Assembly: GCA_028872875.1 (NCBI GenBank)
Contig: JAGWOC010000008.1
Span: forward strand, 1-64,000
From: Chloroflexota bacterium
GTDB lineage: Bacteria; Chloroflexota; Dehalococcoidia; DSTF01; JACRBR01
Direction: 5' to 3'
Length of the DNA: 64,000 nucleotides
Shown here: positions 1 to 64,000 of the stretch, in pieces
How the letters are laid out: each line of letters opens with the position of its first letter
Position numbering within the stretch: the stretch's first letter is position 1
Made by a program: the position numbers and the translations under genes
Notes under the pieces: generated by a model
What the model was told of the DNA's origin: nothing
The model's input: only the letters and a program-made list of their open reading frames with translations
Database searches by the model: none

Positions 1-302
1 CGCACGGCGTGAAGGTCGCGCTCGGCGGACTGTCCGACGTGTACTACTGGCTGCTGATCGCGCTGGCGCTCGTCGGGGTGCGCTGCTGGCTCTCGTTCCC
101 GCGCGGCATCGCCGGCGCCACGCGCCTGCTGCTGGCGTCGCTGGTCGCGTACTGGACGCTCGTACACGTCGCGTTCTTCGCCGACCCACGCTTCCACGCG
201 CCGATCACGCCGGTGCTGTGCCTGTGGGCGGCGGTGGCTCTTTCGTGGATCGTGGAGAGAAGGGGACGGGAACCACAGATTTCGCAGATGGGCACAGATT
301 AG
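1..302 (+). CDS. C-terminal end of a membrane glycosyltransferase-like protein (5' truncated)
   Basis: Only about the last 100 residues are in the window; the frame is open to the left edge (codons begin at base 3), so the gene starts upstream. The piece has three hydrophobic stretches (YYWLLIALALVGVRCWL, LLLASLVAYWTLVHVAFF, ITPVLCLWAAVALSWIV) with an ADPRFHAPI loop before the last. This looks like the end of a GT39/ArnT-type lipid-linked glycosyltransferase, but the catalytic N-terminus is missing, so the family is an inference. The final residues EPQISQMGTD are encoded by a CAGATTTCGCAGATG-type repeat rather than by sequence resembling the family, so the tail was probably replaced. Confidence 0.6.
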   Translation, partial: HGVKVALGGLSDVYYWLLIALALVGVRCWLSFPRGIAGATRLLLASLVAYWTLVHVAFFADPRFHAPITPVLCLWAAVALSWIVERRGREPQISQMGTD

Positions 303-350
303 GGGTGGCGACTTATCCGCGATGGCGCAGATGGGGTGCGACAAGATGGG

Positions 351-476
351 CCGGCGGCGGGCGACCGGCGGTTTCATGCGCCGATGATGTCGGTGCTGGC
401 GCTGTGGGCGGGGGCGTGGGCGAGTGCGCGGCAGCCGCGAGACGGGTCATCGCTAAGTGACTATTCCCTCGTCTAG
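351..476 (+). pseudogene. Decayed duplicate of the upstream protein's C-terminal tail
   Basis: Reading codons from base 363 gives DRRFHAPMMSVLALWAGAW and then a stop at 474-476. This matches the DPRFHAPITPVLCLWAAVA segment of the preceding gene residue for residue in the core (RFHAP, VL.LWA). There is no start codon or upstream domain, so this is a relic: either a second glycosyltransferase copy that was lost, or the original 3' end displaced when the repeat-rich segment at about 260-350 arrived. It overlaps the 3' end of the next gene on the other strand by 24 bases. Confidence 0.6.
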
Positions 477-1925
477 GTCTTTGTTGGGAATGAGCCCCAA
501 GTCCAGTGTGTGGTAGGCGTTGCGAAACATGTGCAGGTGGAGGGCGTGACTACGGCCGATATCACTATCCACTCGTCCGGCGATGATGAGAGCAGCTCCT
601 AAGACGGCATCTAAGGCACTGATTAGCGTTCCCAAGAGCCACCGGTGATGCGTGTAGGCGAAGGTCGGAGCAGGCGTGACCACGATCCCTCTGATGGGAT
701 GTAAGCCTAGGAGATACGCCTGAGCCTGGGCGCCGCCATGGGCCGCCGAGCACAGCGTGGAATAAGTTCGGCGTTGAAGTGGACCAGACTTTGCCCCGTG
801 GATAAGGCGGATGAGAACCGTGGTAGGCGGGGTCGACTCTCCGCCGGTCTTCTTGAAGCGATTCGCCATAGCGTCCGGAACTTGTGCCCAGGATTGCAGC
901 TCCAGACTGAGTTCGAAGAGGCGACGAATCAGTGTCGCGGAACCCGCCAAGCGTCCTCTCATGAAGAGCTCGGTGGCTTCCCACACAGTCTCGAAGGCGT
1001 CCACGATAACCATCGCCTGGCGGCGCAGGAGATCATAGGGTCGCTTACCAATCGCCTCGCCGAACGAAAGGCTGATGCTGCCGATCCCGACATTCGCAGA
1101 CCAGATCATGTCCAGCACCTGCGGGAAGACATTGTCGATCATGGACGTTGCGTGATCGTCCCGTTGTTGGACGGCCTCGACGCCGAAGATCGGCTCCACA
1201 TCTCTATACACCAACTGGTAGCCCAGTCGCTTCCCGATCATCGCGGCGGAAACCGAACTTAAACCAACACTCGCATGCGCCACCTGACTGAACTGCATTG
1301 CATCTTCCACGCGAAGATCAAGGAGGCGTTCACGGTTCGCCGAAAGATAGAAACCTCCGGCGTATAAGCCACCATGCGAAACGGATTTCACGACTTTCTC
1401 GATGTCGTCGAGCTTCGAAGATTCCCCTAATCCAAGATCACGCAGGACTGCCGCACTGGGCATCACGGCTCCGAACATCCCCCGTGCAGCCAGCTCCGCA
1501 TGGGCATCATCCGTGTAGGGCTTTCTGAGCGCGCGCTCCATCTCCGTAGCGAGCCGTTCGGGGTTCTCCCAGCCGGCAACAAGAAGCAGCGTTAGCTCGT
1601 ACTGACGCCGCAGAAGGGCGATCGCCGGCGCCCCGTAACCCGAGGCGATGCAGGCCATGGCGTCGACTGCGGCGTCGTGCGCGTCCACGATGGCGAGTTC
1701 AAGGAACTGGTCCAATTGGGGCTGACGTCCGGGCGACCACACCCGCACAGCTTCCGCTGCGATGCCGCGCAGCCGATAGAAAGCCTCGACTTCCGACTCG
1801 GGAGCCGGCCGCTCACGTCCAAAGCGTTCGGTGAAACGCTGCGTAAACGCCATGCGGTCGCGGTGGGTAGCGTCAACATCAGGCTTGAGATCCTGAAGCC
1901 AGCCCGGCCAATCTCTGGGAGCCAT
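453..1925 (-). CDS. Orphan helical protein with two related halves (DUF5677-like)
   Basis: A 490-residue protein without signal peptide or clear membrane segments. It contains two similar halves: residues about 80-240 carry ALLRRQYELTLLL and later VSHGG, and residues about 305-470 carry TLIRRLFELSLEL and later CSAAHGG. The repeated pattern (Arg-rich helix ending in E, then a histidine before a glycine pair) resembles the all-helical DUF5677-type proteins often found in mobile or defence-related gene sets; that assignment is tentative. Base composition is visibly lower in GC than its neighbours, which hints at transfer. The ATG at 1925 lies 5 bases after TATGAT (1931-1936), so the mRNA is probably leaderless. 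No catalytic motif recognised. Confidence 0.75.
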   Translation of the reverse strand: MAPRDWPGWLQDLKPDVDATHRDRMAFTQRFTERFGRERPAPESEVEAFYRLRGIAAEAVRVWSPGRQPQLDQFLELAIVDAHDAAVDAMACIASGYGAPAIALLRRQYELTLLLVAGWENPERLATEMERALRKPYTDDAHAELAARGMFGAVMPSAAVLRDLGLGESSKLDDIEKVVKSVSHGGLYAGGFYLSANRERLLDLRVEDAMQFSQVAHASVGLSSVSAAMIGKRLGYQLVYRDVEPIFGVEAVQQRDDHATSMIDNVFPQVLDMIWSANVGIGSISLSFGEAIGKRPYDLLRRQAMVIVDAFETVWEATELFMRGRLAGSATLIRRLFELSLELQSWAQVPDAMANRFKKTGGESTPPTTVLIRLIHGAKSGPLQRRTYSTLCSAAHGGAQAQAYLLGLHPIRGIVVTPAPTFAYTHHRWLLGTLISALDAVLGAALIIAGRVDSDIGRSHALHLHMFRNAYHTLDLGLIPNKDLDEGIVT

Positions 1926-1943
1926 GCTTAATCATATCGGTAA

Positions 1944-4900
1944 TCACACCCGCACGACCGCGAGCGTCACCTCGCGGCCGTCGATCTGCGCCGTCTCGGC
2001 GTGGACGCCGTGCGGTGGGGCGTCGGCTGACAGCTCGACGGACAGCGTCTCCTGCCGCACGTAGTCGCCGTAGCGCTCCATCACCGCGCGCAGCTCGCCG
2101 CCGTCATCCTCGGCGCGATAGTAGGTCTTGATGCGGTCGGCGATCTCGAAGCCGGCGTCCTTGCGCAGGGTCTGGATGCGGTGGACGATCTCGCGCGCCA
2201 GCCCCTCCTGCGCCAGCTCCGGCGTCAGCTCCACCGAGACGATGACGACGATGCCGCCCTCTTCCGCAGAGGCGAAGCCGGCGCGCTCGCGGCCGTTGAC
2301 GAGCAGCTCGTCGGGCGCGAGCTGCTTGCCGGCGACCTCGACCGTCTCCCCGGCCGCCACCGCGCGCGCCACCTGCGCCAGGCGCTCGTCGGACATCGAT
2401 GCCAGCGCCTGCGCGATATCCGGCACGGCGCGCCCGTACTTCTGGCCGAGCAACTTGAGGTTCGGCTTCACCTCAAAGCGCAGGAACTCGCCCTCGTCGC
2501 GCACGACGCGCAGCGCCTTCACGTTCAGCTCGTCGAGGAGCTGCGGCGCCAGTCGCCGGAGCGCGTCCTCCTCCGCCCGCGTGGGGAGCTTGACGAACAG
2601 CTCGGCGACCGGCTGCCGCACCTTGAGCTGCGCCTTCGCGCGCGCGGCGCGGCCAAGCGACGCCACCCGCATCACGAGCCGCGTCTCGGCGGAGAGCGCG
2701 CGGTCGATCTTCGACGCGTCAGCGGCGGGCCAGTCGGTCAGGTGCACGCTCTCCGGCGCGTCGGCGTCGAACGAGCGGACGAGGTTCTGATACAGCTCCT
2801 CGGCGAGGAACGGCGTGAAGGGTGCCATCAGGCGGATGAGGGTCGTGAGGCACTCGTACAGCGTCGCGTAGGCAGCCTGCTTGTCGGCGTCGCTCTCGGA
2901 CTTCCAGAATCGGCGCCGGCTGCGGCGCACGTACCAGTTCGAGAGGTCCTCGACGAACGCCTCGACGAGCCGCGTGGCGCCGAGCGCGTCGAAGTCGTGC
3001 AGGCGCTCTGTGACGCCGGCAACGAGCTGGTGCAGCTCGGAGAGGGCCCAGCGGTCGAGCTCGCTGAGGGCGCCGTGCCGCGCGGGCTGAGGGCCCGCGC
3101 TCCGGGATGAGGAGGCGTCCTCGGCCGCATCGGCCTCGGGACGCGCGGGCTGAGGGCCCGCGCTCCGGGATGAGGGAGCGTCCTTGGCCCCATCTGCGTC
3201 CATCTGCGGAGCGACCGGCCCCGGCGTCCACCCGTCGAGCGAGGCGTAGGTGACGAAGAATGCGTACGTGTTCCACAGCGTCAGGAACATGCCGCGGCGC
3301 ACGTCGTCGGCGGGGCCGTAGCCGAAGTTGATGTTGTGCGCCGGGTTCTGGCGATAGAACAGCCAGCGCATCACATCGACGCCCATCGTGTCGGCGGCAT
3401 CGTCGAACCAGATGGCGTTGCCCGCGCTCTTGTGCATCTCCTCGCCGCGTTCGTCGCGCACCATGGCGTGGCCGAGCACCGTCTGGAACGGCGGCCGGTC
3501 CTCGAGCGCCGTGGCCATCGTCAGCAGCGAGTAGAACCAGTTGCGAAACTGGCCGGGGAAGGCCTCGGTGATGAACTGCGCGGGAAACCACTGCTCCCAG
3601 TAGGCGCGGTCGTGGCGATAGCCGAGCGTCGAGAACGGCACGATGCCGGCGTCCAGCCAGGGGTTGCCGACGTCGGGGATGCGCGGCACGACGGCACCGC
3701 AGGCGCGGCAGGCGATCTTCACCGCGTCGATGAACGGCTTGTGCGGCGAGTGCCCTTCGAAGACCTCCCAGCCCTCGACCGCGCGATCCTTCAGCTCCGT
3801 CTCGCTACCGACGACCTCGAAGGCGCCGCACTGCGGGCAGTCGAAGATGGGCAGCGCCAGGCCGTAGTAGCGCTTCTTCGAGATCATCCAGTCGTCCATG
3901 TTCTTCAGCCAGTCGAGCTCGCGCGCAAGGCCGAAGTCCGGGATCCAGCGGATCTGGCGCGTGACGGCGGCGATCCGGTGGCGCAACTCGTCCATGCTGA
4001 TAAACCACTCATCGACGAGCCGGAAGATCAGCTCCGTGCCGCAGCGCCAGCAGACCGGATAGCGGTGCGCGTACGCCTGCGTGCGGTAGAGCATCCCCTT
4101 CCCGCGCAGGCTGTCGAAGATGGCGTCGCGCGTGGCGTCGGCGGACACCGAGCGGCCTGTCAGCCAGTCGAAGCCGCCGAGGTACACGCCCTCATCGTCG
4201 GTCGGCGCGATGACGGCGAGGGCGTGCTCCTTGCTGAGCGCGAAGTCCTCCTTGCCGCAGCCGGGCGCGATGTGGACGATGCCCGTGCCCTCTTCGTCCG
4301 ACACTTCCTCCCACGCGATGACGCGATGCTCGATGCCCTGCTGCGCGGGCAGCTCGTCGAAGGGCCCGCGATAGCGCAGGCCGACGAGATCGGCGCCCTT
4401 CAGCTCGCCCAGCACCTCGTGCGCGCCGCGCAGCGCGCTCTGCGCCGCACCCTTCGAGACGTAGAGCACGGCGTCGCCCTGGCGCACCCTCAGGTACGTC
4501 AGCCCGGGGTGCACCGCCGCGGCGACGTTGCCGGCGAGCGTCCACGGCGTCGTCGTCCACACGAGCAGCGACTCTCCCTCGCGCCCAACGAGCGGGAATG
4601 TGAGGTAGACGCTGGTGTGCGTGATCTCCTTGTAGCCCTCGGTGACGATCTCGTGCTCCGAGAGCCCGGTGGCGCAGCGCGGGCACCAGGGCATCACGTC
4701 GTGGCCCTTGTACAGCCAGCCCTTCTCCCAGCACGTCTTGAGGAACATCCAGATCGTGTAGTTGTTCTCGTCGGAGTTCGTGTAGTAGGAGTGGTCCCAG
4801 TCCATCCAGTAGCCGAGCCGGACGGACTGCTGCGTCTGCACGCCGGCGAAGTGCGCGACGCGGTCCTTGCACTCCTGCACGAAGCGGTCGACGCCGAACT

Positions 4901-5228
4901 CCAGGATGTCCTTCTTCGAGGTGAACCCGTGCTGCTTCTCGACCTCGACCTCGATCCAGAGGCCCTGGCAGTCGAAGCCGTTCTGGTACCGCTGCTTCTC
5001 ACCGAGCATCGTGTGGAAGCGCTGGTAGAGGTCCTTGTACGAGCGCCCCCAGGCGTGGTGGACGCCCATCGGATTGTTCGCCGTGATCGGCCCGTCGATG
5101 AACGACCAGCGCCGCGCGGAGGCGTCGTTGCGGTGGATGTAGCGCTCGATCATCCGCCGCTCGTGCCACCAGCGCAGCGTGTCCCGCTCGCGTTCGACGA
5201 AGTCCGGCCGTGTCGGTACTGGTTGCAT
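1944..5228 (-). CDS. ileS: Isoleucyl-tRNA synthetase
   Basis: Charges tRNA-Ile in the cytoplasm. The 1094-residue product has the class I signatures: HHAWG near residue 57 (HIGH equivalent) and MHKSAGN near residue 598 (KMSKS equivalent), with CP1 editing domain between, zinc-binding CxxC pairs, anticodon-binding domain and a C-terminal domain. The length and HKSAGN form fit the longer, eukaryote-like IleS type. The start is set at 5228 (MQPVPTRPD) because GGTGAGG sits just upstream; the open frame before it is inside a dispersed repeat. An insert at residues about 670-716 is a two-copy 21-residue repeat. Upstream lie a DUF559 gene (stop 5 bases away) and a T-box, so expression should respond to uncharged tRNA-Ile. 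Confidence 0.97.
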   Translation of the reverse strand: MQPVPTRPDFVERERDTLRWWHERRMIERYIHRNDASARRWSFIDGPITANNPMGVHHAWGRSYKDLYQRFHTMLGEKQRYQNGFDCQGLWIEVEVEKQHGFTSKKDILEFGVDRFVQECKDRVAHFAGVQTQQSVRLGYWMDWDHSYYTNSDENNYTIWMFLKTCWEKGWLYKGHDVMPWCPRCATGLSEHEIVTEGYKEITHTSVYLTFPLVGREGESLLVWTTTPWTLAGNVAAAVHPGLTYLRVRQGDAVLYVSKGAAQSALRGAHEVLGELKGADLVGLRYRGPFDELPAQQGIEHRVIAWEEVSDEEGTGIVHIAPGCGKEDFALSKEHALAVIAPTDDEGVYLGGFDWLTGRSVSADATRDAIFDSLRGKGMLYRTQAYAHRYPVCWRCGTELIFRLVDEWFISMDELRHRIAAVTRQIRWIPDFGLARELDWLKNMDDWMISKKRYYGLALPIFDCPQCGAFEVVGSETELKDRAVEGWEVFEGHSPHKPFIDAVKIACRACGAVVPRIPDVGNPWLDAGIVPFSTLGYRHDRAYWEQWFPAQFITEAFPGQFRNWFYSLLTMATALEDRPPFQTVLGHAMVRDERGEEMHKSAGNAIWFDDAADTMGVDVMRWLFYRQNPAHNINFGYGPADDVRRGMFLTLWNTYAFFVTYASLDGWTPGPVAPQMDADGAKDAPSSRSAGPQPARPEADAAEDASSSRSAGPQPARHGALSELDRWALSELHQLVAGVTERLHDFDALGATRLVEAFVEDLSNWYVRRSRRRFWKSESDADKQAAYATLYECLTTLIRLMAPFTPFLAEELYQNLVRSFDADAPESVHLTDWPAADASKIDRALSAETRLVMRVASLGRAARAKAQLKVRQPVAELFVKLPTRAEEDALRRLAPQLLDELNVKALRVVRDEGEFLRFEVKPNLKLLGQKYGRAVPDIAQALASMSDERLAQVARAVAAGETVEVAGKQLAPDELLVNGRERAGFASAEEGGIVVIVSVELTPELAQEGLAREIVHRIQTLRKDAGFEIADRIKTYYRAEDDGGELRAVMERYGDYVRQETLSVELSADAPPHGVHAETAQIDGREVTLAVVRV
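3081..3193. repeat. In-frame tandem palindromic repeat inside ileS
   Basis: Two direct copies of a roughly 50-base unit (3081-3130 and 3144-3193; period 63 bases) that differ at only a few positions. Each begins with GCGGGCTGAGGGCCCGC, an inverted repeat with a 4-base loop. On the coding strand each copy gives SRSAGPQPAR. It lies between the catalytic core and the anticodon-binding domain, where IleS normally has a plain linker, and is followed by CATCTGCGTCCATCTGCGG, which belongs to another repeat type seen at 280-340 and 52300-52332. Confidence 0.85.
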
Positions 5229-5229
5229 G

Positions 5230-5273
5230 GACCTCACCCCCCGGCCCCCTCCCCACAATGTGGAGAGGGGGAG
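5230..5273. repeat. Left copy of the 44-bp inverted repeat
   Basis: ACCTCACCCCCCGGCC followed by an internal palindrome (CCCTCCCCACAATGTGGAGAGGGGG). It supplies the DUF559 stop codon (TGA at 5234-5236) and, read on the minus strand, the GGTGAGG Shine-Dalgarno-like sequence of ileS. Confidence 0.9.
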
Positions 5274-5650
5274 TTGCTGCGGGAAGAGTGCCCCGCGGCT
5301 TCAGCGATCGCAGCCAGCACCGCAGGCAAGTCCGCGTCGACCTGCGCGTTGGTGAAGCGCACGACACGGAGGCGGAGTGCCTCGAGGCATGACTGCCGCG
5401 TCGCGTCCTCATCCCGATGCTTCTCGTGAACCGGGCCGTCGATCTCGACGATCAGTCCGGCCTCCGCGCAGTAGAAGTCGACGATAAAACGGTCGATCGC
5501 GTGCTGGCGCCGGAACTTCAGCCCATCGAGTCGGCGGCCACGGAGCCGCTCCCACAACTGATCCTCCGCGGCAGTTGGCAAGTGCCGCATGGATCGGGCC
5601 TTCGGCCGCAACTTCTGCCACATGTCCGCGCCCGCTCTCTTGCTCCGCAT
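5234..5650 (-). CDS. DUF559 (Vsr-like) endonuclease-domain protein
   Basis: A 138-residue protein of the DUF559 family, which belongs to the PD-(D/E)XK/Vsr-like nuclease fold. The hallmark core is present: LKFRRQHAIDRFIVDFYC (acidic residue of the first strand), then IVEIDGPVH (E-x-D) and a terminal LRVVRFTNAQV strand. The last dozen residues (SPSPHCGEGAGG) and the stop codon are encoded by the flanking repeat. It is transcribed in the same direction as ileS, downstream of the T-box, with its stop 5 bases before the ileS ATG, so it should be co-transcribed and possibly translationally coupled. Biological role of this family is not settled; function here is unknown. No partner toxin, methylase or transposase is adjacent. 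Confidence 0.9.
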   Translation of the reverse strand: MRSKRAGADMWQKLRPKARSMRHLPTAAEDQLWERLRGRRLDGLKFRRQHAIDRFIVDFYCAEAGLIVEIDGPVHEKHRDEDATRQSCLEALRLRVVRFTNAQVDADLPAVLAAIAEAAGHSSRSNSPSPHCGEGAGG

Positions 5651-5747
5651 CTCTAACCTCGCACTGCCTCCGCTTGCGAGTCACACCGTGGTTTGCTGCT
5701 CAACATTCTCGAGGCAACTCGCTCCGGCCCGTCGACCGCTCGACGAC

Positions 5748-5791
5748 CTCCCCCTCTCCACAATGTGGAGAGGGGGCCGGGGGGTGAGGTA
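5748..5791. repeat. Right copy of the 44-bp inverted repeat
   Basis: CTCCCCCTCTCCACAATGTGGAGAGGGGG followed by CCGGGGGGTGAGGT; the reverse complement of the copy at 5230-5273 with only about one substitution. It begins 3 bases from the poly-U end of the T-box terminator. Confidence 0.9.
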
Positions 5792-5793
5792 CC

Positions 5794-5823
5794 AAAACGC
5801 CCGCCCCCACGAAAGGGACGGGC
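5794..5823 (-). terminator. T-box intrinsic terminator
   Basis: On the minus strand GCCCGTCCC pairs with GGGGCGGGC (9 bp, one G-U) around TTTCGTG, followed by GTTTT. This is the terminator that competes with the T-box antiterminator; it ends 3 bases before the right inverted repeat. Confidence 0.9.
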
Positions 5824-6068
5824 TCGACGTTCGACCCCGCGGTACCACCCTAGTTCCCCGCCTGCTGGCGGGACGCTCATGCCGGGCGCGATCACGCCCT
5901 GCCCTGCGAACGGTGGGCTTCCGGGCGCGCATACTGCCCCGCCGGGGTTCCGCGCGCCGGCTCGGGAGGGATCTTCGGCCACCGACGCTGCATCCGGCTC
6001 GCACCGTACCCGGATTCGCTCAGCAGCGGCTCGGCGGCGTACTCGTCTCCGTCTTCGCCTGTGCGGGG
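5794..6068 (-). promoter_or_regulatory. T-box riboswitch leader for ileS (Ile specifier AUC)
   Basis: The canonical T-box AGGGTGGTACCGCGG is at 5851-5837 (minus strand). Stem I is visible upstream: GCCGCCGA pairs with TCGGTGGC (8 bp), capped by GCTGC/GCAGC and an ATCCGG/CCGGAT hairpin. Below it the two strands AGTA and GAAG-ATC form the expected loop-E/specifier loop; the specifier ATC is at 5972-5970 and reads isoleucine. GGAG/CTCC closes the lower stem. T-box leaders bind uncharged cognate tRNA through specifier and T-box bulge and so prevent termination. The first gene downstream is now the DUF559 gene, and ileS is second. Confidence 0.94.
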
Positions 6069-6098
6069 AGTATAGGCGCGGCGCGGGCACCGAGACAA
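6069..6098 (-). promoter_or_regulatory. Promoter of the T-box/DUF559/ileS transcript
   Basis: TTGTCT (6098-6093), an 18-base spacer and TATACT (6074-6069). It is placed so that transcription would begin just upstream of stem I of the T-box. Confidence 0.75.
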
Positions 6099-6148
6099 CC
6101 GGGGGTTACCCCCGCATCGGCCGGACCGGCTCGCGGGTGGGCCCTCGC

Positions 6149-6940
6149 CTACGGGGCCTCCTGCAGCCGCAGGAAGTCGAGCACCGCCGCCGCCACCGCG
6201 TCCGGCTGCTCCGGCAGGAGCGCGTGCCCGGCGTCCGCGATCTCCACCAGCCGCACGCGGCCGGGCGACTCGTCGCGGAGGGCCCTCCCGTTGGCCGGCG
6301 GCGCCACGCGGTCATCGAGGCCCTGGACGACGAGCATCGGCGCGTCGCCGCCGCCCCGGAAGTCGCGCGGGTCCGTCGCGGCGACCGCCGCGCGCTGTGC
6401 GGCGGCGGCCCCCGGCCACCAGCCGTCGCGCCACACCGCGGGGTCGTGGCCCGGGGCGAAGAACGCCGTCGCGACGGCCGCGTGATGGTCGGCATCGGGC
6501 AGGTCCGCACGGAAGACGCGCGCGAGCGCCCGCCAGGCTTCCGCGTCCGGCTCGATCTGCCCGCCGGCTGCGAGGAGCGTGACGCTACGCACCAGCGCCG
6601 TGTAGTCGGCGGCGGCGCAGCGCGCGACGCGATTGCCGAACGCGTGCCCGACCACGTGGGCGGGCGCGCCGCCAACGCACGCGATCACCAGAGCGACATC
6701 GCGCGCGTAATCGTGCAGCGTCAGATGGTCCATCGGGCCCGTGCTCTTGCCGACGCCCCGGCAGTCCATGGCGGCGGCGGTGAAGCCACCCTGGGCCAGC
6801 CGCCGGCCGAGGTCGTCGAAGTCGCCGGCGCCGCGGCCGAGCGACGGCACGAGCACGACCGGCGGACCCTCGCCGCGCACCGTGCAGGCGATGCGCACGC
6901 CCTCGCCCTCACAGATGGCCGTACGCGGAGCAGCGTTCAT
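6149..6940 (-). CDS. Alpha/beta hydrolase fold protein with alanine at the nucleophile position
   Basis: 263 residues with the alpha/beta hydrolase fold: VVLVPSLGRG oxyanion-loop region, MDCRGVGKS, nucleophile elbow VGHAFGNR (residues about 97-104), acid in VQGLDDRVAP (about 206-212) and catalytic His in DAGHALLPEQP (about 239). The elbow should read GxSxG; here it is GHAFG, so the serine nucleophile is Ala while Asp and His are kept. Start ATG at 6940 overlaps the stop of the upstream oxidoreductase (ATGA), so the two are translationally coupled and likely act on related substrates. Could be a non-hydrolytic member or use another residue. Confidence 0.85.
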   Translation of the reverse strand: MNAAPRTAICEGEGVRIACTVRGEGPPVVLVPSLGRGAGDFDDLGRRLAQGGFTAAAMDCRGVGKSTGPMDHLTLHDYARDVALVIACVGGAPAHVVGHAFGNRVARCAAADYTALVRSVTLLAAGGQIEPDAEAWRALARVFRADLPDADHHAAVATAFFAPGHDPAVWRDGWWPGAAAAQRAAVAATDPRDFRGGGDAPMLVVQGLDDRVAPPANGRALRDESPGRVRLVEIADAGHALLPEQPDAVAAAVLDFLRLQEAP

Positions 6941-7908
6941 GGCACCAGCACCACGCGCCCGAACGCCTGGCGGCTCTCGATATACGCGTGCGCGGCCGCG
7001 GCGGCGGACAGCGGGTACGTGCGGTCGACGACGACCTTCAGCTCTCCCTTCGCGATGTCGCGCAGGAGACCATCCAGCATCGGCACGACCCGCCCCGGGC
7101 TCCGGAACGTCTCCAGACCAAAGAAGACCCCCGTGATCGACGCGTTGTTGCCGCTGAGCCCGCTGATGTCGATCGACCTCCCCTCGCGGCTGACGTTGCC
7201 GACGGTGATCACCCGCCCGCGGTAGCCCGCGCACTGGATGCTCCCCTCGAGCGTCTTGCCGCCGACCGAGTCGACGACAAGGTCGACGCCACGCCCGTCC
7301 GTCGCCTTCCGCACGGCATCGACGAAGTCGCCGCTCAGGTAATTGACGCCGATGTCCATGCCGTACTGCCGGAGCCGCTCGAGCTTCTCGTCGCTCGACG
7401 ACGTCGCGATCACCCGCGCGCCCGCCCGATGCGCGAGCTGCACGCAGGCGATGCCGACACCACTTGTCCCCGCCTGCACGAGCACCGCCTCGCCCGCCTG
7501 CAGCCGGCCGAACTCGAACAGGCAGTCGTAGGCCGTGCCCCACGAGACGGGTACGCAGGCCGCGTGCTCGACCGCGCAGCCGTGCGGCACGAGCCAGGTC
7601 GACGTCGCCGGGACGGAGACCAGCGATGCGTGCGAGCCGCTCGCCATCAGCGCCGTCACGCGGTCGCCGGGCTTGCGGTCGCGGACCTCGGCGCCGGCCT
7701 CGCGCACGATGCCGGCGCAGTTGTAGCCGACGATATGCGGCTTCGACGTCATGGCGCCGCCGGCGCGGTTCAGCACGTCGCCGCCTTCGATGCCGATCGC
7801 CTGCACGTCGATCAGCACGCCCTTCGGGTGGAGCGGCGGGGCCGGCACGTCTTCGTACCGGAAGACCTCAGGCGCGCCCGTCTCGTAGTACACGGCAGCT
7901 TTCATCAT
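6937..7908 (-). CDS. Zinc-independent MDR-family quinone oxidoreductase-like protein
   Basis: 323-residue medium-chain dehydrogenase/reductase. It has the N-terminal GroES-like domain (AAVYYETGAPEVFRYEDVP) and a Rossmann domain with the AGTSGVGIACVQLA dinucleotide-binding motif near residue 145, followed by DLVVDSVGG. The four-cysteine structural zinc loop and catalytic zinc ligands of alcohol dehydrogenases are absent, as in NADPH:quinone oxidoreductases. AGGAGAGGG lies 6-14 bases before the ATG at 7908. It overlaps the next gene by 4 bases (ATGA), forming a two-gene operon with the alpha/beta hydrolase. Substrate unknown. Confidence 0.9.
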   Translation of the reverse strand: MMKAAVYYETGAPEVFRYEDVPAPPLHPKGVLIDVQAIGIEGGDVLNRAGGAMTSKPHIVGYNCAGIVREAGAEVRDRKPGDRVTALMASGSHASLVSVPATSTWLVPHGCAVEHAACVPVSWGTAYDCLFEFGRLQAGEAVLVQAGTSGVGIACVQLAHRAGARVIATSSSDEKLERLRQYGMDIGVNYLSGDFVDAVRKATDGRGVDLVVDSVGGKTLEGSIQCAGYRGRVITVGNVSREGRSIDISGLSGNNASITGVFFGLETFRSPGRVVPMLDGLLRDIAKGELKVVVDRTYPLSAAAAAHAYIESRQAFGRVVLVP

Positions 7909-7981
7909 CGTCCCTCTCCTGCCGGATCACCGGCGTCATAACCGACCGCGAAGTGCGCCCGAGCCCGCTGTCCGCGCGGCG

Positions 7982-8443
7982 CTACTCGTCCCGCGGGCGG
8001 CGGTAGATGGCCACGTCGGCCTTCTCCATCCAGCGGTCGGGGTTGGCGACGGGCTTGAAGCCGGTCTTCTCGTACAGCGTGTGCGCGTCCTTCGTGCCCA
8101 GCATCCAGCGGCGGAAGCCCTGCAGGCGCGGGTGCGCGGCGACGCACTCCATCAGCCAGACGCCCAGGCCCTGGCCGCGGAACTCGTCGAGCACGAAGAC
8201 GTCGCAGACGTACGCGAACGTCGCGTAGTCGGTGATGATGCGGGCGAGGCCGATCGTGCGCGCGCCGCCTTCGGCATAGAGCCCGAAGTTCAGCGAGCCC
8301 TCCACGCCGCGCCGCACGACATCGAACGGGATGCCCGGCACCCAGTACGACGATTCCGACAGCCAGCGGTGCACGACGTGCAGGTCGAGCTTCGACGGGT
8401 CAGTACTGACCAGGTAGCCGCCGCGCCGCCACGCCTCCGCCAT
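7982..8443 (-). CDS. GNAT-family N-acetyltransferase
   Basis: 153 residues. The acetyl-CoA loop is VLDEFRGQGLGVWLMECVAAHP (motif A, R-x-x-G-x-G/A) near residue 90-110, followed by the motif B region LGTKDAHTLYEKTGFKPV, the usual YxKxGF ending of GNAT proteins. Substrate is not indicated. It starts 3 bases after the end of the dienelactone hydrolase gene on the same strand, so it is the distal gene of a two-gene transcript. Confidence 0.9.
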   Translation of the reverse strand: MAEAWRRGGYLVSTDPSKLDLHVVHRWLSESSYWVPGIPFDVVRRGVEGSLNFGLYAEGGARTIGLARIITDYATFAYVCDVFVLDEFRGQGLGVWLMECVAAHPRLQGFRRWMLGTKDAHTLYEKTGFKPVANPDRWMEKADVAIYRRPRDE

Positions 8444-8446
8444 GCG

Positions 8447-9121
8447 CTACTTCAGGTGCTCGCGGAAGAAGGCGAGCGTGCGATCCCACGAGAGCTCGGC
8501 CGCGGCCTTGTTGTAGACCTCCGGGCGCGTGTCGTTGAAGAACGCGTGGTCGGTGCCCTCGTAGATGTAGATCTGGGCGTGCTTGCCGGCGTCGCGGATC
8601 TGCTGTTCGAGGTTGTGCGCGACCTGCGGGCTCGCCCACGCGTCGTCCGACGCGTAGTGTCCGAGGACGGGACCGGCGAGCTTCGAGAGGTCGGGCTGCA
8701 CGCCCTGCAGCACGCCGTAGTACACGACGCACGCATCAAGCGGCTTCAGGGTGGCCATGTAGAGCGAGAGCCCGCCGCCCATGCAGTAGCCGACGGAGGC
8801 GACCTTGCCGGTGCAGGCGTCGTGGGCCTTCAGGTACTCGTACGCGCCGGCCATGTCCTTCGCCGCCTCGTCCATCTTCAGCGACATCATCAGCTTGCCG
8901 GCCTCGTCGGGCTCCGTGGTCTGCCGTCCGTGGTAGAGGTCGGGGGCCAGGGCCAGGTAACCGGCGCGAGCGAAGCGGTCGGCGACCTCCTTGATGTGCG
9001 GCACGAGCCCCCACCACTCCTGGATGACTACCACCCCCGGGCCCCGGCCCGATGCCGGCCGCGCGAGGTAGCCGCTCGTCTGGCCGCCGTTGCTCGCGAA
9101 TGACACCATGTCTCCTGCCAT
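8447..9121 (-). CDS. Dienelactone hydrolase family protein
   Basis: 224 residues with the dienelactone hydrolase fold: IQEWWG with the Glu that interacts with the nucleophile, cysteine nucleophile in VGYCMGGG, Asp in ASDDAWAS and His in TDHAFFND. These enzymes hydrolyse cyclic lactones in ring-cleavage pathways, though many bacterial members have unknown substrates. The start at 9121 is chosen because AAGGAG lies 7 bases upstream and the protein then begins as usual for the family; the open frame extending to 9217 has no conserved sequence. A TAGACT -10-like box is near 9183. Confidence 0.92.
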   Translation of the reverse strand: MAGDMVSFASNGGQTSGYLARPASGRGPGVVVIQEWWGLVPHIKEVADRFARAGYLALAPDLYHGRQTTEPDEAGKLMMSLKMDEAAKDMAGAYEYLKAHDACTGKVASVGYCMGGGLSLYMATLKPLDACVVYYGVLQGVQPDLSKLAGPVLGHYASDDAWASPQVAHNLEQQIRDAGKHAQIYIYEGTDHAFFNDTRPEVYNKAAAELSWDRTLAFFREHLK

Positions 9122-9252
9122 GTGACGGCTCCTTGTCGTGCGAAGGTGCTCCGCCCAGGGACGCGACGCGCCCGGAGCGCAGTCTAGCAGCACTTCCGGC
9201 AACGGGCACCGGCACACCGGCGCCGGGCCGTACGGCGCGGCCTCAGAGGGCG

Positions 9253-10365
9253 TCAGAACGCGTTCAGCGCGTCGATGAGCTGGCGGATGCGCGCGAAGTT
9301 GTGGTCCGCGCGGAGGGCGACGCGCGCGAGGTCGACGCAGTCATCATCCGCCGCCTCTTCGGAGGTCGCCGCGATCTGCTGGATCTTGCCGGCTGCGACG
9401 AGGTCGGCGAACTCGGCGTTCAGGCGGTCGAGCTGTGCCCGATCCGGCGCGCGTTGCAGCCGCAGCACGAGGCGCTCGCCGACGTAGCGGGCCGAGTGGT
9501 AGTTCCTGTAGAAGCGCTCGATCTCGGCGATCCCCACCTCCACCGACGGCGCGAGCGTGAAGAACGCCATGTCCTCGGGCGAGACGAGCCCCTTGTCCAC
9601 GACGTGGCGGCGGACGAACTCGATCCACTCGCGCCAGTACGTGCCGCCGGGCGTATCGAGCAGCACGACCGGGCGGATCGCCGTCTTGCCGGTCTGCATG
9701 AGCGTGAGCAGCTCGTAGGCCTCGTCCATCGTCCCGAACCCTCCGGGCAGCAGGGCGAAGGCATCGGACTCCTTCATGAACGTGATCTTGCGCGTGAAGA
9801 AGTACTTGAAGTCGATGAGCTTCGGATCGCGGGCGATGAACTCGTTGGCGCTCTGCTCCGTCGGCAGCTTGATGCCGACACCGAAGCTGTTTTCGGCGCC
9901 CGCTCCCTCGTGGCCCGCCGCCATGATGCCCGGGCCGGCGCCGGTGATCACCATCCAGCCACGCGCCGCCATCTGCCGCGCGAACTCGCGCGCGACCGCG
10001 TACTCGGCGTGCCCTGCAAGCGTGCGCGCCGACCCGAAGATGCTCACCTTCCGCCGCGCACGGTACGGCGCGAAGATGCGGAATGAGCGCCCCAGCTCGC
10101 GGAACGAGCGGCTCACCAGCTTCATCTCACCGCGGTTGGCGCCCTTCGCCATGCGGAACGCCGTCTCGACGATGTCTTCGAGGAGGTCTGCGTCCTCGGC
10201 GCCGGCCGACTCGACGAGCGCACGGATCTGCGCGTCGAGCGCCCGGTCGCCCGAGCCGGTGCGACGGCGCATGCGCTGACGCGTCGGCGTCAGGCGCCGC
10301 GACGCCGGCTCCAGCGGTTCGATGCCGGGCACGGCCGGCGGGTTCGAGTGCGCGTCGCTGTTCAT
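9253..10365 (-). CDS. LOG-family (Lonely Guy-like, TIGR00730-type) Rossmann protein
   Basis: About 370 residues. The nucleotide-binding signature is complete: TGAGPGIMAAGHEGA and LPGGFGTMDEAYELLT (PGGxGTxxE), the motif of LOG phosphoribohydrolases that release cytokinin-type bases or act on nucleoside monophosphates. In bacteria the physiological substrate is usually unknown. An N-terminal segment of about 100 residues and a C-terminal helical tail extend beyond the core. The start is uncertain: ATG codons at 10371 and 10365 lie close together without a good Shine-Dalgarno; upstream sequence is low complexity. Confidence 0.85.
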   Translation of the reverse strand: MNSDAHSNPPAVPGIEPLEPASRRLTPTRQRMRRRTGSGDRALDAQIRALVESAGAEDADLLEDIVETAFRMAKGANRGEMKLVSRSFRELGRSFRIFAPYRARRKVSIFGSARTLAGHAEYAVAREFARQMAARGWMVITGAGPGIMAAGHEGAGAENSFGVGIKLPTEQSANEFIARDPKLIDFKYFFTRKITFMKESDAFALLPGGFGTMDEAYELLTLMQTGKTAIRPVVLLDTPGGTYWREWIEFVRRHVVDKGLVSPEDMAFFTLAPSVEVGIAEIERFYRNYHSARYVGERLVLRLQRAPDRAQLDRLNAEFADLVAAGKIQQIAATSEEAADDDCVDLARVALRADHNFARIRQLIDALNAF

Positions 10366-10484
10366 CGCCATGCCGCATGATGACACGCCGGGCGCGTCCG
10401 TGCGCCGTACGCCGGCGGCTGAGGCCGCCGCCGCGTGGCATCGGCTTGCCGCGCCGGCGCGCCCGGGGGCCGGACGCAGCAAGA

Positions 10485-10502
10485 GGGCGGCTTGCGCCGC
10501 CC
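10485..10502 (-). terminator. Hairpin terminator after the archaellin-like gene
   Basis: GGGCGGC-TTGC-GCCGCCC, a 7-bp perfect stem, about 45 bases past the stop of the archaellin-like gene on its transcribed strand; followed by CTCTTG rather than a long U-run. Confidence 0.5.
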
Positions 10503-10545
10503 GCCTGCCTGCACCTCAGGCCGGTCCAGCGGAGCCGGCGATGCC

Positions 10546-11121
10546 CTAGTTCAGCTCCATCACCGTCGCGAGCGCGGGCGGCGTCGTGCGCTGGATCACG
10601 AGGTAGGAGCCGGTCGGCGGCTTCACCTCGAGCGAGAACATCGTATTCGGACCGATCGTCAGGCCAGCGCCCGCCAGGTCGATCGAGATCTCGAGCAGCT
10701 CGCCGGGCTCCAGCAGCTTGTTGGCGTTGCCGGTGATCGGCGTCACGGTGTATGCCAGGTTGTTGATCACCTTGCTGGCGTCGATGTAGCTGATCACCGT
10801 GCGGTTCGTGGTCGCGGCAGGGTCCAGGTTCACGGAGTCCCCGCCCGCCGCCAGCGTCATGTCGAACTGGACGGTCGTCACGTTCGCGCCGTTCGAGTTG
10901 GCGATGACGCCGCTCGACAGCTCCATCGTCCCGCGCGTCTTCGCCAGGCCGGCGTACACGGCCTCCTTGCCCCGCTCCGAGCTGAAGAGCCCGGTGCTCA
11001 GCACGACGAACGCGAAGACGGCCGCCACGACGACGAACGCGATGAGGATGATCGCCGTCTCGAGGCCGGTGATGCCCCGCTCCTCCCCGAACCGGCCGAG
11101 GAGCCCGCGCAACGCCCTCAT
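10546..11121 (-). CDS. Archaellin (archaeal flagellin)-like class III signal peptide protein
   Basis: 191 residues starting MRALRGLLGRFGEERG. The N-terminus has the hallmark of archaellins: a short basic leader, cleavage site ERG|ITGLE, then the uninterrupted hydrophobic helix TAIILIAFVVVAAVFAFVV and a hydrophilic stretch (STGLFSSERGKE). The remaining 140 residues are a Thr/Asn-rich beta-type domain ending TPPALATVMELN. Archaellin-family subunits are processed by a PibD/FlaK-type peptidase and assembled by FlaI/FlaJ; none of these is in the window. AGGAGG lies 6 bases before the ATG at 11121. Archaellum genes are known in some Chloroflexota. It could serve in an archaellum or an adhesive filament. 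Confidence 0.85.
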   Translation of the reverse strand: MRALRGLLGRFGEERGITGLETAIILIAFVVVAAVFAFVVLSTGLFSSERGKEAVYAGLAKTRGTMELSSGVIANSNGANVTTVQFDMTLAAGGDSVNLDPAATTNRTVISYIDASKVINNLAYTVTPITGNANKLLEPGELLEISIDLAGAGLTIGPNTMFSLEVKPPTGSYLVIQRTTPPALATVMELN

Positions 11122-11356
11122 AGCCAACCTCCTGATTCGCGCGGCCGCCCCCGGCGGCCCGCTGTGCCCCCCGCGAGGGACTCATAGGTGAACTTCCTAG
11201 GGATTGTCGGCGATGTTTGTCCAGGCTTTAGTCCCGAAATCGCCAGCTTATTCCCGCGCCATGACGAGGCCCTGCGACGCCTCCGGCCGAATCTGCCCGC
11301 TGCCGGCTCAGGTTCAGGATGGGACGACGCTGGCCAGCCGCGGCGATGGCGCCGCA

Positions 11357-11387
11357 CCGTAGGGGCGCAAAGCGTGCGCCCCTACGG
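11357..11387. terminator. 13-bp perfect hairpin overlapping the galK stop codon
   Basis: CCGTAGGGGCGCA / TGCGCCCCTACGG with loop AAGCG. The galK stop (11384-11382) is inside the 3' arm. It may act as a terminator in both directions, but the GTAGGGGCGC...GCGCCCCTAC form is also typical of dispersed intergenic repeats. Confidence 0.6.
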
Positions 11388-12593
11388 GAGCCGCCAGGTG
11401 CGGAGGCCGTCCTGCGGCGAGGTCAGGTAGGTCGCAGCCTGGTGGCCCGTACGCGCTTCGTACGGCGCGACCACGTCGCGCGCGAAGCTGGCGGCCGCGT
11501 CGGCCTGGAGGACGCTGACCGTGCAGCCGCCGAAGCCGGCGCCGGTAAGCCGCGAGCCGGCGACGTACGGCTGCGCCGTCGCCAGCGCGACGAGCAGGTC
11601 CAGCTCCGGCGTGCTCACCGCGTAGTCGTCGCGCAGGCTCAGGTGCGATTCCACCATCAGCCGCCCGAGTGCGGCGAAGTCGTCGCGGTCGAGGGCTTCG
11701 GCCGCGGCGGCGACGCGCGCGATCTCGCTGACGACGTGGCGCGCACGGCGGAGCGGCGTGTCGTTGCTATCGTCCGCCAGCGCCCTACGACCCGTCCGGG
11801 ACGCGACCTCGTCGAGCGAGACATCGCGCAGCGAGGCAAGCTGCGGGCGCCGGAGCGCGTCGCGCAGCCGGGCGACCGCCTCCGCGCACTCCCGCCGACG
11901 GTCGTTGTAGGCGCTCGACAGCAGCTCGCGCCGCACGCCGCTGTCGGTGATGACCACCGCGAGCCCGGCGCCCGCGAGCCGCAGCGGCACGTCGCGATGG
12001 GCGAGCGTCCGGCAGTCAACGAGCAGCGCCGCGTCACGATGCGAGAGCGCGGACGCGAACTGGTCCATGATCCCGGACTGCACGCCGACGAAGGCGTTTT
12101 CGGCGCGCTGGCAGAGCAGCGCAAGGTCGGGGCCGGACAGCGGTAGTCCGAACGCGTCCCGGAGGGCTCCGGCCACGGCAACTTCGACCGCCGCCGACGA
12201 CGACAGGCCCGCTCCCGGCGGCACGTCGCCGGTCAGCGCAAGGTCGACGCCGCCGAACGCATGGCCCGCCGCACGCAGCGCCGCGACGACGCCGCGGATG
12301 TAGTTCTCCCAGGCGCCGGGCGCCGCGTGCGAGATGTCGTGCAGGTCGAACGTCGAGCACTCGGAGAACTCGGCGGAATACGCCCGAACCGTCGTGTCAT
12401 CGCGCAGCGCCCACGCGCACAGCACGCTGCGATCGATGGCGAAGGGCAGGACGAGGCCGTCGTTGTAGTCGACGTGCTCGCCAATCAGGTTGACGCGGCC
12501 CGGCGCCTCGCTGACGCCTTCTGGCGGGCGGCCGAACTCGCGCCGGAAGGCGGCGGCGAGCGCATCGACGCGGGCCGCGCGCGCCGCGCTCAC
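11382..12593 (-). CDS. galK: Galactokinase
   Basis: 403-residue GHMP kinase that phosphorylates galactose at C1 with ATP, the first committed Leloir step. Visible signatures are GRVNLIGEHVDYNDG (galactokinase signature, residues about 32-46), the phosphate-binding loop PPGAGLSSSAAVEVA (about 128-142) and the C-terminal TGAGFGGCTVS. The length is normal. Its ATG overlaps the galT stop by 4 bases (ATGA at 12593-12590), so the two are translationally coupled with galT first. No galE or mutarotase in the window. Confidence 0.97.
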   Translation of the reverse strand: MSAARAARVDALAAAFRREFGRPPEGVSEAPGRVNLIGEHVDYNDGLVLPFAIDRSVLCAWALRDDTTVRAYSAEFSECSTFDLHDISHAAPGAWENYIRGVVAALRAAGHAFGGVDLALTGDVPPGAGLSSSAAVEVAVAGALRDAFGLPLSGPDLALLCQRAENAFVGVQSGIMDQFASALSHRDAALLVDCRTLAHRDVPLRLAGAGLAVVITDSGVRRELLSSAYNDRRRECAEAVARLRDALRRPQLASLRDVSLDEVASRTGRRALADDSNDTPLRRARHVVSEIARVAAAAEALDRDDFAALGRLMVESHLSLRDDYAVSTPELDLLVALATAQPYVAGSRLTGAGFGGCTVSVLQADAAASFARDVVAPYEARTGHQAATYLTSPQDGLRTWRLP

Positions 12594-13678
12594 GTCGCGG
12601 GCGCCGACGCCCGCAGCGCGCGCGCCGTGTCCTCGGGGGCCGTGTCGTTGATGAACGTGCCGGCGCCTGTCTCAATGCCGGCGAGGTACTTGAGCTTGTC
12701 GCGCGTCCGGTACGGCGGTGCGAACTCAATGTGCAAATGGTCGCCCGCGCGATCCGCGCCGTCGGCCGCGCGCTGATGCATCGACATGCTGTACGGCATC
12801 GTGAAGCCCCAGAGGTGGTCGTACTTCGCCTGCACCGTGCGCACGATGCGCGCCAGCCCGGCACGCTCGGCGTCCGACAGGGCGAGCAGCGATGGGCGGT
12901 GCGCCGCCGCCGCGACGTGCACCTCGTACGGCAGGCGCGCGGCGAACGGCACGTAGGCGACGAAGCCCTCGGCGGTGGCGACGATACGCTCCCCGCCCGC
13001 GACCTCTTCCGCCACGACGTCGCAGAGCAGACAGCCGCCGCCGCCGGCGACGTGGCGCAGCGCCAGCTCGTGCTCGCGCTGCACGCGCGGCGGCACGTAT
13101 GGAAAGGCGTAGATCTGGCCGTGCGGGTGCGTCAGCGTCACGCCGATCTCGCGGCCCCGGTTCTCGAAGATGAAGACGTACGCCACTTCCGGGCGCGCCG
13201 ACAGCTCGGCGTAGCGGTCGGCCCACACATCGACGAGGTGGCGCACCTGTGCCTCCGAGAGCGACGCCAGCGTCGCATCGTGGCGGGGCGCGTAGACCAG
13301 CACCTCGCACAGCCCGGCCGCGCGCTCCCGCCGCTCGAGCGCGGAGCCGCTCGCCGGCGGCGCGGCGTCGAGGCGCAAGCTCGGGAAGCGATTTTCGAAC
13401 GCGACGATCTCGTAGCCCGGCGACGGGATCTCGCTCGTGAACGCCGCTGCCGGGTCGGTCGGGCAGAGCGGGCAGGACTCGGGAGGCGGCAGGAAGGTGC
13501 GGTCCTGGCGGCCCGTCGAGATCACGACGTGCTCGCCGAGCAGCGGGTTCCAGCGCAGCTCGAGGCCGTCGGCCGGACGCGCCGCCTGGGGGCGGTCGAG
13601 CACGGACGGCAGCGGCTCATCGAAGGCGTAGTACTGGATGTAGCGCCCGTCCGCCCGCTCGACGCGCATCTTCTCCAC
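12590..13678 (-). CDS. galT: Galactose-1-phosphate uridylyltransferase
   Basis: 362-residue HIT-superfamily enzyme that swaps UMP between UDP-glucose and galactose-1-phosphate. The active-site motif THPHGQIYAFPYVP (His-Pro-His, nucleophile His) is near residue 190, and CxxC zinc ligands (ESCPLCPTD) lie near residue 68. The gene is first in the galT-galK pair. I place the start at GTG 13678, 6 bases after a TAGACT -10 box (13690-13685), which implies a leaderless mRNA; an in-frame ATG 9 bases later is the alternative. Confidence 0.96.
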   Translation of the reverse strand: MEKMRVERADGRYIQYYAFDEPLPSVLDRPQAARPADGLELRWNPLLGEHVVISTGRQDRTFLPPPESCPLCPTDPAAAFTSEIPSPGYEIVAFENRFPSLRLDAAPPASGSALERRERAAGLCEVLVYAPRHDATLASLSEAQVRHLVDVWADRYAELSARPEVAYVFIFENRGREIGVTLTHPHGQIYAFPYVPPRVQREHELALRHVAGGGGCLLCDVVAEEVAGGERIVATAEGFVAYVPFAARLPYEVHVAAAAHRPSLLALSDAERAGLARIVRTVQAKYDHLWGFTMPYSMSMHQRAADGADRAGDHLHIEFAPPYRTRDKLKYLAGIETGAGTFINDTAPEDTARALRASAPAT

Positions 13679-13797
13679 GGGCGCAGTCTAGCATCGGCGC
13701 CGCGCCGGCCCGGCGGGTACGGGGCGCGTATTGACGCTTCACCGTAATCGCGCCGGCGTTATGCGGAAACTTCAATGCTCAGCGGTACATAAGGCTA

Positions 13798-13826
13798 TTG
13801 ACAGCCTCCGCCGGTGCTGATATCGT
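13798..13826 (+). promoter_or_regulatory. Consensus promoter of a structured RNA
   Basis: TTGACA (13798-13803), a 17-base spacer, and TATCGT (13821-13826). No open reading frame follows on this strand; the transcript would start near 13833, exactly at a 10-bp closing stem. Confidence 0.75.
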
Positions 13827-13833
13827 AGCGATC

Positions 13834-13954
13834 GCTCCGAGTTGCTACGGACGACCTCGGTGGACGAACCCGGCAGTACGGCGACGGCGCAAGCCCAACC
13901 GGAAGGCCGGGGGAGGACGAAACCGGGGGACGGACAGGTAACTCGGGGCGTTTT
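13834..13954 (+). ncRNA. Structured small RNA candidate of unknown class
   Basis: About 115 bases closed by a perfect 10-bp stem: GCTCCGAGTT (13834-13843) with AACTCGGGGC (13940-13949), followed by GTTTTGTTG. Inside are CCTC/GAGG (13855-13858 with 13913-13916), CCCGG/CCGGG (13869-13873 with 13907-13911) and a GNRA hairpin GGC-GCAA-GCC (13886-13895). A consensus promoter lies immediately upstream. It is not followed by a gene on its strand (the next gene is convergent), so a free small RNA is more likely than a riboswitch. I compared it by eye with SRP RNA, 6S, c-di-GMP, glycine, cobalamin and T-box motifs and none fits. Confidence 0.6.
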
Positions 13955-13982
13955 GTTGTCTGCGGCGGCAAACCCCAGCACG

Positions 13983-14795
13983 CTACGGGATGATTCCTAG
14001 GTTACGATCAAGCAAACCGAAGTCGAAGAGCCTGAGTTCGACGCTGACTCTTGATTCCGAGACTGTAGGACCATCCGGCGGCTCCTCCGTCCAGTTGACA
14101 CCAAGCGCGAGCAGGCGACCGCGCAAAGCGACTACTCGCTCCCACCAGCCAGAAAAATCACCTTCAAACGACTTCACTGCCTGGGCCAGACTCCCACGCA
14201 GCATTAGCCACATGCACCCCAATAGGAGGCACATTTCGAGACGGAGCCACGGCAGGTTCCGGTAACCCCCGAAACGGTACACGCGTGACACGGTGTCCGC
14301 GCCGAACTGATGCTCAGAAACTTGAGTCACGGCGCCCAGGAGGTTGCAGTGCGCGAGATTGCTCAGCGCCGAATAGAGAGCGTACTCGGGAAAGTCGAAT
14401 CCTTGCTCTCTCAAGAGGGCGCGCACTGAACCGGGTTCATACTGCCTCAAGTCGCTCATCCAGCGAAGCGCCCGATCGTCATTGACCAAGAACAGAACGA
14501 TCAATCCGGCGCACTCGACCGCGTCTCGAAGTGGAATGTATAGCTGCTCCGCCAGGCCGCGGGTAATGAGGTGCCGACAAGCCTCGAAGTCATTCACGGC
14601 TCGCGCGATTAGCATGAGAATCGCCGACTTCACCTCGCCATCGACAGATGCTGTCGCCAACGGCGACTGCCCGGCGCCACTGAGAATGAGGTCAAGCATA
14701 TCTCCGTACAGCTCGAGCTCCTCATGAAGCTCTTGAGCGACGATGCCTGCCGTGTCGCTTTGGAATGACGCGATAGATTGGTGAAACATGCCCAT
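13983..14795 (-). CDS. Orphan helical protein (DUF5677-like)
   Basis: About 270 residues, mainly helical, no signal peptide. It carries the same pattern as the protein at 453-1925: an Arg/Glu helix (HLITRGLAEQLYIPLRDAVE) followed by a hydrophobic helix, W-containing segment and then YSALSNLAHCN with a conserved-looking histidine. The family call is tentative and no activity is known. GC content is clearly below that of the flanks. GGAAGGAG lies 11 bases before ATG 14795; GTG 14804 and ATG 14789 are alternatives. It is convergent with the small RNA candidate at 13834-13954. Confidence 0.75.
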   Translation of the reverse strand: MGMFHQSIASFQSDTAGIVAQELHEELELYGDMLDLILSGAGQSPLATASVDGEVKSAILMLIARAVNDFEACRHLITRGLAEQLYIPLRDAVECAGLIVLFLVNDDRALRWMSDLRQYEPGSVRALLREQGFDFPEYALYSALSNLAHCNLLGAVTQVSEHQFGADTVSRVYRFGGYRNLPWLRLEMCLLLGCMWLMLRGSLAQAVKSFEGDFSGWWERVVALRGRLLALGVNWTEEPPDGPTVSESRVSVELRLFDFGLLDRNLGIIP

Positions 14796-14953
14796 GGCTA
14801 CCACGGCTCCTTCCGGGTTGGCTCTCTGCTCGCGAATACCGCGCCCGTTACGCCCGGCGCACGAGGACGCAACCGGCTTCCCCGAGCTGCGCCCTATTGC
14901 CCACGCGACTCCCTGGCTCGCGCTCCAGGCGCCACTGCTTCCCCGGCCAGGGC

Positions 14954-15946
14954 TCAGCTTCGCGCGAACACCGCGCCCAGCAGATCGAGGATGAGCTTGG
15001 CGGCGATGCGGGCGGTGACGCCGGCGGCGTCGTACACGGGGTCGACCTCCGTGACGTCGAAGCCGATGACCTCGTACCGCTTCGCCACGAGCAGCAGCGC
15101 TTCCTTGAGCTGGTAGTAGTTGATGCCGCCCGGCTCCGGGTAGCCGGTGCCCGGCGCACCCGCCGGGTCCAGCACGTCGATGTCGATCGTCACGTACGCG
15201 GAGCCGGCGCCCGGCAGCGACGCCAGCGCGGCCGGCACTCCCTCGCGCACGATACGCTCCGCCGGGACGATCATGACGCCGTCGCGCAGGGCGGCGTCGT
15301 ACGGCTCGAAGCGCTCGAGGACGCCGCGCAGGCCCACCTGCACGATTTGCCGCACGTGCGGCAGCTCGCTCGACCGGCGCATGTGGTTGTCGTGCGAGAA
15401 GCGCACGCCGTACTTCTCGTCGGTGTAGTCCTGGTGCGCGTCGAACTGCACGATGGTCAGCGGCGTGTCGTCGAACGCCCGCACGATCGGGAAGGTGATC
15501 GCGTGGTCGCCGCCGACGAACACCGGCACGCGGCAGCTCCGGCGCACCAGCCGCGCCGCCTCGGTGATGATCTCGAAGTTCTCGAGCAGATCGACGGTGC
15601 GCACGTCGACGTCACCCACGTCGGCCATCGACACGCCTGCGAGGATGCGCGCACCCTGCTCCGCGTCGATGTACCCCGCCCACTCCTCGCCCGGGTGGTA
15701 GCGCGCGGACGCGTCGCGGATCGCGGCGGGGCCGAAGCGCGCGCCCGGGCGGTCGTTCGTGCCGGCGTCGAACGGCACGCCTGCGAAGCCGACGTCCGCG
15801 TGCCAGTCGTCCATGTCCTCGACGATCGGCGCCCCGTAGAACGACGCAAAGCCGTGACGGATTGCACCCTCGCCGCCGCGCGGCACCGCCGGCGTCGACG
15901 GCTCGTGCGATGGACGGTGCGCGGGGCGGAAGACGTGGGTGGTCAT
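14954..15946 (-). CDS. Agmatinase/ureohydrolase family enzyme
   Basis: 330-residue binuclear manganese ureohydrolase. The metal ligands are all visible: GGDHAI (residues about 148-153), QFDAHQDY (about 172-179) and TIDIDVLDPA (about 253-262), ending with the EPGGINYYQL motif. Family members hydrolyse agmatine, arginine, guanidinobutyrate or formiminoglutamate. The gene upstream in the same direction encodes an aldehyde dehydrogenase, so a guanidino/amine catabolic pair (for example agmatine to putrescine, or 4-guanidinobutyrate oxidation) is plausible. GGAAGGAC precedes the ATG at 15946. Confidence 0.92.
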   Translation of the reverse strand: MTTHVFRPAHRPSHEPSTPAVPRGGEGAIRHGFASFYGAPIVEDMDDWHADVGFAGVPFDAGTNDRPGARFGPAAIRDASARYHPGEEWAGYIDAEQGARILAGVSMADVGDVDVRTVDLLENFEIITEAARLVRRSCRVPVFVGGDHAITFPIVRAFDDTPLTIVQFDAHQDYTDEKYGVRFSHDNHMRRSSELPHVRQIVQVGLRGVLERFEPYDAALRDGVMIVPAERIVREGVPAALASLPGAGSAYVTIDIDVLDPAGAPGTGYPEPGGINYYQLKEALLLVAKRYEVIGFDVTEVDPVYDAAGVTARIAAKLILDLLGAVFARS

Positions 15947-16019
15947 GAGGTCCTTCCTTCGGCACGGGACAGCAGACAACAAACAACGGACACAGGTTTC
16001 CTCCTCGCGCCGCCCTACG

Positions 16020-16047
16020 ATTCACTATTCACTATTCACTATGCACT
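16020..16047. repeat. Heptanucleotide tandem repeat at the aldehyde dehydrogenase stop
   Basis: Three exact ATTCACT units (16020-16040) and one ATGCACT (16041-16047). The last codons and the stop (TAG 16041-16039) of the aldehyde dehydrogenase gene lie inside it. Confidence 0.9.
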
Positions 16048-17523
16048 ATCTATCTGCGCCCTCTGCAGCCTGCCGCTGTAGTCGATGTACACCGTCTTCC
16101 ACTCCGTGAACGTGTCCAGCGCGGCGGTGCCGGCCTCGCGGTGGCCGTTGCCGGTGCCGCGCGTGCCGCCGAACGGCAGGTGCACCTCGGCGCCGATCGT
16201 GCCCGCGTTCACATAGACGAGCCCGGTATCGATGCCTTCCACCGCGCGGAACGCCCGGTTGACGTCCCGTGTATATATCGACGAGCTGAGGCCGTACGGC
16301 ACCCCGTTGTTGACCGCGATCGCCTCTTCGAGCGAGCCCACCTTGATCAGCGCCGTCACCGGCCCGAAGATCTCCTCCTGCGCGATGCGCATCTGGGGCT
16401 TCGCGTCCGTGAAGACGGTGGGTTGGAAGAAGTAGCCGCGGCCCAGGTCGCCGACGTTCGTCGTGGCGCCGCCGCAGGCGAGCGTGGCACCCTCGTCGCG
16501 TCCGACGGCCATGTAGGCATCGATCTTGTGGAGCTGATCGGTGTTCACGACGGGGCCGACCTCGGTGGTCTCGTCGAGCCCGTTGCCGAGACGCAGGCGC
16601 TCGGCGCGCTGCACGAGTCGCTCGGCGAACTCGTCGTACACGCCGGCCTGCACGATCACCCGGCTTGCCGCGGTGCAGCGCTGGCCCGTCGTGCCGAACG
16701 CGCTCCAGATCACGCCATCGAGCGCGAGCGGGATGTCGGCATCGTCCATGACGATGATCGCGTTCTTGCCGCCCATCTCGAGCGACACCGGCTTTCCCAG
16801 CTCGGCGCCCTGCATCGCGATCGTCCTGCCGACCGCGTTCGAGCCCGTGAACGAGATGAGGCTCACGGCGGGATGCTCGACGAGCGTCGCACCGACCTCG
16901 GCGCCCTCGCCGAAGACGAGATTGATGACGCCGGGCGGGATGCCCGCGTCTTCGAGCGTCTTCACCAGGTTGTAGGCGCTCTTCGGCGCGTACTGCGACG
17001 GCTTGAAGACGACCGTGTTTCCCGTGACGAGCGCCGGCATGATCTTCCACGACGGGATCGCCATCGGGAAGTTCCACGGCGTGATGCAGCCGACGACGCC
17101 AACGGGCGCGCGCACGGACATCGCGAACTTGTCCGGCAGCTCGGAGGGCGTCGTCTGGCCGAACGAGCGGCGGCCCTCGCCGGCCATGTAGTAGGTCATG
17201 TCGATGGCTTCCTGGACGTCGCCCCGCGCCTCCTTGATGACCTTGCCCATCTCCTCGGTCAGCTCGCGGGCGAAGCGCTCCTTCTCCCGCACCAGGATCT
17301 CGGCGGCGCGGAACAGGATCTCGCCGCGGCGCGGCGCGGGCGTGCGGCGCCAGGCGGCCGCGGCATCCTGCGCGGCGCAGACGGCGTCGCGCACGTCGTC
17401 CGGGCCGGAGCGCGGGTAGCTGCCGGTCGGCTCGCCGGTCGCCGGATTCTCGCGCGTGAAGCGCCGGGCGTCGCGGGCGGGCGTCCAGCGGCCGCCGATC
17501 AGGTTCTGGTACTCCTGCGTCAT
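16039..17523 (-). CDS. NAD(P)-dependent aldehyde dehydrogenase
   Basis: 494-residue ALDH-superfamily enzyme oxidising an aldehyde to the acid. Landmarks are [13 protein letters not shown] (active-site entry), the cofactor loop [12 protein letters not shown], catalytic Glu in SLEMGGKNA and catalytic Cys in [11 protein letters not shown]. Order and length are normal. The C-terminal [16 protein letters not shown] resembles the ALDH7/semialdehyde dehydrogenase side of the family, but the substrate cannot be read directly. Stop and last residues are inside a heptamer repeat. It is followed by the ureohydrolase gene, suggesting a joint role in guanidino-compound or polyamine degradation. GGAGGAG lies before the ATG at 17523. 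Confidence 0.93.
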
Positions 17524-17608
17524 GGGGCTCTCCTCCGGCGCACGCCGAACGGGGGCGCAGCGCCCTCGACTTCATGATACTGCCACCCGCAGACGGCGGC
17601 GGGCGTGG

Positions 17609-18334
17609 CTACGGCGCCCTCAGCCACAGGAAGAACTCGCGGTTGCCGGCCGGGCCGAGCAGCGGCGACGCCGCGACGCCGCGCACGCGCAGCCCGCGCT
17701 GCACGCACCACCACGCGACGCGCCCGATGACCGCCGCGTGCACCAGCGGGTCGCGCACGACGCCGCGCCGCACCTCGTGGCGCTGCGCCTCGAACTGCGG
17801 CTTGACGAGCGGCACGATATCCGCCTCCGGCGCGACGAGCGCGATGACATGCGGCAGCACCTTCGTCAGCGAGATGAACGAGGCGTCGACCGTGGCCAGT
17901 GACGGCCGCTCCGGCAGCGCGTCGAGGTCGCGGATGTTCGTGCGCTCCATGACGACGACGCGCGGGTCGGCCCGCAGCCGCGGGTGCAACTGCCCGTAGC
18001 CGACGTCCACCGCGTAGACGCGCGCCGCGCCCCGCTGCAGCAGGCAGTCCGTAAAGCCGCCGGTCGAGGCGCCCACATCGAGCGCCACGCGCCCGGCGAC
18101 GTCGATACCGAACGCCGCGAGCGCATGGTCGAGCTTCTCGCCGCCGCGGCTCACGAAGCGCTGCGGCCGCTCCACCTCGATCGCCGCGCCGTCGCCGACG
18201 CCGGCGCCCGCGCGCGTCTCGGTCTGGCCGTCGACGCGCACGTCGCCCGCGAGGATCAGGGCGCGCGCCTTCTCACGCGACGGCGCGACCCCGCGCTCCA
18301 CCATCGCCACGTCGAGCCGCTGCTTCTTCGCCAT
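17609..18334 (-). CDS. tlyA: TlyA-family rRNA 2'-O-methyltransferase
   Basis: 241 residues: an S4 RNA-binding domain (residues about 3-60, RLDVAMVERG...AGDVRVDGQ) followed by an FtsJ/RrmJ-like methyltransferase domain with the SAM motif DVGASTGGFTDCLLQ near residue 90. TlyA enzymes 2'-O-methylate cytidines in 16S and/or 23S rRNA and determine capreomycin susceptibility; the family is also annotated as haemolysin A. The start at 18334 gives the typical MAKKxRLD beginning; the longer open frame upstream is low complexity. Divergent from the secreted protein gene. Confidence 0.93.
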   Translation of the reverse strand: MAKKQRLDVAMVERGVAPSREKARALILAGDVRVDGQTETRAGAGVGDGAAIEVERPQRFVSRGGEKLDHALAAFGIDVAGRVALDVGASTGGFTDCLLQRGAARVYAVDVGYGQLHPRLRADPRVVVMERTNIRDLDALPERPSLATVDASFISLTKVLPHVIALVAPEADIVPLVKPQFEAQRHEVRRGVVRDPLVHAAVIGRVAWWCVQRGLRVRGVAASPLLGPAGNREFFLWLRAP

Positions 18335-18468
18335 CCCGCGCCCATTGTGCGGGATGGCGACAGGTGCTGGTATCGGGCGGCCGCGGCGCAGACGCGGCGC
18401 CGGCGGCCTGCGCCGTTCACCTTTGCGGCGGCTCGGGCGTTCTATCATCAGCGGGGCAGCATCGGAGC

Positions 18469-19422
18469 ATGGACATGCGCAGGCAACTCGCACTCTTCGT
18501 TCCGCTCGCCGCGGCCCTCTTGTGGGCCGCACGGCCCGCCGCCGCCGCCGAGCCCTTCCCGAAGCCGCAGGTCAGCGTCGTCGTCTCCACCGCCGCGGCC
18601 GGGGCACACCCCGACCTCCGGACGACGATCGGCACGCCGACGGGGCTGGCCTTTCAGCAGGTGACGATCACGTCGCCGGCTGGAGGCAGCGTCGCGGCCG
18701 ACGCCGACATCGCCGACGGCACCATCGTCGGCCGGCTCGACGCGAAATCGACCACGAACGGCGGCGCCGGCGCGGCGTGCAGCACCCCGGTCTCGTTTAC
18801 GGTGCCGAACCGCAAGGAGACGGCCAACGTGGCGTCGCCGGAGTATCCGGCGTATCTCCGGACCGTCGCGCCCGGCGCGCACCGGCTGCGCCTGGTGGCC
18901 GACGTGTCGCCGTCGCCGCACGTCCCCCTGCTGGTCAACTACCTGTTCGACATCGACCCGGCGACCAACGCGGCAGTGATGCGCGCGGTGGTGGGTGACC
19001 CCACGGCGGCGCCCACGACGTTCACCTTCTGCACGCCGCAGACCAGCACGACAACGCTCTTCGGCGTCACACCGTCAGGCGCGCCGCTGCTCACGTCGCC
19101 GGCGGTGCCGGGCGCACGCACGTTCGCGTTCGCCTTCACCAGCAGCCCCGATGCCAACGGCGTGCGCTACACGCAGACGGTGCAGGCGACGGCGACCGTG
19201 GGGCCGGTGCAGTACGCGCGGCTCGCGGCGCCGACGCCGGCCGCCGCGGCCGCGCCGCCGTCGCGTACGATCATCGCCAGCGTGCCGCTCCAGGCGCCCA
19301 GCGCCGGGAGCGGTCCGCGGGGCGCGCGCCTGCCGGTGTGGCCGCTCGCGACCGTCGCGATGCTCGGCGCGGCCCTGGCCGCCGCCGGGATCACGAAGCG
19401 CCGGACGGGTGGCATGAAGTGA
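18469..19422 (+). CDS. Secreted, membrane-anchored protein of unknown function
   Basis: 317 residues. A Sec signal peptide (RRQLALFVPLAAALLWAARP then AAAAEP) precedes a large Thr/Ala/Pro-rich extracytoplasmic domain with several beta-like segments, two cysteines, and a C-terminal membrane helix (VWPLATVAMLGAALAAAGI) with positive residues KRR. This is a type I topology with the bulk outside the cell. I do not recognise the domain. Start at ATG 18469 fits the signal peptide; TATCATC near 18444 may be the -10 box. The next gene starts 3 bases after the stop. Confidence 0.8.
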   Translation: MDMRRQLALFVPLAAALLWAARPAAAAEPFPKPQVSVVVSTAAAGAHPDLRTTIGTPTGLAFQQVTITSPAGGSVAADADIADGTIVGRLDAKSTTNGGAGAACSTPVSFTVPNRKETANVASPEYPAYLRTVAPGAHRLRLVADVSPSPHVPLLVNYLFDIDPATNAAVMRAVVGDPTAAPTTFTFCTPQTSTTTLFGVTPSGAPLLTSPAVPGARTFAFAFTSSPDANGVRYTQTVQATATVGPVQYARLAAPTPAAAAAPPSRTIIASVPLQAPSAGSGPRGARLPVWPLATVAMLGAALAAAGITKRRTGGMK

Positions 19423-19424
19423 GC

Positions 19425-19652
19425 ATGGACTACGTCCTCATCATCCACAGTGCCGAAGAGGGCGGGTACTGGGCGGAGGTCCCGGAACTGCCGGGGTGTT
19501 TCGCCCAGGGCGAATCGCTCGACGACGTCATCAGCGAATCGCGATCGGCGATCGCCGCACACCTCTTCGCACTGCACGAAGATGGCCAGACTCCGCCAGA
19601 TGAGGAGATCGTCATCGCCACCGTGCGCCTGTCTGAGCCATCACCCGCGTAG
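19425..19652 (+). CDS. HicB-like (UPF0150) protein without a HicA partner
   Basis: 75 residues with the partial RNase H fold of HicB antitoxins: DYVLIIHSAEEGGYWAEVPELPGCFAQGES is the characteristic first half (GYwaevPeLPGc), followed by the helix DVISESRSAIAAHL. There is no DNA-binding C-terminal domain and no HicA (double-stranded-RNA-binding toxin) ORF on either side, so this is an orphan and may not be a toxin-antitoxin component. It begins 3 bases after the stop of the secreted protein gene, so both probably share a transcript. A strong bidirectional hairpin follows at 19680. Confidence 0.88.
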   Translation: MDYVLIIHSAEEGGYWAEVPELPGCFAQGESLDDVISESRSAIAAHLFALHEDGQTPPDEEIVIATVRLSEPSPA

Positions 19653-19679
19653 CGAACCCATGGACGCAGCAGTCGACGA

Positions 19680-19706
19680 AAGCGGCGGACGTGATGTCCG
19701 CCGCTT
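19680..19706. terminator. Bidirectional terminator hairpin
   Basis: AAGCGGCGGAC-GTGAT-GTCCGCCGCTT, an 11-bp perfect stem between the convergent hicB-like and sdhE genes, followed by CTCGTT on the plus strand. Confidence 0.8.
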
Positions 19707-19733
19707 CTCGTTCCGGTACCAACGCTGCGCGCC

Positions 19734-20630
19734 CTACGCGGGCACGGGCTGCGCGAGCTTGTCCAGCAGCTTCTTCGTCGACACGACGTGGTGGTCCATC
19801 CGCATCTCCTTCGGGTCGATGCCGAGCGCCAGACCGATCATCTGCGGCAGGTGGATGATCGGCAGTTCGATGTCGAAGTGCGTCACAGACTTCGCCGCCG
19901 GCTGCTGGGCGTCGAGGTTCAGGTGGCACAGCGGGCACGGCGACACCAGCGCGTCGGCGCCCAGATCCTGCGCCTCGTGGACGTGGTTCCCCGCCTGCTT
20001 GAGCGAGTTCTCGCGGTTGATGGTCAGGATCGGGAAGCCGCAGCACTTCTTCGCGCCCTCGTAGTCGACCGCCGTCGCGCCGACCGCCTCGATCACCATC
20101 TCGAGGTAGTGGTCGCGGTCCGGGTGCTCCTCCTTGCCAAGGAGCTGGCTCGGGCGCAGGATGTAGCAGCCGTAGAACGGGCCGATGCGCGCCCCCGTCA
20201 GCGGGCGTTTGACGGCCTTCTTGAGGTTGTCGAGCCCGAAGTCCTCGACGAGGATCCAGAGGAAGTTCTTCACCTCGAGCCCCGGCTCGTAGTGCAGCCC
20301 CTCCTCGGCGAGGATCTCGTTGACCTTCGCCAGGTACTCCGGGTTCTTCGCCAGCTTGTCCTGCACCATGCTCTCGATGCCCTGGCAGGTCGAGCAGATG
20401 TTCATCAGCGGCAGCCCGAGCTGCTGCGCCATGGCGAACGTACGCGCGTTGAGCGCATCGCCCAGCTCCGGGTTCTGCTCCTGGATCACGCCGGCGCCGG
20501 TGCACGTCGCCTGATCCAGCTCCACCAGTTCGATGCCCAGCTCGCGCGCGACGCGGTTCGTCGCGATGTACAGCTCCGGGGCCGCGCCTTTCGAGACGCA
20601 GCCCGGCCAGAACGCGTATTTCATCGCCAT
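19734..20630 (-). CDS. HdrB-like cysteine-rich subunit of succinate dehydrogenase (SdhE type)
   Basis: 298 residues of the heterodisulfide reductase B family. The second CCG domain is complete (KKCCGFPILT ... SPCPLCHLNL, the C-x-n-CCG-x-n-CxxC pattern that binds a non-cubane 4Fe-4S cluster); the first is partly altered (PGCVSK, ATCTGAG, CSTCQG). In type E succinate:quinone reductases and thiol:fumarate reductases such a subunit sits next to the iron-sulfur subunit and replaces the cytochrome b anchor in contacting the quinone or thiol. Its ATG (20630) overlaps the sdhB stop by one base. It is the last gene of the sdhA-sdhB-sdhE operon. No transmembrane helix. Confidence 0.9.
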   Translation of the reverse strand: MAMKYAFWPGCVSKGAAPELYIATNRVARELGIELVELDQATCTGAGVIQEQNPELGDALNARTFAMAQQLGLPLMNICSTCQGIESMVQDKLAKNPEYLAKVNEILAEEGLHYEPGLEVKNFLWILVEDFGLDNLKKAVKRPLTGARIGPFYGCYILRPSQLLGKEEHPDRDHYLEMVIEAVGATAVDYEGAKKCCGFPILTINRENSLKQAGNHVHEAQDLGADALVSPCPLCHLNLDAQQPAAKSVTHFDIELPIIHLPQMIGLALGIDPKEMRMDHHVVSTKKLLDKLAQPVPA

Positions 20631-21631
20631 CAGTCCGTCACCTCGGCCTTCTTCGGTTTCAGCATCGCCGACTTCCGCACCACGTTCCGCACGCGGTCCA
20701 TGCCCTTCATCTTGTGCGAGCCCGGGGCACCGGGCGGGATCACCTGCGCCAGCGGCAACTTGCCGGCGCGCAGCATCTTCAGCGCGCCCGGCAACTCGGT
20801 CATAATGCGCGGCAGGTTGAACATGCCGACGGAGCCCGGCACCATCCACACCTCGTTCAGCCGCCCGCCGTCGACGATCGACTTCGTGAAGATCGCCGTG
20901 TGGCGCGCGCCGGTGTTGTTCGTGATGCCTGCCTCGATCGCCATCTCGCGGAGCTGCAGGATGCGGTTCATCGGCGCCACGCCCTTGGGGCAGACCTCGA
21001 CGCACATGTTGCAGCGCGTGCAGTCCCAAATGCCGCCGTACTCGCTCAGCTTCTGCAGGCGCTCGACGGTGTGGCCGTCGCGCGGGTCGCCGGCAAAGCG
21101 ATAGGCCTTCGCGAGCGCGGCGGGCGCGATGAAGTTCTTGTCGACCTCCAGCACCGTGCAATCGCTGACGCAGCCGCCGCACATGATGCAGTTCATCGTG
21201 TGGGTGAGGTCCAGCATCGCCTCGTTCGGGACGCGATACTCGCCCTCGGGCACCGGGCCGGCGGGCTGCAGGTAGGGGTCGACCTGGCGGATCTTCGTCC
21301 AGAACGACTCCTGGTCGATCACCAGGTCCTTGATCACAGGCATGTTGCCCATCGGCTCGACGAGGATCTCGTGCTCCTCGTCGCCGCCGGTGATGGCGAT
21401 GACCTTCGCCCGGCAGGCGAGCCGCGCGCGCTTGTCGACGCGCATCGCGCAGGAGCCACAGATCGCGCTCCGGCACGAGCAGCGCAGGGCCAGCGACCCG
21501 TCTTCGTACTCGCGCGCGCTGATCAGCGCGTCGAGCAGGGTCGCGCTGTCGTGCATGTCGAGCGTGTACTGGCTGTAGCCCGTGATGCCCTTCTCCGGGT
21601 CCGTGCGCTTGACCTTGAGCTTCACCTTCAT
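20630..21631 (-). CDS. sdhB: Succinate dehydrogenase/fumarate reductase iron-sulfur subunit
   Basis: 333 residues, longer than the usual 230-250. The N-terminal ferredoxin fold carries the 2Fe-2S motif RCSCRSAICGSCAM (near residue 50) and a third cysteine in ARLACRAK. The helical domain has two 4Fe-4S/3Fe-4S motifs, CIMCGGCVSDC and CTRCNMCVEVCP. About 90 extra C-terminal residues are basic and without motif. It passes electrons from SdhA FAD to the quinone side. Third in order is the HdrB-like subunit, so the complex is likely of type E. GGAG lies before the ATG. Confidence 0.96.
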   Translation of the reverse strand: MKVKLKVKRTDPEKGITGYSQYTLDMHDSATLLDALISAREYEDGSLALRCSCRSAICGSCAMRVDKRARLACRAKVIAITGGDEEHEILVEPMGNMPVIKDLVIDQESFWTKIRQVDPYLQPAGPVPEGEYRVPNEAMLDLTHTMNCIMCGGCVSDCTVLEVDKNFIAPAALAKAYRFAGDPRDGHTVERLQKLSEYGGIWDCTRCNMCVEVCPKGVAPMNRILQLREMAIEAGITNNTGARHTAIFTKSIVDGGRLNEVWMVPGSVGMFNLPRIMTELPGALKMLRAGKLPLAQVIPPGAPGSHKMKGMDRVRNVVRKSAMLKPKKAEVTD

Positions 21632-21710
21632 ACGCTGCTCCGTTCCAGGCTTTCCAAGTTCCGGCCGCCTGCTCCCGCTTCCGCAAGGACGCCGCTCACC
21701 GCGCGGACCC

Positions 21711-23411
21711 CTAGTACTTGCGCTCCTGCGGCTGCCACTGCGTGATCGTCACCGGCAGGTAGCTCATCTTCTCGCTGCCGTCCGGCTGCTTCGTCAGCAC
21801 GATGTGCTTCAGCCACTCCGCGTCGTTGCGGTCCGGATAGTCCAGGCGCGTGTGCGCGCCGCGGCTCTCCTTCCGCTCGATCGCGCTCTTCGTGATCATC
21901 TCGGCGCAGTCGAGCATGTAGCCCAGCTCGAGGTGGAACAGCAGGTCGGTGTTGAACACCTTGCCCTTGTGCTCGACGCCGACCTTCTCGTACCGCGCGC
22001 GCAGCGCCTTCAGCTCTTCGACCTGCTTGTTGAGCCTCTCGGGCGTGCGGAAGATGCCGACGTTCGCGCTCATCGAGACGCCCATGTCGCGCCGGATCCT
22101 CGCCACGCGGTCGCCGTCCATCGGCCGGTCGAGGATGCCGCGGATCATCGCGCGGTCCTTCTCGACGACGCTCTCGGGGATCGGGCGGAACACCTTGCCC
22201 TTGAGCCACGGCACCGCGTGCTCCGCCGCCCGCCGCCCGAAGACCAGCGTGTCCAGCAGCGAGTTCGCGCCCACGCGGTTGGCGCCGTGCACGCTCACGC
22301 ACGCCGCCTCGCCGGCCGAGTACAGGCCGGGCACCGGCGTCAGCCCGTCCACGTCTGTCTTGATGCCGCCCATGATGTAGTGCACGCCCGGCAGGATCGG
22401 CAGCAGCTCCTTCGCGATGTCGATGTTCACGAGGTCGCGGGCGATCTCGTAGATCTCTTCCAGACGCTCCTTGATGAGCTGCTCGCCCAGGTGCCGCATG
22501 TCGAGGAAGACGCAGCCGTCGACGTCGCGCCCCTCGTCGATCTCCGTCTGCTCGGCGCGGGAGACGACGTCGCGCGAGGCCAGCTCCATCATGTTCGGCG
22601 CGTACTTCTGCATGAAGCGCTCGCCGTCCTTGTTCAGCAGGTACGCCCCCTCGCCGCGGGCACCCTCGGTGATCAGCACGCCAGTGCCCTTCAGCGTCGT
22701 GGGGTGGATCTGCACCATCTCCATGTCCATGATCGGCGCACCCACCCGGTAGGCCTGCGCGATGCCGTCGCCGGTGCAGATCAGCGCGTTGGTCGAGGGT
22801 TCGTACACGCGCCCGAGGCCGCCCGTGCAGACGATCGTCGCCTTCGCCGTGATCGCGTGCAGCTCGCCCGTGCGGATGTTCAGCGCGACGCAGCCGCGGC
22901 ACTGGCCGTCATCGACGATGAGGCTGGTAACGAACCACTCCTCGTACATCCGCATGGCCTGGAAGCGCGCCGGGTGCATGAGCTGCTCGTACAGCACGTG
23001 GAGGATCGCCTGGCCCGTGATGGCGCCGACGAAGAACGTGCGGGCCTTCCCCATGCCACCGAAGCGGCGCACCGCCATCCGCCCGTCCGGCTTGCGGCTG
23101 AAGACAACGCCCCAGTGCTCCATCTGGAGCACTTCGCCCCCGCCGTCCTGCGCCAGCACGGTGATGGCGTCCTGGTCGCCCAGGTAGTCCGATGCTTTCG
23201 TCGTCTCGAACGCGTGCTCTTCCCACGGCCCGCCGTCTTCGCCGACGCCCGGCCCGTTGATCCCGCCTTGCGCGGCGTTCGAGTGCGAGCGCACCGGGTG
23301 CACCTTCGACACCATCGCGACATCCGCGCCGAGTTGCTGCGCGGCGATGGCGGCCCGCATGCCCGCGAGACCGCCGCCAATGACGAGGACGTCGTGTTCG
23401 TAGACGGCCAT
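21711..23411 (-). CDS. sdhA: Succinate dehydrogenase/fumarate reductase flavoprotein subunit
   Basis: 566 residues. N-terminal FAD-binding motif VLVIGGGLAGMRAAIAA, then VHPVRSHSNAAQGGI, which includes the histidine region for covalent FAD (RSHS). The catalytic segment MVQIHPTTL and the TEGARGEGAYL loop are present, as are YIMGGIKTDVDG and GEAACVSVHGANRVGANSLLD. It oxidises succinate (or reduces fumarate). The start at 23411 is chosen from the family N-terminus; the open frame beyond it lacks similarity. First gene of the operon, with sdhB 79 bases on. No sdhC/D membrane gene is present on either side. Confidence 0.97.
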   Translation of the reverse strand: MAVYEHDVLVIGGGLAGMRAAIAAQQLGADVAMVSKVHPVRSHSNAAQGGINGPGVGEDGGPWEEHAFETTKASDYLGDQDAITVLAQDGGGEVLQMEHWGVVFSRKPDGRMAVRRFGGMGKARTFFVGAITGQAILHVLYEQLMHPARFQAMRMYEEWFVTSLIVDDGQCRGCVALNIRTGELHAITAKATIVCTGGLGRVYEPSTNALICTGDGIAQAYRVGAPIMDMEMVQIHPTTLKGTGVLITEGARGEGAYLLNKDGERFMQKYAPNMMELASRDVVSRAEQTEIDEGRDVDGCVFLDMRHLGEQLIKERLEEIYEIARDLVNIDIAKELLPILPGVHYIMGGIKTDVDGLTPVPGLYSAGEAACVSVHGANRVGANSLLDTLVFGRRAAEHAVPWLKGKVFRPIPESVVEKDRAMIRGILDRPMDGDRVARIRRDMGVSMSANVGIFRTPERLNKQVEELKALRARYEKVGVEHKGKVFNTDLLFHLELGYMLDCAEMITKSAIERKESRGAHTRLDYPDRNDAEWLKHIVLTKQPDGSEKMSYLPVTITQWQPQERKY

Positions 23412-23594
23412 GGCGGCTACACCTTCCTCTGTAACGGCCTCCGCGCCTTGCGGGCGGCCAATGGCTGACGGTGCCGGGTCGGATCCAGGGTCGAGAATGC
23501 GTCGGCGCGGGGGATCGAACTCCGCTGGCCGGGGTGTTGGCCGAGCAGGTGGCGCCGAGCAGAGCTGGTCATGCAATCTCCCGTGGGCGTGTGA

Positions 23595-23624
23595 ATCCTA
23601 TCACGCATCTCTCCTTACGCTCAA
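23595..23624 (-). promoter_or_regulatory. Probable sdhA promoter
   Basis: TTGAGC (23624-23619), 18-base spacer, TAGGAT (23600-23595) on the minus strand, about 180 bases before the sdhA start. The rest of the 342-base intergenic region (23412-23753) between divergent genes shows no other feature that I can support. Confidence 0.45.
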
Positions 23625-23753
23625 GAAATCCGCAACGCTGGTTTCGCGGCCCGTTCGAACCGTCGTCTCCCCGCGCCAGGCGCTCGCGCAGGTGCGCCGC
23701 GTCGTTCAAACTGATCGCACACCACCGCGCGCTCGCAATCAAGAAGGTCCTCG

Positions 23754-24659
23754 ATGCGCATCGGACTGCAAGTCCCGTCATTCACCTGGCCCGGCGGCGG
23801 CGCAGCGCTCGGCGAGACCTTCGGCGCGATCGCGAAACGCGCGGAGGACGCCGGCTTCGCCAGCCTCTGGGTGATGGACCACTTCTTCCAGATCCCCATG
23901 GTCGGCACGCCCGAGCAGGACATGCTCGAAGGCTACAGCGCGCTCGCCTTCGCCGCCGCCCGCACCTCGCGCATCAAGCTCGGCACGCTGGTCACCGGCG
24001 TCACCTACCGCCATCCCGGCGTCCTCGTGAAGTCGGCCACGACGCTCGACGTGCTCTCCGGCGGCCGCGCCTATTTCGGGATCGGCGCCGCCTGGTTCGA
24101 GCGCGAGCACCTGGGGCTCGGTGTGCCCTTCCCGCCGCTGCGCGAGCGCTTCCAGCGGCTCGAAGAGGCGCTGCGCATCGCACACCGGATGTGGAGCGAG
24201 GACAACGGCGCCTTCGCCGGCAGGCACTATCAGCTCGCCGAGACGCTCTGCGTGCCGCAGCCGCTCTCGAAGCCGCACCCGCCGATCCTCATCGGCGGCA
24301 GCGGCGAGAAGAAGACGCTCCGGCTCGTCGCCCGGTACGCCGACGCGACGAACCTCTTCGCCCCGCTCAGCGACGACGGTCCCGGCATCATCCGCCACAA
24401 GCTCGCCGTGCTGCGCGAGCACTGCGAGCGCGAAGGTCGCCGCTACGAGGACATCGAGAAGACGACGCTGTCCACGCTCCTGGTGCGCCCCGAGGGCGAC
24501 GGCAATCGCTGGCTCACGCCGGCGCAGGCCGTCGATATCCTCGGCCGGCTGCACGAGGAGGGCGTTGACCACGCGGTCGTCAACATGCCCGATGTCGACC
24601 GCCCCGAGACGATCGAGTACGTCGCCCGTGAGGTCATCGCGCCGGCGGCGAAGCTGTGA
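23754..24659 (+). CDS. LLM-class F420-dependent oxidoreductase
   Basis: 301 residues of the luciferase-like monooxygenase TIM-barrel superfamily. Characteristic segments are RIGLQVPSFTWP at the N-terminus, FASLWVMDHFFQ, the RIKLGTLVTGVTYRHPGVLVK strand-helix (cut here to its core TLVTGVTYRHP), GGRAYFGIGAAWFEREH and HPPILIGGSGEKKTL. Family members use F420 or FMN; the TLVT-x-VTYRHP form is common among F420-dependent members. Substrate unknown. AAGAAGGTCC precedes the ATG. A second LLM gene is at 58622. Confidence 0.9.
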   Translation: MRIGLQVPSFTWPGGGAALGETFGAIAKRAEDAGFASLWVMDHFFQIPMVGTPEQDMLEGYSALAFAAARTSRIKLGTLVTGVTYRHPGVLVKSATTLDVLSGGRAYFGIGAAWFEREHLGLGVPFPPLRERFQRLEEALRIAHRMWSEDNGAFAGRHYQLAETLCVPQPLSKPHPPILIGGSGEKKTLRLVARYADATNLFAPLSDDGPGIIRHKLAVLREHCEREGRRYEDIEKTTLSTLLVRPEGDGNRWLTPAQAVDILGRLHEEGVDHAVVNMPDVDRPETIEYVAREVIAPAAKL

Positions 24660-24837
24660 GCGAACATCCCGCCGGCCCGGTGACGGCCCCCCGGCTGCTC
24701 CGCGGCAGTCGCGGGGTCGCCCGTGGCGGTCGCAGCGGATCTGTCGTCCGGCGATAGGCGGTCGCCCGCGTGGCGGCGCCGGCCGGCGTGCCCCGCCGGG
24801 CGCTCAACAGCGTCCGCATCCGGCCGAGAATACTGGT

Positions 24838-25644
24838 GTGAGGAAGAAGCTCGCCTTCGTCGTGCTGGGCGGCTGCGCCATCGGCCTGTCCTTCGGCGCG
24901 CTCACCTACAGCCAGGCGTCCTCTGGCTTCAGCGCGGATACGGTGGTCGCCCTGGCCCTGCCGGCCCTCGTATCGGCGTTCGTCTTCGTCGCCTATCTCG
25001 CCGCCCGGACCGAGCTCAACCGCACGAAGGGTACCGTCAGCGAGCTCAACGCCCAGCTCCTCCGCAAGGAGATCGAGCTGGACCACCTCTCAACGCTCGA
25101 CGAGCTGACCGGCCTCTATGCCCGGCGCCAGTTCGACGAGCAGGCGCGCCTCGAGTTCGAGCGCGCCCGCCGGTACACGCGGCCCCTGTCGCTGATCCTG
25201 CTCGAGATCGACGACCTGCACGCGCTCGGCGAGCGCGTCGGCCGCCTCGGCCGCGGCTACCTGCTGTCACAGGTCAGTGAGATCATCCGTGCGCGCCTCC
25301 GCGTCAACGACGTCGGCGGCCGCTATGCGTCCGACACCCTGGCGCTGCTCCTGCCGGATTCGGCCGAGGCGCAGGCCGTCGCGGTCGCGGACAAGATCCG
25401 CGGCCAGGTGCAGGTGAACAGCTTCATGGGCGAGCCGTACGATAAGCCCGTGCGCCTCACCCTCTCGATCGGCATCGCGATGGCGCCCTGCGACGGCATC
25501 GATTCGCACGAGGACCTCGAACGGGCGGCCGAGCAGGCGCTGTCCTCGGCCAGGGGCGCCGGGCGCGATTCGCTGTGCGTACACGGCTCGCGAGAGCCGA
25601 TCCGCGCCGTCCGCGCGCACCCGGACCTGCCGCTGGCGAGCTGA
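24838..25644 (+). CDS. Membrane protein with a degenerate GGDEF domain
   Basis: 268 residues from a GTG start. Two membrane helices (residues about 4-24 and 33-55) form a hairpin, then a coiled coil (about 58-85) and a GGDEF domain beginning STLDELTGLYARRQF. The active-site loop that should read GG(D/E)EF is ASDTL (residues 164-168, in VGGRYASDTLALLLPD), so diguanylate cyclase activity is unlikely; the RxxD inhibitory site is also not evident. Such domains can act as GTP or c-di-GMP sensors. The gene stands alone between the LLM gene and ruvA. Confidence 0.85.
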   Translation: MRKKLAFVVLGGCAIGLSFGALTYSQASSGFSADTVVALALPALVSAFVFVAYLAARTELNRTKGTVSELNAQLLRKEIELDHLSTLDELTGLYARRQFDEQARLEFERARRYTRPLSLILLEIDDLHALGERVGRLGRGYLLSQVSEIIRARLRVNDVGGRYASDTLALLLPDSAEAQAVAVADKIRGQVQVNSFMGEPYDKPVRLTLSIGIAMAPCDGIDSHEDLERAAEQALSSARGAGRDSLCVHGSREPIRAVRAHPDLPLAS

Positions 25645-25700
25645 GGCGCGGGGCGGCACTGTAGTTCCGGCGCTTGCTCTCCCCAGACGGGCCGTCCGGC

Positions 25701-25706
25701 TATACT
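25701..25706 (+). promoter_or_regulatory. -10 box for ruvA and its upstream mini-ORF
   Basis: TATACT, 9 bases before the ATG of a 16-codon ORF (25716-25766) that overlaps the ruvA start. Confidence 0.5.
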
Positions 25707-25715
25707 CCGCGCAGC

Positions 25716-25766
25716 ATGAACATGCCCGCCAGGCGCGGTTCTCCGCTCGTGCCGCCATGCCCGTAG
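25716..25766 (+). CDS. Short upstream ORF overlapping the ruvA start
   Basis: Encodes MNMPARRGSPLVPPCP and stops at TAG 25764-25766, 7 bases inside ruvA. It begins 9 bases after a -10 box and would be translated from a near-leaderless mRNA. Since ruvA has no clear Shine-Dalgarno, ribosomes terminating here could reinitiate at the ruvA ATG (25757). Coding status is inferred from position only. Confidence 0.35.
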   Translation: MNMPARRGSPLVPPCP

Positions 25767-26341
25767 CCCGCCTCCGCGGCGTGATCGAGGAGAAGGGCGA
25801 CGACTGGCTGATCGTCGGCGTCGGCGGCGTCGGCATCGTCGCCTCGGTGCCCGCGCCGACGGCGGACGCGCTCGCCCCCGGCGACGCCGCGCTCCTCTAC
25901 ACGCACCTGCACGTACGCGAGGACGCGCTGACGCTGTACGGCTTCGCCTCCGCGGGCGAACTGCGCCTGTTCGAGCAGTTGATCGGCGTCAGCGGTATCG
26001 GCCCGCGGGCTGCCCTGGCGCTGCTCTCCGCGCTCGACTACGCGCACCTCACGGCCGCCATCGCCACGGGCGAGACGGACGCCCTGCGGCGCGTCCCCGG
26101 CATCGGCCAGAAGACGGCCGAGCGGCTCGTCCTCGAGCTTCGCGACAAGGTGACGCCACCCGTCGAGCCCGGCGCGGCGCCGCAGCCGGCGAGACCGGAG
26201 CGAGACGCCGAACTGATCGGCGCGCTGCTCGGTCTCGGCTACTCCCAGCAGGAGGCAATCGCCGCGGCGGCGGAGGCGGCCGGCGACGGCCTGCCGCTCG
26301 AAGAGCGCATCCGTGCCGCGCTGGCGTACCTGGCCCGCTGA
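25757..26341 (+). CDS. ruvA: Holliday junction branch migration protein RuvA
   Basis: 194 residues. Domain I (OB fold) begins ARLRGVIEEKG; domain II has the two helix-hairpin-helix motifs LIGVSGIGPRAALALL and VPGIGQKTAERLVLEL that bind the junction backbone; domain III (residues about 148-194, ALLGLGYSQQEAIAA) contacts RuvB. RuvA tetramers hold the four-way junction for the RuvB motor. ruvB and ruvC are not adjacent, unlike many genomes. Start is the ATG at 25757; a short ORF overlaps it. Confidence 0.96.
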   Translation: MPVARLRGVIEEKGDDWLIVGVGGVGIVASVPAPTADALAPGDAALLYTHLHVREDALTLYGFASAGELRLFEQLIGVSGIGPRAALALLSALDYAHLTAAIATGETDALRRVPGIGQKTAERLVLELRDKVTPPVEPGAAPQPARPERDAELIGALLGLGYSQQEAIAAAAEAAGDGLPLEERIRAALAYLAR

Positions 26342-26356
26342 AGGGCGCCCGGGTGG

Positions 26357-26387
26357 AGGCGGCGCGGCGCCAGGGCTACCGCCGCCT
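26357..26387. terminator. Hairpin between convergent ruvA and DUF1003-like genes
   Basis: AGGCGGCG (26357-26364) pairs with CGCCGCCT (26380-26387). It could terminate both transcripts; no clear U-run. Confidence 0.4.
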
Positions 26388-26395
26388 GCGTCGCG

Positions 26396-26863
26396 TCAGG
26401 CGCGGCCCGCTTGCAGCTTCTCGACGAGCGCGTCCAGCACCTTGTCTTGCGCGGCCAGGTGCTCCTGAATCTTCACGGCCTCGTGCAGCACGGCGTCGGC
26501 GTCCTCGTACGTCGCCTCGGACCGCTTGTCGGACGCCGCAGCCTGGACGTTCTGCCCCACGATGATGACGGAGAGCAAGACGAGTTGCAGGAACGTCTGG
26601 GAGACCCAGGAGACAAGGATGACCGGGCTGCCCGAGTTGATCGCGGCGGGCAGGCTCACGAGGGCGAGGGCGGCGAACGCGTACGCGCACCACATCGTCC
26701 CGACACCATCCGTGACCTGCACGGCGAACCAGGCGTTGAACCGCGCGGCCGGGTTGCCCTTCGCGTGCAGCTCCGCGACCTTGACCGGGCCCGCCGTCGT
26801 ACCCGCGAGCCGCGCCTTGGTGCGATGGTGCGGGACATATGTGTAGGTGGTGGTATCGGCCAT
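26396..26863 (-). CDS. DUF1003-like two-helix membrane protein
   Basis: 155 residues. An N-terminal soluble part ends in FNAWFAVQVTDGVGTM, followed by two membrane helices (CAYAFAALALVSLPAAI and the VSQTFLQLVLLSVIIVGQN segment) and a C-terminal helical region (ADAVLHEAVKIQEHL). The second helix ending in GQN(V/R)QA and the downstream helix are what DUF1003 proteins look like, but the match is by eye and function is unknown. Start chosen at the ATG at 26863; divergent from the nusA operon. Confidence 0.7.
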   Translation of the reverse strand: MADTTTYTYVPHHRTKARLAGTTAGPVKVAELHAKGNPAARFNAWFAVQVTDGVGTMWCAYAFAALALVSLPAAINSGSPVILVSWVSQTFLQLVLLSVIIVGQNVQAAASDKRSEATYEDADAVLHEAVKIQEHLAAQDKVLDALVEKLQAGRA

Positions 26864-27009
26864 GGATCCGCTCGCTTTCTCTCGACATACCGGCTGTCTT
26901 CTCGCCGCGCCCTCTGCCGATACACCGGCGGGGCGTCTGCCGTCAAGGCGCGCGGAGCCGCGGGCGGCGGGCGAGAGCCGCCAGCGGCCACCGCCTCTCG
27001 GGCAGGCGG

Positions 27010-27038
27010 TTGCGGTGCGGCGCGGCCGGTCGTATACT
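27010..27038 (+). promoter_or_regulatory. Promoter of the nusA-infB operon
   Basis: TTGCGG (27010-27015), 17-base spacer, TATACT (27033-27038). Predicted start of transcription near 27045, giving a 70-base leader. Confidence 0.7.
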
Positions 27039-27067
27039 GCGCGTGAACTCTGGAGACGCCATTTCGG

Positions 27068-27094
27068 GAGTCGGCTCGCGCCGGCTCTTTTGTT
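27068..27094 (+). terminator. Intrinsic terminator in the nusA leader (attenuator)
   Basis: GAGTCGGC-TCGC-GCCGGCTC (8 bp, one G-U) followed by TTTTGTT, only 22 bases before the nusA ATG and downstream of the promoter. AACTC near 27047 could pair with GAGT of the 5' arm and prevent termination. Suggests that operon expression is set by termination, perhaps by NusA itself. Confidence 0.75.
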
Positions 27095-27115
27095 CGTCAG
27101 GGGTCAGGCAACGCG

Positions 27116-28639
27116 ATGAAGAACGAGTTTATCACGGCAATCTCGCAGCTCGCGGCGGAGAAGAACCTCCCGAAGGATGTGGTCTTCGAGGCGGTGGAGA
27201 TGGCGCTGGCTTCGGCGTACAAGAAGGACAACCTCGCTCAGTCCAACGTCATCGTCAAGATCAACCCAGAGGACGGGACGATGCAGGTCTTCACCGCCCG
27301 CACCGTCGTCGACGCCGTCGAGGACGACAAGATCGAGATGACGGTCCAGGAGGCGCGCCAGCTCAAGCCCGACGCGCAGGTCGGCGACACGCTGACGTTC
27401 GAGGCCACGCCCGCCAACGCCGGACGCATCGCTGCCCAGACCGCCAAGCAGGTCGTGCTCCAACGCCTGCGCGAGGCCGAGCGCGAGGTCGTGTACGAGG
27501 AGTACGCCGGCAAGGAAGGCGACATTATCTCCGGCGTCGTCCAGCGGCTCGAGGGGCGCAACGTGATCATCGACCTGGGCAAGACCGAGGCCGTGCTGCC
27601 GCCGCCGGAACAGGTGCGCACCGAGCACTACCGCCCCGGCCAGCGCCTCAAGGTGCTGCTGATCGAGGTCTTCAAGGCCGCCAAGGGGCCGCAGGTCGTC
27701 GTCTCGCGCACCCACAAGAACGTGCTCAAGCGCCTCTTCGAGCTCGAGGTGCCGGAGATCTTCCGCGGCATCGTCGAGATCAAGTCGATCGCGCGCGAGG
27801 CGGGCTACCGCTCGAAGGTCGCCGTCTACTCCCGGCAGGAGGGCGTCGACCCGGTCGGCGCCTGCGTCGGCATGCGCGGCATCCGCATCCAGAACGTCGT
27901 GAACGAGCTGAACGGCGAGCGCATCGACGTCGTCCAGTGGGACCCGGAACCTTCGCGCTTCGTGGCGAACGCGCTCAGCCCCGCGCAAGTCGTTAGCGTC
28001 ATCACCCACGACGCGGAGAACACGGCCGAGGTCGTCGTCCCCGACCGCCAGCTCTCGCTCGCCATCGGCAAGGAGGGCCAGAACGCGCGGCTCGCCGCAA
28101 AGCTGACGGGCTGGCGCATCGACATCAAGAGCCAGACCGCGTACGAGGCGGAGCTGGCGGAAAAGGGCATCACGCCGGAGGAGGCCGCCGCCGCCCTGCG
28201 GGAGGAAGCGCTCAGGCGCTCCCGCGCCGCCGCCGCCATCATCGCCGAGGAGGCGCGCCAGGCTTCGACGCAGCGGCCGCTGACGCCGGAAGAGGAGATC
28301 GCCCTCCAGTTCGCCGGGCGCGAGGAAGGATTCGAGCCGCGCGAAGAGACCGCACAGCCCGAGCCGGTCGCACCGCCGCCGCCACCCGAGCCGGCCGGCA
28401 TCGGCGGCAAGCCGGCGATCCGTTTCGCCGAGGAGCTGATCCGCACGCCGATCGAGGACCTGACGCGCCCGGCCGCCGCGAGGAAGCGCGGCGGCCCCCC
28501 CGGCCGCCGCCGCTCGGACGAGGAGGAGGCCGCGCGCCTCGCCAACCTCAAGAAGAAGAAGAGCGGCGGCGCCCGGCGCATCCTTCCGCCCGAAGACGAA
28601 GAAGAGGACGAGGACGACTACTCGGACCTGATCCGCTAA
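27116..28639 (+). CDS. nusA: Transcription termination/antitermination factor NusA
   Basis: 507 residues. N-terminal RNA polymerase-binding domain ([19 protein letters not shown]), S1 domain (about 135-200, [21 protein letters not shown]), KH1 and KH2 domains (SKVAVYS...[14 protein letters not shown] and [19 protein letters not shown]). A long acidic and proline-rich tail (ending [12 protein letters not shown]) replaces the acidic repeats of enterobacteria. NusA controls pausing, intrinsic and Rho termination. It heads the operon; the gene usually before it, rimP, is absent here. A terminator hairpin just upstream suggests autoregulation. Confidence 0.97.
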
Positions 28640-28640
28640 G

Positions 28641-28971
28641 ATGCCAGCGACGAAGCGCCCCCTGCGCCCGAAGCACGTCCCGCTGCGCACGTGCATCGCC
28701 TGCCGGACGACCGAAGCGAAGCGCGGCCTCGTGCGGGTCGTGCGCACACCCGAGGGTCGGGTGGAGCTCGACCCCACCGGCAAGCACAACGGGCGCGGCG
28801 CCTACGTCCACGAAGCGCGCGCGTGCTGGGAGGCGGCGCTCAAGCGCGACAGGCTGGGACACGCCCTCAAGGTGGCGATCCCGGCGGAAGACATGGACCG
28901 GCTCAGGACGCACGCGGCGGGGCTGCCGGCGGCGCCCGCGGACGAAGGCCAGAAAGAACGCGGCGGTACTG

Positions 28972-28988
<17 letters not shown>
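28641..28988 (+). CDS. ylxR: YlxR family RNA-binding protein
   Basis: 115 residues with the conserved signature PLRTCIACR near residue 14 and [20 protein letters not shown] in the middle. The YlxR fold binds RNA and in some bacteria modulates RNase P (RnpM) or acts as a nucleoid-associated regulator. Located one base after the nusA stop and overlapping the infB start by 17 bases, the standard position in the nusA-infB operon. Confidence 0.95.
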
Positions 28989-30753
<1,765 letters not shown>

Positions 30754-30808
30754 GACGGCGGAACGATCGCTGTGCAGGCGCGCGGCCGGAAGGTAGCGCG
30801 ACCGGACA

Positions 30809-31168
30809 ATGTCGCGAAGGACCGAACAGATCAACGAGCTGCTCCGCGAGGAGCTGAGCGGCCTCCTCGCCCGGGAGGTGCGCGATCCACGCGTCTCCGG
30901 CCTCGTCTCCATCACCCACGTCGATGTCTCGCCCGACCTCCAGCGCGCCCGTGCCTGGGTCAGCGTGCTCGGCAGCGAGGGCGACCGCGCGTCGACGATG
31001 CGCGCGCTGCGCGCCGCGCGCCCGTTCCTGCGGCGCGCGCTCGCCCACCGGCTCCAGCTCCGCACCACACCCGAGCTGGACTTCGAGAGCGATACGTCGA
31101 TCGAGCGTGCACAGGAGCTCACCGACATCATGCGGCGCAACGCGGCCGAGCGGGGAGAGAAGCTCTGA
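30809..31168 (+). CDS. rbfA: Ribosome-binding factor A
   Basis: 119 residues with the KH-like RbfA fold: RRTEQINELLREELSGLL at the N-terminus, VSGLVSITHVDVSPDLQRA, and LRTTPELDFESDTSIERA near the C-terminus (the PxLxFxxDxSi motif). RbfA matures the 16S rRNA 5' end and 30S subunit. Same operon; the following GNAT gene starts on the last base of its stop (TGATG). Confidence 0.95.
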   Translation: MSRRTEQINELLREELSGLLAREVRDPRVSGLVSITHVDVSPDLQRARAWVSVLGSEGDRASTMRALRAARPFLRRALAHRLQLRTTPELDFESDTSIERAQELTDIMRRNAAERGEKL

Positions 31169-31752
31169 TGGTGTGGATTGCCGGCGACCGGGTGATCTTG
31201 CGCGCCTGGGAGCGCGAGGACGTGCGTGCGCGCTGGGAGGCGGACCAGACCGCCGACGCCGAGGCGCAGCGCCTGCGCGACTGGCACGAGCCGCCGCGCT
31301 CGCTGCTCCGCCGCGAGCAGGAATGGGAGGCCGAGCAGAGCGAGCCCGACGCCAGCGTCGTCTCGCTGGTGATCGTCGCCGGAGAGCGGCCCGTCGGCGA
31401 CATCAACCTCTTCCAGATTGACCAGCGGAACCGCCACGCGCTGGCCGGCCTCAGCCTCTGGCGGGCCGAGGACCGCGACCACGGCTATGGCACCGACGCC
31501 ATGCGCGCGATGCTGCGCTGGGCCTTCGGCCACCTGAACCTGCACCGCGTCGAGCTCGCTGTCGACGCGACGAACGAGCGCGCTATCCACGTGTACGAGA
31601 AGCTGGGCTTCGTGGCCGAAGGCCGTCGCCGCCAGCACCACTACGACGATGGCGAGTACCACGACGAACTGACCATGGCGGTCCTCGACCACGAGTTCCG
31701 CGCACGCGACCGCCGGGCCGAGGCCGTCGCCGGCCGTCCTGCGGGCGCCTGA
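31168..31752 (+). CDS. GNAT acetyltransferase, RimJ/RimL type
   Basis: 194 residues. Motif A with acetyl-CoA binding is RAEDRDHGYGTDAMRAMLRWAF near residue 105 (Q/R-x-x-G-x-G/A), preceded by GDINLFQID and followed by ATNERAIHVYEKLGFVAEG, which is the RimJ/RimL-like N/YxxxGF pattern. It may acetylate a ribosomal protein or another amine. The start ATG overlaps the rbfA stop, placing it inside the nusA-truB operon between rbfA and the methyltransferase, which is not the usual layout. Confidence 0.9.
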   Translation: MVWIAGDRVILRAWEREDVRARWEADQTADAEAQRLRDWHEPPRSLLRREQEWEAEQSEPDASVVSLVIVAGERPVGDINLFQIDQRNRHALAGLSLWRAEDRDHGYGTDAMRAMLRWAFGHLNLHRVELAVDATNERAIHVYEKLGFVAEGRRRQHHYDDGEYHDELTMAVLDHEFRARDRRAEAVAGRPAGA

Positions 31753-31887
31753 GCGCGGGGGGCTGCGCTGGGTACCGCACCGCCGACGCGCCGGCCCGAA
31801 GCGGCACCCGGGGGGCGGCGCGCACGCCCAGCCGGCGGCCACGGGGTCAGATCGACCCTGGCCCGCACGAGCCGGCGCGGCCCCCGG

Positions 31888-32931
31888 CTGCGAGATTGCT
31901 ACGCGCTCGTCGTACCGGGGCTCGAGCAGCTCGCCGCCCGTGAGCTGACCGCGGCCGGCGCCATCGCCGGCGACACGCTGGCCGGCTTCGACCGCCGCGA
32001 CAGCATCGTCCTGTTCCAGACGACCGACCTCGCGCGCGTGCTGCGCTGCGGCCTCATCGAGGACGCGTTCCTCACCCTCGCCGACCTGCCGACGCCGCGC
32101 GCGCGCAACGTGCCGGCCGTGCTCGCCCGCACGCTGACGCGCGAAGCGCTCGATGCGGCGCTGCTCGACCACCACGCCCTGCTGGCGAAGCGGCGCGGGC
32201 GTTCGTACCGGGTCGTCGTGCGCGTCGCGGGCCGGCAGCCGTTCCGCCGGGAGCAGGTCGAGGCGGCGTTCTTACGCGCGCTGGCGGCCCTGCTGCCGCA
32301 CTGGGTGCCCGCACGCGAATCGGCGGCGGCGGTCGAGGTATGGGTGCATGTCGCGGGCGGGCGGACGGTAGTGGGGCTGCGCGTGAGCAGCGACGAGCTG
32401 GCGCAGCGGCGCTACAAGCGCGCGCACCTGCCAGCGTCGCTGAAGCCGACGGTCGCACGGGCGCTGGTGCTGTGGTCGGGGCCATGCCCATCCGACGTCG
32501 TGCTGGACCCGCTGGCCGGCGCCGGCACCGTCCTCCGCGAGCGGGCCGAAGCCGGGCGCGCGACGCTCATCGCCGGCGGCGACATCGACCCGGCCGCGGT
32601 CGCCGCGGCGCGGACGAACGCCGGACGCCAGGCCGCCCTCGCGCTCTGGGACGCGACGCGGCTGCCCCTGCGCGCGGCGAGCGTCGACGCGCTGATCACC
32701 AACCCGCCCTACGGGCGCCAGCACGAGGCGCCCGGTGGCATCGAGGCCCTGTACCGCGGGCTACTGCGCGAGGCGGCGCGCCTCCTGCGGCCGGGCGGCC
32801 GCTGCGTCGTGCTCACGGGCGAGCCGGCGATCCTCGCGCGCGTCGCACCGGCGGCACTGCGCGTGCGTGCGCGGCACCGGCTCCTGATGCGCGGCCTGGC
32901 GGCCACGGCGTTCATCATGGAGCGGCGATGA
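31888..32931 (+). CDS. THUMP/UPF0020-type RNA methyltransferase (non-canonical start)
   Basis: About 347 residues. The N-terminus LRDCYALVVPGLEQLAARELTAAGA looks like a THUMP-associated start (shown here only in part: YALVVPGLEQLAARE), and the C-terminal Rossmann domain has DPLAGAGTVLRERA (SAM motif I) and the catalytic NPPYGRQ motif of N2-guanine or N6-adenine RNA methyltransferases. No in-frame ATG, GTG or TTG exists between the upstream stop (31752) and the conserved N-terminus; CTG at 31888 aligns best with the usual start. The first GTG (32038) would delete the conserved beginning. Overlaps truB by 4 bases (ATGA). Confidence 0.8.
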   Translation: MRDCYALVVPGLEQLAARELTAAGAIAGDTLAGFDRRDSIVLFQTTDLARVLRCGLIEDAFLTLADLPTPRARNVPAVLARTLTREALDAALLDHHALLAKRRGRSYRVVVRVAGRQPFRREQVEAAFLRALAALLPHWVPARESAAAVEVWVHVAGGRTVVGLRVSSDELAQRRYKRAHLPASLKPTVARALVLWSGPCPSDVVLDPLAGAGTVLRERAEAGRATLIAGGDIDPAAVAAARTNAGRQAALALWDATRLPLRAASVDALITNPPYGRQHEAPGGIEALYRGLLREAARLLRPGGRCVVLTGEPAILARVAPAALRVRARHRLLMRGLAATAFIMERR

Positions 32932-33827
32932 GCGGCCGCGCGGGCTTCCTCGTCGTCGACAAACCGTCGGGCGTCACGTCGTTCTCGATCGTCGCCCTGG
33001 TGCGGCGGCTGACCGGCGTACGGCGCGTCGGGCACGCTGGCACCCTCGACCCCCTCGCCTCGGGCGTCCTGCCGGTCGCGGTCGGGCAGGCGGCGCGGCT
33101 CATCGAGTACCTGGACGATGTCCTGAAGGCGTACACCGCCGTGGTGCGCTTCGGCATGAGCACGACGACCTACGACGCCGAGGGCGACGTGACGGCGACG
33201 GCCGACGCATCCGGCCTCACCGCCGCCAGCGTGCGCGCGGCGCTCGCTGGCTTCGTCGGGGACATCGAACAGGTGCCACCGGCGTACAGCGCGATCAAGC
33301 TCGCCGGGAAGCCGCTCTACCGCTACGCGCGCGAGGGTGCGGACGTGGCGCCGGCGCCGCGCCGCGTGCACATCGAGCGCATCGACCTGCTGCGGTGCGG
33401 CGACGGCGAGGCGGCGATCGCCGTGCGGTGCGGCAAGGGCACGTACATCCGCTCGCTGGCACACGACCTCGGCCAGCGGCTGGGCTGCGGCGCGCACCTC
33501 GCCGCCCTGCGGCGGACGCGGAGCGGCGGCTTCAGCCTCGATGATGCCCACCCGCCGGACGAACTCGTCGCGGCCGCCGCGGACGGCGCCCTCGACGAGC
33601 TGCTGCTCGCCCCCGACCGCGCCGTCGAGCGCCAGCCGGCGGCGATCGTGGGCGAGGCGAACGCGCGGGCGGTCGCGACGGGACGCGACCTCGCGATCGC
33701 CGCCGCGGCCAGCGTCGCGCTCTGCCGCGCGTATACGAGCGATGGGGACTTCGTGGGGGTGCTGCGCCGCCGAGCCGGGGGCCTCTGGCACCCGGAAAAG
33801 GTGCTCTGGGAGCCCGCGAGGACCTGA
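32928..33827 (+). CDS. truB: tRNA pseudouridine(55) synthase TruB
   Basis: 299 residues. The catalytic aspartate lies in GHAGTLDPLASGVLPV (residues about 38-53); the N-terminal GFLVVDKPSGVTS and the KAYTAVVRFG and GKGTYIRSLAHDLG segments are typical. A C-terminal PUA-like region (about 235-299) completes it. TruB makes Psi55 in the T-loop of tRNAs and acts as an RNA chaperone. Last gene of the nusA operon; its start overlaps the methyltransferase stop. Confidence 0.96.
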   Translation: MSGRAGFLVVDKPSGVTSFSIVALVRRLTGVRRVGHAGTLDPLASGVLPVAVGQAARLIEYLDDVLKAYTAVVRFGMSTTTYDAEGDVTATADASGLTAASVRAALAGFVGDIEQVPPAYSAIKLAGKPLYRYAREGADVAPAPRRVHIERIDLLRCGDGEAAIAVRCGKGTYIRSLAHDLGQRLGCGAHLAALRRTRSGGFSLDDAHPPDELVAAAADGALDELLLAPDRAVERQPAAIVGEANARAVATGRDLAIAAAASVALCRAYTSDGDFVGVLRRRAGGLWHPEKVLWEPART

Positions 33828-33844
33828 TTTCGGCCATTTCGGCC

Positions 33845-33890
33845 GAATCTGGCCAGATTCGCTTGACAACGTTCCCGATGGGACTATCAT
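33845..33890 (+). promoter_or_regulatory. Promoter with adjacent 16-bp palindrome for the zinc ribbon gene
   Basis: The perfect palindrome GAATCTGGCCAGATTC (33845-33860) ends 2 bases before TTGACA (33863-33868); spacer 16, TATCAT (33885-33890). The palindrome is a good candidate operator; truB ends 18 bases before it. The leader downstream contains two hairpins (CGGCCTAT/ATAGGCCG and CCCGC/GCGGG). Confidence 0.7.
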
Positions 33891-34003
33891 TCGTACGACC
33901 GCCCGGCCGTGGCAGAAACTGCTCATCGGCCTATGCGATAGGCCGGGCGCCGGGCAACACCCCGCTGCGGCGGGCACCATTCGGGAAGCGCAAAGGAGGA
34001 ATC

Positions 34004-34144
34004 GTGGAAGCCTACTGCCTGAAGTGCCGCACGCAGCGGCAGATGACCGACCCGCAGGACGTGACGATGAAGAACGGCAAGCCCGCGACGATGGGCAAGT
34101 GCCCGGTGTGCGGCACGAAGATGTACCGCATCGGCAAGAAGTAG
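34004..34144 (+). CDS. DUF5679-type small zinc ribbon protein
   Basis: 46 residues from a GTG start with a near-perfect ribosome site (AAAGGAGG, 4 bases before). Two CxxC knuckles, CLKC near residue 5 and CPVC near residue 34, flank RQMTDPQDVTMKNGKPATMG, ending KMYRIGKK. This matches the small DUF5679 zinc ribbons found mainly in Chloroflexota and Actinobacteria. Function unknown, likely nucleic acid or protein binding. Strong promoter, palindrome and structured leader suggest high, regulated expression. Confidence 0.88.
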   Translation: MEAYCLKCRTQRQMTDPQDVTMKNGKPATMGKCPVCGTKMYRIGKK

Positions 34145-34175
34145 GCGGCGGGACGTACGCACGACGATATCGCAC

Positions 34176-34207
34176 GCGAAGAGGGGCGGCAGTTGCCGCC
34201 CCTTCGC
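34176..34207 (+). terminator. Hairpin after the zinc ribbon gene
   Basis: GCGAA + GGGGCGGCA paired with TGCCGCCCC + TTCGC (14 bp with a 2-base bulge). No U-run, so a terminator or processing hairpin. Confidence 0.55.
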
Positions 34208-34308
34208 GCACCTGACAGCGAGCCAGAGTTAACCTTCCGCGCAGCCCACGCGTTGTACTGACGAACCTGCGAATGCGCGCGGGGCCGTGAGGACCGACTG
34301 GAGCCGCG

Positions 34309-34980
34309 TTGAGCCGCCGCAAACTGGTCACCGTCGCCGCCGCGCTGGCGCTTGCCGCGGCTAGCCTCTGCGCTGCCGCCCTGTCGCTGCGCGCGGTCGG
34401 GCCGGCGGCATCCTGGAACGTGTTTGCCGAGGGGCCGACAGCGACGCCGACGCCCACGGCGACGGCCACCGCCACGCCGACCGCCACCGCCACCCTCACA
34501 CCGACTCCTACCGCAACGCCGACCCCGAAGCCGACCGCGACGCCGGAACCGTACGTGCCGCCGCCGAACCCGCCGGCCATCCCGGGCCCACAGGTGACCG
34601 GAGAGCGTTGGATCGACGTCGACCTCGCGCACCAGACCGCGACGGCGATGATCGGCGACAAGCCGCTCTATACGGCGCTCGTCTCGACCGGCAAGCCGGG
34701 CTGGGAAACGCCGAAGGGCACCTTCCACATCCTCTCTCGCGTGCCCGACGAGACGATGACATCGGCCTCGATCGGGGCGGAGGAGTACTACGTGTTGAAG
34801 CATGTGCTCTACACCCAGTACTTCACGAACGTCGGGCACGCCCTGCACCTCAACTACTGGCGCCCGAACTACTACTTCGGGCGCATCCCGTCGAGCCATG
34901 GCTGCGTCGGCATGCGCCTGGCGGATGCCCGGTTCTTCTGGGACTTCGCGCGCATCGGCACGCGCGTCACCATCCACTGA
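34309..34980 (+). CDS. Secreted L,D-transpeptidase (YkuD domain)
   Basis: 223 residues from a TTG start (no ATG fits). Signal peptide (RRKLVTVAAALALAAASLCA), a Thr/Pro-rich linker of TPTAT repeats (residues about 44-82) and a YkuD domain with the catalytic motif SSHGCVGMRLADA near residue 195 (H-x-n-S/T-HGC). Such enzymes form 3-3 peptidoglycan cross-links or attach proteins. The ending of the domain (RIGTRVTIH) is standard. The linker would span the outer part of the wall. Stands alone. Confidence 0.9.
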   Translation: MSRRKLVTVAAALALAAASLCAAALSLRAVGPAASWNVFAEGPTATPTPTATATATPTATATLTPTPTATPTPKPTATPEPYVPPPNPPAIPGPQVTGERWIDVDLAHQTATAMIGDKPLYTALVSTGKPGWETPKGTFHILSRVPDETMTSASIGAEEYYVLKHVLYTQYFTNVGHALHLNYWRPNYYFGRIPSSHGCVGMRLADARFFWDFARIGTRVTIH

Positions 34981-35029
34981 CCGGCGTCGGCCGCCGCGCC
35001 TCGCCCGCCCAGCAGGTACGATGGGCCCG

Positions 35030-36190
35030 ATGTCACCCCCCATCGAGGACGACTTCGCGCCGATCACGGAGAGCGGACCGCTCGCGGACGAACTGCGCGC
35101 GCGCATCGCAGCCGGCGGCCCGATGACGTTCCGCGACTTCATGGAAGCGGCGCTCTACCATCCCCGCTTCGGCTACTACACGACGCACGCCGACGCCATG
35201 ACACGCGGTGGTGATTATGTCACGAGCCCCGAGGTGCACGCGGTCTTCGGCACGCTCGTCGCCAAACAGCTCATCGAGCTCTGGGAGCTGATGGGGCGGC
35301 CGGCCCGCTTCGACCTCGTCGAAGCAGGCGGTGGCGGCGGGCTGCTGGCACGCGACATCCTCCTGCGCGCGGCGCGCGCACCGGCCTTCGCGGCCGCGCT
35401 GCGCTACCGCATCGTCGAGCGCAGCCCCGCGCTCGCCGCGAGGCAGCGCCAGACCCTCGCCGGGGTCGAGGGCGCGGCCGACGTCGGCTGGCTCGACGCG
35501 CTGCCGGACGCGGTCGAGGGCTGCGTCCTCTCCAACGAGTTCTTCGACGCGCTGCCGGTGCACCGCGTCCGGCGCGAGGGCGGCGATCTGCGCGAGGTCT
35601 ACGTGACCCACGACGGGCGGCGCTTCGCCGACGCGCCGGGGCCGCTCTCGACGCCCGCGCTCGCGTCGTACTTCGAGGCGCTCGGCCTGCTGCCGGGCGA
35701 GGGCTGCCTGGCGGAGGTCAACCTCGACGCCGTCGACTGGATGAAGCGCATCAGCCGGGCCGTGACGCGCGGCGCCGTGCTGACGTTCGACTACGGCTAC
35801 GAGGCGGGCGACCTGTACGCGCCCTGGCGGCGCGACGGCACGCTGCTGTGCTTCTACCGGCAGTCTGCCTCGAGCGACCCGTACCAGCGCCTCGGCAGGC
35901 AGGACATCACGGCGAGCGTCGACTTCACGTCGCTGCGGGCGGCCGGCGAGCGCGCCGGGCTGCGCACGCTCGGGATGACGGACCAGGCGCAATTCCTCCT
36001 GCGGATGGGCATCGGCGACGGGCTGGCGTCGGTCGCGCGGGAGCGGCCGGAGCAGATCGAGGAGTACTTCGCGCGCCGCAACGTGGTGATGGACCTCATC
36101 GACCCGGGCAGGCTGGGCCGCATCAAGGTGCTGCTGCAGGGCCGCGGCCTGCCGGACGGCCCGCCGCGCGGCTTCCGCGAGGGCGCTTAG
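35030..36190 (+). CDS. MidA/NDUFAF7-like SAM-dependent methyltransferase
   Basis: 386 residues of the MidA (DUF185) family: MTFRDFMEAALYHPRFGYY, the TSPEVHAVFGTLVAKQLIE segment, SAM motif FDLVEAGGGGGLLARDIL, and SNEFFDALPVHR. In eukaryotes the homologue methylates an arginine of complex I subunit NDUFS2; bacterial substrates are not defined. ATG 35030 lies 7 bases after TACGAT, suggesting a leaderless mRNA; ATG 35021 is the alternative and would fall on the box itself. Confidence 0.92.
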   Translation: MSPPIEDDFAPITESGPLADELRARIAAGGPMTFRDFMEAALYHPRFGYYTTHADAMTRGGDYVTSPEVHAVFGTLVAKQLIELWELMGRPARFDLVEAGGGGGLLARDILLRAARAPAFAAALRYRIVERSPALAARQRQTLAGVEGAADVGWLDALPDAVEGCVLSNEFFDALPVHRVRREGGDLREVYVTHDGRRFADAPGPLSTPALASYFEALGLLPGEGCLAEVNLDAVDWMKRISRAVTRGAVLTFDYGYEAGDLYAPWRRDGTLLCFYRQSASSDPYQRLGRQDITASVDFTSLRAAGERAGLRTLGMTDQAQFLLRMGIGDGLASVARERPEQIEEYFARRNVVMDLIDPGRLGRIKVLLQGRGLPDGPPRGFREGA

Positions 36191-36358
36191 ATCCGGGGGG
36201 TGCGCTGCGTGCCACCGTCGTCCCCTCAATCATCGCCCGGCGGGCCCGGCGGCCGGGCGACACCCGCCGGTATGGGATTCCCAATGGACTGCGGGTTGTT
36301 CCGGTTCCGTAACACCTGATCGGCCGCTGGTGTGCAATGATTGACGCGAGGTGCCGCG

Positions 36359-36586
36359 ATGAGACTCAGGAAGAACCTCTCCGCAAAGCTGGGTGCGCTG
36401 GCCGCGAGCCTGCTCGCGCTGGGCGCCACGCTGGTGCTCGTGCAGCGCAACCCGCCGCCCGCGGCGAACGCCACCACGACGACGAGCGCCCCGCCGCCCG
36501 CCTACGCCGATGGCAACGGGGCGGACGCGTCCCAGAGCTACTACACCCAGGCGCCGCCCGTGGATACGCGGACCAGTGTCTCCTGA
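36359..36586 (+). CDS. Small single-pass membrane protein next to apbE
   Basis: 75 residues: basic start RLRKNLSAK, one helix LGALAASLLALGATLVLV, then a Pro/Ala/Thr-rich outer tail with SQSYYTQAPP. No recognised domain. GAGGT lies 7 bases before the ATG and the 3' end overlaps the apbE start by 11 bases, so it belongs to the same transcript as apbE and the ferric-reductase-like gene. Probably a partner or anchor in that system. Confidence 0.7.
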   Translation: MRLRKNLSAKLGALAASLLALGATLVLVQRNPPPAANATTTTSAPPPAYADGNGADASQSYYTQAPPVDTRTSVS

Positions 36587-37493
36587 CCTTGCCCGCCTGA
36601 CCTTCCCGGCGATGGGCGGCGTCGTCGACGTGCAGATCGTCGGCGGCTCGGCCGACGACACGGCGCGCGTCGAGGCGCTGTTCGCCGCGCACGAACGCGC
36701 GCTCAGCCGCTTCCTGCCGGACAGCGAGCTCTGCGCCCTCAACGCCGCCGCCGGGACGCCCTTCGCGGCCTCGCCGCTGCTCTTCGACGCCGTCAGCGAG
36801 GCCTGCGGCTGGGCGTGCGTCACGCGCGGCGTCTTCGACCCGACCGTGCTCGACGCGCTGGAAGCCGCCGGCTACGACCGGCCGTTCGCCGAGATCGCGG
36901 GGGGGACGGCCGTGCTCGACCGGCCGCAGACGCAGACCGGCCGCTGGCGCGACATCGCCTTCGACTTCGACCACGACGTGATCACACTTCCCATGGGCGC
37001 GCGGGTGGACCTCGGCGGCATCGGCAAGGGATACACGGTCGACCGCGCGATCGAGACGCTGCCGGCCCGCACGAGCGCGATGGTGAACGCGAGCGGCGAC
37101 CTGTACGCCGCGGGCGATGGCCCCGTGGGCGACGGCTGGCGCGTCGGCGTCGCCGACCCGCTGGCGCCCGAGCGGGACATCGCCGTGATCGTCGTACGCG
37201 ACCGCGGCGTCGCGACGTCCGGGTCGAGCAAGCGGCGCTGGGGCAGCGGCGACCGGCGCTACCACCACCTGATCGACCCGCGAGAGGGCACGTCTTCGGA
37301 GAGCGACCTGCTCACCGTCACCGTCATCGCCCGATCCGCGACGGAGGCGGATGTGCTGGCCAAGACGGCGTTCCTGCTGGGGTCGTCGGCCGGGCCGCGC
37401 TTCGTCGAGCGCACGGCCGGCTGCGGCACGCTCGCCGTCACCCTGCGGGGCGAGGTGCTGATGAGCGACGGCTTCCGCGAGTACCTGGCATGA
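36576..37493 (+). CDS. apbE: FAD:protein FMN transferase ApbE
   Basis: 305 residues from GTG 36576. Landmarks: FPAMGGVVDVQI, VFDPTVLDALEAAGYDRPF, VDLGGIGKGYTVDRA, MVNASGDLYAAG and the DPREG and TEADVLAKTAFLLG segments, all standard for ApbE. It transfers FMN from FAD to a Thr/Ser of a target protein outside the membrane. A typical FMN-binding target domain is not evident in the neighbours. Start inferred; ATG 36612 would cut a conserved strand. Overlaps the next gene by 4 bases (ATGA). Confidence 0.93.
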   Translation: MSPDLARLTFPAMGGVVDVQIVGGSADDTARVEALFAAHERALSRFLPDSELCALNAAAGTPFAASPLLFDAVSEACGWACVTRGVFDPTVLDALEAAGYDRPFAEIAGGTAVLDRPQTQTGRWRDIAFDFDHDVITLPMGARVDLGGIGKGYTVDRAIETLPARTSAMVNASGDLYAAGDGPVGDGWRVGVADPLAPERDIAVIVVRDRGVATSGSSKRRWGSGDRRYHHLIDPREGTSSESDLLTVTVIARSATEADVLAKTAFLLGSSAGPRFVERTAGCGTLAVTLRGEVLMSDGFREYLA

Positions 37494-38533
37494 CGCACGA
37501 GTTCTGGTATCTCTCGCGCGCCGCCGGGTTCACGGCGTACCTGCTGCTCTTCGCGTCGGTCGCGCTGGGCATCGCCGTCAGCACGCACGCCGGCAAGCGC
37601 CTGTTCGGCCAGTTCGCCCTCTTCGACGTCCACCGCTTCCTGTCGATCCTCGCCCTTGCGTTCGCCTTCTTCCACGTCTACGTGCTGCTCGGCGACGGCT
37701 ACCTCAACTACAACCCCTGGCAACTCACGCTGCCGTTCCTCTCGCCATATCGGGTGCTCGCGGTCGCCGTAGGGTCCTTCGCGATGTACACGCTGATACT
37801 GATCGTCATCAGCTTTTACGTGCGCCAGTTCGTCGGCTACCGGGCGTGGCGCGCGCTGCACTTCCTGACCTTCGCGATGTACGCGGCCGTCACGCTGCAC
37901 GGTATCACCGCCGGCACGGACACGACGCAGGCATGGGCACGCGCACTCTACGTCATCACAGGACTGATCGTGCTCGGCCTGCTGGCCTACCGCCTCCAGT
38001 ACCGCTTCCCCGCCAGCATGACGATGCAGCGCCTGCGGCTGGCGGGTGGCGGGCTCGCGATCGTGACGGCGATCGGGTTGACGTTCGGGACCGGTCTCCT
38101 GTCCGCAAAGAAGCCCTTGGCGGCGTCCGCCGTCTCACCTGTCGCCAACGCGGCCGCGCAGCCGTATCCCTTCCTGCCCACGTTCCAGGCGAACATGAGC
38201 GGCACCTACACGCAGACGGGCGACCAGACGGCGGCGCACCTCGTCATGCAGGCGACGACGAGCGGCGGCATCGCGGCCGGACTGCGGATCGAGCTGGCAT
38301 CGGACGGGTCGGGTGCGATCACGGCGAACAGCGCGGATCTCCTCGACCAGGCTACGAACAGCGTCATCTGCCGGGGCACGGTCGTCAGCTTCGCACAGAA
38401 CGGCGCGCGCATGACGTGCCGGGGCGCAGGACCGTACGCCGGCGTGCGCATGACGTTGCTGGCGCAGTTCAACGCCTCGCCGGACGGCACCTTCTCGGGC
38501 GCGCTCAGCGGCCGGATGAGCCGCGGCGACTGA
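37490..38533 (+). CDS. Ferric-reductase-like transmembrane protein with an outer C-terminal domain
   Basis: 347 residues. Six hydrophobic segments in the first ~210 residues, with paired histidines in FDVHRFLSILALAFAFFHVYV and RALHFLTFAMYAAVTLHGI, the spacing used for heme b in ferric-reductase-like/MsrQ-type domains. A final helix leads to a soluble domain of about 130 residues (LPTFQANMSGTYTQTGDQ onwards). It may carry electrons across the membrane to a flavoprotein matured by ApbE. A DGSGAITANSAD segment only partly resembles a flavinylation site. Translationally coupled to apbE. Confidence 0.85.
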   Translation: MTHEFWYLSRAAGFTAYLLLFASVALGIAVSTHAGKRLFGQFALFDVHRFLSILALAFAFFHVYVLLGDGYLNYNPWQLTLPFLSPYRVLAVAVGSFAMYTLILIVISFYVRQFVGYRAWRALHFLTFAMYAAVTLHGITAGTDTTQAWARALYVITGLIVLGLLAYRLQYRFPASMTMQRLRLAGGGLAIVTAIGLTFGTGLLSAKKPLAASAVSPVANAAAQPYPFLPTFQANMSGTYTQTGDQTAAHLVMQATTSGGIAAGLRIELASDGSGAITANSADLLDQATNSVICRGTVVSFAQNGARMTCRGAGPYAGVRMTLLAQFNASPDGTFSGALSGRMSRGD

Positions 38534-38692
38534 GCTTCCGCCGGTCCATCGTCCTGCGTTAGAATGCGGCAACGGCGCGCACGATGCGGCGCCCTCTCCC
38601 GGAGGGATCCAGATGCCCGTGAGCCCACACCCTTGCGACGGCCGACCTCTGCCCGCGCGCTCGCGCACGCCACGCAGGACGGCAAGCGGGTG

Positions 38693-39190
38693 ATGCACGA
38701 CGACAGCGTGGCGATCCGTCCGATCGACTTCGTCCGCGACGAACAGCCGCTGAAGGCATTTCTCGGCGAACGCGACAAGATGCGCCTGTCACACGCCGAG
38801 GTGGCGCTGCGCGACGGCGACTGCTTCATCTTCGTCGCCGCCGAGCGCGGCGTGCCCGTCGGCTGGGCGATCGTCCACCTGCGCTATCGCGAGGACCAGG
38901 ACTGGGATCCCGACGAGAATGGCAGGCGCTACCAGTCGGGCGACAACGCCTATCTTGAGAACATCGAGGTCACACCGCGCCTGCGCAGCCGCGGCCTGGG
39001 ACAGCAACTGATCCGGGCCGTCGAGGACGAAGCGCGGCGGCGCGGGAAGCGCCACCTCTGGCTGCACACGAGCGAAAACAACGTGAAGGCGCACCAGCTC
39101 TTCGAGCGCCAGGGATGGCAGCACGAGACGAGCATCTACCCCTCGTGGAAGCCGGACACGCGGATGCGCATCTACAAGAAAACGCTGTAG
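38693..39190 (+). CDS. GNAT-family N-acetyltransferase
   Basis: 165 residues. Motif A: LENIEVTPRLRSRGLGQQLIRAVEDEA (core RSRGLGQQL), motif B: LHTSENNVKAHQLFERQGW. These are the standard acetyl-CoA binding and C-terminal segments. Substrate unknown. A TAGAAT box is near 38560. The start at ATG 38693 (GTG 38690 possible) is chosen from the domain boundary; sequence upstream is low complexity. Followed 9 bases on by a small membrane protein gene. Confidence 0.9.
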   Translation: MHDDSVAIRPIDFVRDEQPLKAFLGERDKMRLSHAEVALRDGDCFIFVAAERGVPVGWAIVHLRYREDQDWDPDENGRRYQSGDNAYLENIEVTPRLRSRGLGQQLIRAVEDEARRRGKRHLWLHTSENNVKAHQLFERQGWQHETSIYPSWKPDTRMRIYKKTL

Positions 39191-39199
39191 AGGAGTGCC

Positions 39200-39409
39200 A
39201 TGCGCAAGACATTCGTCCGCTCGCTGATCGTCACGGCAGCCGTGCAGTTCCTGATCACCCGGCACTTCGCCGGGCAAGCGATCGAAGAGGGCCGCGCCGA
39301 GCGGATGTGGTTGATGTACCCGCTCAATGTCGTGGTCAACGCGCTGGCCTGGACGCTGATGCTGAGCGCGGCCGGCCGGATCCTGCGGGTCGCCCGCCGC
39401 GGCGCGTGA
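39200..39409 (+). CDS. Small membrane protein
   Basis: 69 residues with two hydrophobic segments (FVRSLIVTAAVQFLI and YPLNVVVNALAWTLMLSA) and a basic tail. GGAG lies 6 bases before the ATG. It is packed between the GNAT and PhzF-like genes and its stop overlaps the GTG start of the latter (GTGA), which supports it being a real gene. No family recognised. Confidence 0.7.
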   Translation: MRKTFVRSLIVTAAVQFLITRHFAGQAIEEGRAERMWLMYPLNVVVNALAWTLMLSAAGRILRVARRGA

Positions 39410-40272
39410 CGCGCGTCCGCGCCGTCCGCCACGTCGACGCGTTCACGACGGCACCGCTCACCGGCAACCCGGCGGCGGTCGTCGATGGCGACGGGCTCGA
39501 CGCCGCGCTGATGCAGCGCATCGCGCTCAACCAGCACCTCTCCGAGACGGTGTTCCTCCTGCCACCCGCCGGCCGCGAGCACCACGCGCGGCTCCGCATC
39601 TTTACACCGCGGACGGAGCTGCCCTTCGCAGGCCACCCGACGATCGCGGCAGCGCACATCCTGACCGAAGAGGGGCACGCGGCACCGGCAGCGCGCGAGC
39701 CGCTACGGCTCGAGACGGGCGCCGGCGTGATCCCGGTGGCCATCGAAGGGACGCCGCCGCTCTACACGATGACGCAGGCGCCGCCCGAGTTCCGCGCGAG
39801 TCCCGTCGCGCTCGACGCCGTCGCGGCGGCGCTCGGCCTGCCGCCGGGCGAGGTCGTGCGCGGGGAGGAGGTATCCACCGGCATCTTCTGGCTCATCGCG
39901 CAGGTGGCGTCGCTCGACGCGATGCTGCGCGTGCGCCCGGACGCGCTGCTCTTGCGGGCGCTGCACCTCGCGGTCTTCTGCGTCGGCGCCGAGGCGGACG
40001 TGCACGTGCGCGCGTTCGCGCTGCCTTCGGGCATCGCGGAGGACCCGGTGACGGGGAGCGCGAACGGCTGCATCGCGGCGTTCATCGCGCGGCACGCGCT
40101 GATGCGTGCGCAGGACGGCGAGATCCGCTACGTCGCCGAGCAGGGCGCGGAGCTGGGGCAGCCGGGGCGCGTCCGTCTGCGCGTGACCGGCGTGCCCGAC
40201 GCGCTCTCGGTCGAGGTCGGCGGCCATGCGGTCACGGTGCTGCGCGGCGAGCTGCTGCTGCCGGATGCATGA
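39406..40272 (+). CDS. PhzF-family isomerase/epimerase
   Basis: 288 residues from a GTG start. Motifs of the two-fold diaminopimelate-epimerase-like PhzF fold: HVDAFTTAPLTGNPAAVV, catalytic Glu in LNQHLSETVFLL, FTPRTELPFAGHPT and EDPVTGSANGCIAA. PhzF itself isomerises DHHA in phenazine synthesis, but most homologues act elsewhere and there is no phenazine cluster here, so the substrate is unknown. Start overlaps the small membrane protein stop; convergent with hemW 15 bases away. Confidence 0.93.
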   Translation: MTRVRAVRHVDAFTTAPLTGNPAAVVDGDGLDAALMQRIALNQHLSETVFLLPPAGREHHARLRIFTPRTELPFAGHPTIAAAHILTEEGHAAPAAREPLRLETGAGVIPVAIEGTPPLYTMTQAPPEFRASPVALDAVAAALGLPPGEVVRGEEVSTGIFWLIAQVASLDAMLRVRPDALLLRALHLAVFCVGAEADVHVRAFALPSGIAEDPVTGSANGCIAAFIARHALMRAQDGEIRYVAEQGAELGQPGRVRLRVTGVPDALSVEVGGHAVTVLRGELLLPDA

Positions 40273-40287
40273 TGAGCGTCGCGGCGC

Positions 40288-41481
40288 CTACGCGGTAGCT
40301 TCGGCCGGCTGCGGCAACAGGCGCTGGAACAGCTCGTTGCTCAGCAGGCGGCCGCGGCGCGTCAGGCGCAGGTGCGTCGCCGTCTCCTCCAGCAGCCCGT
40401 AGCCCGTGAACTCGTCGATGACGCCGCCGTACACCTCGCGCACGTCGCGGCCGTAGCGGTCGGCGAAGGCGGCGCGCGAGATCCCTTCGACGAGCCGCAG
40501 GCCGAGGATCAGCTCGTCGGCCATCGCCAGCTCGGGCGTAATCTGCTCCGCGCCGGCCACCTGGCGCATCACGCCGCGGCCATCCTCGATGCCGGCGAGC
40601 GACTCGTCCACCAGCTCCTGGTAGCGCTGCGGCAGCAGCACGGTCGAGAAGCGCACGCCATCGAGGTACGAGTGGGCGCCGGCGCCGAGGCCCAGGTACT
40701 CGCGGTTGCGCCAGTAGAGCAGGTTGTGCGCGCAGCGGCGGCCGGGCCGCGCCCAGTTCGAGATCTCGTACTGCTCATAGCCGGCGCGGGCGAGGCGGTC
40801 CTGCGTCCATTCGTACTGCTCGGCCTGCGCGTCGGCGTCCGGCGGCGTCACGCGGCCGCGCGCGATGTCGCGGGCGAGCGGCGTCCCCTCTTCGACCGTG
40901 AGCGCGTAGAGCGAGAGGTGCTCGGGCGCGAGCGCCAGCGCCTGTTCGAGGGAGCGCTCCCAGGCGGCGAGCGGCTGCTCGGGCAGGCCGTAGATGAGGT
41001 CAAGGTTCACGTTGTCGAAGCCGGCAGCGCGTGCGGCGGCATACGCCTCCTTCGCCTGGGCGGCGGTGTGGATGCGGTCGAGCACGACCAGCTCCTCATC
41101 GTCGAACGACTGGACGCCGATCGACAGGCGATTGAAGCCGGCCTCGCGCAGCCCGCGCAGGTACTGCTCGCTGAGGCTGCCGGGGTTCGCTTCGAGCGAG
41201 ACCTCCGCGTCCGGCGCGAAGGCGAACGTCGCCCGCAGGCCATCGAGGATGGCGCGCATCTCGTCGACGGGGCTGAGGCTCGGCGTGCCGCCGCCGAAGA
41301 ACACCGTCGCGACGGGCCGCTGGCCCACCGTCGCACGCCAGAGCGACGCCTCCTTCAGCAGCGTGCCCGTGTACGACGGGATCAGGTGCTCGTGCCCGGC
41401 GTAGGAGTTGAAGTCGCAGTAGCCGCACTTCGCCGTGCAGAAGGGGATGTGCAGGTAGAGGCCGATCGGGTCGCTGGTCAC
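40288..41481 (-). CDS. hemW: HemW-type radical SAM protein (heme chaperone)
   Basis: 397 residues. Radical SAM motif CTAKCGYC at residues about 15-22 (CxxxCxxC), GGGTPSLSP, VSLEANPGS, LSIGVQSFDD and the HemN C-terminal domain. HemW binds heme and delivers it rather than acting as coproporphyrinogen oxidase; the extra N-terminal residues and fourth-ligand cysteine of HemN are absent, which fits HemW. GTG start at 41481 is 6 bases after TACGAT, suggesting a leaderless mRNA. Confidence 0.93.
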   Translation of the reverse strand: MTSDPIGLYLHIPFCTAKCGYCDFNSYAGHEHLIPSYTGTLLKEASLWRATVGQRPVATVFFGGGTPSLSPVDEMRAILDGLRATFAFAPDAEVSLEANPGSLSEQYLRGLREAGFNRLSIGVQSFDDEELVVLDRIHTAAQAKEAYAAARAAGFDNVNLDLIYGLPEQPLAAWERSLEQALALAPEHLSLYALTVEEGTPLARDIARGRVTPPDADAQAEQYEWTQDRLARAGYEQYEISNWARPGRRCAHNLLYWRNREYLGLGAGAHSYLDGVRFSTVLLPQRYQELVDESLAGIEDGRGVMRQVAGAEQITPELAMADELILGLRLVEGISRAAFADRYGRDVREVYGGVIDEFTGYGLLEETATHLRLTRRGRLLSNELFQRLLPQPAEATA

Positions 41482-41552
41482 ACGTGGATCGTAGCAGGAG
41501 GGCGGGCCCGGCGACACGGACGCGGGTTTGGGTTCGGTCCGCGCCCTCGCGC

Positions 41553-42455
41553 TCAGCCTGTGACGGCGGCGAGCCAGCCGGTGGCGAGCACCGCCGAGCC
41601 GATGCCGAGCAGGCCGAAGCCAAGCTGGAGCGCCGCGGCGTCGCGGCGGAGCGCATAGGCCGCGATGCTCGCCGCGAGGCACATCGCGGCGACCGCCGCC
41701 GCCGGCAGGTACCAGCGGAGGTCGTAGCTGACAGCGGGGACGAGCCCGGCGGTCATCGCGAGGGCAAGGCCGAACGCGACCCAGCCGAGCCGCATCGACC
41801 ATCCAGCGCCCAGGCGGTGCGCGAGGCCGCGGACGCCGCCGGCGGTGTCGTCCTCGATGTCCGCGATGGTGTTCTGCAGGTGCAGCGCGAGGCCGATCAG
41901 CGCGCCGACGGGGACCAGCCACCACAGCGCGGGGCGCCACTGGCCGAGCGTGACCCAGACCCAGAGTGGCAGCGTCGGGATGGCGACCATGTACGGCACC
42001 GCGCTGAACACCGTGCGCTTCAGCCGCGCGTCGTACGCGAGGCCGCAGGCAAGGCCCAGCAGCGCGAGCAGGAAGCCGCTGGCGACGAGCGTCGCCGCCA
42101 GCGCGATGCTGGCTGCGCTCAGCGCGAGCGCGAGCACAGCCGCCGAACGCGCGGGTACGAGGCCGGCGGCGACGGGCTTCCACCGCTTGGTGCGCGCGTC
42201 GAGGTCGCGGTCGAAGTAGTCGTTGGCGACGCCGATCGCGCTCTGCGCGCAGAGCATCAGCAGCAGCATCCGCAAGAGTAGCACGGGCTGCGGGGCGCCC
42301 CGGCTCGCGACGAGCGCCAGGCCGAGCGTGGCCGCGACGTTCAGCAGCGTCGGGAACGGATGGATGATGCGGGCGGCGCGGAGCGCGCGTCGGGCGCGGG
42401 CGCGTGCGGTCCCGCCGGCGACGGCTGGTACGAGCGGGATCGCGTCCGAGCCCAC
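41553..42455 (-). CDS. UbiA-family prenyltransferase
   Basis: 300 residues, about nine membrane helices. The first Asp-rich motif is NDYFDRDLDARTKRWKP (NDxxDxxxD) near residue 82 and the second appears as TIADIEDDTAGG. UbiA enzymes attach a prenyl chain to an aromatic acceptor (quinone, heme O or chlorophyll pathways). The first helix and length fit a chlorophyll/homogentisate or menaquinone-type member, not resolved by eye. GGAGGA lies 5 bases before the GTG at 42455; TATGAT is further upstream. Confidence 0.9.
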   Translation of the reverse strand: MGSDAIPLVPAVAGGTARARARRALRAARIIHPFPTLLNVAATLGLALVASRGAPQPVLLLRMLLLMLCAQSAIGVANDYFDRDLDARTKRWKPVAAGLVPARSAAVLALALSAASIALAATLVASGFLLALLGLACGLAYDARLKRTVFSAVPYMVAIPTLPLWVWVTLGQWRPALWWLVPVGALIGLALHLQNTIADIEDDTAGGVRGLAHRLGAGWSMRLGWVAFGLALAMTAGLVPAVSYDLRWYLPAAAVAAMCLAASIAAYALRRDAAALQLGFGLLGIGSAVLATGWLAAVTG

Positions 42456-42598
42456 GCGGTTCCTCCCTGCACTGTGCTGGAGATCATACTCCGGCCGGCG
42501 CCCGGCGGATCGCGGCCGCGGGCGTCGTCGTAGGCAGGCCGGCGCTGACAGACCCTCGGGCAACCACGCGCAGATAGACAAGGCCCGGACAAACGCCC

Positions 42599-42628
42599 TT
42601 GACAGGGCAGCGGCGGCCAGACTATCGT
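42599..42628 (+). promoter_or_regulatory. Promoter of the phosphoribosyltransferase leader
   Basis: TTGACA (42599-42604), 18-base spacer, TATCGT (42623-42628). The -10 box is identical to that of the small RNA at 13.8 kb. Confidence 0.75.
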
Positions 42629-42694
42629 GGGGATAGCCGCGATGGCAGCGGCCATCCCGGTCATGAGCAATCCTTAGTGACAAGGAGGTGCTTC

Positions 42695-42739
42695 ATGAAC
42701 GACCGCATCCGCTGGGGTGTCTGGCAAGTCGACACCTGA
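42695..42739 (+). CDS. Leader peptide MNDRIRWGVWQVDT
   Basis: 14 codons with a perfect AGGAGG 6 bases before the ATG. It has two tryptophans and two arginines close together but not a run of one amino acid. Its stop codon abuts the first hairpin after it. Position between promoter and terminator suggests translation-dependent attenuation; the sensed signal is unknown. Confidence 0.6.
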   Translation: MNDRIRWGVWQVDT

Positions 42740-42885
42740 GGCTCTGCCAACCGGGCAGGGCGCGCCGATGGGCAGGCTCCAGGTACCAATGGCAGAAGGG
42801 ATGTCGTTGAACGCACAGTTCCCAGCCGTGACGGGGGTAACCCGTTGTGGAGCCTGCCGGATCTCTGAGTGACCCAAACTGAAGC

Positions 42886-42914
42886 AAAAGGCTTTCCGCA
42901 ATGGAAGGCCTTTT
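42886..42914 (+). terminator. Leader terminator before the pyrE-like gene
   Basis: AAAAGGCTTTCC / GGAAGGCCTTTT (12 bp, one G-U) with loop GCAAT; ends in TTTTCGTTT 13 bases before the next ATG. Confidence 0.8.
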
Positions 42915-42927
42915 CGTTTGACGCCGC

Positions 42928-43584
42928 ATGACCGAAGAGCAACTGGACAACGAGTCAAACCTCTGGCTGGCCGACACGCTGTGGCGCCTCGGCGCCGTCC
43001 AGTTCGGCGACTTCACCCTCGGGCGCACAACCGTGCACTCGCCGATCTACGTCAACCTGCGCCTGCTCGTCGCCCACCCGACCGCGCTGGCGCGGGCGGC
43101 GCAGATCGTCCAGCGCGAGCTGCAAACCCTGCAGTCCATGCGCAACCCCCAGTGCGACCCGTTCGACGTCGTCTGCGGGGTGCCCTTCGGCGGCCTGATG
43201 ATCGGGCAAGCCTTTTCGCTCTCCTCCCGCGTGCCGCTCGTCTACCTTCACCCCCACAAGGACGACCTCGACTCGGACGTCGAAGGGTTGTATCACCCGA
43301 GCCAGACCGCCCTCATCATGGACGACCTGATCACCGGCGGCGGCAGCATCATCGTGACGGCGAACCGGCTGCGCGACGAGGGGCTGTTCGTCCACGACGC
43401 CGTCGTGCTGTTCGACCGAGAGTCGGGCGGCCGGCAGAAGCTCGAGGAGCACGGCATCCGGCTCGTCTCGCTGCTGACCATCAGGGTGCTGATCAACTAC
43501 CTGACGTCGAGCGGGAAGATCGGCGAGGAGTGGTACCGCAAGAGCATGACGTTCCTCGAACGTCAGCCGAGCGCACCCGACTAG
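42928..43584 (+). CDS. pyrE: Orotate phosphoribosyltransferase-like enzyme
   Basis: 218 residues of the type I phosphoribosyltransferase fold. The PRPP loop is ALIMDDLITGGGSIIVTA near residue 130 (variant of VxxDDxxTTGGS), preceded by VCGVPFGGLMIG and the flexible loop HPHKDDLD. OPRT makes OMP from orotate and PRPP. The PRPP motif is a one-residue variant of the canonical OPRT signature, so another purine or pyrimidine substrate is possible. No Shine-Dalgarno; a terminator ends just before it. The stop overlaps the next gene's stop on the other strand by 4 bases. Confidence 0.85.
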   Translation: MTEEQLDNESNLWLADTLWRLGAVQFGDFTLGRTTVHSPIYVNLRLLVAHPTALARAAQIVQRELQTLQSMRNPQCDPFDVVCGVPFGGLMIGQAFSLSSRVPLVYLHPHKDDLDSDVEGLYHPSQTALIMDDLITGGGSIIVTANRLRDEGLFVHDAVVLFDRESGGRQKLEEHGIRLVSLLTIRVLINYLTSSGKIGEEWYRKSMTFLERQPSAPD

Positions 43585-43796
43585 AGCAGCCGGCGGACCG
43601 GCTTGCGGCCCGGACGCGGGTCGTAGTTCGACTTGAACATCTCGAGCTTGTCGCGCTCGATCAGATACTTGCCGGCGAACAGCACCGCCGGCACTTTCTT
43701 CTGCTTGATCAAGCGTCGCAGGCTCTGCGGGTGGATGCCGAGCAGCCGCGCCGCTTCCACGAGGTCCAGGTAGTTCTCGAACGGACTGGTGATCAT
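43581..43796 (-). CDS. Small helix-turn-helix (excisionase/MerR-like) DNA-binding protein
   Basis: 71 residues. The winged-helix HTH is YLDLVEAARLLGIHPQSLRRLI (core AARLLGIHPQSLRRL), followed by KKVPAVLFAGKYLIERDKLE, the beta-hairpin and last helix of excisionase-type domains. A basic tail (RPGRKPVRRLL) may bind DNA. ATG 43796 is preferred over the upstream TTG. Its promoter region is AT-rich with a palindrome suited to self-regulation. No integrase adjacent. Confidence 0.82.
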   Translation of the reverse strand: MITSPFENYLDLVEAARLLGIHPQSLRRLIKQKKVPAVLFAGKYLIERDKLEMFKSNYDPRPGRKPVRRLL

Positions 43797-43810
43797 CGCG
43801 CGCCCCAACC

Positions 43811-43854
43811 TGTAATACGCTACATCTGATAATCAATTTTGCGCCGAAAGTCAA
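43811..43854 (-). promoter_or_regulatory. Promoter and palindromic operator of the HTH gene
   Basis: Minus strand TTGACT (43854-43849), 17-base spacer, TATCAG (43831-43826). The imperfect palindrome TGTAGCGTATTACA (43824-43811) lies around the start of transcription and could bind the HTH protein. Confidence 0.5.
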
Positions 43855-43946
43855 GGCGCGGGACAGATGCGACGGGCGCGTGCAGTGGACGCGGGCAGGG
43901 CGGACCGGCGCCGGGTGGGAGCTGCTGCCAGCCGGGGACGGCGCCC

Positions 43947-44420
43947 CTACCGCCGGAACGGCCAGCGGCGGCGCTTCGACGCTGGCGGCGATCCGGCAGG
44001 CGGCGTCGCCGCGGCGCGGGCGACGGCACGCTCGATGCGCCGGTGGAGCATCATCATCGCCTGGGCGATGTCCAGCGCGGCCTCCGGATCGGCGGCAGCC
44101 GCCGGGAAGAGCGCCCGGACCGTCTCCGCGAAGCGCGGGACGCCGCCCTCGGCGCCGCCCCGCATGTGGAAGACGCGCAGCTCGTTCACGGACCCGTAGA
44201 TCGCCGAGAGCAGGCGCCGGTACTGCGCCTCGTCGAGCTCGATGATCGCGCTCTCGTCGTCGAGGTGCGCGCCAAGCCCGGTCTTGACGCCGCGTAGGCC
44301 GTGCGCGCCCACCTGCCTGGTCTCGGCGTCCAGCTCGGAGCCGGGGCGCCCCAGGTGGTACACGAGCGCAAGATAGACGAGCCGCGGCTCATCGTGGGTG
44401 AGCTTCAGGGCGAAGGTCAT
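43947..44420 (-). CDS. Conserved-looking protein of unknown function
   Basis: 157 residues, soluble, no signal peptide. N-terminal half: FALKLTHDEPRLVYLALVYHL, then a helical region (YRRLLSAIYGSVNELRVFHM, ALDIAQAMMMLHRRIERAV) and a basic tail (KRRRWPFRR). No family recognised. The 150-base gap to the HTH gene holds that gene's promoter; upstream is the bS22-like gene's terminator. Coding seems likely from codon-position GC and predicted structure. Confidence 0.65.
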   Translation of the reverse strand: MTFALKLTHDEPRLVYLALVYHLGRPGSELDAETRQVGAHGLRGVKTGLGAHLDDESAIIELDEAQYRRLLSAIYGSVNELRVFHMRGGAEGGVPRFAETVRALFPAAAADPEAALDIAQAMMMLHRRIERAVARAAATPPAGSPPASKRRRWPFRR

Positions 44421-44549
44421 GGCGCCTCCGTCATCGCCCGCGCGCCGGTGCTGTGGCGGGATTGGACGTGAGCCGGTGGATAGAACACGGTTGGAGCATC
44501 GCGGGCAGCCCTGCGACGCGGCTCGTGCGCGGTCCGCGGCGACGACGAA

Positions 44550-44572
44550 GGGACCGCCCTGCGGGCGGTCCC
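44550..44572 (-). terminator. Terminator of the bS22-like gene
   Basis: GGGACCGCCC-TGC-GGGCGGTCCC, a 10-bp perfect stem 30 bases past the stop of the 32-residue gene, followed on that strand by CTTCGTCG. Confidence 0.65.
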
Positions 44573-44601
44573 CGGCTGCGTCTCGGCGTTGGCCGCTCAG
44601 C

Positions 44602-44700
44602 TTACCCCTTGTGCTTGCGCTGCCATCGCGTCTTCTTCAGCATCTTGCGGTGCTTGTGCTTCCGCATCTTCTTGCGGCGCTTCTTCACCACAGAGCTCAT
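44602..44700 (-). CDS. bS22/AURKAIP1-COX24-domain small ribosomal protein
   Basis: 32 residues, extremely basic: SSVVKKRRKKMRKHKHRKML then KKTRWQRKHKG. The KKRRKKMxKHKHRK core is the AURKAIP1/COX24 domain, which in mycobacteria is the small-subunit protein bS22 (KKRRKRMxKKKHRK). AGGAGG lies 7 bases before the ATG at 44700. Too short for usual gene finders. A strong terminator follows. Other very small basic proteins could resemble it but the spaced lysine-histidine pattern is distinctive. Confidence 0.85.
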   Translation of the reverse strand: MSSVVKKRRKKMRKHKHRKMLKKTRWQRKHKG

Positions 44701-44880
44701 GCGCGCTCCTCCTCACTTGTGGGCGGCCCTCCGCGGGCGGCACCGTCCCGGCGCACCCCGGGCGCGCGATCGCGCGCGCCGTCGCCCCAACCGCAGGGAC
44801 GCGGCGGAGTATACCGGAGGCGCGCCACAAGGACGAGGCGGCGCGGGAGCGCGCGTTGCTTCCGGCGCGCATCACACATG

Positions 44881-44889
44881 TGTTAGAAT
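44881..44889 (+). promoter_or_regulatory. Extended -10 promoter of rpsA
   Basis: TGTTAGAAT (TGn-TAGAAT), about 90 bases before the TTG start of rpsA. Confidence 0.5.
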
Positions 44890-44981
44890 CCAGCGAAGCC
44901 GGACCGGTCAGAGATGCACCAGGCCCATGGCCTGACGCCTCGATCGGGCGGCTTATGTTGTCGTAGGGAGGAAGCAGCACG

Positions 44982-46583
44982 TTGACCGAACTCAGTAGTG
45001 GCGGGGTCGCCGAGGCGAACAGCCCGGAGGACGCCGCCTACACCATGCAGGACTGGCTCGATGGCGGATCGGACTTCAAGACCTTGCGCCGCGGCGAGGT
45101 CGTCGAGGGGACGATCATGGCGCTCCAGCGCGATGGCGTGCTCGTCGATCTCGGCTCGAAGTCAGAGGGCATCATCCCGCCACACGAGATGCACTCGATG
45201 GGCGCCGACCCGATGAGCAAGGTCTCGGTCGGCGAGACCATCCTCGTCTATGTGATGCAGCCCGAGGCCGACCAGGGCCAGATCCTGCTGTCGATCGACC
45301 GCGCCCGCGGTGAACGCGGCTGGCGCGTGCTGCAGCAGCGCTTCGAAGAGGGCGAGGCGTTCGAGGGCGAGGTCACCGGCTACAACAAGGGCGGCCTGCT
45401 GGTCAACGTCGAGGGCGTCCACGCCTTCGTGCCCCTCTCGCAGGTCGTCGGCGTGCGCCCCGATCGCGACGAGGGTGATGGCGGGCTCGGCCAGGCCGTC
45501 GGCAAGAAGCTGCGCCTGAAAGTGATCGAGATCAACCGCCGGCGCAACCGCGTCATCCTCTCCGAGCGCGCGGCACTGCAGGAGTGGCGCTCGCAGCAGA
45601 AGGACCGCCTCCTCTCCGAGTTGAAGGAGGGCGAGATCCGCAAGGGCCGCGTCTCGAGCGTGCGCAGCTTCGGCGTCTTCATCGACCTGGGCGGCGCCGA
45701 TGGCCTGGCGCACCTCAGCGAGGTCTCGTGGGACCGCAACCGCTCGCCCGAGGAGATGTACCACGTCGGCGACGAGGTCGAAGTCTACATCATGAAGGTC
45801 GACCCGGAGACGAAGAAGATCGCACTCAGCCTGCGCCGCGCCCAGCCGGAGCAGTGGGACCTGATCGTTGACAAGTACCAGGTCGGCCGCGTCGTGCCGG
45901 GGATGGTGACCAAGCTCGTGACGTTCGGCGCCTTCGCCCGCATCGAGGGCCCCGTCGAGGGCCTGATCCACGTGTCCGAGCTCGTGGACCGGCGCATCGC
46001 CCACCCCAAGGAGGTCGTGCGCGAGGGCGACCTGCTGCCGCTCAAGATCGTCCGCATCGAGCGTGACCGGCACCGCCTGGGCCTCAGCCTGCGCGAGGCG
46101 CGCGAGGAGGGCGAGCGCATGGGCTTCCGCTTCACCGACGGCGGCGAAGTGATGGAAGTGCCCGAGGACGTCCGAAAGGAGTTCGAGGAGCGCGAGGGCA
46201 TCGTCCTCCCCGAGCGCGGCGCCGGCGATGCGCGCGCGAGCGAGCCGGCGCCGGCGGAGGCGCGGGAGCCCGCGTCCGACGCCGCCCCCCCGCCGCTGCC
46301 CGCCGCACCCGAGCCCGAGGACCCCCCGCGCAGCGCCATGGCGGACGCCCTCGAAGCCTCGGGCGTAGCCGGAGCGTTCAAGGACGCCGCCATGACGGAA
46401 GATCAGGCGATGCCGGATGCGTCCACCGAAACGCCCGCGGGGCCAGAGGTCGCGGGCGTTGACGCCGCGTCCGAACTTCTTGCGCCCGTAGCATCGGAAG
46501 AGGTCGCACCCGCAGTGACGGATGAGGACACCGGCGCCGAGGACGCGGAGCCCGAGCACGCGGCCACGGAAAAGAACCCGTAG
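44982..46583 (+). CDS. rpsA: Ribosomal protein S1 (four S1 repeats)
   Basis: 533 residues from a TTG start preceded by GGGAGGAAG. Four S1 RNA-binding domains: GEVVEGTIMALQRDGVLVDLG (about 37-105), GEAFEGEVTGYNKGGLLVNV, GEIRKGRVSSVRSFGVFIDLGG (with the DGLAHLSEVSW signature) and GRVVPGMVTKLVTFGAFARIEG (with EGLIHVSELV). A 130-residue Ala/Pro/Glu-rich tail follows. S1 helps mRNA binding to the 30S; four repeats is the form seen outside Proteobacteria. Confidence 0.95.
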   Translation: MTELSSGGVAEANSPEDAAYTMQDWLDGGSDFKTLRRGEVVEGTIMALQRDGVLVDLGSKSEGIIPPHEMHSMGADPMSKVSVGETILVYVMQPEADQGQILLSIDRARGERGWRVLQQRFEEGEAFEGEVTGYNKGGLLVNVEGVHAFVPLSQVVGVRPDRDEGDGGLGQAVGKKLRLKVIEINRRRNRVILSERAALQEWRSQQKDRLLSELKEGEIRKGRVSSVRSFGVFIDLGGADGLAHLSEVSWDRNRSPEEMYHVGDEVEVYIMKVDPETKKIALSLRRAQPEQWDLIVDKYQVGRVVPGMVTKLVTFGAFARIEGPVEGLIHVSELVDRRIAHPKEVVREGDLLPLKIVRIERDRHRLGLSLREAREEGERMGFRFTDGGEVMEVPEDVRKEFEEREGIVLPERGAGDARASEPAPAEAREPASDAAPPPLPAAPEPEDPPRSAMADALEASGVAGAFKDAAMTEDQAMPDASTETPAGPEVAGVDAASELLAPVASEEVAPAVTDEDTGAEDAEPEHAATEKNP

Positions 46584-46814
46584 GGCGTTAACGGCGAGGA
46601 CGACGGCGACGTTCTACTGATCGAGGGACCCGGCCGCGGAGATGGCCGGAGCGCGGACGGAAGATGGGGGGATCACCAGTCGCGGCGCCGGGGAGGGCGT
46701 CCGATCAATGAAGAGCCTGCGGAGGAGCGGGCGGACGCGTTGATACTGGACTTCGAAGCCTCCGTTGTGATAAGTTGGTTAAGAAGAGTTAGCAATTGAT
46801 GCTGGAGCGCTGCG

Positions 46815-49280
<2,466 letters not shown>

Positions 49281-49311
49281 CGACGCCGCCGTCCTACAAC
49301 ATCGCAAGACC

Positions 49312-49342
49312 ACGAGGGCCCCGCATGGCGCGGGGCCCTCGT
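49312..49342. terminator. Bidirectional terminator between clpC and polA
   Basis: ACGAGGGCCCCGC / GCGGGGCCCTCGT, 13-bp perfect stem, loop ATGGC, placed between convergent genes. Confidence 0.8.
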
Positions 49343-49437
49343 GCATTGGCGACAACCTCCAGGTCTCAGGAACTGCCTTCGCGCCGCCCGGAGGGGCCGC
49401 CGCCTCCCGCTTGCTGGCGCAACACGCCACCGCACCC

Positions 49438-52257
49438 TCACTCCGCGAAGGCCAGCTCCACCTCCTCCGCGAGCGGGCCACGGGCGACTTCGAGCTCGCC
49501 CCAGTTCTTGCCGGTCTTGATGTCGATCACCAGCGGCACGACGAGGTCGACGGACTGCGGCATGACGCGCAGGCACAGCTCGCGCACGGCGTCAAGCTCG
49601 GTGCGCGGGCCCTCGAAGATCAGCTCGTCGTGCACCTGCAAGATCATGCGGCTTTCGAGCGCGCGCTCCGCGATCTCGGCGTCGATCTTGTTCATCGCGA
49701 CCTTGATGATGTCGCTGGCGGTGCCCTGCACGGGCATGTTGATCGCCATGCGCTCGCCCGATGAGCGCACCTGGAAGTTGGACGAGTTGATCTCCGGGAT
49801 GTAGCGCCGCCGGCCCATCATCGTCTCCGCGTAGCCGAGGCGCCGGCAGCTCTCGATGGCGCCGTCGCGCCAGGCGCGCACCTGCGCGTAGCGCTCGAAG
49901 TAGCGCTTGATGAACTCCGCCGCCTCCTCGCGCGGGATGCGCTCCTTCGTCGAGAGGCCGTACTCGCTGAGACCGTAGAGGACGCCGAAATTGAAGACCT
50001 TGGCCCGGCGCCGCTGCTCCGCTGTCACCTCGTCGAGCGGCACGCCGAAGACGCTGGACGCGGTAGCGGCGTGGATGTCGGTGTCGGTGCGGAACGCCTC
50101 GATCAGCGCGGGGTCCTGGCTCAGGTGCGCCATGATCCGCAGCTCGACCTGCGAGTAGTCGGCGGCGAGCAGCACCGGGTCGGCGCCGATGTCGCGCGCG
50201 ATGAAGGCGCGCCGGATGGCGTTGCCGTAGCCGGTGCGCACGGGGATGTTCTGGAGGTTGGGGTCGTTCGACGACAGGCGGCCCGTCGCGGCGGTCGTCT
50301 GGTTGAACGTCGTGTGGATGCGGCGCGTGGCGGGGTTCACGAGCGCCGGGAGCGCGTCGACGTAGGTGCCCTTGAGCTTGGCGATCGCGCGGTGCCGCAG
50401 GATGAGGCCGACCACGTCGTGCAGGCCGCGGAGCTGTCCCATGGCCACGGCGTCCGTGGTATAGCCGAGCGTGGTCTTGCGCGTCTTCGGCAGGCCGATC
50501 TCCTCGAACAGCACGTGCGAGAGCTGTTGCGGCGAGCCGATGTTGAACTCGTGCCCGACGGACGCGTAGATCTCGCGCTCGATCGTCTCCAACTCCTGCT
50601 GCATCTCGCGCGACATGGCGACGAGGATCGCCGGGTCGATGGCGACGCCGGTCAGCTCCATGCGGCCGAGCACCGCCATCAGCGGCATCTCGACGTCGTC
50701 GAACAGCGGCCAGAGGTTGCGCTGCCGGAGCTCGGCGGCGAGCACATCGGCGGCCTGGAGCTGCGCGTCGGCCTGCGCGCAGCAGTAGTCGCGCGCGGCC
50801 TCCAGCGGCACGGCGGACATCGTGATCTGCTTCTTGCCGGCCCTGCCGATGAGTTCGATGAGCGGCGGGATCTGCATCTTCAGGCGGTCGAAGGCGAGCG
50901 CCTGCACGGACATGTTCGACTCGCCGAGCAGATAGGCGGCGATCATCGTGTCGAAGCGCATGCCGCGCAGGGTGACGCCGTGGTTCGCGAGCACGAGGAA
51001 GTCGTAGTGGCCGTTGTGCGTGAGCTTCGGGAAGCCGGCGTCCTCGAGCAGCGGGCGCAGCGCGTCGAGCACAACCGCCTCCGCGAGCTGCTCGCCGTCG
51101 CCGGGCGCGGTGTGGTGGCCGATGGGGATGTACGCCGCCTCGCCCGGCCGCGTCGCCAGCGCGATGCCGACGAGCACGCCGCGCATGCCGTTGGCGTCGG
51201 TGTTCTCGACGTGCAGCGCAACGCGGCCGGCCGCGCGAACGAGCGCGACGAGCGCGGTCAGCGCCGCCGCGTCGGTGACGGTGCGATAGTGCCGCGCGGC
51301 CGCGGCGGCCGTCTGCTTCGCCTCGTGCTGGGCCCCGCCAAGCTGCGCGGGGATGCGCGGGATGAGGGTGCGGAACTCGAGCTCGTGGAACAGTTGCTCG
51401 ACGCGCTCGCGGTCGAAGTTCTGGAGCCGGCAAGCATCGAGGTCGAGTGTGGTCGGCGCGTCACGGTGGATCGTCGCCATCTCCTTGCTGAAACGGGCCT
51501 CCTGCTCGTGCTCCTTGAGGATGGCTCGCATCCTCTCGGGCGTCACCTCGTCGATGCGGTCGTAGATCGCCTCCACCGTGCCGAACTGCTGGAGGAGTTT
51601 CGTCGCGGTCTTCTCGCCGACGCCGGGCACGCCGGGGATGTTGTCCGAGGCGTCTCCCTTGAGGCCTTTGTAGTCGGGGATCTGCGCCGGCTCGAGGCCG
51701 TAGCGCTCCCGCACGCCGGCCTCATCGTACGTCACGGCAGGCGCCGCCTTGATGTACGGGCGGTACATGAACACGTTGACGCCCGGCTCGACGAGCTGCA
51801 GAAGGTCCGTGTCGAGCGTGGCGACGAACGTCTCGATGCCCTGCGCCCTCGCCTGCTTCGCCAGCGTGCCGAGCACGTCGTCAGCCTCGAAGCCGGGCTC
51901 CTCGAAGACGGGCATATTGAACGCTTCGAGCACCTCGCGGATGCGGCCGGCCTGGCGGCGCAGGTCGTCAGGCATCGGCGCGCGCGTCGCCTTGTAGGTG
52001 GCGTCCTTCTCGTGGCGGAAGGTCTTCGCGGGGGCGTCGAGCGCGACCGCGAGATGCGTGGGCTTGAGGTGGTCGAGGACGCTCAGCAGCGTGCTGGTGA
52101 AGCCGTACACGGCGGTCGTCACCTCGCCCGTGCGCTTCGCGATGAACTCGATGGGGCCGCTGTTCTTGCTCCCCTGGAAGACCATGAAGGAGCGGTAGAT
52201 CAGGCTGTGCCCGTCGACGAGCACCAGGCGTGGCGAGGGAGGATGGTTGGCCGGCAC
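49438..52257 (-). CDS. polA: DNA polymerase I with a degenerate proofreading domain
   Basis: 939 residues. N-terminal 5'-nuclease (VLVDGHSLIYRSF, KGLKGDASDNIPGVPGVGEKT), a 3'-5' exonuclease-like domain and the polymerase domain with motif A DYSQVELRIMAHLSQD, motif B RRRAKVFNFGVLYG and motif C LQVHDELIFEG. The exonuclease acidic residues are partly lost: the D-x-E pair is HVE in VALHVENTD, NxxxD survives in HNGHYD, and the last Asp of YxxxD is Gln in YCCAQAD. So gap filling and primer removal are expected but proofreading is doubtful. GTG start at 52257 follows TATAAT by 6 bases (leaderless). Confidence 0.97.
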   Translation of the reverse strand: MPANHPPSPRLVLVDGHSLIYRSFMVFQGSKNSGPIEFIAKRTGEVTTAVYGFTSTLLSVLDHLKPTHLAVALDAPAKTFRHEKDATYKATRAPMPDDLRRQAGRIREVLEAFNMPVFEEPGFEADDVLGTLAKQARAQGIETFVATLDTDLLQLVEPGVNVFMYRPYIKAAPAVTYDEAGVRERYGLEPAQIPDYKGLKGDASDNIPGVPGVGEKTATKLLQQFGTVEAIYDRIDEVTPERMRAILKEHEQEARFSKEMATIHRDAPTTLDLDACRLQNFDRERVEQLFHELEFRTLIPRIPAQLGGAQHEAKQTAAAAARHYRTVTDAAALTALVALVRAAGRVALHVENTDANGMRGVLVGIALATRPGEAAYIPIGHHTAPGDGEQLAEAVVLDALRPLLEDAGFPKLTHNGHYDFLVLANHGVTLRGMRFDTMIAAYLLGESNMSVQALAFDRLKMQIPPLIELIGRAGKKQITMSAVPLEAARDYCCAQADAQLQAADVLAAELRQRNLWPLFDDVEMPLMAVLGRMELTGVAIDPAILVAMSREMQQELETIEREIYASVGHEFNIGSPQQLSHVLFEEIGLPKTRKTTLGYTTDAVAMGQLRGLHDVVGLILRHRAIAKLKGTYVDALPALVNPATRRIHTTFNQTTAATGRLSSNDPNLQNIPVRTGYGNAIRRAFIARDIGADPVLLAADYSQVELRIMAHLSQDPALIEAFRTDTDIHAATASSVFGVPLDEVTAEQRRRAKVFNFGVLYGLSEYGLSTKERIPREEAAEFIKRYFERYAQVRAWRDGAIESCRRLGYAETMMGRRRYIPEINSSNFQVRSSGERMAINMPVQGTASDIIKVAMNKIDAEIAERALESRMILQVHDELIFEGPRTELDAVRELCLRVMPQSVDLVVPLVIDIKTGKNWGELEVARGPLAEEVELAFAE

Positions 52258-52353
52258 GGTTCGATTATACGCGCGACGGTGGCCGGACGCCTGATCGGGA
52301 GATGGCGCCGATGGCCGCAGATGGCGCCCGTGCTCCCTGGCGGCGCGGCCGCG

Positions 52354-53247
52354 TTACCGCAGGGCGATGATGGCGGCGGCGAGCAGGATGCCCTCGGCGC
52401 CGATCGTGGCGAGGAGCAGGACGTAGCCGACCATCCGCTCCCACGAGTGGGCGACGAAGCCGAGCGCGAGGTTGGCCAGCAGCAGCACGATGCCGACGGC
52501 GGGCAGCCGCAGCAGGTCGCTCTTCGAGCCGATGCGCGTGACGCCGCTGAGCTGCGGGAACGAGAGCGGGATGCTGGCCGGCAGGTTGGGGTACTGACGG
52601 TAGATGTAGGCGAACATGGCGAAGAACGTCGCGAAGGCGGCGAACGCCAGCACCTGCGCCGTGCGGTCCTCCCAGAACGGCTGCGCGGCCAGGTAGAGGC
52701 GATCCGGCGCTTGCGGCACGGCGACGAGCGAGCCGAGGCGCTGCTGCGCCTGCACGGCCTCCGCGAAGGCGACCTCATCCTCGACCGAGAGGGCGTACGC
52801 GCCGTGGGCGGTGACGACGTACAGCAGGTCGTCGGCCGAGTGGTGCGTCGAGTAGAACAGCGTGTCGCCGATGCCGCCCTCGACCTCGGCGCGGCCGACG
52901 TGGTGGCCGAGCCAACTGACGCCGGCGACGTGCGGCGCCGGCAGTTCCCGGCCCGGCACAAGGCGCTCGATCTGGGACATCGGGACGAGCTGGCGGATGT
53001 CGCCCCAGGTAACCGTGAGCATGTTGCGGTCGAGGACGTAGCGCATCGTCCCCAGGCTGTACGTCCAGTAGGCAAAGAGGACGCCGATGCAGAAGAACAC
53101 CGAAGCGACGATGTAGAGGGGGATGACGCCGAGCGCCACGGGCTGCGTCGCCCCGCGCACGGCGAGGGCGGCGGTGAGGATGAAGCACCAGGCGGCGATG
53201 GCCCCGCCGAACAGCGTGCCGACGGTGCGCGGGGGCCGGAACTCCAT
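52354..53247 (-). CDS. Membrane protein with PH-like domain
   Basis: 297 residues. Two helices (IAAWCFILTAALAVRG and GVIPLYIVASVFFCIGVLF) precede a PH-like segment (MRYVLDRNMLTVTWGDIRQLVPMSQIERL, core VLDRNMLTVTWGDI), then helices at about 210 and 255-297. PH domains with such flanking helices occur in bacterial bPH proteins of unknown role. The ATG at 53247 shares a base with the ilvE stop, so it is the distal gene of the ilvE transcript. Confidence 0.75.
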   Translation of the reverse strand: MEFRPPRTVGTLFGGAIAAWCFILTAALAVRGATQPVALGVIPLYIVASVFFCIGVLFAYWTYSLGTMRYVLDRNMLTVTWGDIRQLVPMSQIERLVPGRELPAPHVAGVSWLGHHVGRAEVEGGIGDTLFYSTHHSADDLLYVVTAHGAYALSVEDEVAFAEAVQAQQRLGSLVAVPQAPDRLYLAAQPFWEDRTAQVLAFAAFATFFAMFAYIYRQYPNLPASIPLSFPQLSGVTRIGSKSDLLRLPAVGIVLLLANLALGFVAHSWERMVGYVLLLATIGAEGILLAAAIIALR

Positions 53248-54200
53248 CAGGCCTTGATCCTGGCGGCCGCAGGCTCGGCGGCGGGCGTCACGGGCGTCAC
53301 CCAGTCCGCGTACTTGGGGTTGCGGCCGCGGATGGCGTCGAAGAAGAGCGCCTGCAGCTTCTTCGTGACGGGGCCGATGGCGCCGGCGCCCACCTTCCGC
53401 CGGTCGACTTCGACTACGGGCGAGAGGTGCGCGGCCGTCCCGGTGAGGAAGCACTCGTCGGCGACGTACAGCTCGCTGCGGTCGACCGTCCGCTCGATCA
53501 CTTCGAGCCCGAGCTCGTCCTCGGCGAGGCGCGCGACCGATGCGAGGGTGATCCCTTCGAGGACGTTGTCGCTGCGGGCGGGCGTGATCAGCCGGCCGTG
53601 GCGGATGATCACGACGTTCTCACCGGAGCCCTCGGAGACGTGGCCGTCGTCGTTGAGCATGATCGCCTCGTCGAAGCCGTTCTCCATCGCCTCGGTCTTC
53701 GCCAGCGCGGAGTTGACGTAGAGGCCCGTGACCTTCGCGCGCGCGGGGATCGACGTGTCGGGCACGCGCCGCCACGACGACGTCTGGCAGCGGATGCCGG
53801 CCTCGACGTCCAGGTAGTTGCCGAACGGCAGCACGAACATCAGGTAGTCGTCCTCCACGTCGTGCATCTTGGGACCGATGACCTCGCCGCTCTTGTAGGC
53901 GATCGGGCGGATGTAGACGTCCTCGCGGAACCCGCAGCGGGCGACGACCTGGACGCAGATGTCCGTCAGCTCGTCCACGGTGAGCGGCAGGCCGATCTTG
54001 AGGATCTGCGCGGACATGCGGATGCGCTCGAAGTGCTCGCGCGGGCGGAAGAGCAAGACCTCGCCGCGCTCCTCGCTCCAGTTGCCGCGGATGCCCTCGA
54101 AGACGCCGGTGCCGTAGAGGAACGCGTGCGTCATGACCGGCAACCGCGCCTCCTCCAGGGGGACAATGCGCTTCTGGAAGTAGGCGTAGGAGGTGGGCAT
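53247..54200 (-). CDS. ilvE: Branched-chain amino acid aminotransferase
   Basis: 317 residues, PLP fold type IV. MTHAFLYGTGVFEGIRGN at the N-terminus, the AKVTGLYVNSALAKTEA segment with the Schiff-base Lys in ARAKVTG, and DGHVSEGSGENVVIIR and LTGTAAHLSPV of the cofactor phosphate cup. It makes Ile, Leu and Val from their keto acids. Promoter TTGTCC-18-TATAAT is clear upstream. Start ATG 54200 follows GGAAAGGAC. Divergent from the MBL-fold gene. Confidence 0.95.
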   Translation of the reverse strand: MPTSYAYFQKRIVPLEEARLPVMTHAFLYGTGVFEGIRGNWSEERGEVLLFRPREHFERIRMSAQILKIGLPLTVDELTDICVQVVARCGFREDVYIRPIAYKSGEVIGPKMHDVEDDYLMFVLPFGNYLDVEAGIRCQTSSWRRVPDTSIPARAKVTGLYVNSALAKTEAMENGFDEAIMLNDDGHVSEGSGENVVIIRHGRLITPARSDNVLEGITLASVARLAEDELGLEVIERTVDRSELYVADECFLTGTAAHLSPVVEVDRRKVGAGAIGPVTKKLQALFFDAIRGRNPKYADWVTPVTPAAEPAAARIKA

Positions 54201-54231
54201 GATGTGCGCGTCCTTTCCGCGGGGGATGACG

Positions 54232-54261
54232 ATTATAGGGCGATGCGCCGCAGGGGGACAA
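54232..54261 (-). promoter_or_regulatory. ilvE promoter
   Basis: TTGTCC (54261-54256), 18-base spacer, TATAAT (54237-54232) on the minus strand. Confidence 0.75.
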
Positions 54262-54363
54262 GGATCATCGAGGTGAACCATACTGCGCGCTGCTGTGCGC
54301 GTTGCTGCTTGCTCGCCGCACGTGAGTGTGCGAGCGTAGGGCGGTATTCGTGGAGGGCGTGCA

Positions 54364-55200
54364 GTGGCCAACAACGTCCTGCAGGTCGGCGACGTCGAGA
54401 TCACGGCGATCCTCGATGCATCGCTCAGCTTCCCGGCAACGGCGGTGTTCCCGGCAACCACGAAGGAGCAGTGGGACGCGTATCCCGCATACGTCAGCGG
54501 CGAGCGCCACACGCTCGCGGTGCCGATGACGAGCTTCCTGGTGCGCGCGGGCGGCAAGGCCATCCTCATCGATACGGGCATGGGGGCGAAGGACCGGCAG
54601 TACTTCCCCAACGGCAGGCTGCCTGACGCGCTCGCGGAAGCAGGTGTCCGGCCGGACGACATCGACGTGGTGGTGGTCACGCACATCCACATCGACCACG
54701 TCGGCGGGCACACGACGAAGCAGGGCGATGCGTGGGTGCCGGCGTTTCCGACGTCGAAGCACGTCTTCGCGCGGAAGGAATGGGACTACTGGATCGCGCC
54801 CGAGGTCGCGTACGCCCCAGGCAACGAGTACGTCGTCGACTGCGTGCTGCCCCTGAAGGACGCGGTGGACATCGAGCTCGTATCGAGCGAGCACCGGGTC
54901 ACGGACGAGATCACGATGCTGCCGACGCCGGGGCACACGCCCGCGCACACGTCGTACCTCATCTCGTCGGCAGGCGAATCCGCCGTGATCCTCGGCGACG
55001 TCGCGCACACGCCTGTGCAGGTGACGGAAGGGTGGTCGGGGATCTTCGACGTCGACCCGGTCATGGCGGCGGAGACGCGCGATGCGCTGATGCGGCGGAT
55101 CGCCGACGAGCAGCACCTGCTGGTCGCCGGGCACTTCCCGTTTCCGGGCTTCGGCCGCATCGTGCAGATCGACGGGCGCCGGTACTGGCGCGGGCTGTAG
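54364..55200 (+). CDS. Metallo-beta-lactamase-fold hydrolase
   Basis: 278 residues from a GTG start. The zinc motif THIHIDHVGGH (HxHxDH) is near residue 102, with later ligands in PTPGHTPAHTS, LGDVAH and AGHFPFPG. These are standard for MBL hydrolases of the quorum-quenching or N-acyl-homoserine-lactonase-like branch, but the substrate is not known. The neighbour on the other strand is a VOC protein. Start selected as the GTG that gives the conserved first strand. Confidence 0.9.
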   Translation: MANNVLQVGDVEITAILDASLSFPATAVFPATTKEQWDAYPAYVSGERHTLAVPMTSFLVRAGGKAILIDTGMGAKDRQYFPNGRLPDALAEAGVRPDDIDVVVVTHIHIDHVGGHTTKQGDAWVPAFPTSKHVFARKEWDYWIAPEVAYAPGNEYVVDCVLPLKDAVDIELVSSEHRVTDEITMLPTPGHTPAHTSYLISSAGESAVILGDVAHTPVQVTEGWSGIFDVDPVMAAETRDALMRRIADEQHLLVAGHFPFPGFGRIVQIDGRRYWRGL

Positions 55201-55292
55201 CGGTTCGTCGCGGCGCGGCTGTGCGCAACCCCGCCAGTGAAGGTCACCATCGCACCCGCAGGCGGGCTGAAGCGCCGACGATCGAGGCCCGC

Positions 55293-56159
55293 TCAGTGCT
55301 CCGGCGCGGACTCGACGCCCGCCAGGTCGGGCCTGCCAGACCACGTCCAGGCCAGGTTCGTGCGGCTGCAACCCATGAGCACGCCGTGCAGGGTCGAGGG
55401 GTGGAGGAAGATGCCCTCCGGGTTCGGGGATCCGGGGTCGCGGCCGGCGTACCGCAGGCCGTGCGCGTCGCAGGCGCGCGCGACGGCGCCAACGTCCTCC
55501 GCTTCGACGTAGCACATGTAGAGCGTCTGGCCGCCGCGCCGCCGCATGAACCGCCCCATCGGCCGCGCGGCGTCGGTGATCTGGGACAGCTCGATGCGGT
55601 CGAGGCGCTCGGGCGGATGGAACATCGTCAGTTTGCCGGTGTAGCCGTACTGCTTGCTGGTGATCGGGACGAATTGCGAGGCATCGAGGCCGAAGCTGCC
55701 GGCGTAGAAGCGCGCGGCGGACACATGGTCGTCGACGAGATTTGTGGCTTCGTACAGGTAGCGGACGCGCCCGACCATCGGCCGGGCGGCTTCGGGCGAG
55801 ATGACCATGCGCAGGCCCGGCGTCTGGTCGGGGCCGATGAAGAGCTGGCCGCGCTCCTCCTCGTAGCGGACGCCGCGGGTGTCGAGCCGGCGGGCGAGCG
55901 CGGCCACGTCGGCGGTCGAGCAGCCGGCGGCGAAGAGCCCTTCGCCCCAGGCCTCGAGATACGTGCGCACGGGGCCGTCGCCGGCGGGCTCGAGGAGCTC
56001 GAACTCGCTCGTGCCGGCGTGCACGACGCGCCGCCTCGCGCCGAGCGCGCGCACGGCATCGTCGCGCACGGGCTCGGCGCCGAGGACGTCGACGAGGGTG
56101 CGGGCGGCGGCGGCGCGGTCGCGGACGGCGATCTGGACGCGGTCAACGTGTTCGAGCAC
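55293..56159 (-). CDS. Two-domain VOC (glyoxalase-fold) protein
   Basis: 288 residues. Two VOC domains: LEHVDRVQIAVRDRAAAARTL at the start (core VDRVQIAVRD) and VRYLYEATNLVDDHVSAARFYAGSFG in the second half (core LVDDHVSAARFY). Members include glyoxalases, extradiol dioxygenases and sugar/lactone lyases; the TLYMCYVEAEDV and HPSTLHGVLMG strands carry candidate metal ligands. GAGGAGG lies 4 bases before the GTG at 56159, a very strong site. Confidence 0.85.
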   Translation of the reverse strand: MLEHVDRVQIAVRDRAAAARTLVDVLGAEPVRDDAVRALGARRRVVHAGTSEFELLEPAGDGPVRTYLEAWGEGLFAAGCSTADVAALARRLDTRGVRYEEERGQLFIGPDQTPGLRMVISPEAARPMVGRVRYLYEATNLVDDHVSAARFYAGSFGLDASQFVPITSKQYGYTGKLTMFHPPERLDRIELSQITDAARPMGRFMRRRGGQTLYMCYVEAEDVGAVARACDAHGLRYAGRDPGSPNPEGIFLHPSTLHGVLMGCSRTNLAWTWSGRPDLAGVESAPEH

Positions 56160-56317
56160 GGGCTCCTCCTCGCGCCCGGGCGGGCGCAGCGCCATGCTAC
56201 GCGTGCGGGCGGTGGGGGCGCAATCGTCCCGGGACGCGCGGGCGGGCGGTTACGGCCCCACGGCGGGAAAGGGCGTAGAATAGTCGGGCCGCACGGACTG
56301 TGCGAGGGAGGCCGCAA

Positions 56318-57268
56318 ATGACAACGCCACCGATGGGCCGGCCGGACGACGAGCGCGCGAAGGACGAGGGAGGGCTCGCCGGCGGCATCCGCCTGCTGCT
56401 CACGATTTTCTCGTTCTTCCTGTTGATCCCGCCGTGGGGGTTCCTCGTCTGGTTCTACTCGGTGAAGATCGTCTCCGAGTACGAGCGAGGCGTGATCTTC
56501 CGCATGGGGCGGCTGATAGGCGCGAAGGGGCCGGGGCTGTTCGTCATCCTGCCGATCGTCGACCGCATGGTGAAGGTGGACCTGCGGACGGTGACGATGG
56601 ACGTACCAAGCCAGGAGTGCATCACGCGTGACAACGTCACGGTGAAGGTGAACGCGGTGATCTACTTCCGCGTGGTCGACCCTGAGGACGCGGTCGTCAA
56701 GGTGCTCGACCATTTCCGTGCCACGTCGCAGATCGCGCAGACGACGCTGCGCAGCGTGCTCGGCCAGTCGCAGCTCGACGAACTCCTGTCGGAGCGCGAG
56801 CAGATCAACGAGCGGCTGCAGAAGATCATCGATGAGCAGACGGAGCCGTGGGGCGTCAAGGTGTCGACGGTCGAAGTGAAGGACGTCGAGCTGCCGCAGA
56901 GCATGCAGCGCGCGATGGCGCGGCAGGCGGAAGCGGAGCGCGAGCGGCGTGCGAAGGTGATCAACGCCGACGGCGAGCTCCAGGCATCGGAACGGCTGGC
57001 CGAGGCGGGGCGCGTCATGTCGGCTTCGCCTGCGACGCTCCAGTTGCGCTTCTTGCAGACGCTGGCGGAAATCGCGACGGAGAAGAACAGCACCATCGTG
57101 TTCCCCGTGCCGATCGACCTGCTCGACCTGATGACGCGCGGCCTGCGCGAGACGGCGGCCGCCGACGCTGGCGGGGGGCCGCGCCCGCGCGTGCACGTAG
57201 CGGGCGATGGCGCTGGGACGCCGCCGGCACCGCCCGCGGAGCAGCCGCACGAGGGAACGGTGAGCTGA
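56318..57268 (+). CDS. Slipin/stomatin-like SPFH protein
   Basis: 316 residues. One N-terminal membrane hairpin ([21 protein letters not shown]), SPFH/band 7 domain ([41 protein letters not shown]), a coiled coil ([22 protein letters not shown]) and a Pro-rich tail. SPFH proteins make membrane microdomain scaffolds and affect proteases. NfeD, often paired with slipin, is absent. GGGAGG precedes the ATG. Confidence 0.93.
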
Positions 57269-57367
57269 TGCGCTTCCTCCGCGCGGCCGAAGTGCTGGAG
57301 TGTGCGGAGGAGAGGGTAGAGCGGCGGGGTCGCGTGGTCGCGCAGGACACGGCGTGCCCGGCGATGC

Positions 57368-57580
57368 TCAGGCCGGGCGGCGGCGCACGGCGAGCGCGAC
57401 CCCCACGTAGATCATGACCGCGGCAAGCACGACGAGCGTGGCCTCGTAGCCCCAGGCGACGGCGCGCCGGTCGAAGACGAGCATCGCCATGCCGAGCGCG
57501 AGGCGCAGGAGCGCGAAGAGCACGAGCAGGCGGAAGATCCGTTGCACGCCGCGGGACCATCGCCGCCAGGCTGCACGCAT
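57368..57580 (-). CDS. Small two-helix membrane protein, leaderless
   Basis: 70 residues. A basic N-terminus (RAAWRRWSRGVQR) is followed by two hydrophobic helices (IFRLLVLFALLRLALGMAML and YEATLVVLAAVMIYVGVALAV) joined by FDRRAVAWG. The ATG is 6 bases after TATACT (57592-57587), consistent with other leaderless genes here. No family recognised. Convergent with the slipin gene and divergent from the phosphotriesterase-like gene. Confidence 0.6.
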   Translation of the reverse strand: MRAAWRRWSRGVQRIFRLLVLFALLRLALGMAMLVFDRRAVAWGYEATLVVLAAVMIYVGVALAVRRRPA

Positions 57581-57637
57581 GGCGGCAGTATAGGCGCGGA
57601 GTTGCGCCAGCGGCAGGGCCGAAGTACCCATCCGGTG

Positions 57638-58582
57638 ATGGCTACTGTGCAGACCGTCCTGGGGCCGGTCGACCCCTCGCGCCTGGGGGTGACGCTGAGC
57701 CACGAGCACGTGCTCGTCGGGATGGGCGAGGACACCCGCCACTACCCGTGGATGTTCGACTGGGAGGCGACGCGCGCCAACGCGGTGCGCGAGCTGCGCG
57801 AGGCGAAGGCGGGCGGCGTCGATACGGTCATCGACCTGACGACGCCGGACCTCGGCCGCGACGTGGCGTTTGTGCGCGACGTGGCACAGGCCTCGGGCAT
57901 GCAGATCGTCGTGGCGACGGGCATCTGGCGCGACGTGCCGCGCTCGTTCTGGGCGCGGGACATCGACCGCATCGCCGACATCTTCGTGCGCGAGATCGAA
58001 GTCGGGATCGGGGAGACGGGCATCCGCGCGGGCGTGATCAAGGTGGCGAACGATGTGGGCGGCGTGACGCCGGAGGGCGAGCGCGTGCTGCGTGGCGCCG
58101 CGCGCGCCTGCAAGCGCACGGGCTGCCCGATCAGCACGCACCAGTGGGCGCCGGAAGAGGTCGGCCGGCGGCAGGTCGAGGTCTTCCGCGAGGAAGGCGC
58201 GCCGATGGACCGCATCTGCATCGGCCACAGCGCGGACACGACCGACGTGGCGTACCTGGAAGCGCTGCTGCGAGAGGGCGTGTACCTGTCGATGGACCGC
58301 TATCCGGGCGCCGAGGGGCGGCCGGACTGGCGGCAGCGCAACGCGACGGTGAAGGCGCTCATCGACCGCGGCTGGGCGCACAGGTTGATGCTCGGGCACG
58401 ACTACGCGCCGACGCCGGTCGCGGCGGGCGCGCATCGCGGCGAGCCGGCGACGGGGCCGACGCGCTACCTCTTCGTCACGACGACGGCACTGCCGGCGCT
58501 GCGGGCGGATGGCGTCGGGCAGGAGATCGTCGACACGATGATGCGGGACGTACCGCGGCGGTTCCTGACGGGAGCCGCGTAG
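57638..58582 (+). CDS. Phosphotriesterase-related metallohydrolase
   Basis: 314 residues, amidohydrolase TIM barrel. Binuclear metal site: SHEHVL (HxH) near residue 22, carboxylated Lys in GVIKVAND near 143, His in STHQW near 176 and GHSADTTD near 205, and Asp in LGHDYAP near 262. Family members are lactonases or phosphotriesterases; the natural substrate is probably a lactone. The next LLM oxidoreductase gene starts about 40 bases on and is likely co-transcribed. Confidence 0.93.
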   Translation: MATVQTVLGPVDPSRLGVTLSHEHVLVGMGEDTRHYPWMFDWEATRANAVRELREAKAGGVDTVIDLTTPDLGRDVAFVRDVAQASGMQIVVATGIWRDVPRSFWARDIDRIADIFVREIEVGIGETGIRAGVIKVANDVGGVTPEGERVLRGAARACKRTGCPISTHQWAPEEVGRRQVEVFREEGAPMDRICIGHSADTTDVAYLEALLREGVYLSMDRYPGAEGRPDWRQRNATVKALIDRGWAHRLMLGHDYAPTPVAAGAHRGEPATGPTRYLFVTTTALPALRADGVGQEIVDTMMRDVPRRFLTGAA

Positions 58583-58621
58583 GCGGCGGCGTTGACGGGA
58601 AGCAGGAGAACAGGAGATCAG

Positions 58622-59617
58622 ATGACGCGGCGGATCAGCATCGGCGTGAACTGGCAGGGGGAGTTTGACCGCGAGGAGGTCTTCAAGCGGGTGAAGATCG
58701 CCGACGACGCCGGCGTCGACAGCGTGTTCGTCGCCGAGGCGTGGGGGCGCGACGCGTTCACGCTGCTCACGCAGCTCGCGGAGCGCACGCAGCGCATCAA
58801 GCTCGCGACGGGCATCGTCAACTACTACTCGCGCAGCCCGGCGGCGCTGGCACAGCACTTCGCGACGCTCGACGAGCTGAGCGGGGGCCGGATGGTCATC
58901 GGGCTCGGGGCGTCGAGCGCGAACGTCATCGAGCACTTCCACGGCATCCCCTTCAACCCGCCGCTGGCGCGGATGCGCGAGGTCGTGCAGATCATCAACA
59001 TGCTGATGGCGAACCAGCCGCTGGAGTTCAAGGGCAAGGTGTTCCAGATGGAGCGCGGCTTCACGCTGCGCTTCCGGCCGGTGCGCGAGCACATCCCCGT
59101 GTACGTGGCGTCCTTCCGGCCGGCCGCCACCAAGGTGGTCGCGCAGGTCGCCGACGGCTGGATGCCGACGATGATCCCGGTCCAGCGCGCACGGCAGGAG
59201 GTCGCGCGCTTCCTCGGCTACGTGAAGGACGCGGGCCGGGACCCGTCGCAGATGACGGTGCGGTTCCTCGGCGTGACGGTCGCGAAGGACCGCGAGCGCG
59301 CGCTGCAGGCCGCGAAGGCCGGCACCGCCTTCTACATCGCGCGGATGGGTGACTTCTACTACCAGCAGCTCTCCGACATGGGGTTCGCGGACGAGGCGAA
59401 CGCCATCCGGCGCGCGTGGAAGGAGGGCGGGTCGGGCGCGGGCATCGCGGCGGTGACGGACGAGCTGTCGGACTCGCTGGGCTTCATCGGCGACGTCGAC
59501 GCCTGCCGCGAGCGGCTGGCGGAGGAAGAAGCGGCGGGCATCAACCTGCACAACGTCGCCGTCGCCGGCTACACGCCGGAGGAAGAAGGGCGCATCTACG
59601 AGCGCCTGTTGGCGTAA
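58622..59617 (+). CDS. LLM-class F420-dependent oxidoreductase
   Basis: 331 residues of the luciferase-like TIM-barrel superfamily: RRISIGVNWQGEFDREEVF, AGVDSVFVAEAWGRD, RIKLATGIVNYYSRSP, SGGRMVIGLGASS and IPVYVASFRPAATKVVAQVADGWMP (core VADGWMP). These match F420-dependent hydride-transfer or N5,N10-methylene-THMPT reductase-like members. ACAGGAGATCAG precedes the ATG. Downstream of a phosphotriesterase-like gene, so the two may act in one catabolic route. Confidence 0.9.
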   Translation: MTRRISIGVNWQGEFDREEVFKRVKIADDAGVDSVFVAEAWGRDAFTLLTQLAERTQRIKLATGIVNYYSRSPAALAQHFATLDELSGGRMVIGLGASSANVIEHFHGIPFNPPLARMREVVQIINMLMANQPLEFKGKVFQMERGFTLRFRPVREHIPVYVASFRPAATKVVAQVADGWMPTMIPVQRARQEVARFLGYVKDAGRDPSQMTVRFLGVTVAKDRERALQAAKAGTAFYIARMGDFYYQQLSDMGFADEANAIRRAWKEGGSGAGIAAVTDELSDSLGFIGDVDACRERLAEEEAAGINLHNVAVAGYTPEEEGRIYERLLA

Positions 59618-59619
59618 GC

Positions 59620-59641
59620 GGGCGGCCACGCGGGGCCGCCC
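59620..59641 (+). terminator. Hairpin after the LLM gene
   Basis: GGGCGGCC-ACGCGG-GGCCGCCC followed by CTAC. Same style as the galK hairpin (11357-11387). Confidence 0.5.
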
Positions 59642-59685
59642 CTACACCGCCGCAGGCGGCCGCGCGGGCGAACGGCACGTCTTCG

Positions 59686-60138
59686 TCAGTGGACGCGGCG
59701 CCAGGGCGCCCAGATGGCGATCGTCGCGATGGCCGCGGCGACGAGCGTGACGGTAACCGCGGCGCCCGTCCCCAGCGCGATGATGGTGAGCGCGAGCGTC
59801 GTGCCAGCGAGGACGGCGATCTCCGGGTTCCGGCCGGCCCAGCGCTGGCGCGTGCGCTGGAGCTGCGCGACGGTCCAGTCGGCGAAGGCGTCGAGCAGCC
59901 AGAGCCCCGAGCCTGTGGCCGGCGGGCCACGGCGGACGACGGCGCGTGGCGTGCGGGGCACGGTCTCCGGGGTGAGGGCGGCGTAGGCCTCGTTCAGGCG
60001 CTCGATCCCGGCGCGGGTGTCGGGGTCGTCGGCGCCGGTCTTGGCCTGCCGGACCAGGCGCCAGTAGGCATCGGCGACCAGCAAGCCGTCGGCGCCGGGC
60101 GGCAGATTCAGGGTCTCGTACGCGCGGGCGCGTTCCAT
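59686..60138 (-). CDS. Membrane-anchored J-domain-like protein lacking HPD
   Basis: 150 residues. N-terminal helices resemble a J-domain (ARAYETLNLPPGADGLLVADAYWRLV, core YETLNLPPGAD; then INEAYAALTPE-like LNEAYAALTPE), but the HPD triad between helices II and III is missing (RQAKTGADDPD). Two C-terminal membrane helices follow (IAVLAGTTLALTIIALGTGA and TVTLVAAAIATIAIW). So it may be a DnaJ-like membrane protein that does not stimulate Hsp70. No DnaK nearby. Confidence 0.7.
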   Translation of the reverse strand: MERARAYETLNLPPGADGLLVADAYWRLVRQAKTGADDPDTRAGIERLNEAYAALTPETVPRTPRAVVRRGPPATGSGLWLLDAFADWTVAQLQRTRQRWAGRNPEIAVLAGTTLALTIIALGTGAAVTVTLVAAAIATIAIWAPWRRVH

Positions 60139-60227
60139 CTCCAGTCCCCCGCTTCATGTATCGACCCCCCGAGGCGGATCCTGTGCGGGTTCCGCCGCGC
60201 GGCGAGGGCCTGCTATGATGCGGCATC

Positions 60228-61214
60228 ATGGCGAACGATGAGGTCGCCCTGGCGGCCGCCCCGGCACCGCTCGCCGAGACGACGGCGCAAGAACGCCCGG
60301 CGGCGGGCGCACTTCCCCAACTGCGGTACCTGCTCCGGTCGATGCGGCCGCGCCAGTGGACGAAGAACGGCATCGTCTTCCTGGCGCTGATCTTCTCGGT
60401 GGGGCAGCAGTATCACCTCAGCGAGCCCTCGACCTGGGCGCCGAAGCTGCTGGAATCGCTGGTCGCGTTCGCCTGCTTCGCGCTCGTAGCCAGCGCCGAC
60501 TACCTCGTCAACGACATCCGGGACATCGAGCAGGACCGGGTGCACCCGCGCAAGTCCCAGCGGCCGATCGCCGCCGGGCTCCTGCCCGTGCGGACGGCGT
60601 GGGTTGCGGCGGCGGTGCTGGCCGTCGCCGGCAACGCGGGGGCGTTCGCCCTCAACTGGCGCGTCGGGCTCGTCGTGTTCGCGTACTCGGTGCTGATGCT
60701 CGGGTATTCGTATCACCTGAAGCACATGGTGCTGATCGACCTGATGGTGATCGCGGCCGGGTTCGTGCTGCGGGCGATGGCGGGCGCGCTCGCCATCGAC
60801 GTGCCGATCTCGCCGTGGCTGTACGTAGTGACGGCGCTGGGCGCGCTCTTCCTGGGGATCAACAAGCGGCGTGCGGAGCTGGAGCTGCTGCAGGACGGCG
60901 CGGGGGATCATCGCAAGATCCTGGACGAGTACTCGGTCGAGCTGCTGGACCAGATGGCGGCGACGGTGACGGCGGCGACGCTGATGGCGTACGGGCTGTA
61001 CACGTTCACGGCGCAGGGTCTGCCGAAGAACCACTCGATGATGCTGACGATCCCGTTCGTGCTGTACGGGATTTTCCGGTACCTGTACCTCGTGAACGTC
61101 CGGAAGGAGGGCGGCAGCCCGGAAGAGGTGCTGCTCAAGGACGTGCCGATCATCCTCTGCATCCTCGGCTGGATCGCCACGGCGGGGGTCGTGCTGCTCG
61201 TCGCGAGGGACTGA
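60228..61214 (+). CDS. Decaprenyl-phosphate phosphoribosyltransferase-like UbiA protein
   Basis: 328 residues, about nine helices. SMRPRQWTKNGIVFLALIF near residue 38 and YLVNDIRDIEQDRVHPRKSQRP (core NDIRDIEQDRVHPRKS) are typical of DPPR synthase (UbiA superfamily), which transfers phosphoribose from PRPP to decaprenyl phosphate for arabinan precursors. In non-actinobacteria the product feeds other ribose/arabinose-linked glycans. A long soluble N-terminus of about 35 residues. ATG 60228 lies 8 bases after TATGAT. Confidence 0.9.
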   Translation: MANDEVALAAAPAPLAETTAQERPAAGALPQLRYLLRSMRPRQWTKNGIVFLALIFSVGQQYHLSEPSTWAPKLLESLVAFACFALVASADYLVNDIRDIEQDRVHPRKSQRPIAAGLLPVRTAWVAAAVLAVAGNAGAFALNWRVGLVVFAYSVLMLGYSYHLKHMVLIDLMVIAAGFVLRAMAGALAIDVPISPWLYVVTALGALFLGINKRRAELELLQDGAGDHRKILDEYSVELLDQMAATVTAATLMAYGLYTFTAQGLPKNHSMMLTIPFVLYGIFRYLYLVNVRKEGGSPEEVLLKDVPIILCILGWIATAGVVLLVARD

Positions 61215-61241
61215 GCGCCGGCTCAGCGGTCAGGCACCGGC

Positions 61242-62138
61242 CTACACCAGCGCGCTCGCCGTACCAATGGTCGCCTTCGTGCCGTCGGCCTTCTCGACCC
61301 AGACGTCGAGGTGGGCGCGGGTGCGCGGGCCTTCGGGCGTGGTCTCCCGCACGAAGCCGCGGCAGGCGAGCGCGTCGCTCTGCCAGACGATGTTGACGAG
61401 GTTGACGTTGATCTTGCCGCCCGCAAGCCAGCCGGCGCCGAAGCGGTGGGTCATCATCTCCGAGAGGAAGCAGACGGACATCATCCCCTGCACGACGATG
61501 TCGGGGAAGCCCCACTTCAGCGCGGCTTCCTTGTCGTTGTGGTAGTTCTTGCGCGGGCCGCTGAACTTCCAGCACATGTCGAGCGAGACCTGCTTGCGCA
61601 AGGGCGGCAGCTCCTCGATCGCCGCCGTGGTATCGACCTCGAAGCGGCGGGCGGGCGCCTTCTCGCGCGTCTGGTCGATGACGATGCCTTCGCCCGCTGT
61701 CTCGCGGAGGAAGCTCTGGTGCGTGCGGCCGCGCGCCACGATCGCGCCGCCGGCATCGAAGGTGAGCACCTCGTTCACGACGTAGTCGCGCCCGCGCTTC
61801 ACGTAACGGTCGGCGATGAACGAGCGGGTGGAGATAGCGTCGCCGACCATGACCGGCGCGAACAGCTCGAACTCCTGCCGCGCGTGGAGGTTGCCGTAGA
61901 GGTTCGGCAGGTACCAGGAAGGCGCGTCGGCGCGCGCGTGGTCGCGATAGGCATAGACCTCCGAGTGGCGCACGAGCGCGGGCGCGACGGGGCCGCCGAA
62001 CGGCGACGGGCCAGTGTAGATCGGGTTGTGGTCGTCGACGGCGTCGCAGTACGTCGCGACCTCGCCGGCGTCGACCACGATGTCGTGGCGGCCGAAGTCG
62101 CGGCCGACGTGGATCTCATCCGTGCGGGTGGTGGTCAT
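61242..62138 (-). CDS. MaoC-like (double hotdog) dehydratase-type protein
   Basis: 298 residues, two hotdog units. The first has DHNPIYTGPSPFGGPVAPALV (hydratase-like DxN and G-PVAPA), the second has GFPDIVVQGMMSVCFLSEMM. These are the R-hydratase/MaoC signature pairs. FAS1-like or acyl-CoA hydratase activity is possible. It is divergent from rlmN with the intergenic region of about 155 bases, and convergent with the DPPR synthase gene. Confidence 0.85.
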   Translation of the reverse strand: MTTTRTDEIHVGRDFGRHDIVVDAGEVATYCDAVDDHNPIYTGPSPFGGPVAPALVRHSEVYAYRDHARADAPSWYLPNLYGNLHARQEFELFAPVMVGDAISTRSFIADRYVKRGRDYVVNEVLTFDAGGAIVARGRTHQSFLRETAGEGIVIDQTREKAPARRFEVDTTAAIEELPPLRKQVSLDMCWKFSGPRKNYHNDKEAALKWGFPDIVVQGMMSVCFLSEMMTHRFGAGWLAGGKINVNLVNIVWQSDALACRGFVRETTPEGPRTRAHLDVWVEKADGTKATIGTASALV

Positions 62139-62294
62139 CGGGCTGGCGCCTCCCCCTGCCGATTCGCGGATGCGGTCATTGTAGTGCGTTGCGGAGCGTC
62201 AAGAACAACGAAGGAAGGGCAAAGAACACACGACGCAAGAGACGGAGCGACGAACACGGAAGCCGGGACGTGGACCACTGCTAGACTGGAAGCG

Positions 62295-63380
62295 ATGTCC
62301 ACCCTTTACGACCTGTCGCTGACCGAGCTCGAGGAGCGCGTGGAGGCGCTCGGCGCACCGCGCTATCGCGCGCGGCAGGTGCGCGCGTGGGCGTTCCGGC
62401 GCTTCGCGCGCTCGTACGAGGAGATGTCGAACGTGCCCGCGCCGCTGCGGCGCCGGCTCGCGGAGGAGCTGCCCTTCCCGGAGACGCGCGTAGACGCCGA
62501 GACCCGGTCGGAAGACGGCCTCACGTGCAAGCGGCTGATCCGGCTGGCCGACGGCAAGCTGATCGAGGCGGTGCTGATGCTGTACGACCCGCGCTCGGAC
62601 AGCCGGGGGCGGGCGACGGTGTGCGTGTCGAGCCAGGCGGGCTGCGCGATGGGGTGCGTGTTCTGCGCGACGGGGCAGGGCGGCTTCGAGCGCAACCTGA
62701 CCGCGGGCGAGATCCTGGCGCAGGTGACGGGCTTCGCACGGGAGCAGGCCGACGCGGGCAAGCAACCGCTCACGAACGTCGTGTTCATGGGGATGGGCGA
62801 GCCGATGGCGAACTGGCCGGCGGTCTGGCGCGCGGTCGAGACGCTGAACGCGCCCGACGGCGCCGGCATGGCGGCGCGGCACATCACCATCTCGACCGTG
62901 GGGCTGATCCCGGGCATCCGCAGGCTCGCGGAGGAGCCGCTGCAGGTGGGGCTCGCGGTGTCGCTGCACGCGCCGGACGAGGGGCTGCGCGAGCGCCTGA
63001 TCCCGACCGCGCACCGCTATCCACTGCCGGCGATCATCGCGGCGTGCCGCGAGTACGTCGCGGCGACGGGCCGCCGGGTGACGTTCGAGTACTGCCTGAT
63101 GGCCGGTGTGAACGATGCGCCGGAGCAGGCGCGGGCGCTCGCGGCCCTGCTCGATGGCGTGCTGTGCCACGTCAACATCATCCCGGTGAACCCGACGCCG
63201 GACGCCCACATCCGGCGCCCGTCACGCGCGCGCACGCTGGCGTTTCAGCGCGAGCTGACGGCGCGCGGCGTGGCGTGCACGGTGCGCGTCGAAAAGGGCG
63301 CCGAGATCAGCGCGGCGTGCGGGCAGCTCCGCGGCGGAACGGCGCCGCTGCCGGTCGTGCAGGCATCGCCGTCCCGGTGA
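62295..63380 (+). CDS. rlmN: 23S rRNA/tRNA adenine C2-methyltransferase RlmN
   Basis: 361 residues. Radical SAM motif CAMGCVFCATG (CxxxCxxC) near residue 119, FMGMGEPMANW, and the C-terminal methyl-carrier cysteine in ISAACGQLR near 341. RlmN methylates A2503 of 23S rRNA and A37 of some tRNAs. Length is normal. ATG 62295 is 7 bases after TAGACT (62282-62287), so probably leaderless. A weak hairpin (CGCCCGG/CCGGGCG, 63427-63454) lies downstream; the rest of 63381-63637 shows no gene. Confidence 0.95.
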   Translation: MSTLYDLSLTELEERVEALGAPRYRARQVRAWAFRRFARSYEEMSNVPAPLRRRLAEELPFPETRVDAETRSEDGLTCKRLIRLADGKLIEAVLMLYDPRSDSRGRATVCVSSQAGCAMGCVFCATGQGGFERNLTAGEILAQVTGFAREQADAGKQPLTNVVFMGMGEPMANWPAVWRAVETLNAPDGAGMAARHITISTVGLIPGIRRLAEEPLQVGLAVSLHAPDEGLRERLIPTAHRYPLPAIIAACREYVAATGRRVTFEYCLMAGVNDAPEQARALAALLDGVLCHVNIIPVNPTPDAHIRRPSRARTLAFQRELTARGVACTVRVEKGAEISAACGQLRGGTAPLPVVQASPSR

Positions 63381-63637
63381 ACGAGGCTCGTCGGCGGGTG
63401 ACGCCGCTTCGCGCGCGCAGCAGAAACGCCCGGCCGAGGCAGTCAGTCCGGGCGCGTCTGCCGCATTTCCCCCGTTGGAAAGAGGGCATCACCAGTCTGC
63501 CGAGCGCCGATGAACGGACGATGAACGGGTGGTTAAGGGACGGATCATCGCGGGCCGGCGCAGCCGGCACCTGCGGCGCGTGCGCGGGGCGGTCAGCACA
63601 GTAACGCAGCCTGCGCGCTCGCGCGGTGCCCGGGACG

Positions 63638-64000
63638 CTACGTCGTGAGCACGCGTCCGCTCGCCGCCGGTTCCGGCGCGGCGATCCGCGCGCGGTACCA
63701 GGCGATCGTATGCTCGAGGCCGTACTCGAGGCTGCGGTGCGCTTTCCAGCCAAGCTCGGCCTCGGCGCGGCGGACGTCGGGCTTGCGGCGCTCGATATCG
63801 CCCGGGCGCGGCGCCACGTGGACGATCGGCGAGCGGGAGCCGGCGAGGCGGACGATCATCCGCGCGAACTCGAGCACCGAGTGCTCGCGCGGCTGCCCGA
63901 GGTTGTAGACGCGCCCCGCGGTGCCAGGCGTGAGCATCGCAGCGAGGAGCCCGTCGACGAGGTCGTCGACGTAGCAGAGGCTGCGCGTCTGCGCGCCGTC
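63638..64000 (-). CDS. C-terminal part of a nucleotide-sugar epimerase/decarboxylase (5' truncated)
   Basis: 121 codons in the window; the frame is open to the right edge. It reads DGAQTRSLCYVDDLVDGLL, then GRVYNLGQPREHSVLEFARMI, HVAPRPGDIERRKPDVRRAEAELGW and ends with a helix (LEYGLEHTIAWYR). The QTRSxCYVDDLVDG and PGDxxRRxPD segments are typical of UDP-glucuronate decarboxylase or dTDP-glucose dehydratase members of the extended SDR family. The catalytic YxxxK and NAD motif lie outside the window. Confidence 0.9.
   Translation of the reverse strand, partial: DGAQTRSLCYVDDLVDGLLAAMLTPGTAGRVYNLGQPREHSVLEFARMIVRLAGSRSPIVHVAPRPGDIERRKPDVRRAEAELGWKAHRSLEYGLEHTIAWYRARIAAPEPAASGRVLTT

Follow-up and report, generated by a model that had tools for sequence, protein, structure and literature searches.

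A predicted micropeptide-encoding small RNA gene of Chloroflexota, with a candidate ribosome-pausing peptide, found ahead of pyrE-like and unrelated genes

In the window, i.e., the whole 64,000-nt stretch of Chloroflexota DNA analysed here, a pyrE-like gene is preceded by a short open reading frame (ORF) and several hairpins, which raises the question of whether this region is an attenuator of that gene, as the original prediction proposed, or an element with a wider role. The promoter, Shine-Dalgarno (SD) sequence, 14-codon ORF, hairpin, 10-bp stem and terminator that had been claimed were each found in place, all within 42599-42914, ahead of the orotate phosphoribosyltransferase (OPRT)-like gene (Table 1). 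The feature is real and far more than a product of chance. None of 200 dinucleotide shuffles folded as well as the window RNA (z -3.65). When G000 was compared with G001, two species of the window's genus, the ORF and the structured part were 100% identical over 166 nt, compared with 47% identity in the 150 nt upstream of the element and 96% in the OPRT gene.

Table 1. Positions of the element, its parts and the gene behind it in the window.
Feature	Position	Strand	Basis or remarks
Sigma-70-type promoter, TTGACA-18-TATCGT	42599..42628	+	TTGACA at 42599-42604, TATCGT at 42623-42628, spacer of 18 nt
Shine-Dalgarno sequence, AAGGAGG	42682..42688	+	SD ahead of the start in nearly all homologues
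14-codon micro-ORF, MNDRIRWGVWQVDT and stop	42695..42739	+	Sequence and homologues
Peptide core, W-G-V-W-Q-V-D	42713..42733	+	100 aligned homologues
P1 hairpin, GCTCTGCC/GGCAGGGC, 8 bp	42741..42761	+	Folds, spacing, covariation
Three-way junction closed by P2	42771..42858	+	Folds, covariation, model match
P2, 10-bp stem, GGCAGGCTCC / GGAGCCTGCC	42771-42780 / 42849-42858	+	Two further hairpins inside
P3, arm of the junction	42791..42827	+	Folds, covariation
P4 hairpin, ACGGG-GGTAA-CCCGT	42831..42845	+	Folds, covariation
Intrinsic terminator, AAAAGGCTTTCCGCAATGGAAGGCCTTTT	42886..42914	+	Sequence; similar hairpin in most loci
Orotate phosphoribosyltransferase-like gene	42928..43584	+	NCBIfam match below cutoff

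The link to pyrE is genuine at this locus. The OPRT-like protein has NF010382 (orotate phosphoribosyltransferase) as its top NCBIfam model, with 137 bits against a cutoff of 208, and the ATG of its gene lies 13 nt past the terminator stem; an SD is missing and a promoter would not fit in, so that expression must either read through the terminator or start within it. Relatives were gathered by a protein search with the pyrE-like protein, and their upstream DNA was then compared. Fourteen genomes of the window's order have the element ahead of the pyrE-like gene, and this gene lies directly 3' of the element in 16 loci from five families, mostly starting no more than about 40 nt from the terminator and again leaving no room for a promoter. 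A role in cis at pyrE is likely in the window, where the element may add control of read-through. Such a role cannot be the general one of the family. In three members of the order (L009, L014, L016), pyrE lacks the element and has a different upstream sequence, and in three genomes (G008, G010, G015) the peptide is present though pyrE carries no element. One of these (G015, locus L041) showed only the type that is not linked to pyrE, with a NIRVLA core, and a further genome (G017) has two types (L043 and L056), one linked to pyrE, with a TRVLW core, and one not, with a NIRVLA core. The window also holds, at 43590-43800 on the minus strand and convergent with the OPRT gene, a small frame resembling an excisionase/MerR-type helix-turn-helix protein (LVEAARLLGIHPQSLRRLIKQKKVPAVLFAGKYLIERD).

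Sequence searches indicated a much broader distribution. A pattern for the peptide alone, GGNRTNTGGCARGTNGAY, matched 17 of the 18 genomes in the order of the window and additional ones elsewhere in the class, with 26 matches versus two for the reversed pattern used as a control; one class-level match (L051), which has none of the features of the element, was judged to be due to chance. An exact-pattern scan for the peptide and the start of P1 was run on all genome contigs of about 85,000 prokaryote species, thus doubling as an out-of-phylum control. It returned 89 contigs, 87 of them titled Chloroflexota (Dehalococcoidia, Dehalococcoidales, Thermomicrobiales and Thermoflexaceae being among the names), where about four chance matches would be expected by a rough estimate from the pattern information. 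A contig labelled Deltaproteobacteria (L119) carries a typical Dehalococcoidales-type element (115.6 bits) and is probably mis-assigned, and a match outside Chloroflexota (L120), inside a long frame and without an SD, was attributed to chance. The viral contigs scanned gave no match to the element, and a phage origin was rejected on this ground. Of 400 Chloroflexota genomes, 42 had the element by a covariance model and 70 by a broader one, a single genome carrying as many as four copies; these figures depend on the threshold, strict filters losing weak true copies, and 70 of 400 is not an exact prevalence, as some weak matches at E about 1e-3 may be false. Judged from these comparisons, the element represents a predicted small RNA gene, so far without a name, that is distributed over the phylum Chloroflexota.

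A transcription unit of its own was indeed recognised by computation. At the expected place, 76 of 92 loci have a promoter with at least 9 of 12 matches, compared with 4% of control positions, and 87 of 92 have a terminator-like hairpin and T-run; together, these would delimit a stand-alone transcript of about 280 nt. The neighbourhood is variable. Of the loci with a recognised terminator outside pyrE, 28 have their next gene on the same strand, 37 have it on the opposite strand and 5 have none, it being noted that neighbour ORFs were chosen by length and that single assignments may be wrong; several convergent neighbours were confirmed by strong Pfam domains. Same-strand neighbours have no common function or pathway, the non-pyrE neighbours including cysS, rpe, a rhomboid gene and SIR2, and no resistance gene occurred among the neighbours sampled. 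In two loci, a gene follows closely behind the element: cysS in L031 and, in L229, one that has an SD to itself. An own promoter, an intrinsic terminator and non-fixed neighbours, by which a stand-alone small RNA is recognised, were thus all found.

The RNA folds into the hairpin P1 and a three-way junction of P2, P3 and P4, a structure supported by covariation. Within 34 Dehalococcoidales-type elements, double changes occurred in 25 of the 34 pairs of these four helices, and double-change cells numbered 102; shuffles gave 35 (0/500), and slid controls 19-40. A covariation scan without any structure input placed 12 exact helix pairs of P1-P4 among its top 14 pairs, the other two being a one-base register neighbour in P2 and an inner position of P4. 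A model built from Dehalococcoidales-type elements alone, and so from lineages other than the window's, detected the window copy (39.5 bits, E 1.7e-8). In the window's order, the P2 arms pair more stably with their own partner than with the partners of other species (-21.1 versus -16.5 kcal/mol on average), an advantage not seen in every species of that order. The leader peptide and the long-range stem were found to be conserved and compensated in relatives, as had been predicted. In the folds of about 25 loci, no conserved antiterminator or other pairing alternative to the terminator stem was recognised; an alternative P1-P2 pairing, possible on inspection in the window's family, is absent from other families and was rejected as a conserved feature. 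Four copies of the peptide core and a P1-like hairpin, with neither junction nor terminator, were observed in one genome (G415, L232-L235), about 95-170 nt ahead of the start of four different genes; three of the proteins encoded behind them begin with an apparent signal peptide.

The element did not correspond to the known RNA families tested. Neither the window nor nine homologous loci matched an Rfam 15 family at the gathering score, riboswitches, T-box, tmRNA, 6S and SRP RNA included, so that neither outcome named in the original prediction as contrary evidence, an unconserved peptide or stem or a known riboswitch, was encountered. The best sub-threshold match in the window covers the terminator alone, and relaxed thresholds yielded just terminator or chance matches, such as the L20-leader with 25 bits against a cutoff of 58.7. 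A T-box, suggested by UGGU in the P4 loop of a single lineage, was rejected since this loop is not conserved, as was a disguised tmRNA, since tmRNA was found separately in those genomes. 6S RNA was not detected in 12 relatives (G000-G011), a negative result that carries no weight, as the Rfam model used also misses many phyla and control genomes. A literature search for GVWQVD found no paper, and wider searches gave no description of the element.

The peptide is, on the evidence of its alignment, conserved at the amino-acid level in a core (aromatic/Leu)-GVWQVD. Among 100 aligned homologues, the core residues were retained as G 100, V 99, W 98, Q 99, V 97 and D 98, with F, Y, L or W ahead of them in 95, a conservation partly imposed by the search pattern, so that copies found by the model weigh more. 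The latter include the variants GIWQVD, GVFQVD, GVLQVD, GVWQID, WQVE and GRWQVD, and their replacements are largely conservative. The third positions of the Gly codon and of both Val codons use all four bases in the 100 homologues. The N-terminal parts are specific to lineages (MRLH.., MNNRIR.., ..TRVL.., ..KKP..), and the stop (n = 100) follows the core Asp immediately in 7 and one codon on in 65, while the other 28 have it 5-23 codons on. P1 directly follows the micro-ORF stop in the window copy, where it begins 7 nt past the Asp codon, and 21 of 25 loci detected with no spacing requirement have a distance of 6-7 nt. This spacing, fixed while the start and stop of the ORF vary, points to the ribosome position relative to the hairpin as the conserved relation. 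Diverged cores, GRWQVD (after NIRVL) and YCVWQVD (after LDNPRVL), were observed once per genome in two families (f76 and f87, L189-L198), which suggests lineage-specific subtypes. In two loci (L087, also L158), the core is tandemly duplicated within one ORF (MQMKNPRAFLGAWQVDQAFLGVWQVD and stop).

Several explanations of this element can be weighed against each other. The original prediction, in which attenuation of pyrE responds to a pyrimidine, PRPP or ppGpp, agrees with the 16 loci mentioned above and to that extent stands; we nevertheless regard it as very improbable. Most homologues are not near pyrE, lying before unrelated or convergent genes, the sensor part is identical in kind whatever the neighbour, and the window's genome has, on another contig, a second OPRT match with a better score (95 versus 59 bits; L258, G000:C44:96714-97196). 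Sensing of a nucleotide or PRPP thus found no support, while "translation state", another input then proposed, remains the best of these suggestions. A PyrR or U-rich pyr attenuator was rejected as well, a position ahead of pyr genes being found in a minority of loci, and so was an amino-acid attenuator of the trp type, as there is no regulatory codon run and the single conserved Trp becomes Leu or Phe in diverged copies. A mobile cis-attenuator module, in which pausing in the leader decides termination for any downstream gene with no role in trans, would account for the close, promoterless position of pyrE behind the terminator, for the other sequences found upstream of pyrE where the element is missing, for cysS and the SD-bearing gene closely behind it and for the four different genes preceded by copies in G415. 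We consider it unlikely, though less so than nucleotide sensing, because the next gene is convergent in 37 of 70 non-pyrE loci, several with solid Pfam domains, the downstream genes share no pathway, and the folds show no conserved pairing in competition with the terminator stem.

The coding part could also be the whole point, the micropeptide being a signal, a toxin or a protein-binding peptide and the structure of its mRNA incidental. The strong SD and the strong amino-acid conservation would be in line with this; the core is however tied to neither terminus, no hydrophobic membrane segment or signal peptide was apparent by eye, and the core-to-hairpin spacing is conserved, which makes this explanation somewhat less probable still than the mobile module. 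Conversely, a purely noncoding RNA with an accidental ORF would fit the strongly conserved structure, but the codon-pattern conservation, the SD and the conservative replacements leave it with almost no credibility.

We favour, with moderate confidence, a small RNA that is both translated and structured, that makes the ribosome pause against P1 by means of its peptide and that acts mainly in trans, with possible control of read-through before pyrE. Transcription from its own promoter would produce an RNA of about 280 nt, ending at its own terminator. A ribosome would initiate at the strong SD and translate 9-30 codons; the nascent chain ending in (aromatic/Leu)-Gly-Val-Trp-Gln-Val-Asp probably makes it pause, with its leading edge against P1, 6-7 nt downstream. 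When the Asp codon is being decoded, P1 would presumably be located close to where the mRNA enters the ribosome, as general ribosome geometry has it. Pause or passage may then set the folding of P1 and of the three-way junction, and hence how long the RNA lasts, how it folds or whether it terminates; the RNA would then act mainly in trans. Where a gene lies right behind the terminator (pyrE-like here, cysS elsewhere), the same switch could also set read-through. We infer the arrest itself, a signal or ligand, a target and the activity in trans from this arrangement; no target, ligand or protein partner of the element was found. Some observations go against this preferred reading: in the 16 pyrE loci the same gene has stayed immediately after the terminator, in line with a role in cis there, the G415 copies lie directly ahead of other genes with neither junction nor terminator, and the resemblance to ErmBL (see below) extends over just a few residues of a peptide whose stalling is drug-dependent. 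More tentatively, the purpose of this phylum-wide, stand-alone RNA might be to carry a ribosome in a programmed pause, with the peptide and P1 sensing the state of the ribosome or its exit tunnel, and the released, structured RNA or the stalled complex regulating other genes in trans. To our knowledge, no described leader-peptide system is organised as such an independent gene.

The element thus adds an undescribed RNA-plus-micropeptide family, with a covariation-supported structure, in a phylum where regulation has barely been studied, and with it a likely arrest peptide separated from any single regulated gene. This opens the testable question of whether a leader-type peptide and a paused ribosome can serve as a stand-alone regulator, and the GVWQVD core (peptides MNDRIRWGVWQVDT, MRLHELFGVWQVDS) is readily open to toeprinting with standard E. 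coli ribosomes.

Dual-function small RNAs exist, such as SgrS/SgrT and RNAIII/hld, and like them the element would be an independent small RNA with a short peptide encoded in it. It differs from them by its phylum-wide distribution and by a peptide core at a fixed distance from a hairpin, which suggests that the translating ribosome matters. With the trp-type attenuators that have trans-acting products, rnTrpL/peTrpL (PMC7298713), it shares a leader peptide, a hairpin overlapping its end, a terminator and the possible release of a short RNA plus a peptide. By contrast, it has no regulatory codon run, no recognised 2:3 antiterminator and no tie to an amino-acid operon. Among the drug-inducible arrest leaders, ErmBL of ermB (PMC4935803) is the nearest precedent, by likeness in possible working and not by membership. 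Both have a short, SD-led ORF, a nascent chain ending in Val-Asp and hairpins just past the putative stall site. Stalling of ErmBL depends on Val9-Asp10 and becomes three times as strong with Arg in the A site (PMC4935803); in the element, Val is found in 97% and Asp in 98% of the 100 homologues, and the residue after Asp is Arg in 32, Ser in 23, Cys in 10, Trp in 7 and Lys in 6, the basic Arg or Lys making up 38%. The residues ahead of Val-Asp differ, WQVD in the element versus RNVD in ErmBL. Furthermore, ErmBL needs a macrolide and acts in cis on one resistance gene, whereas the element has no resistance gene, varying neighbours and a terminator of its own.
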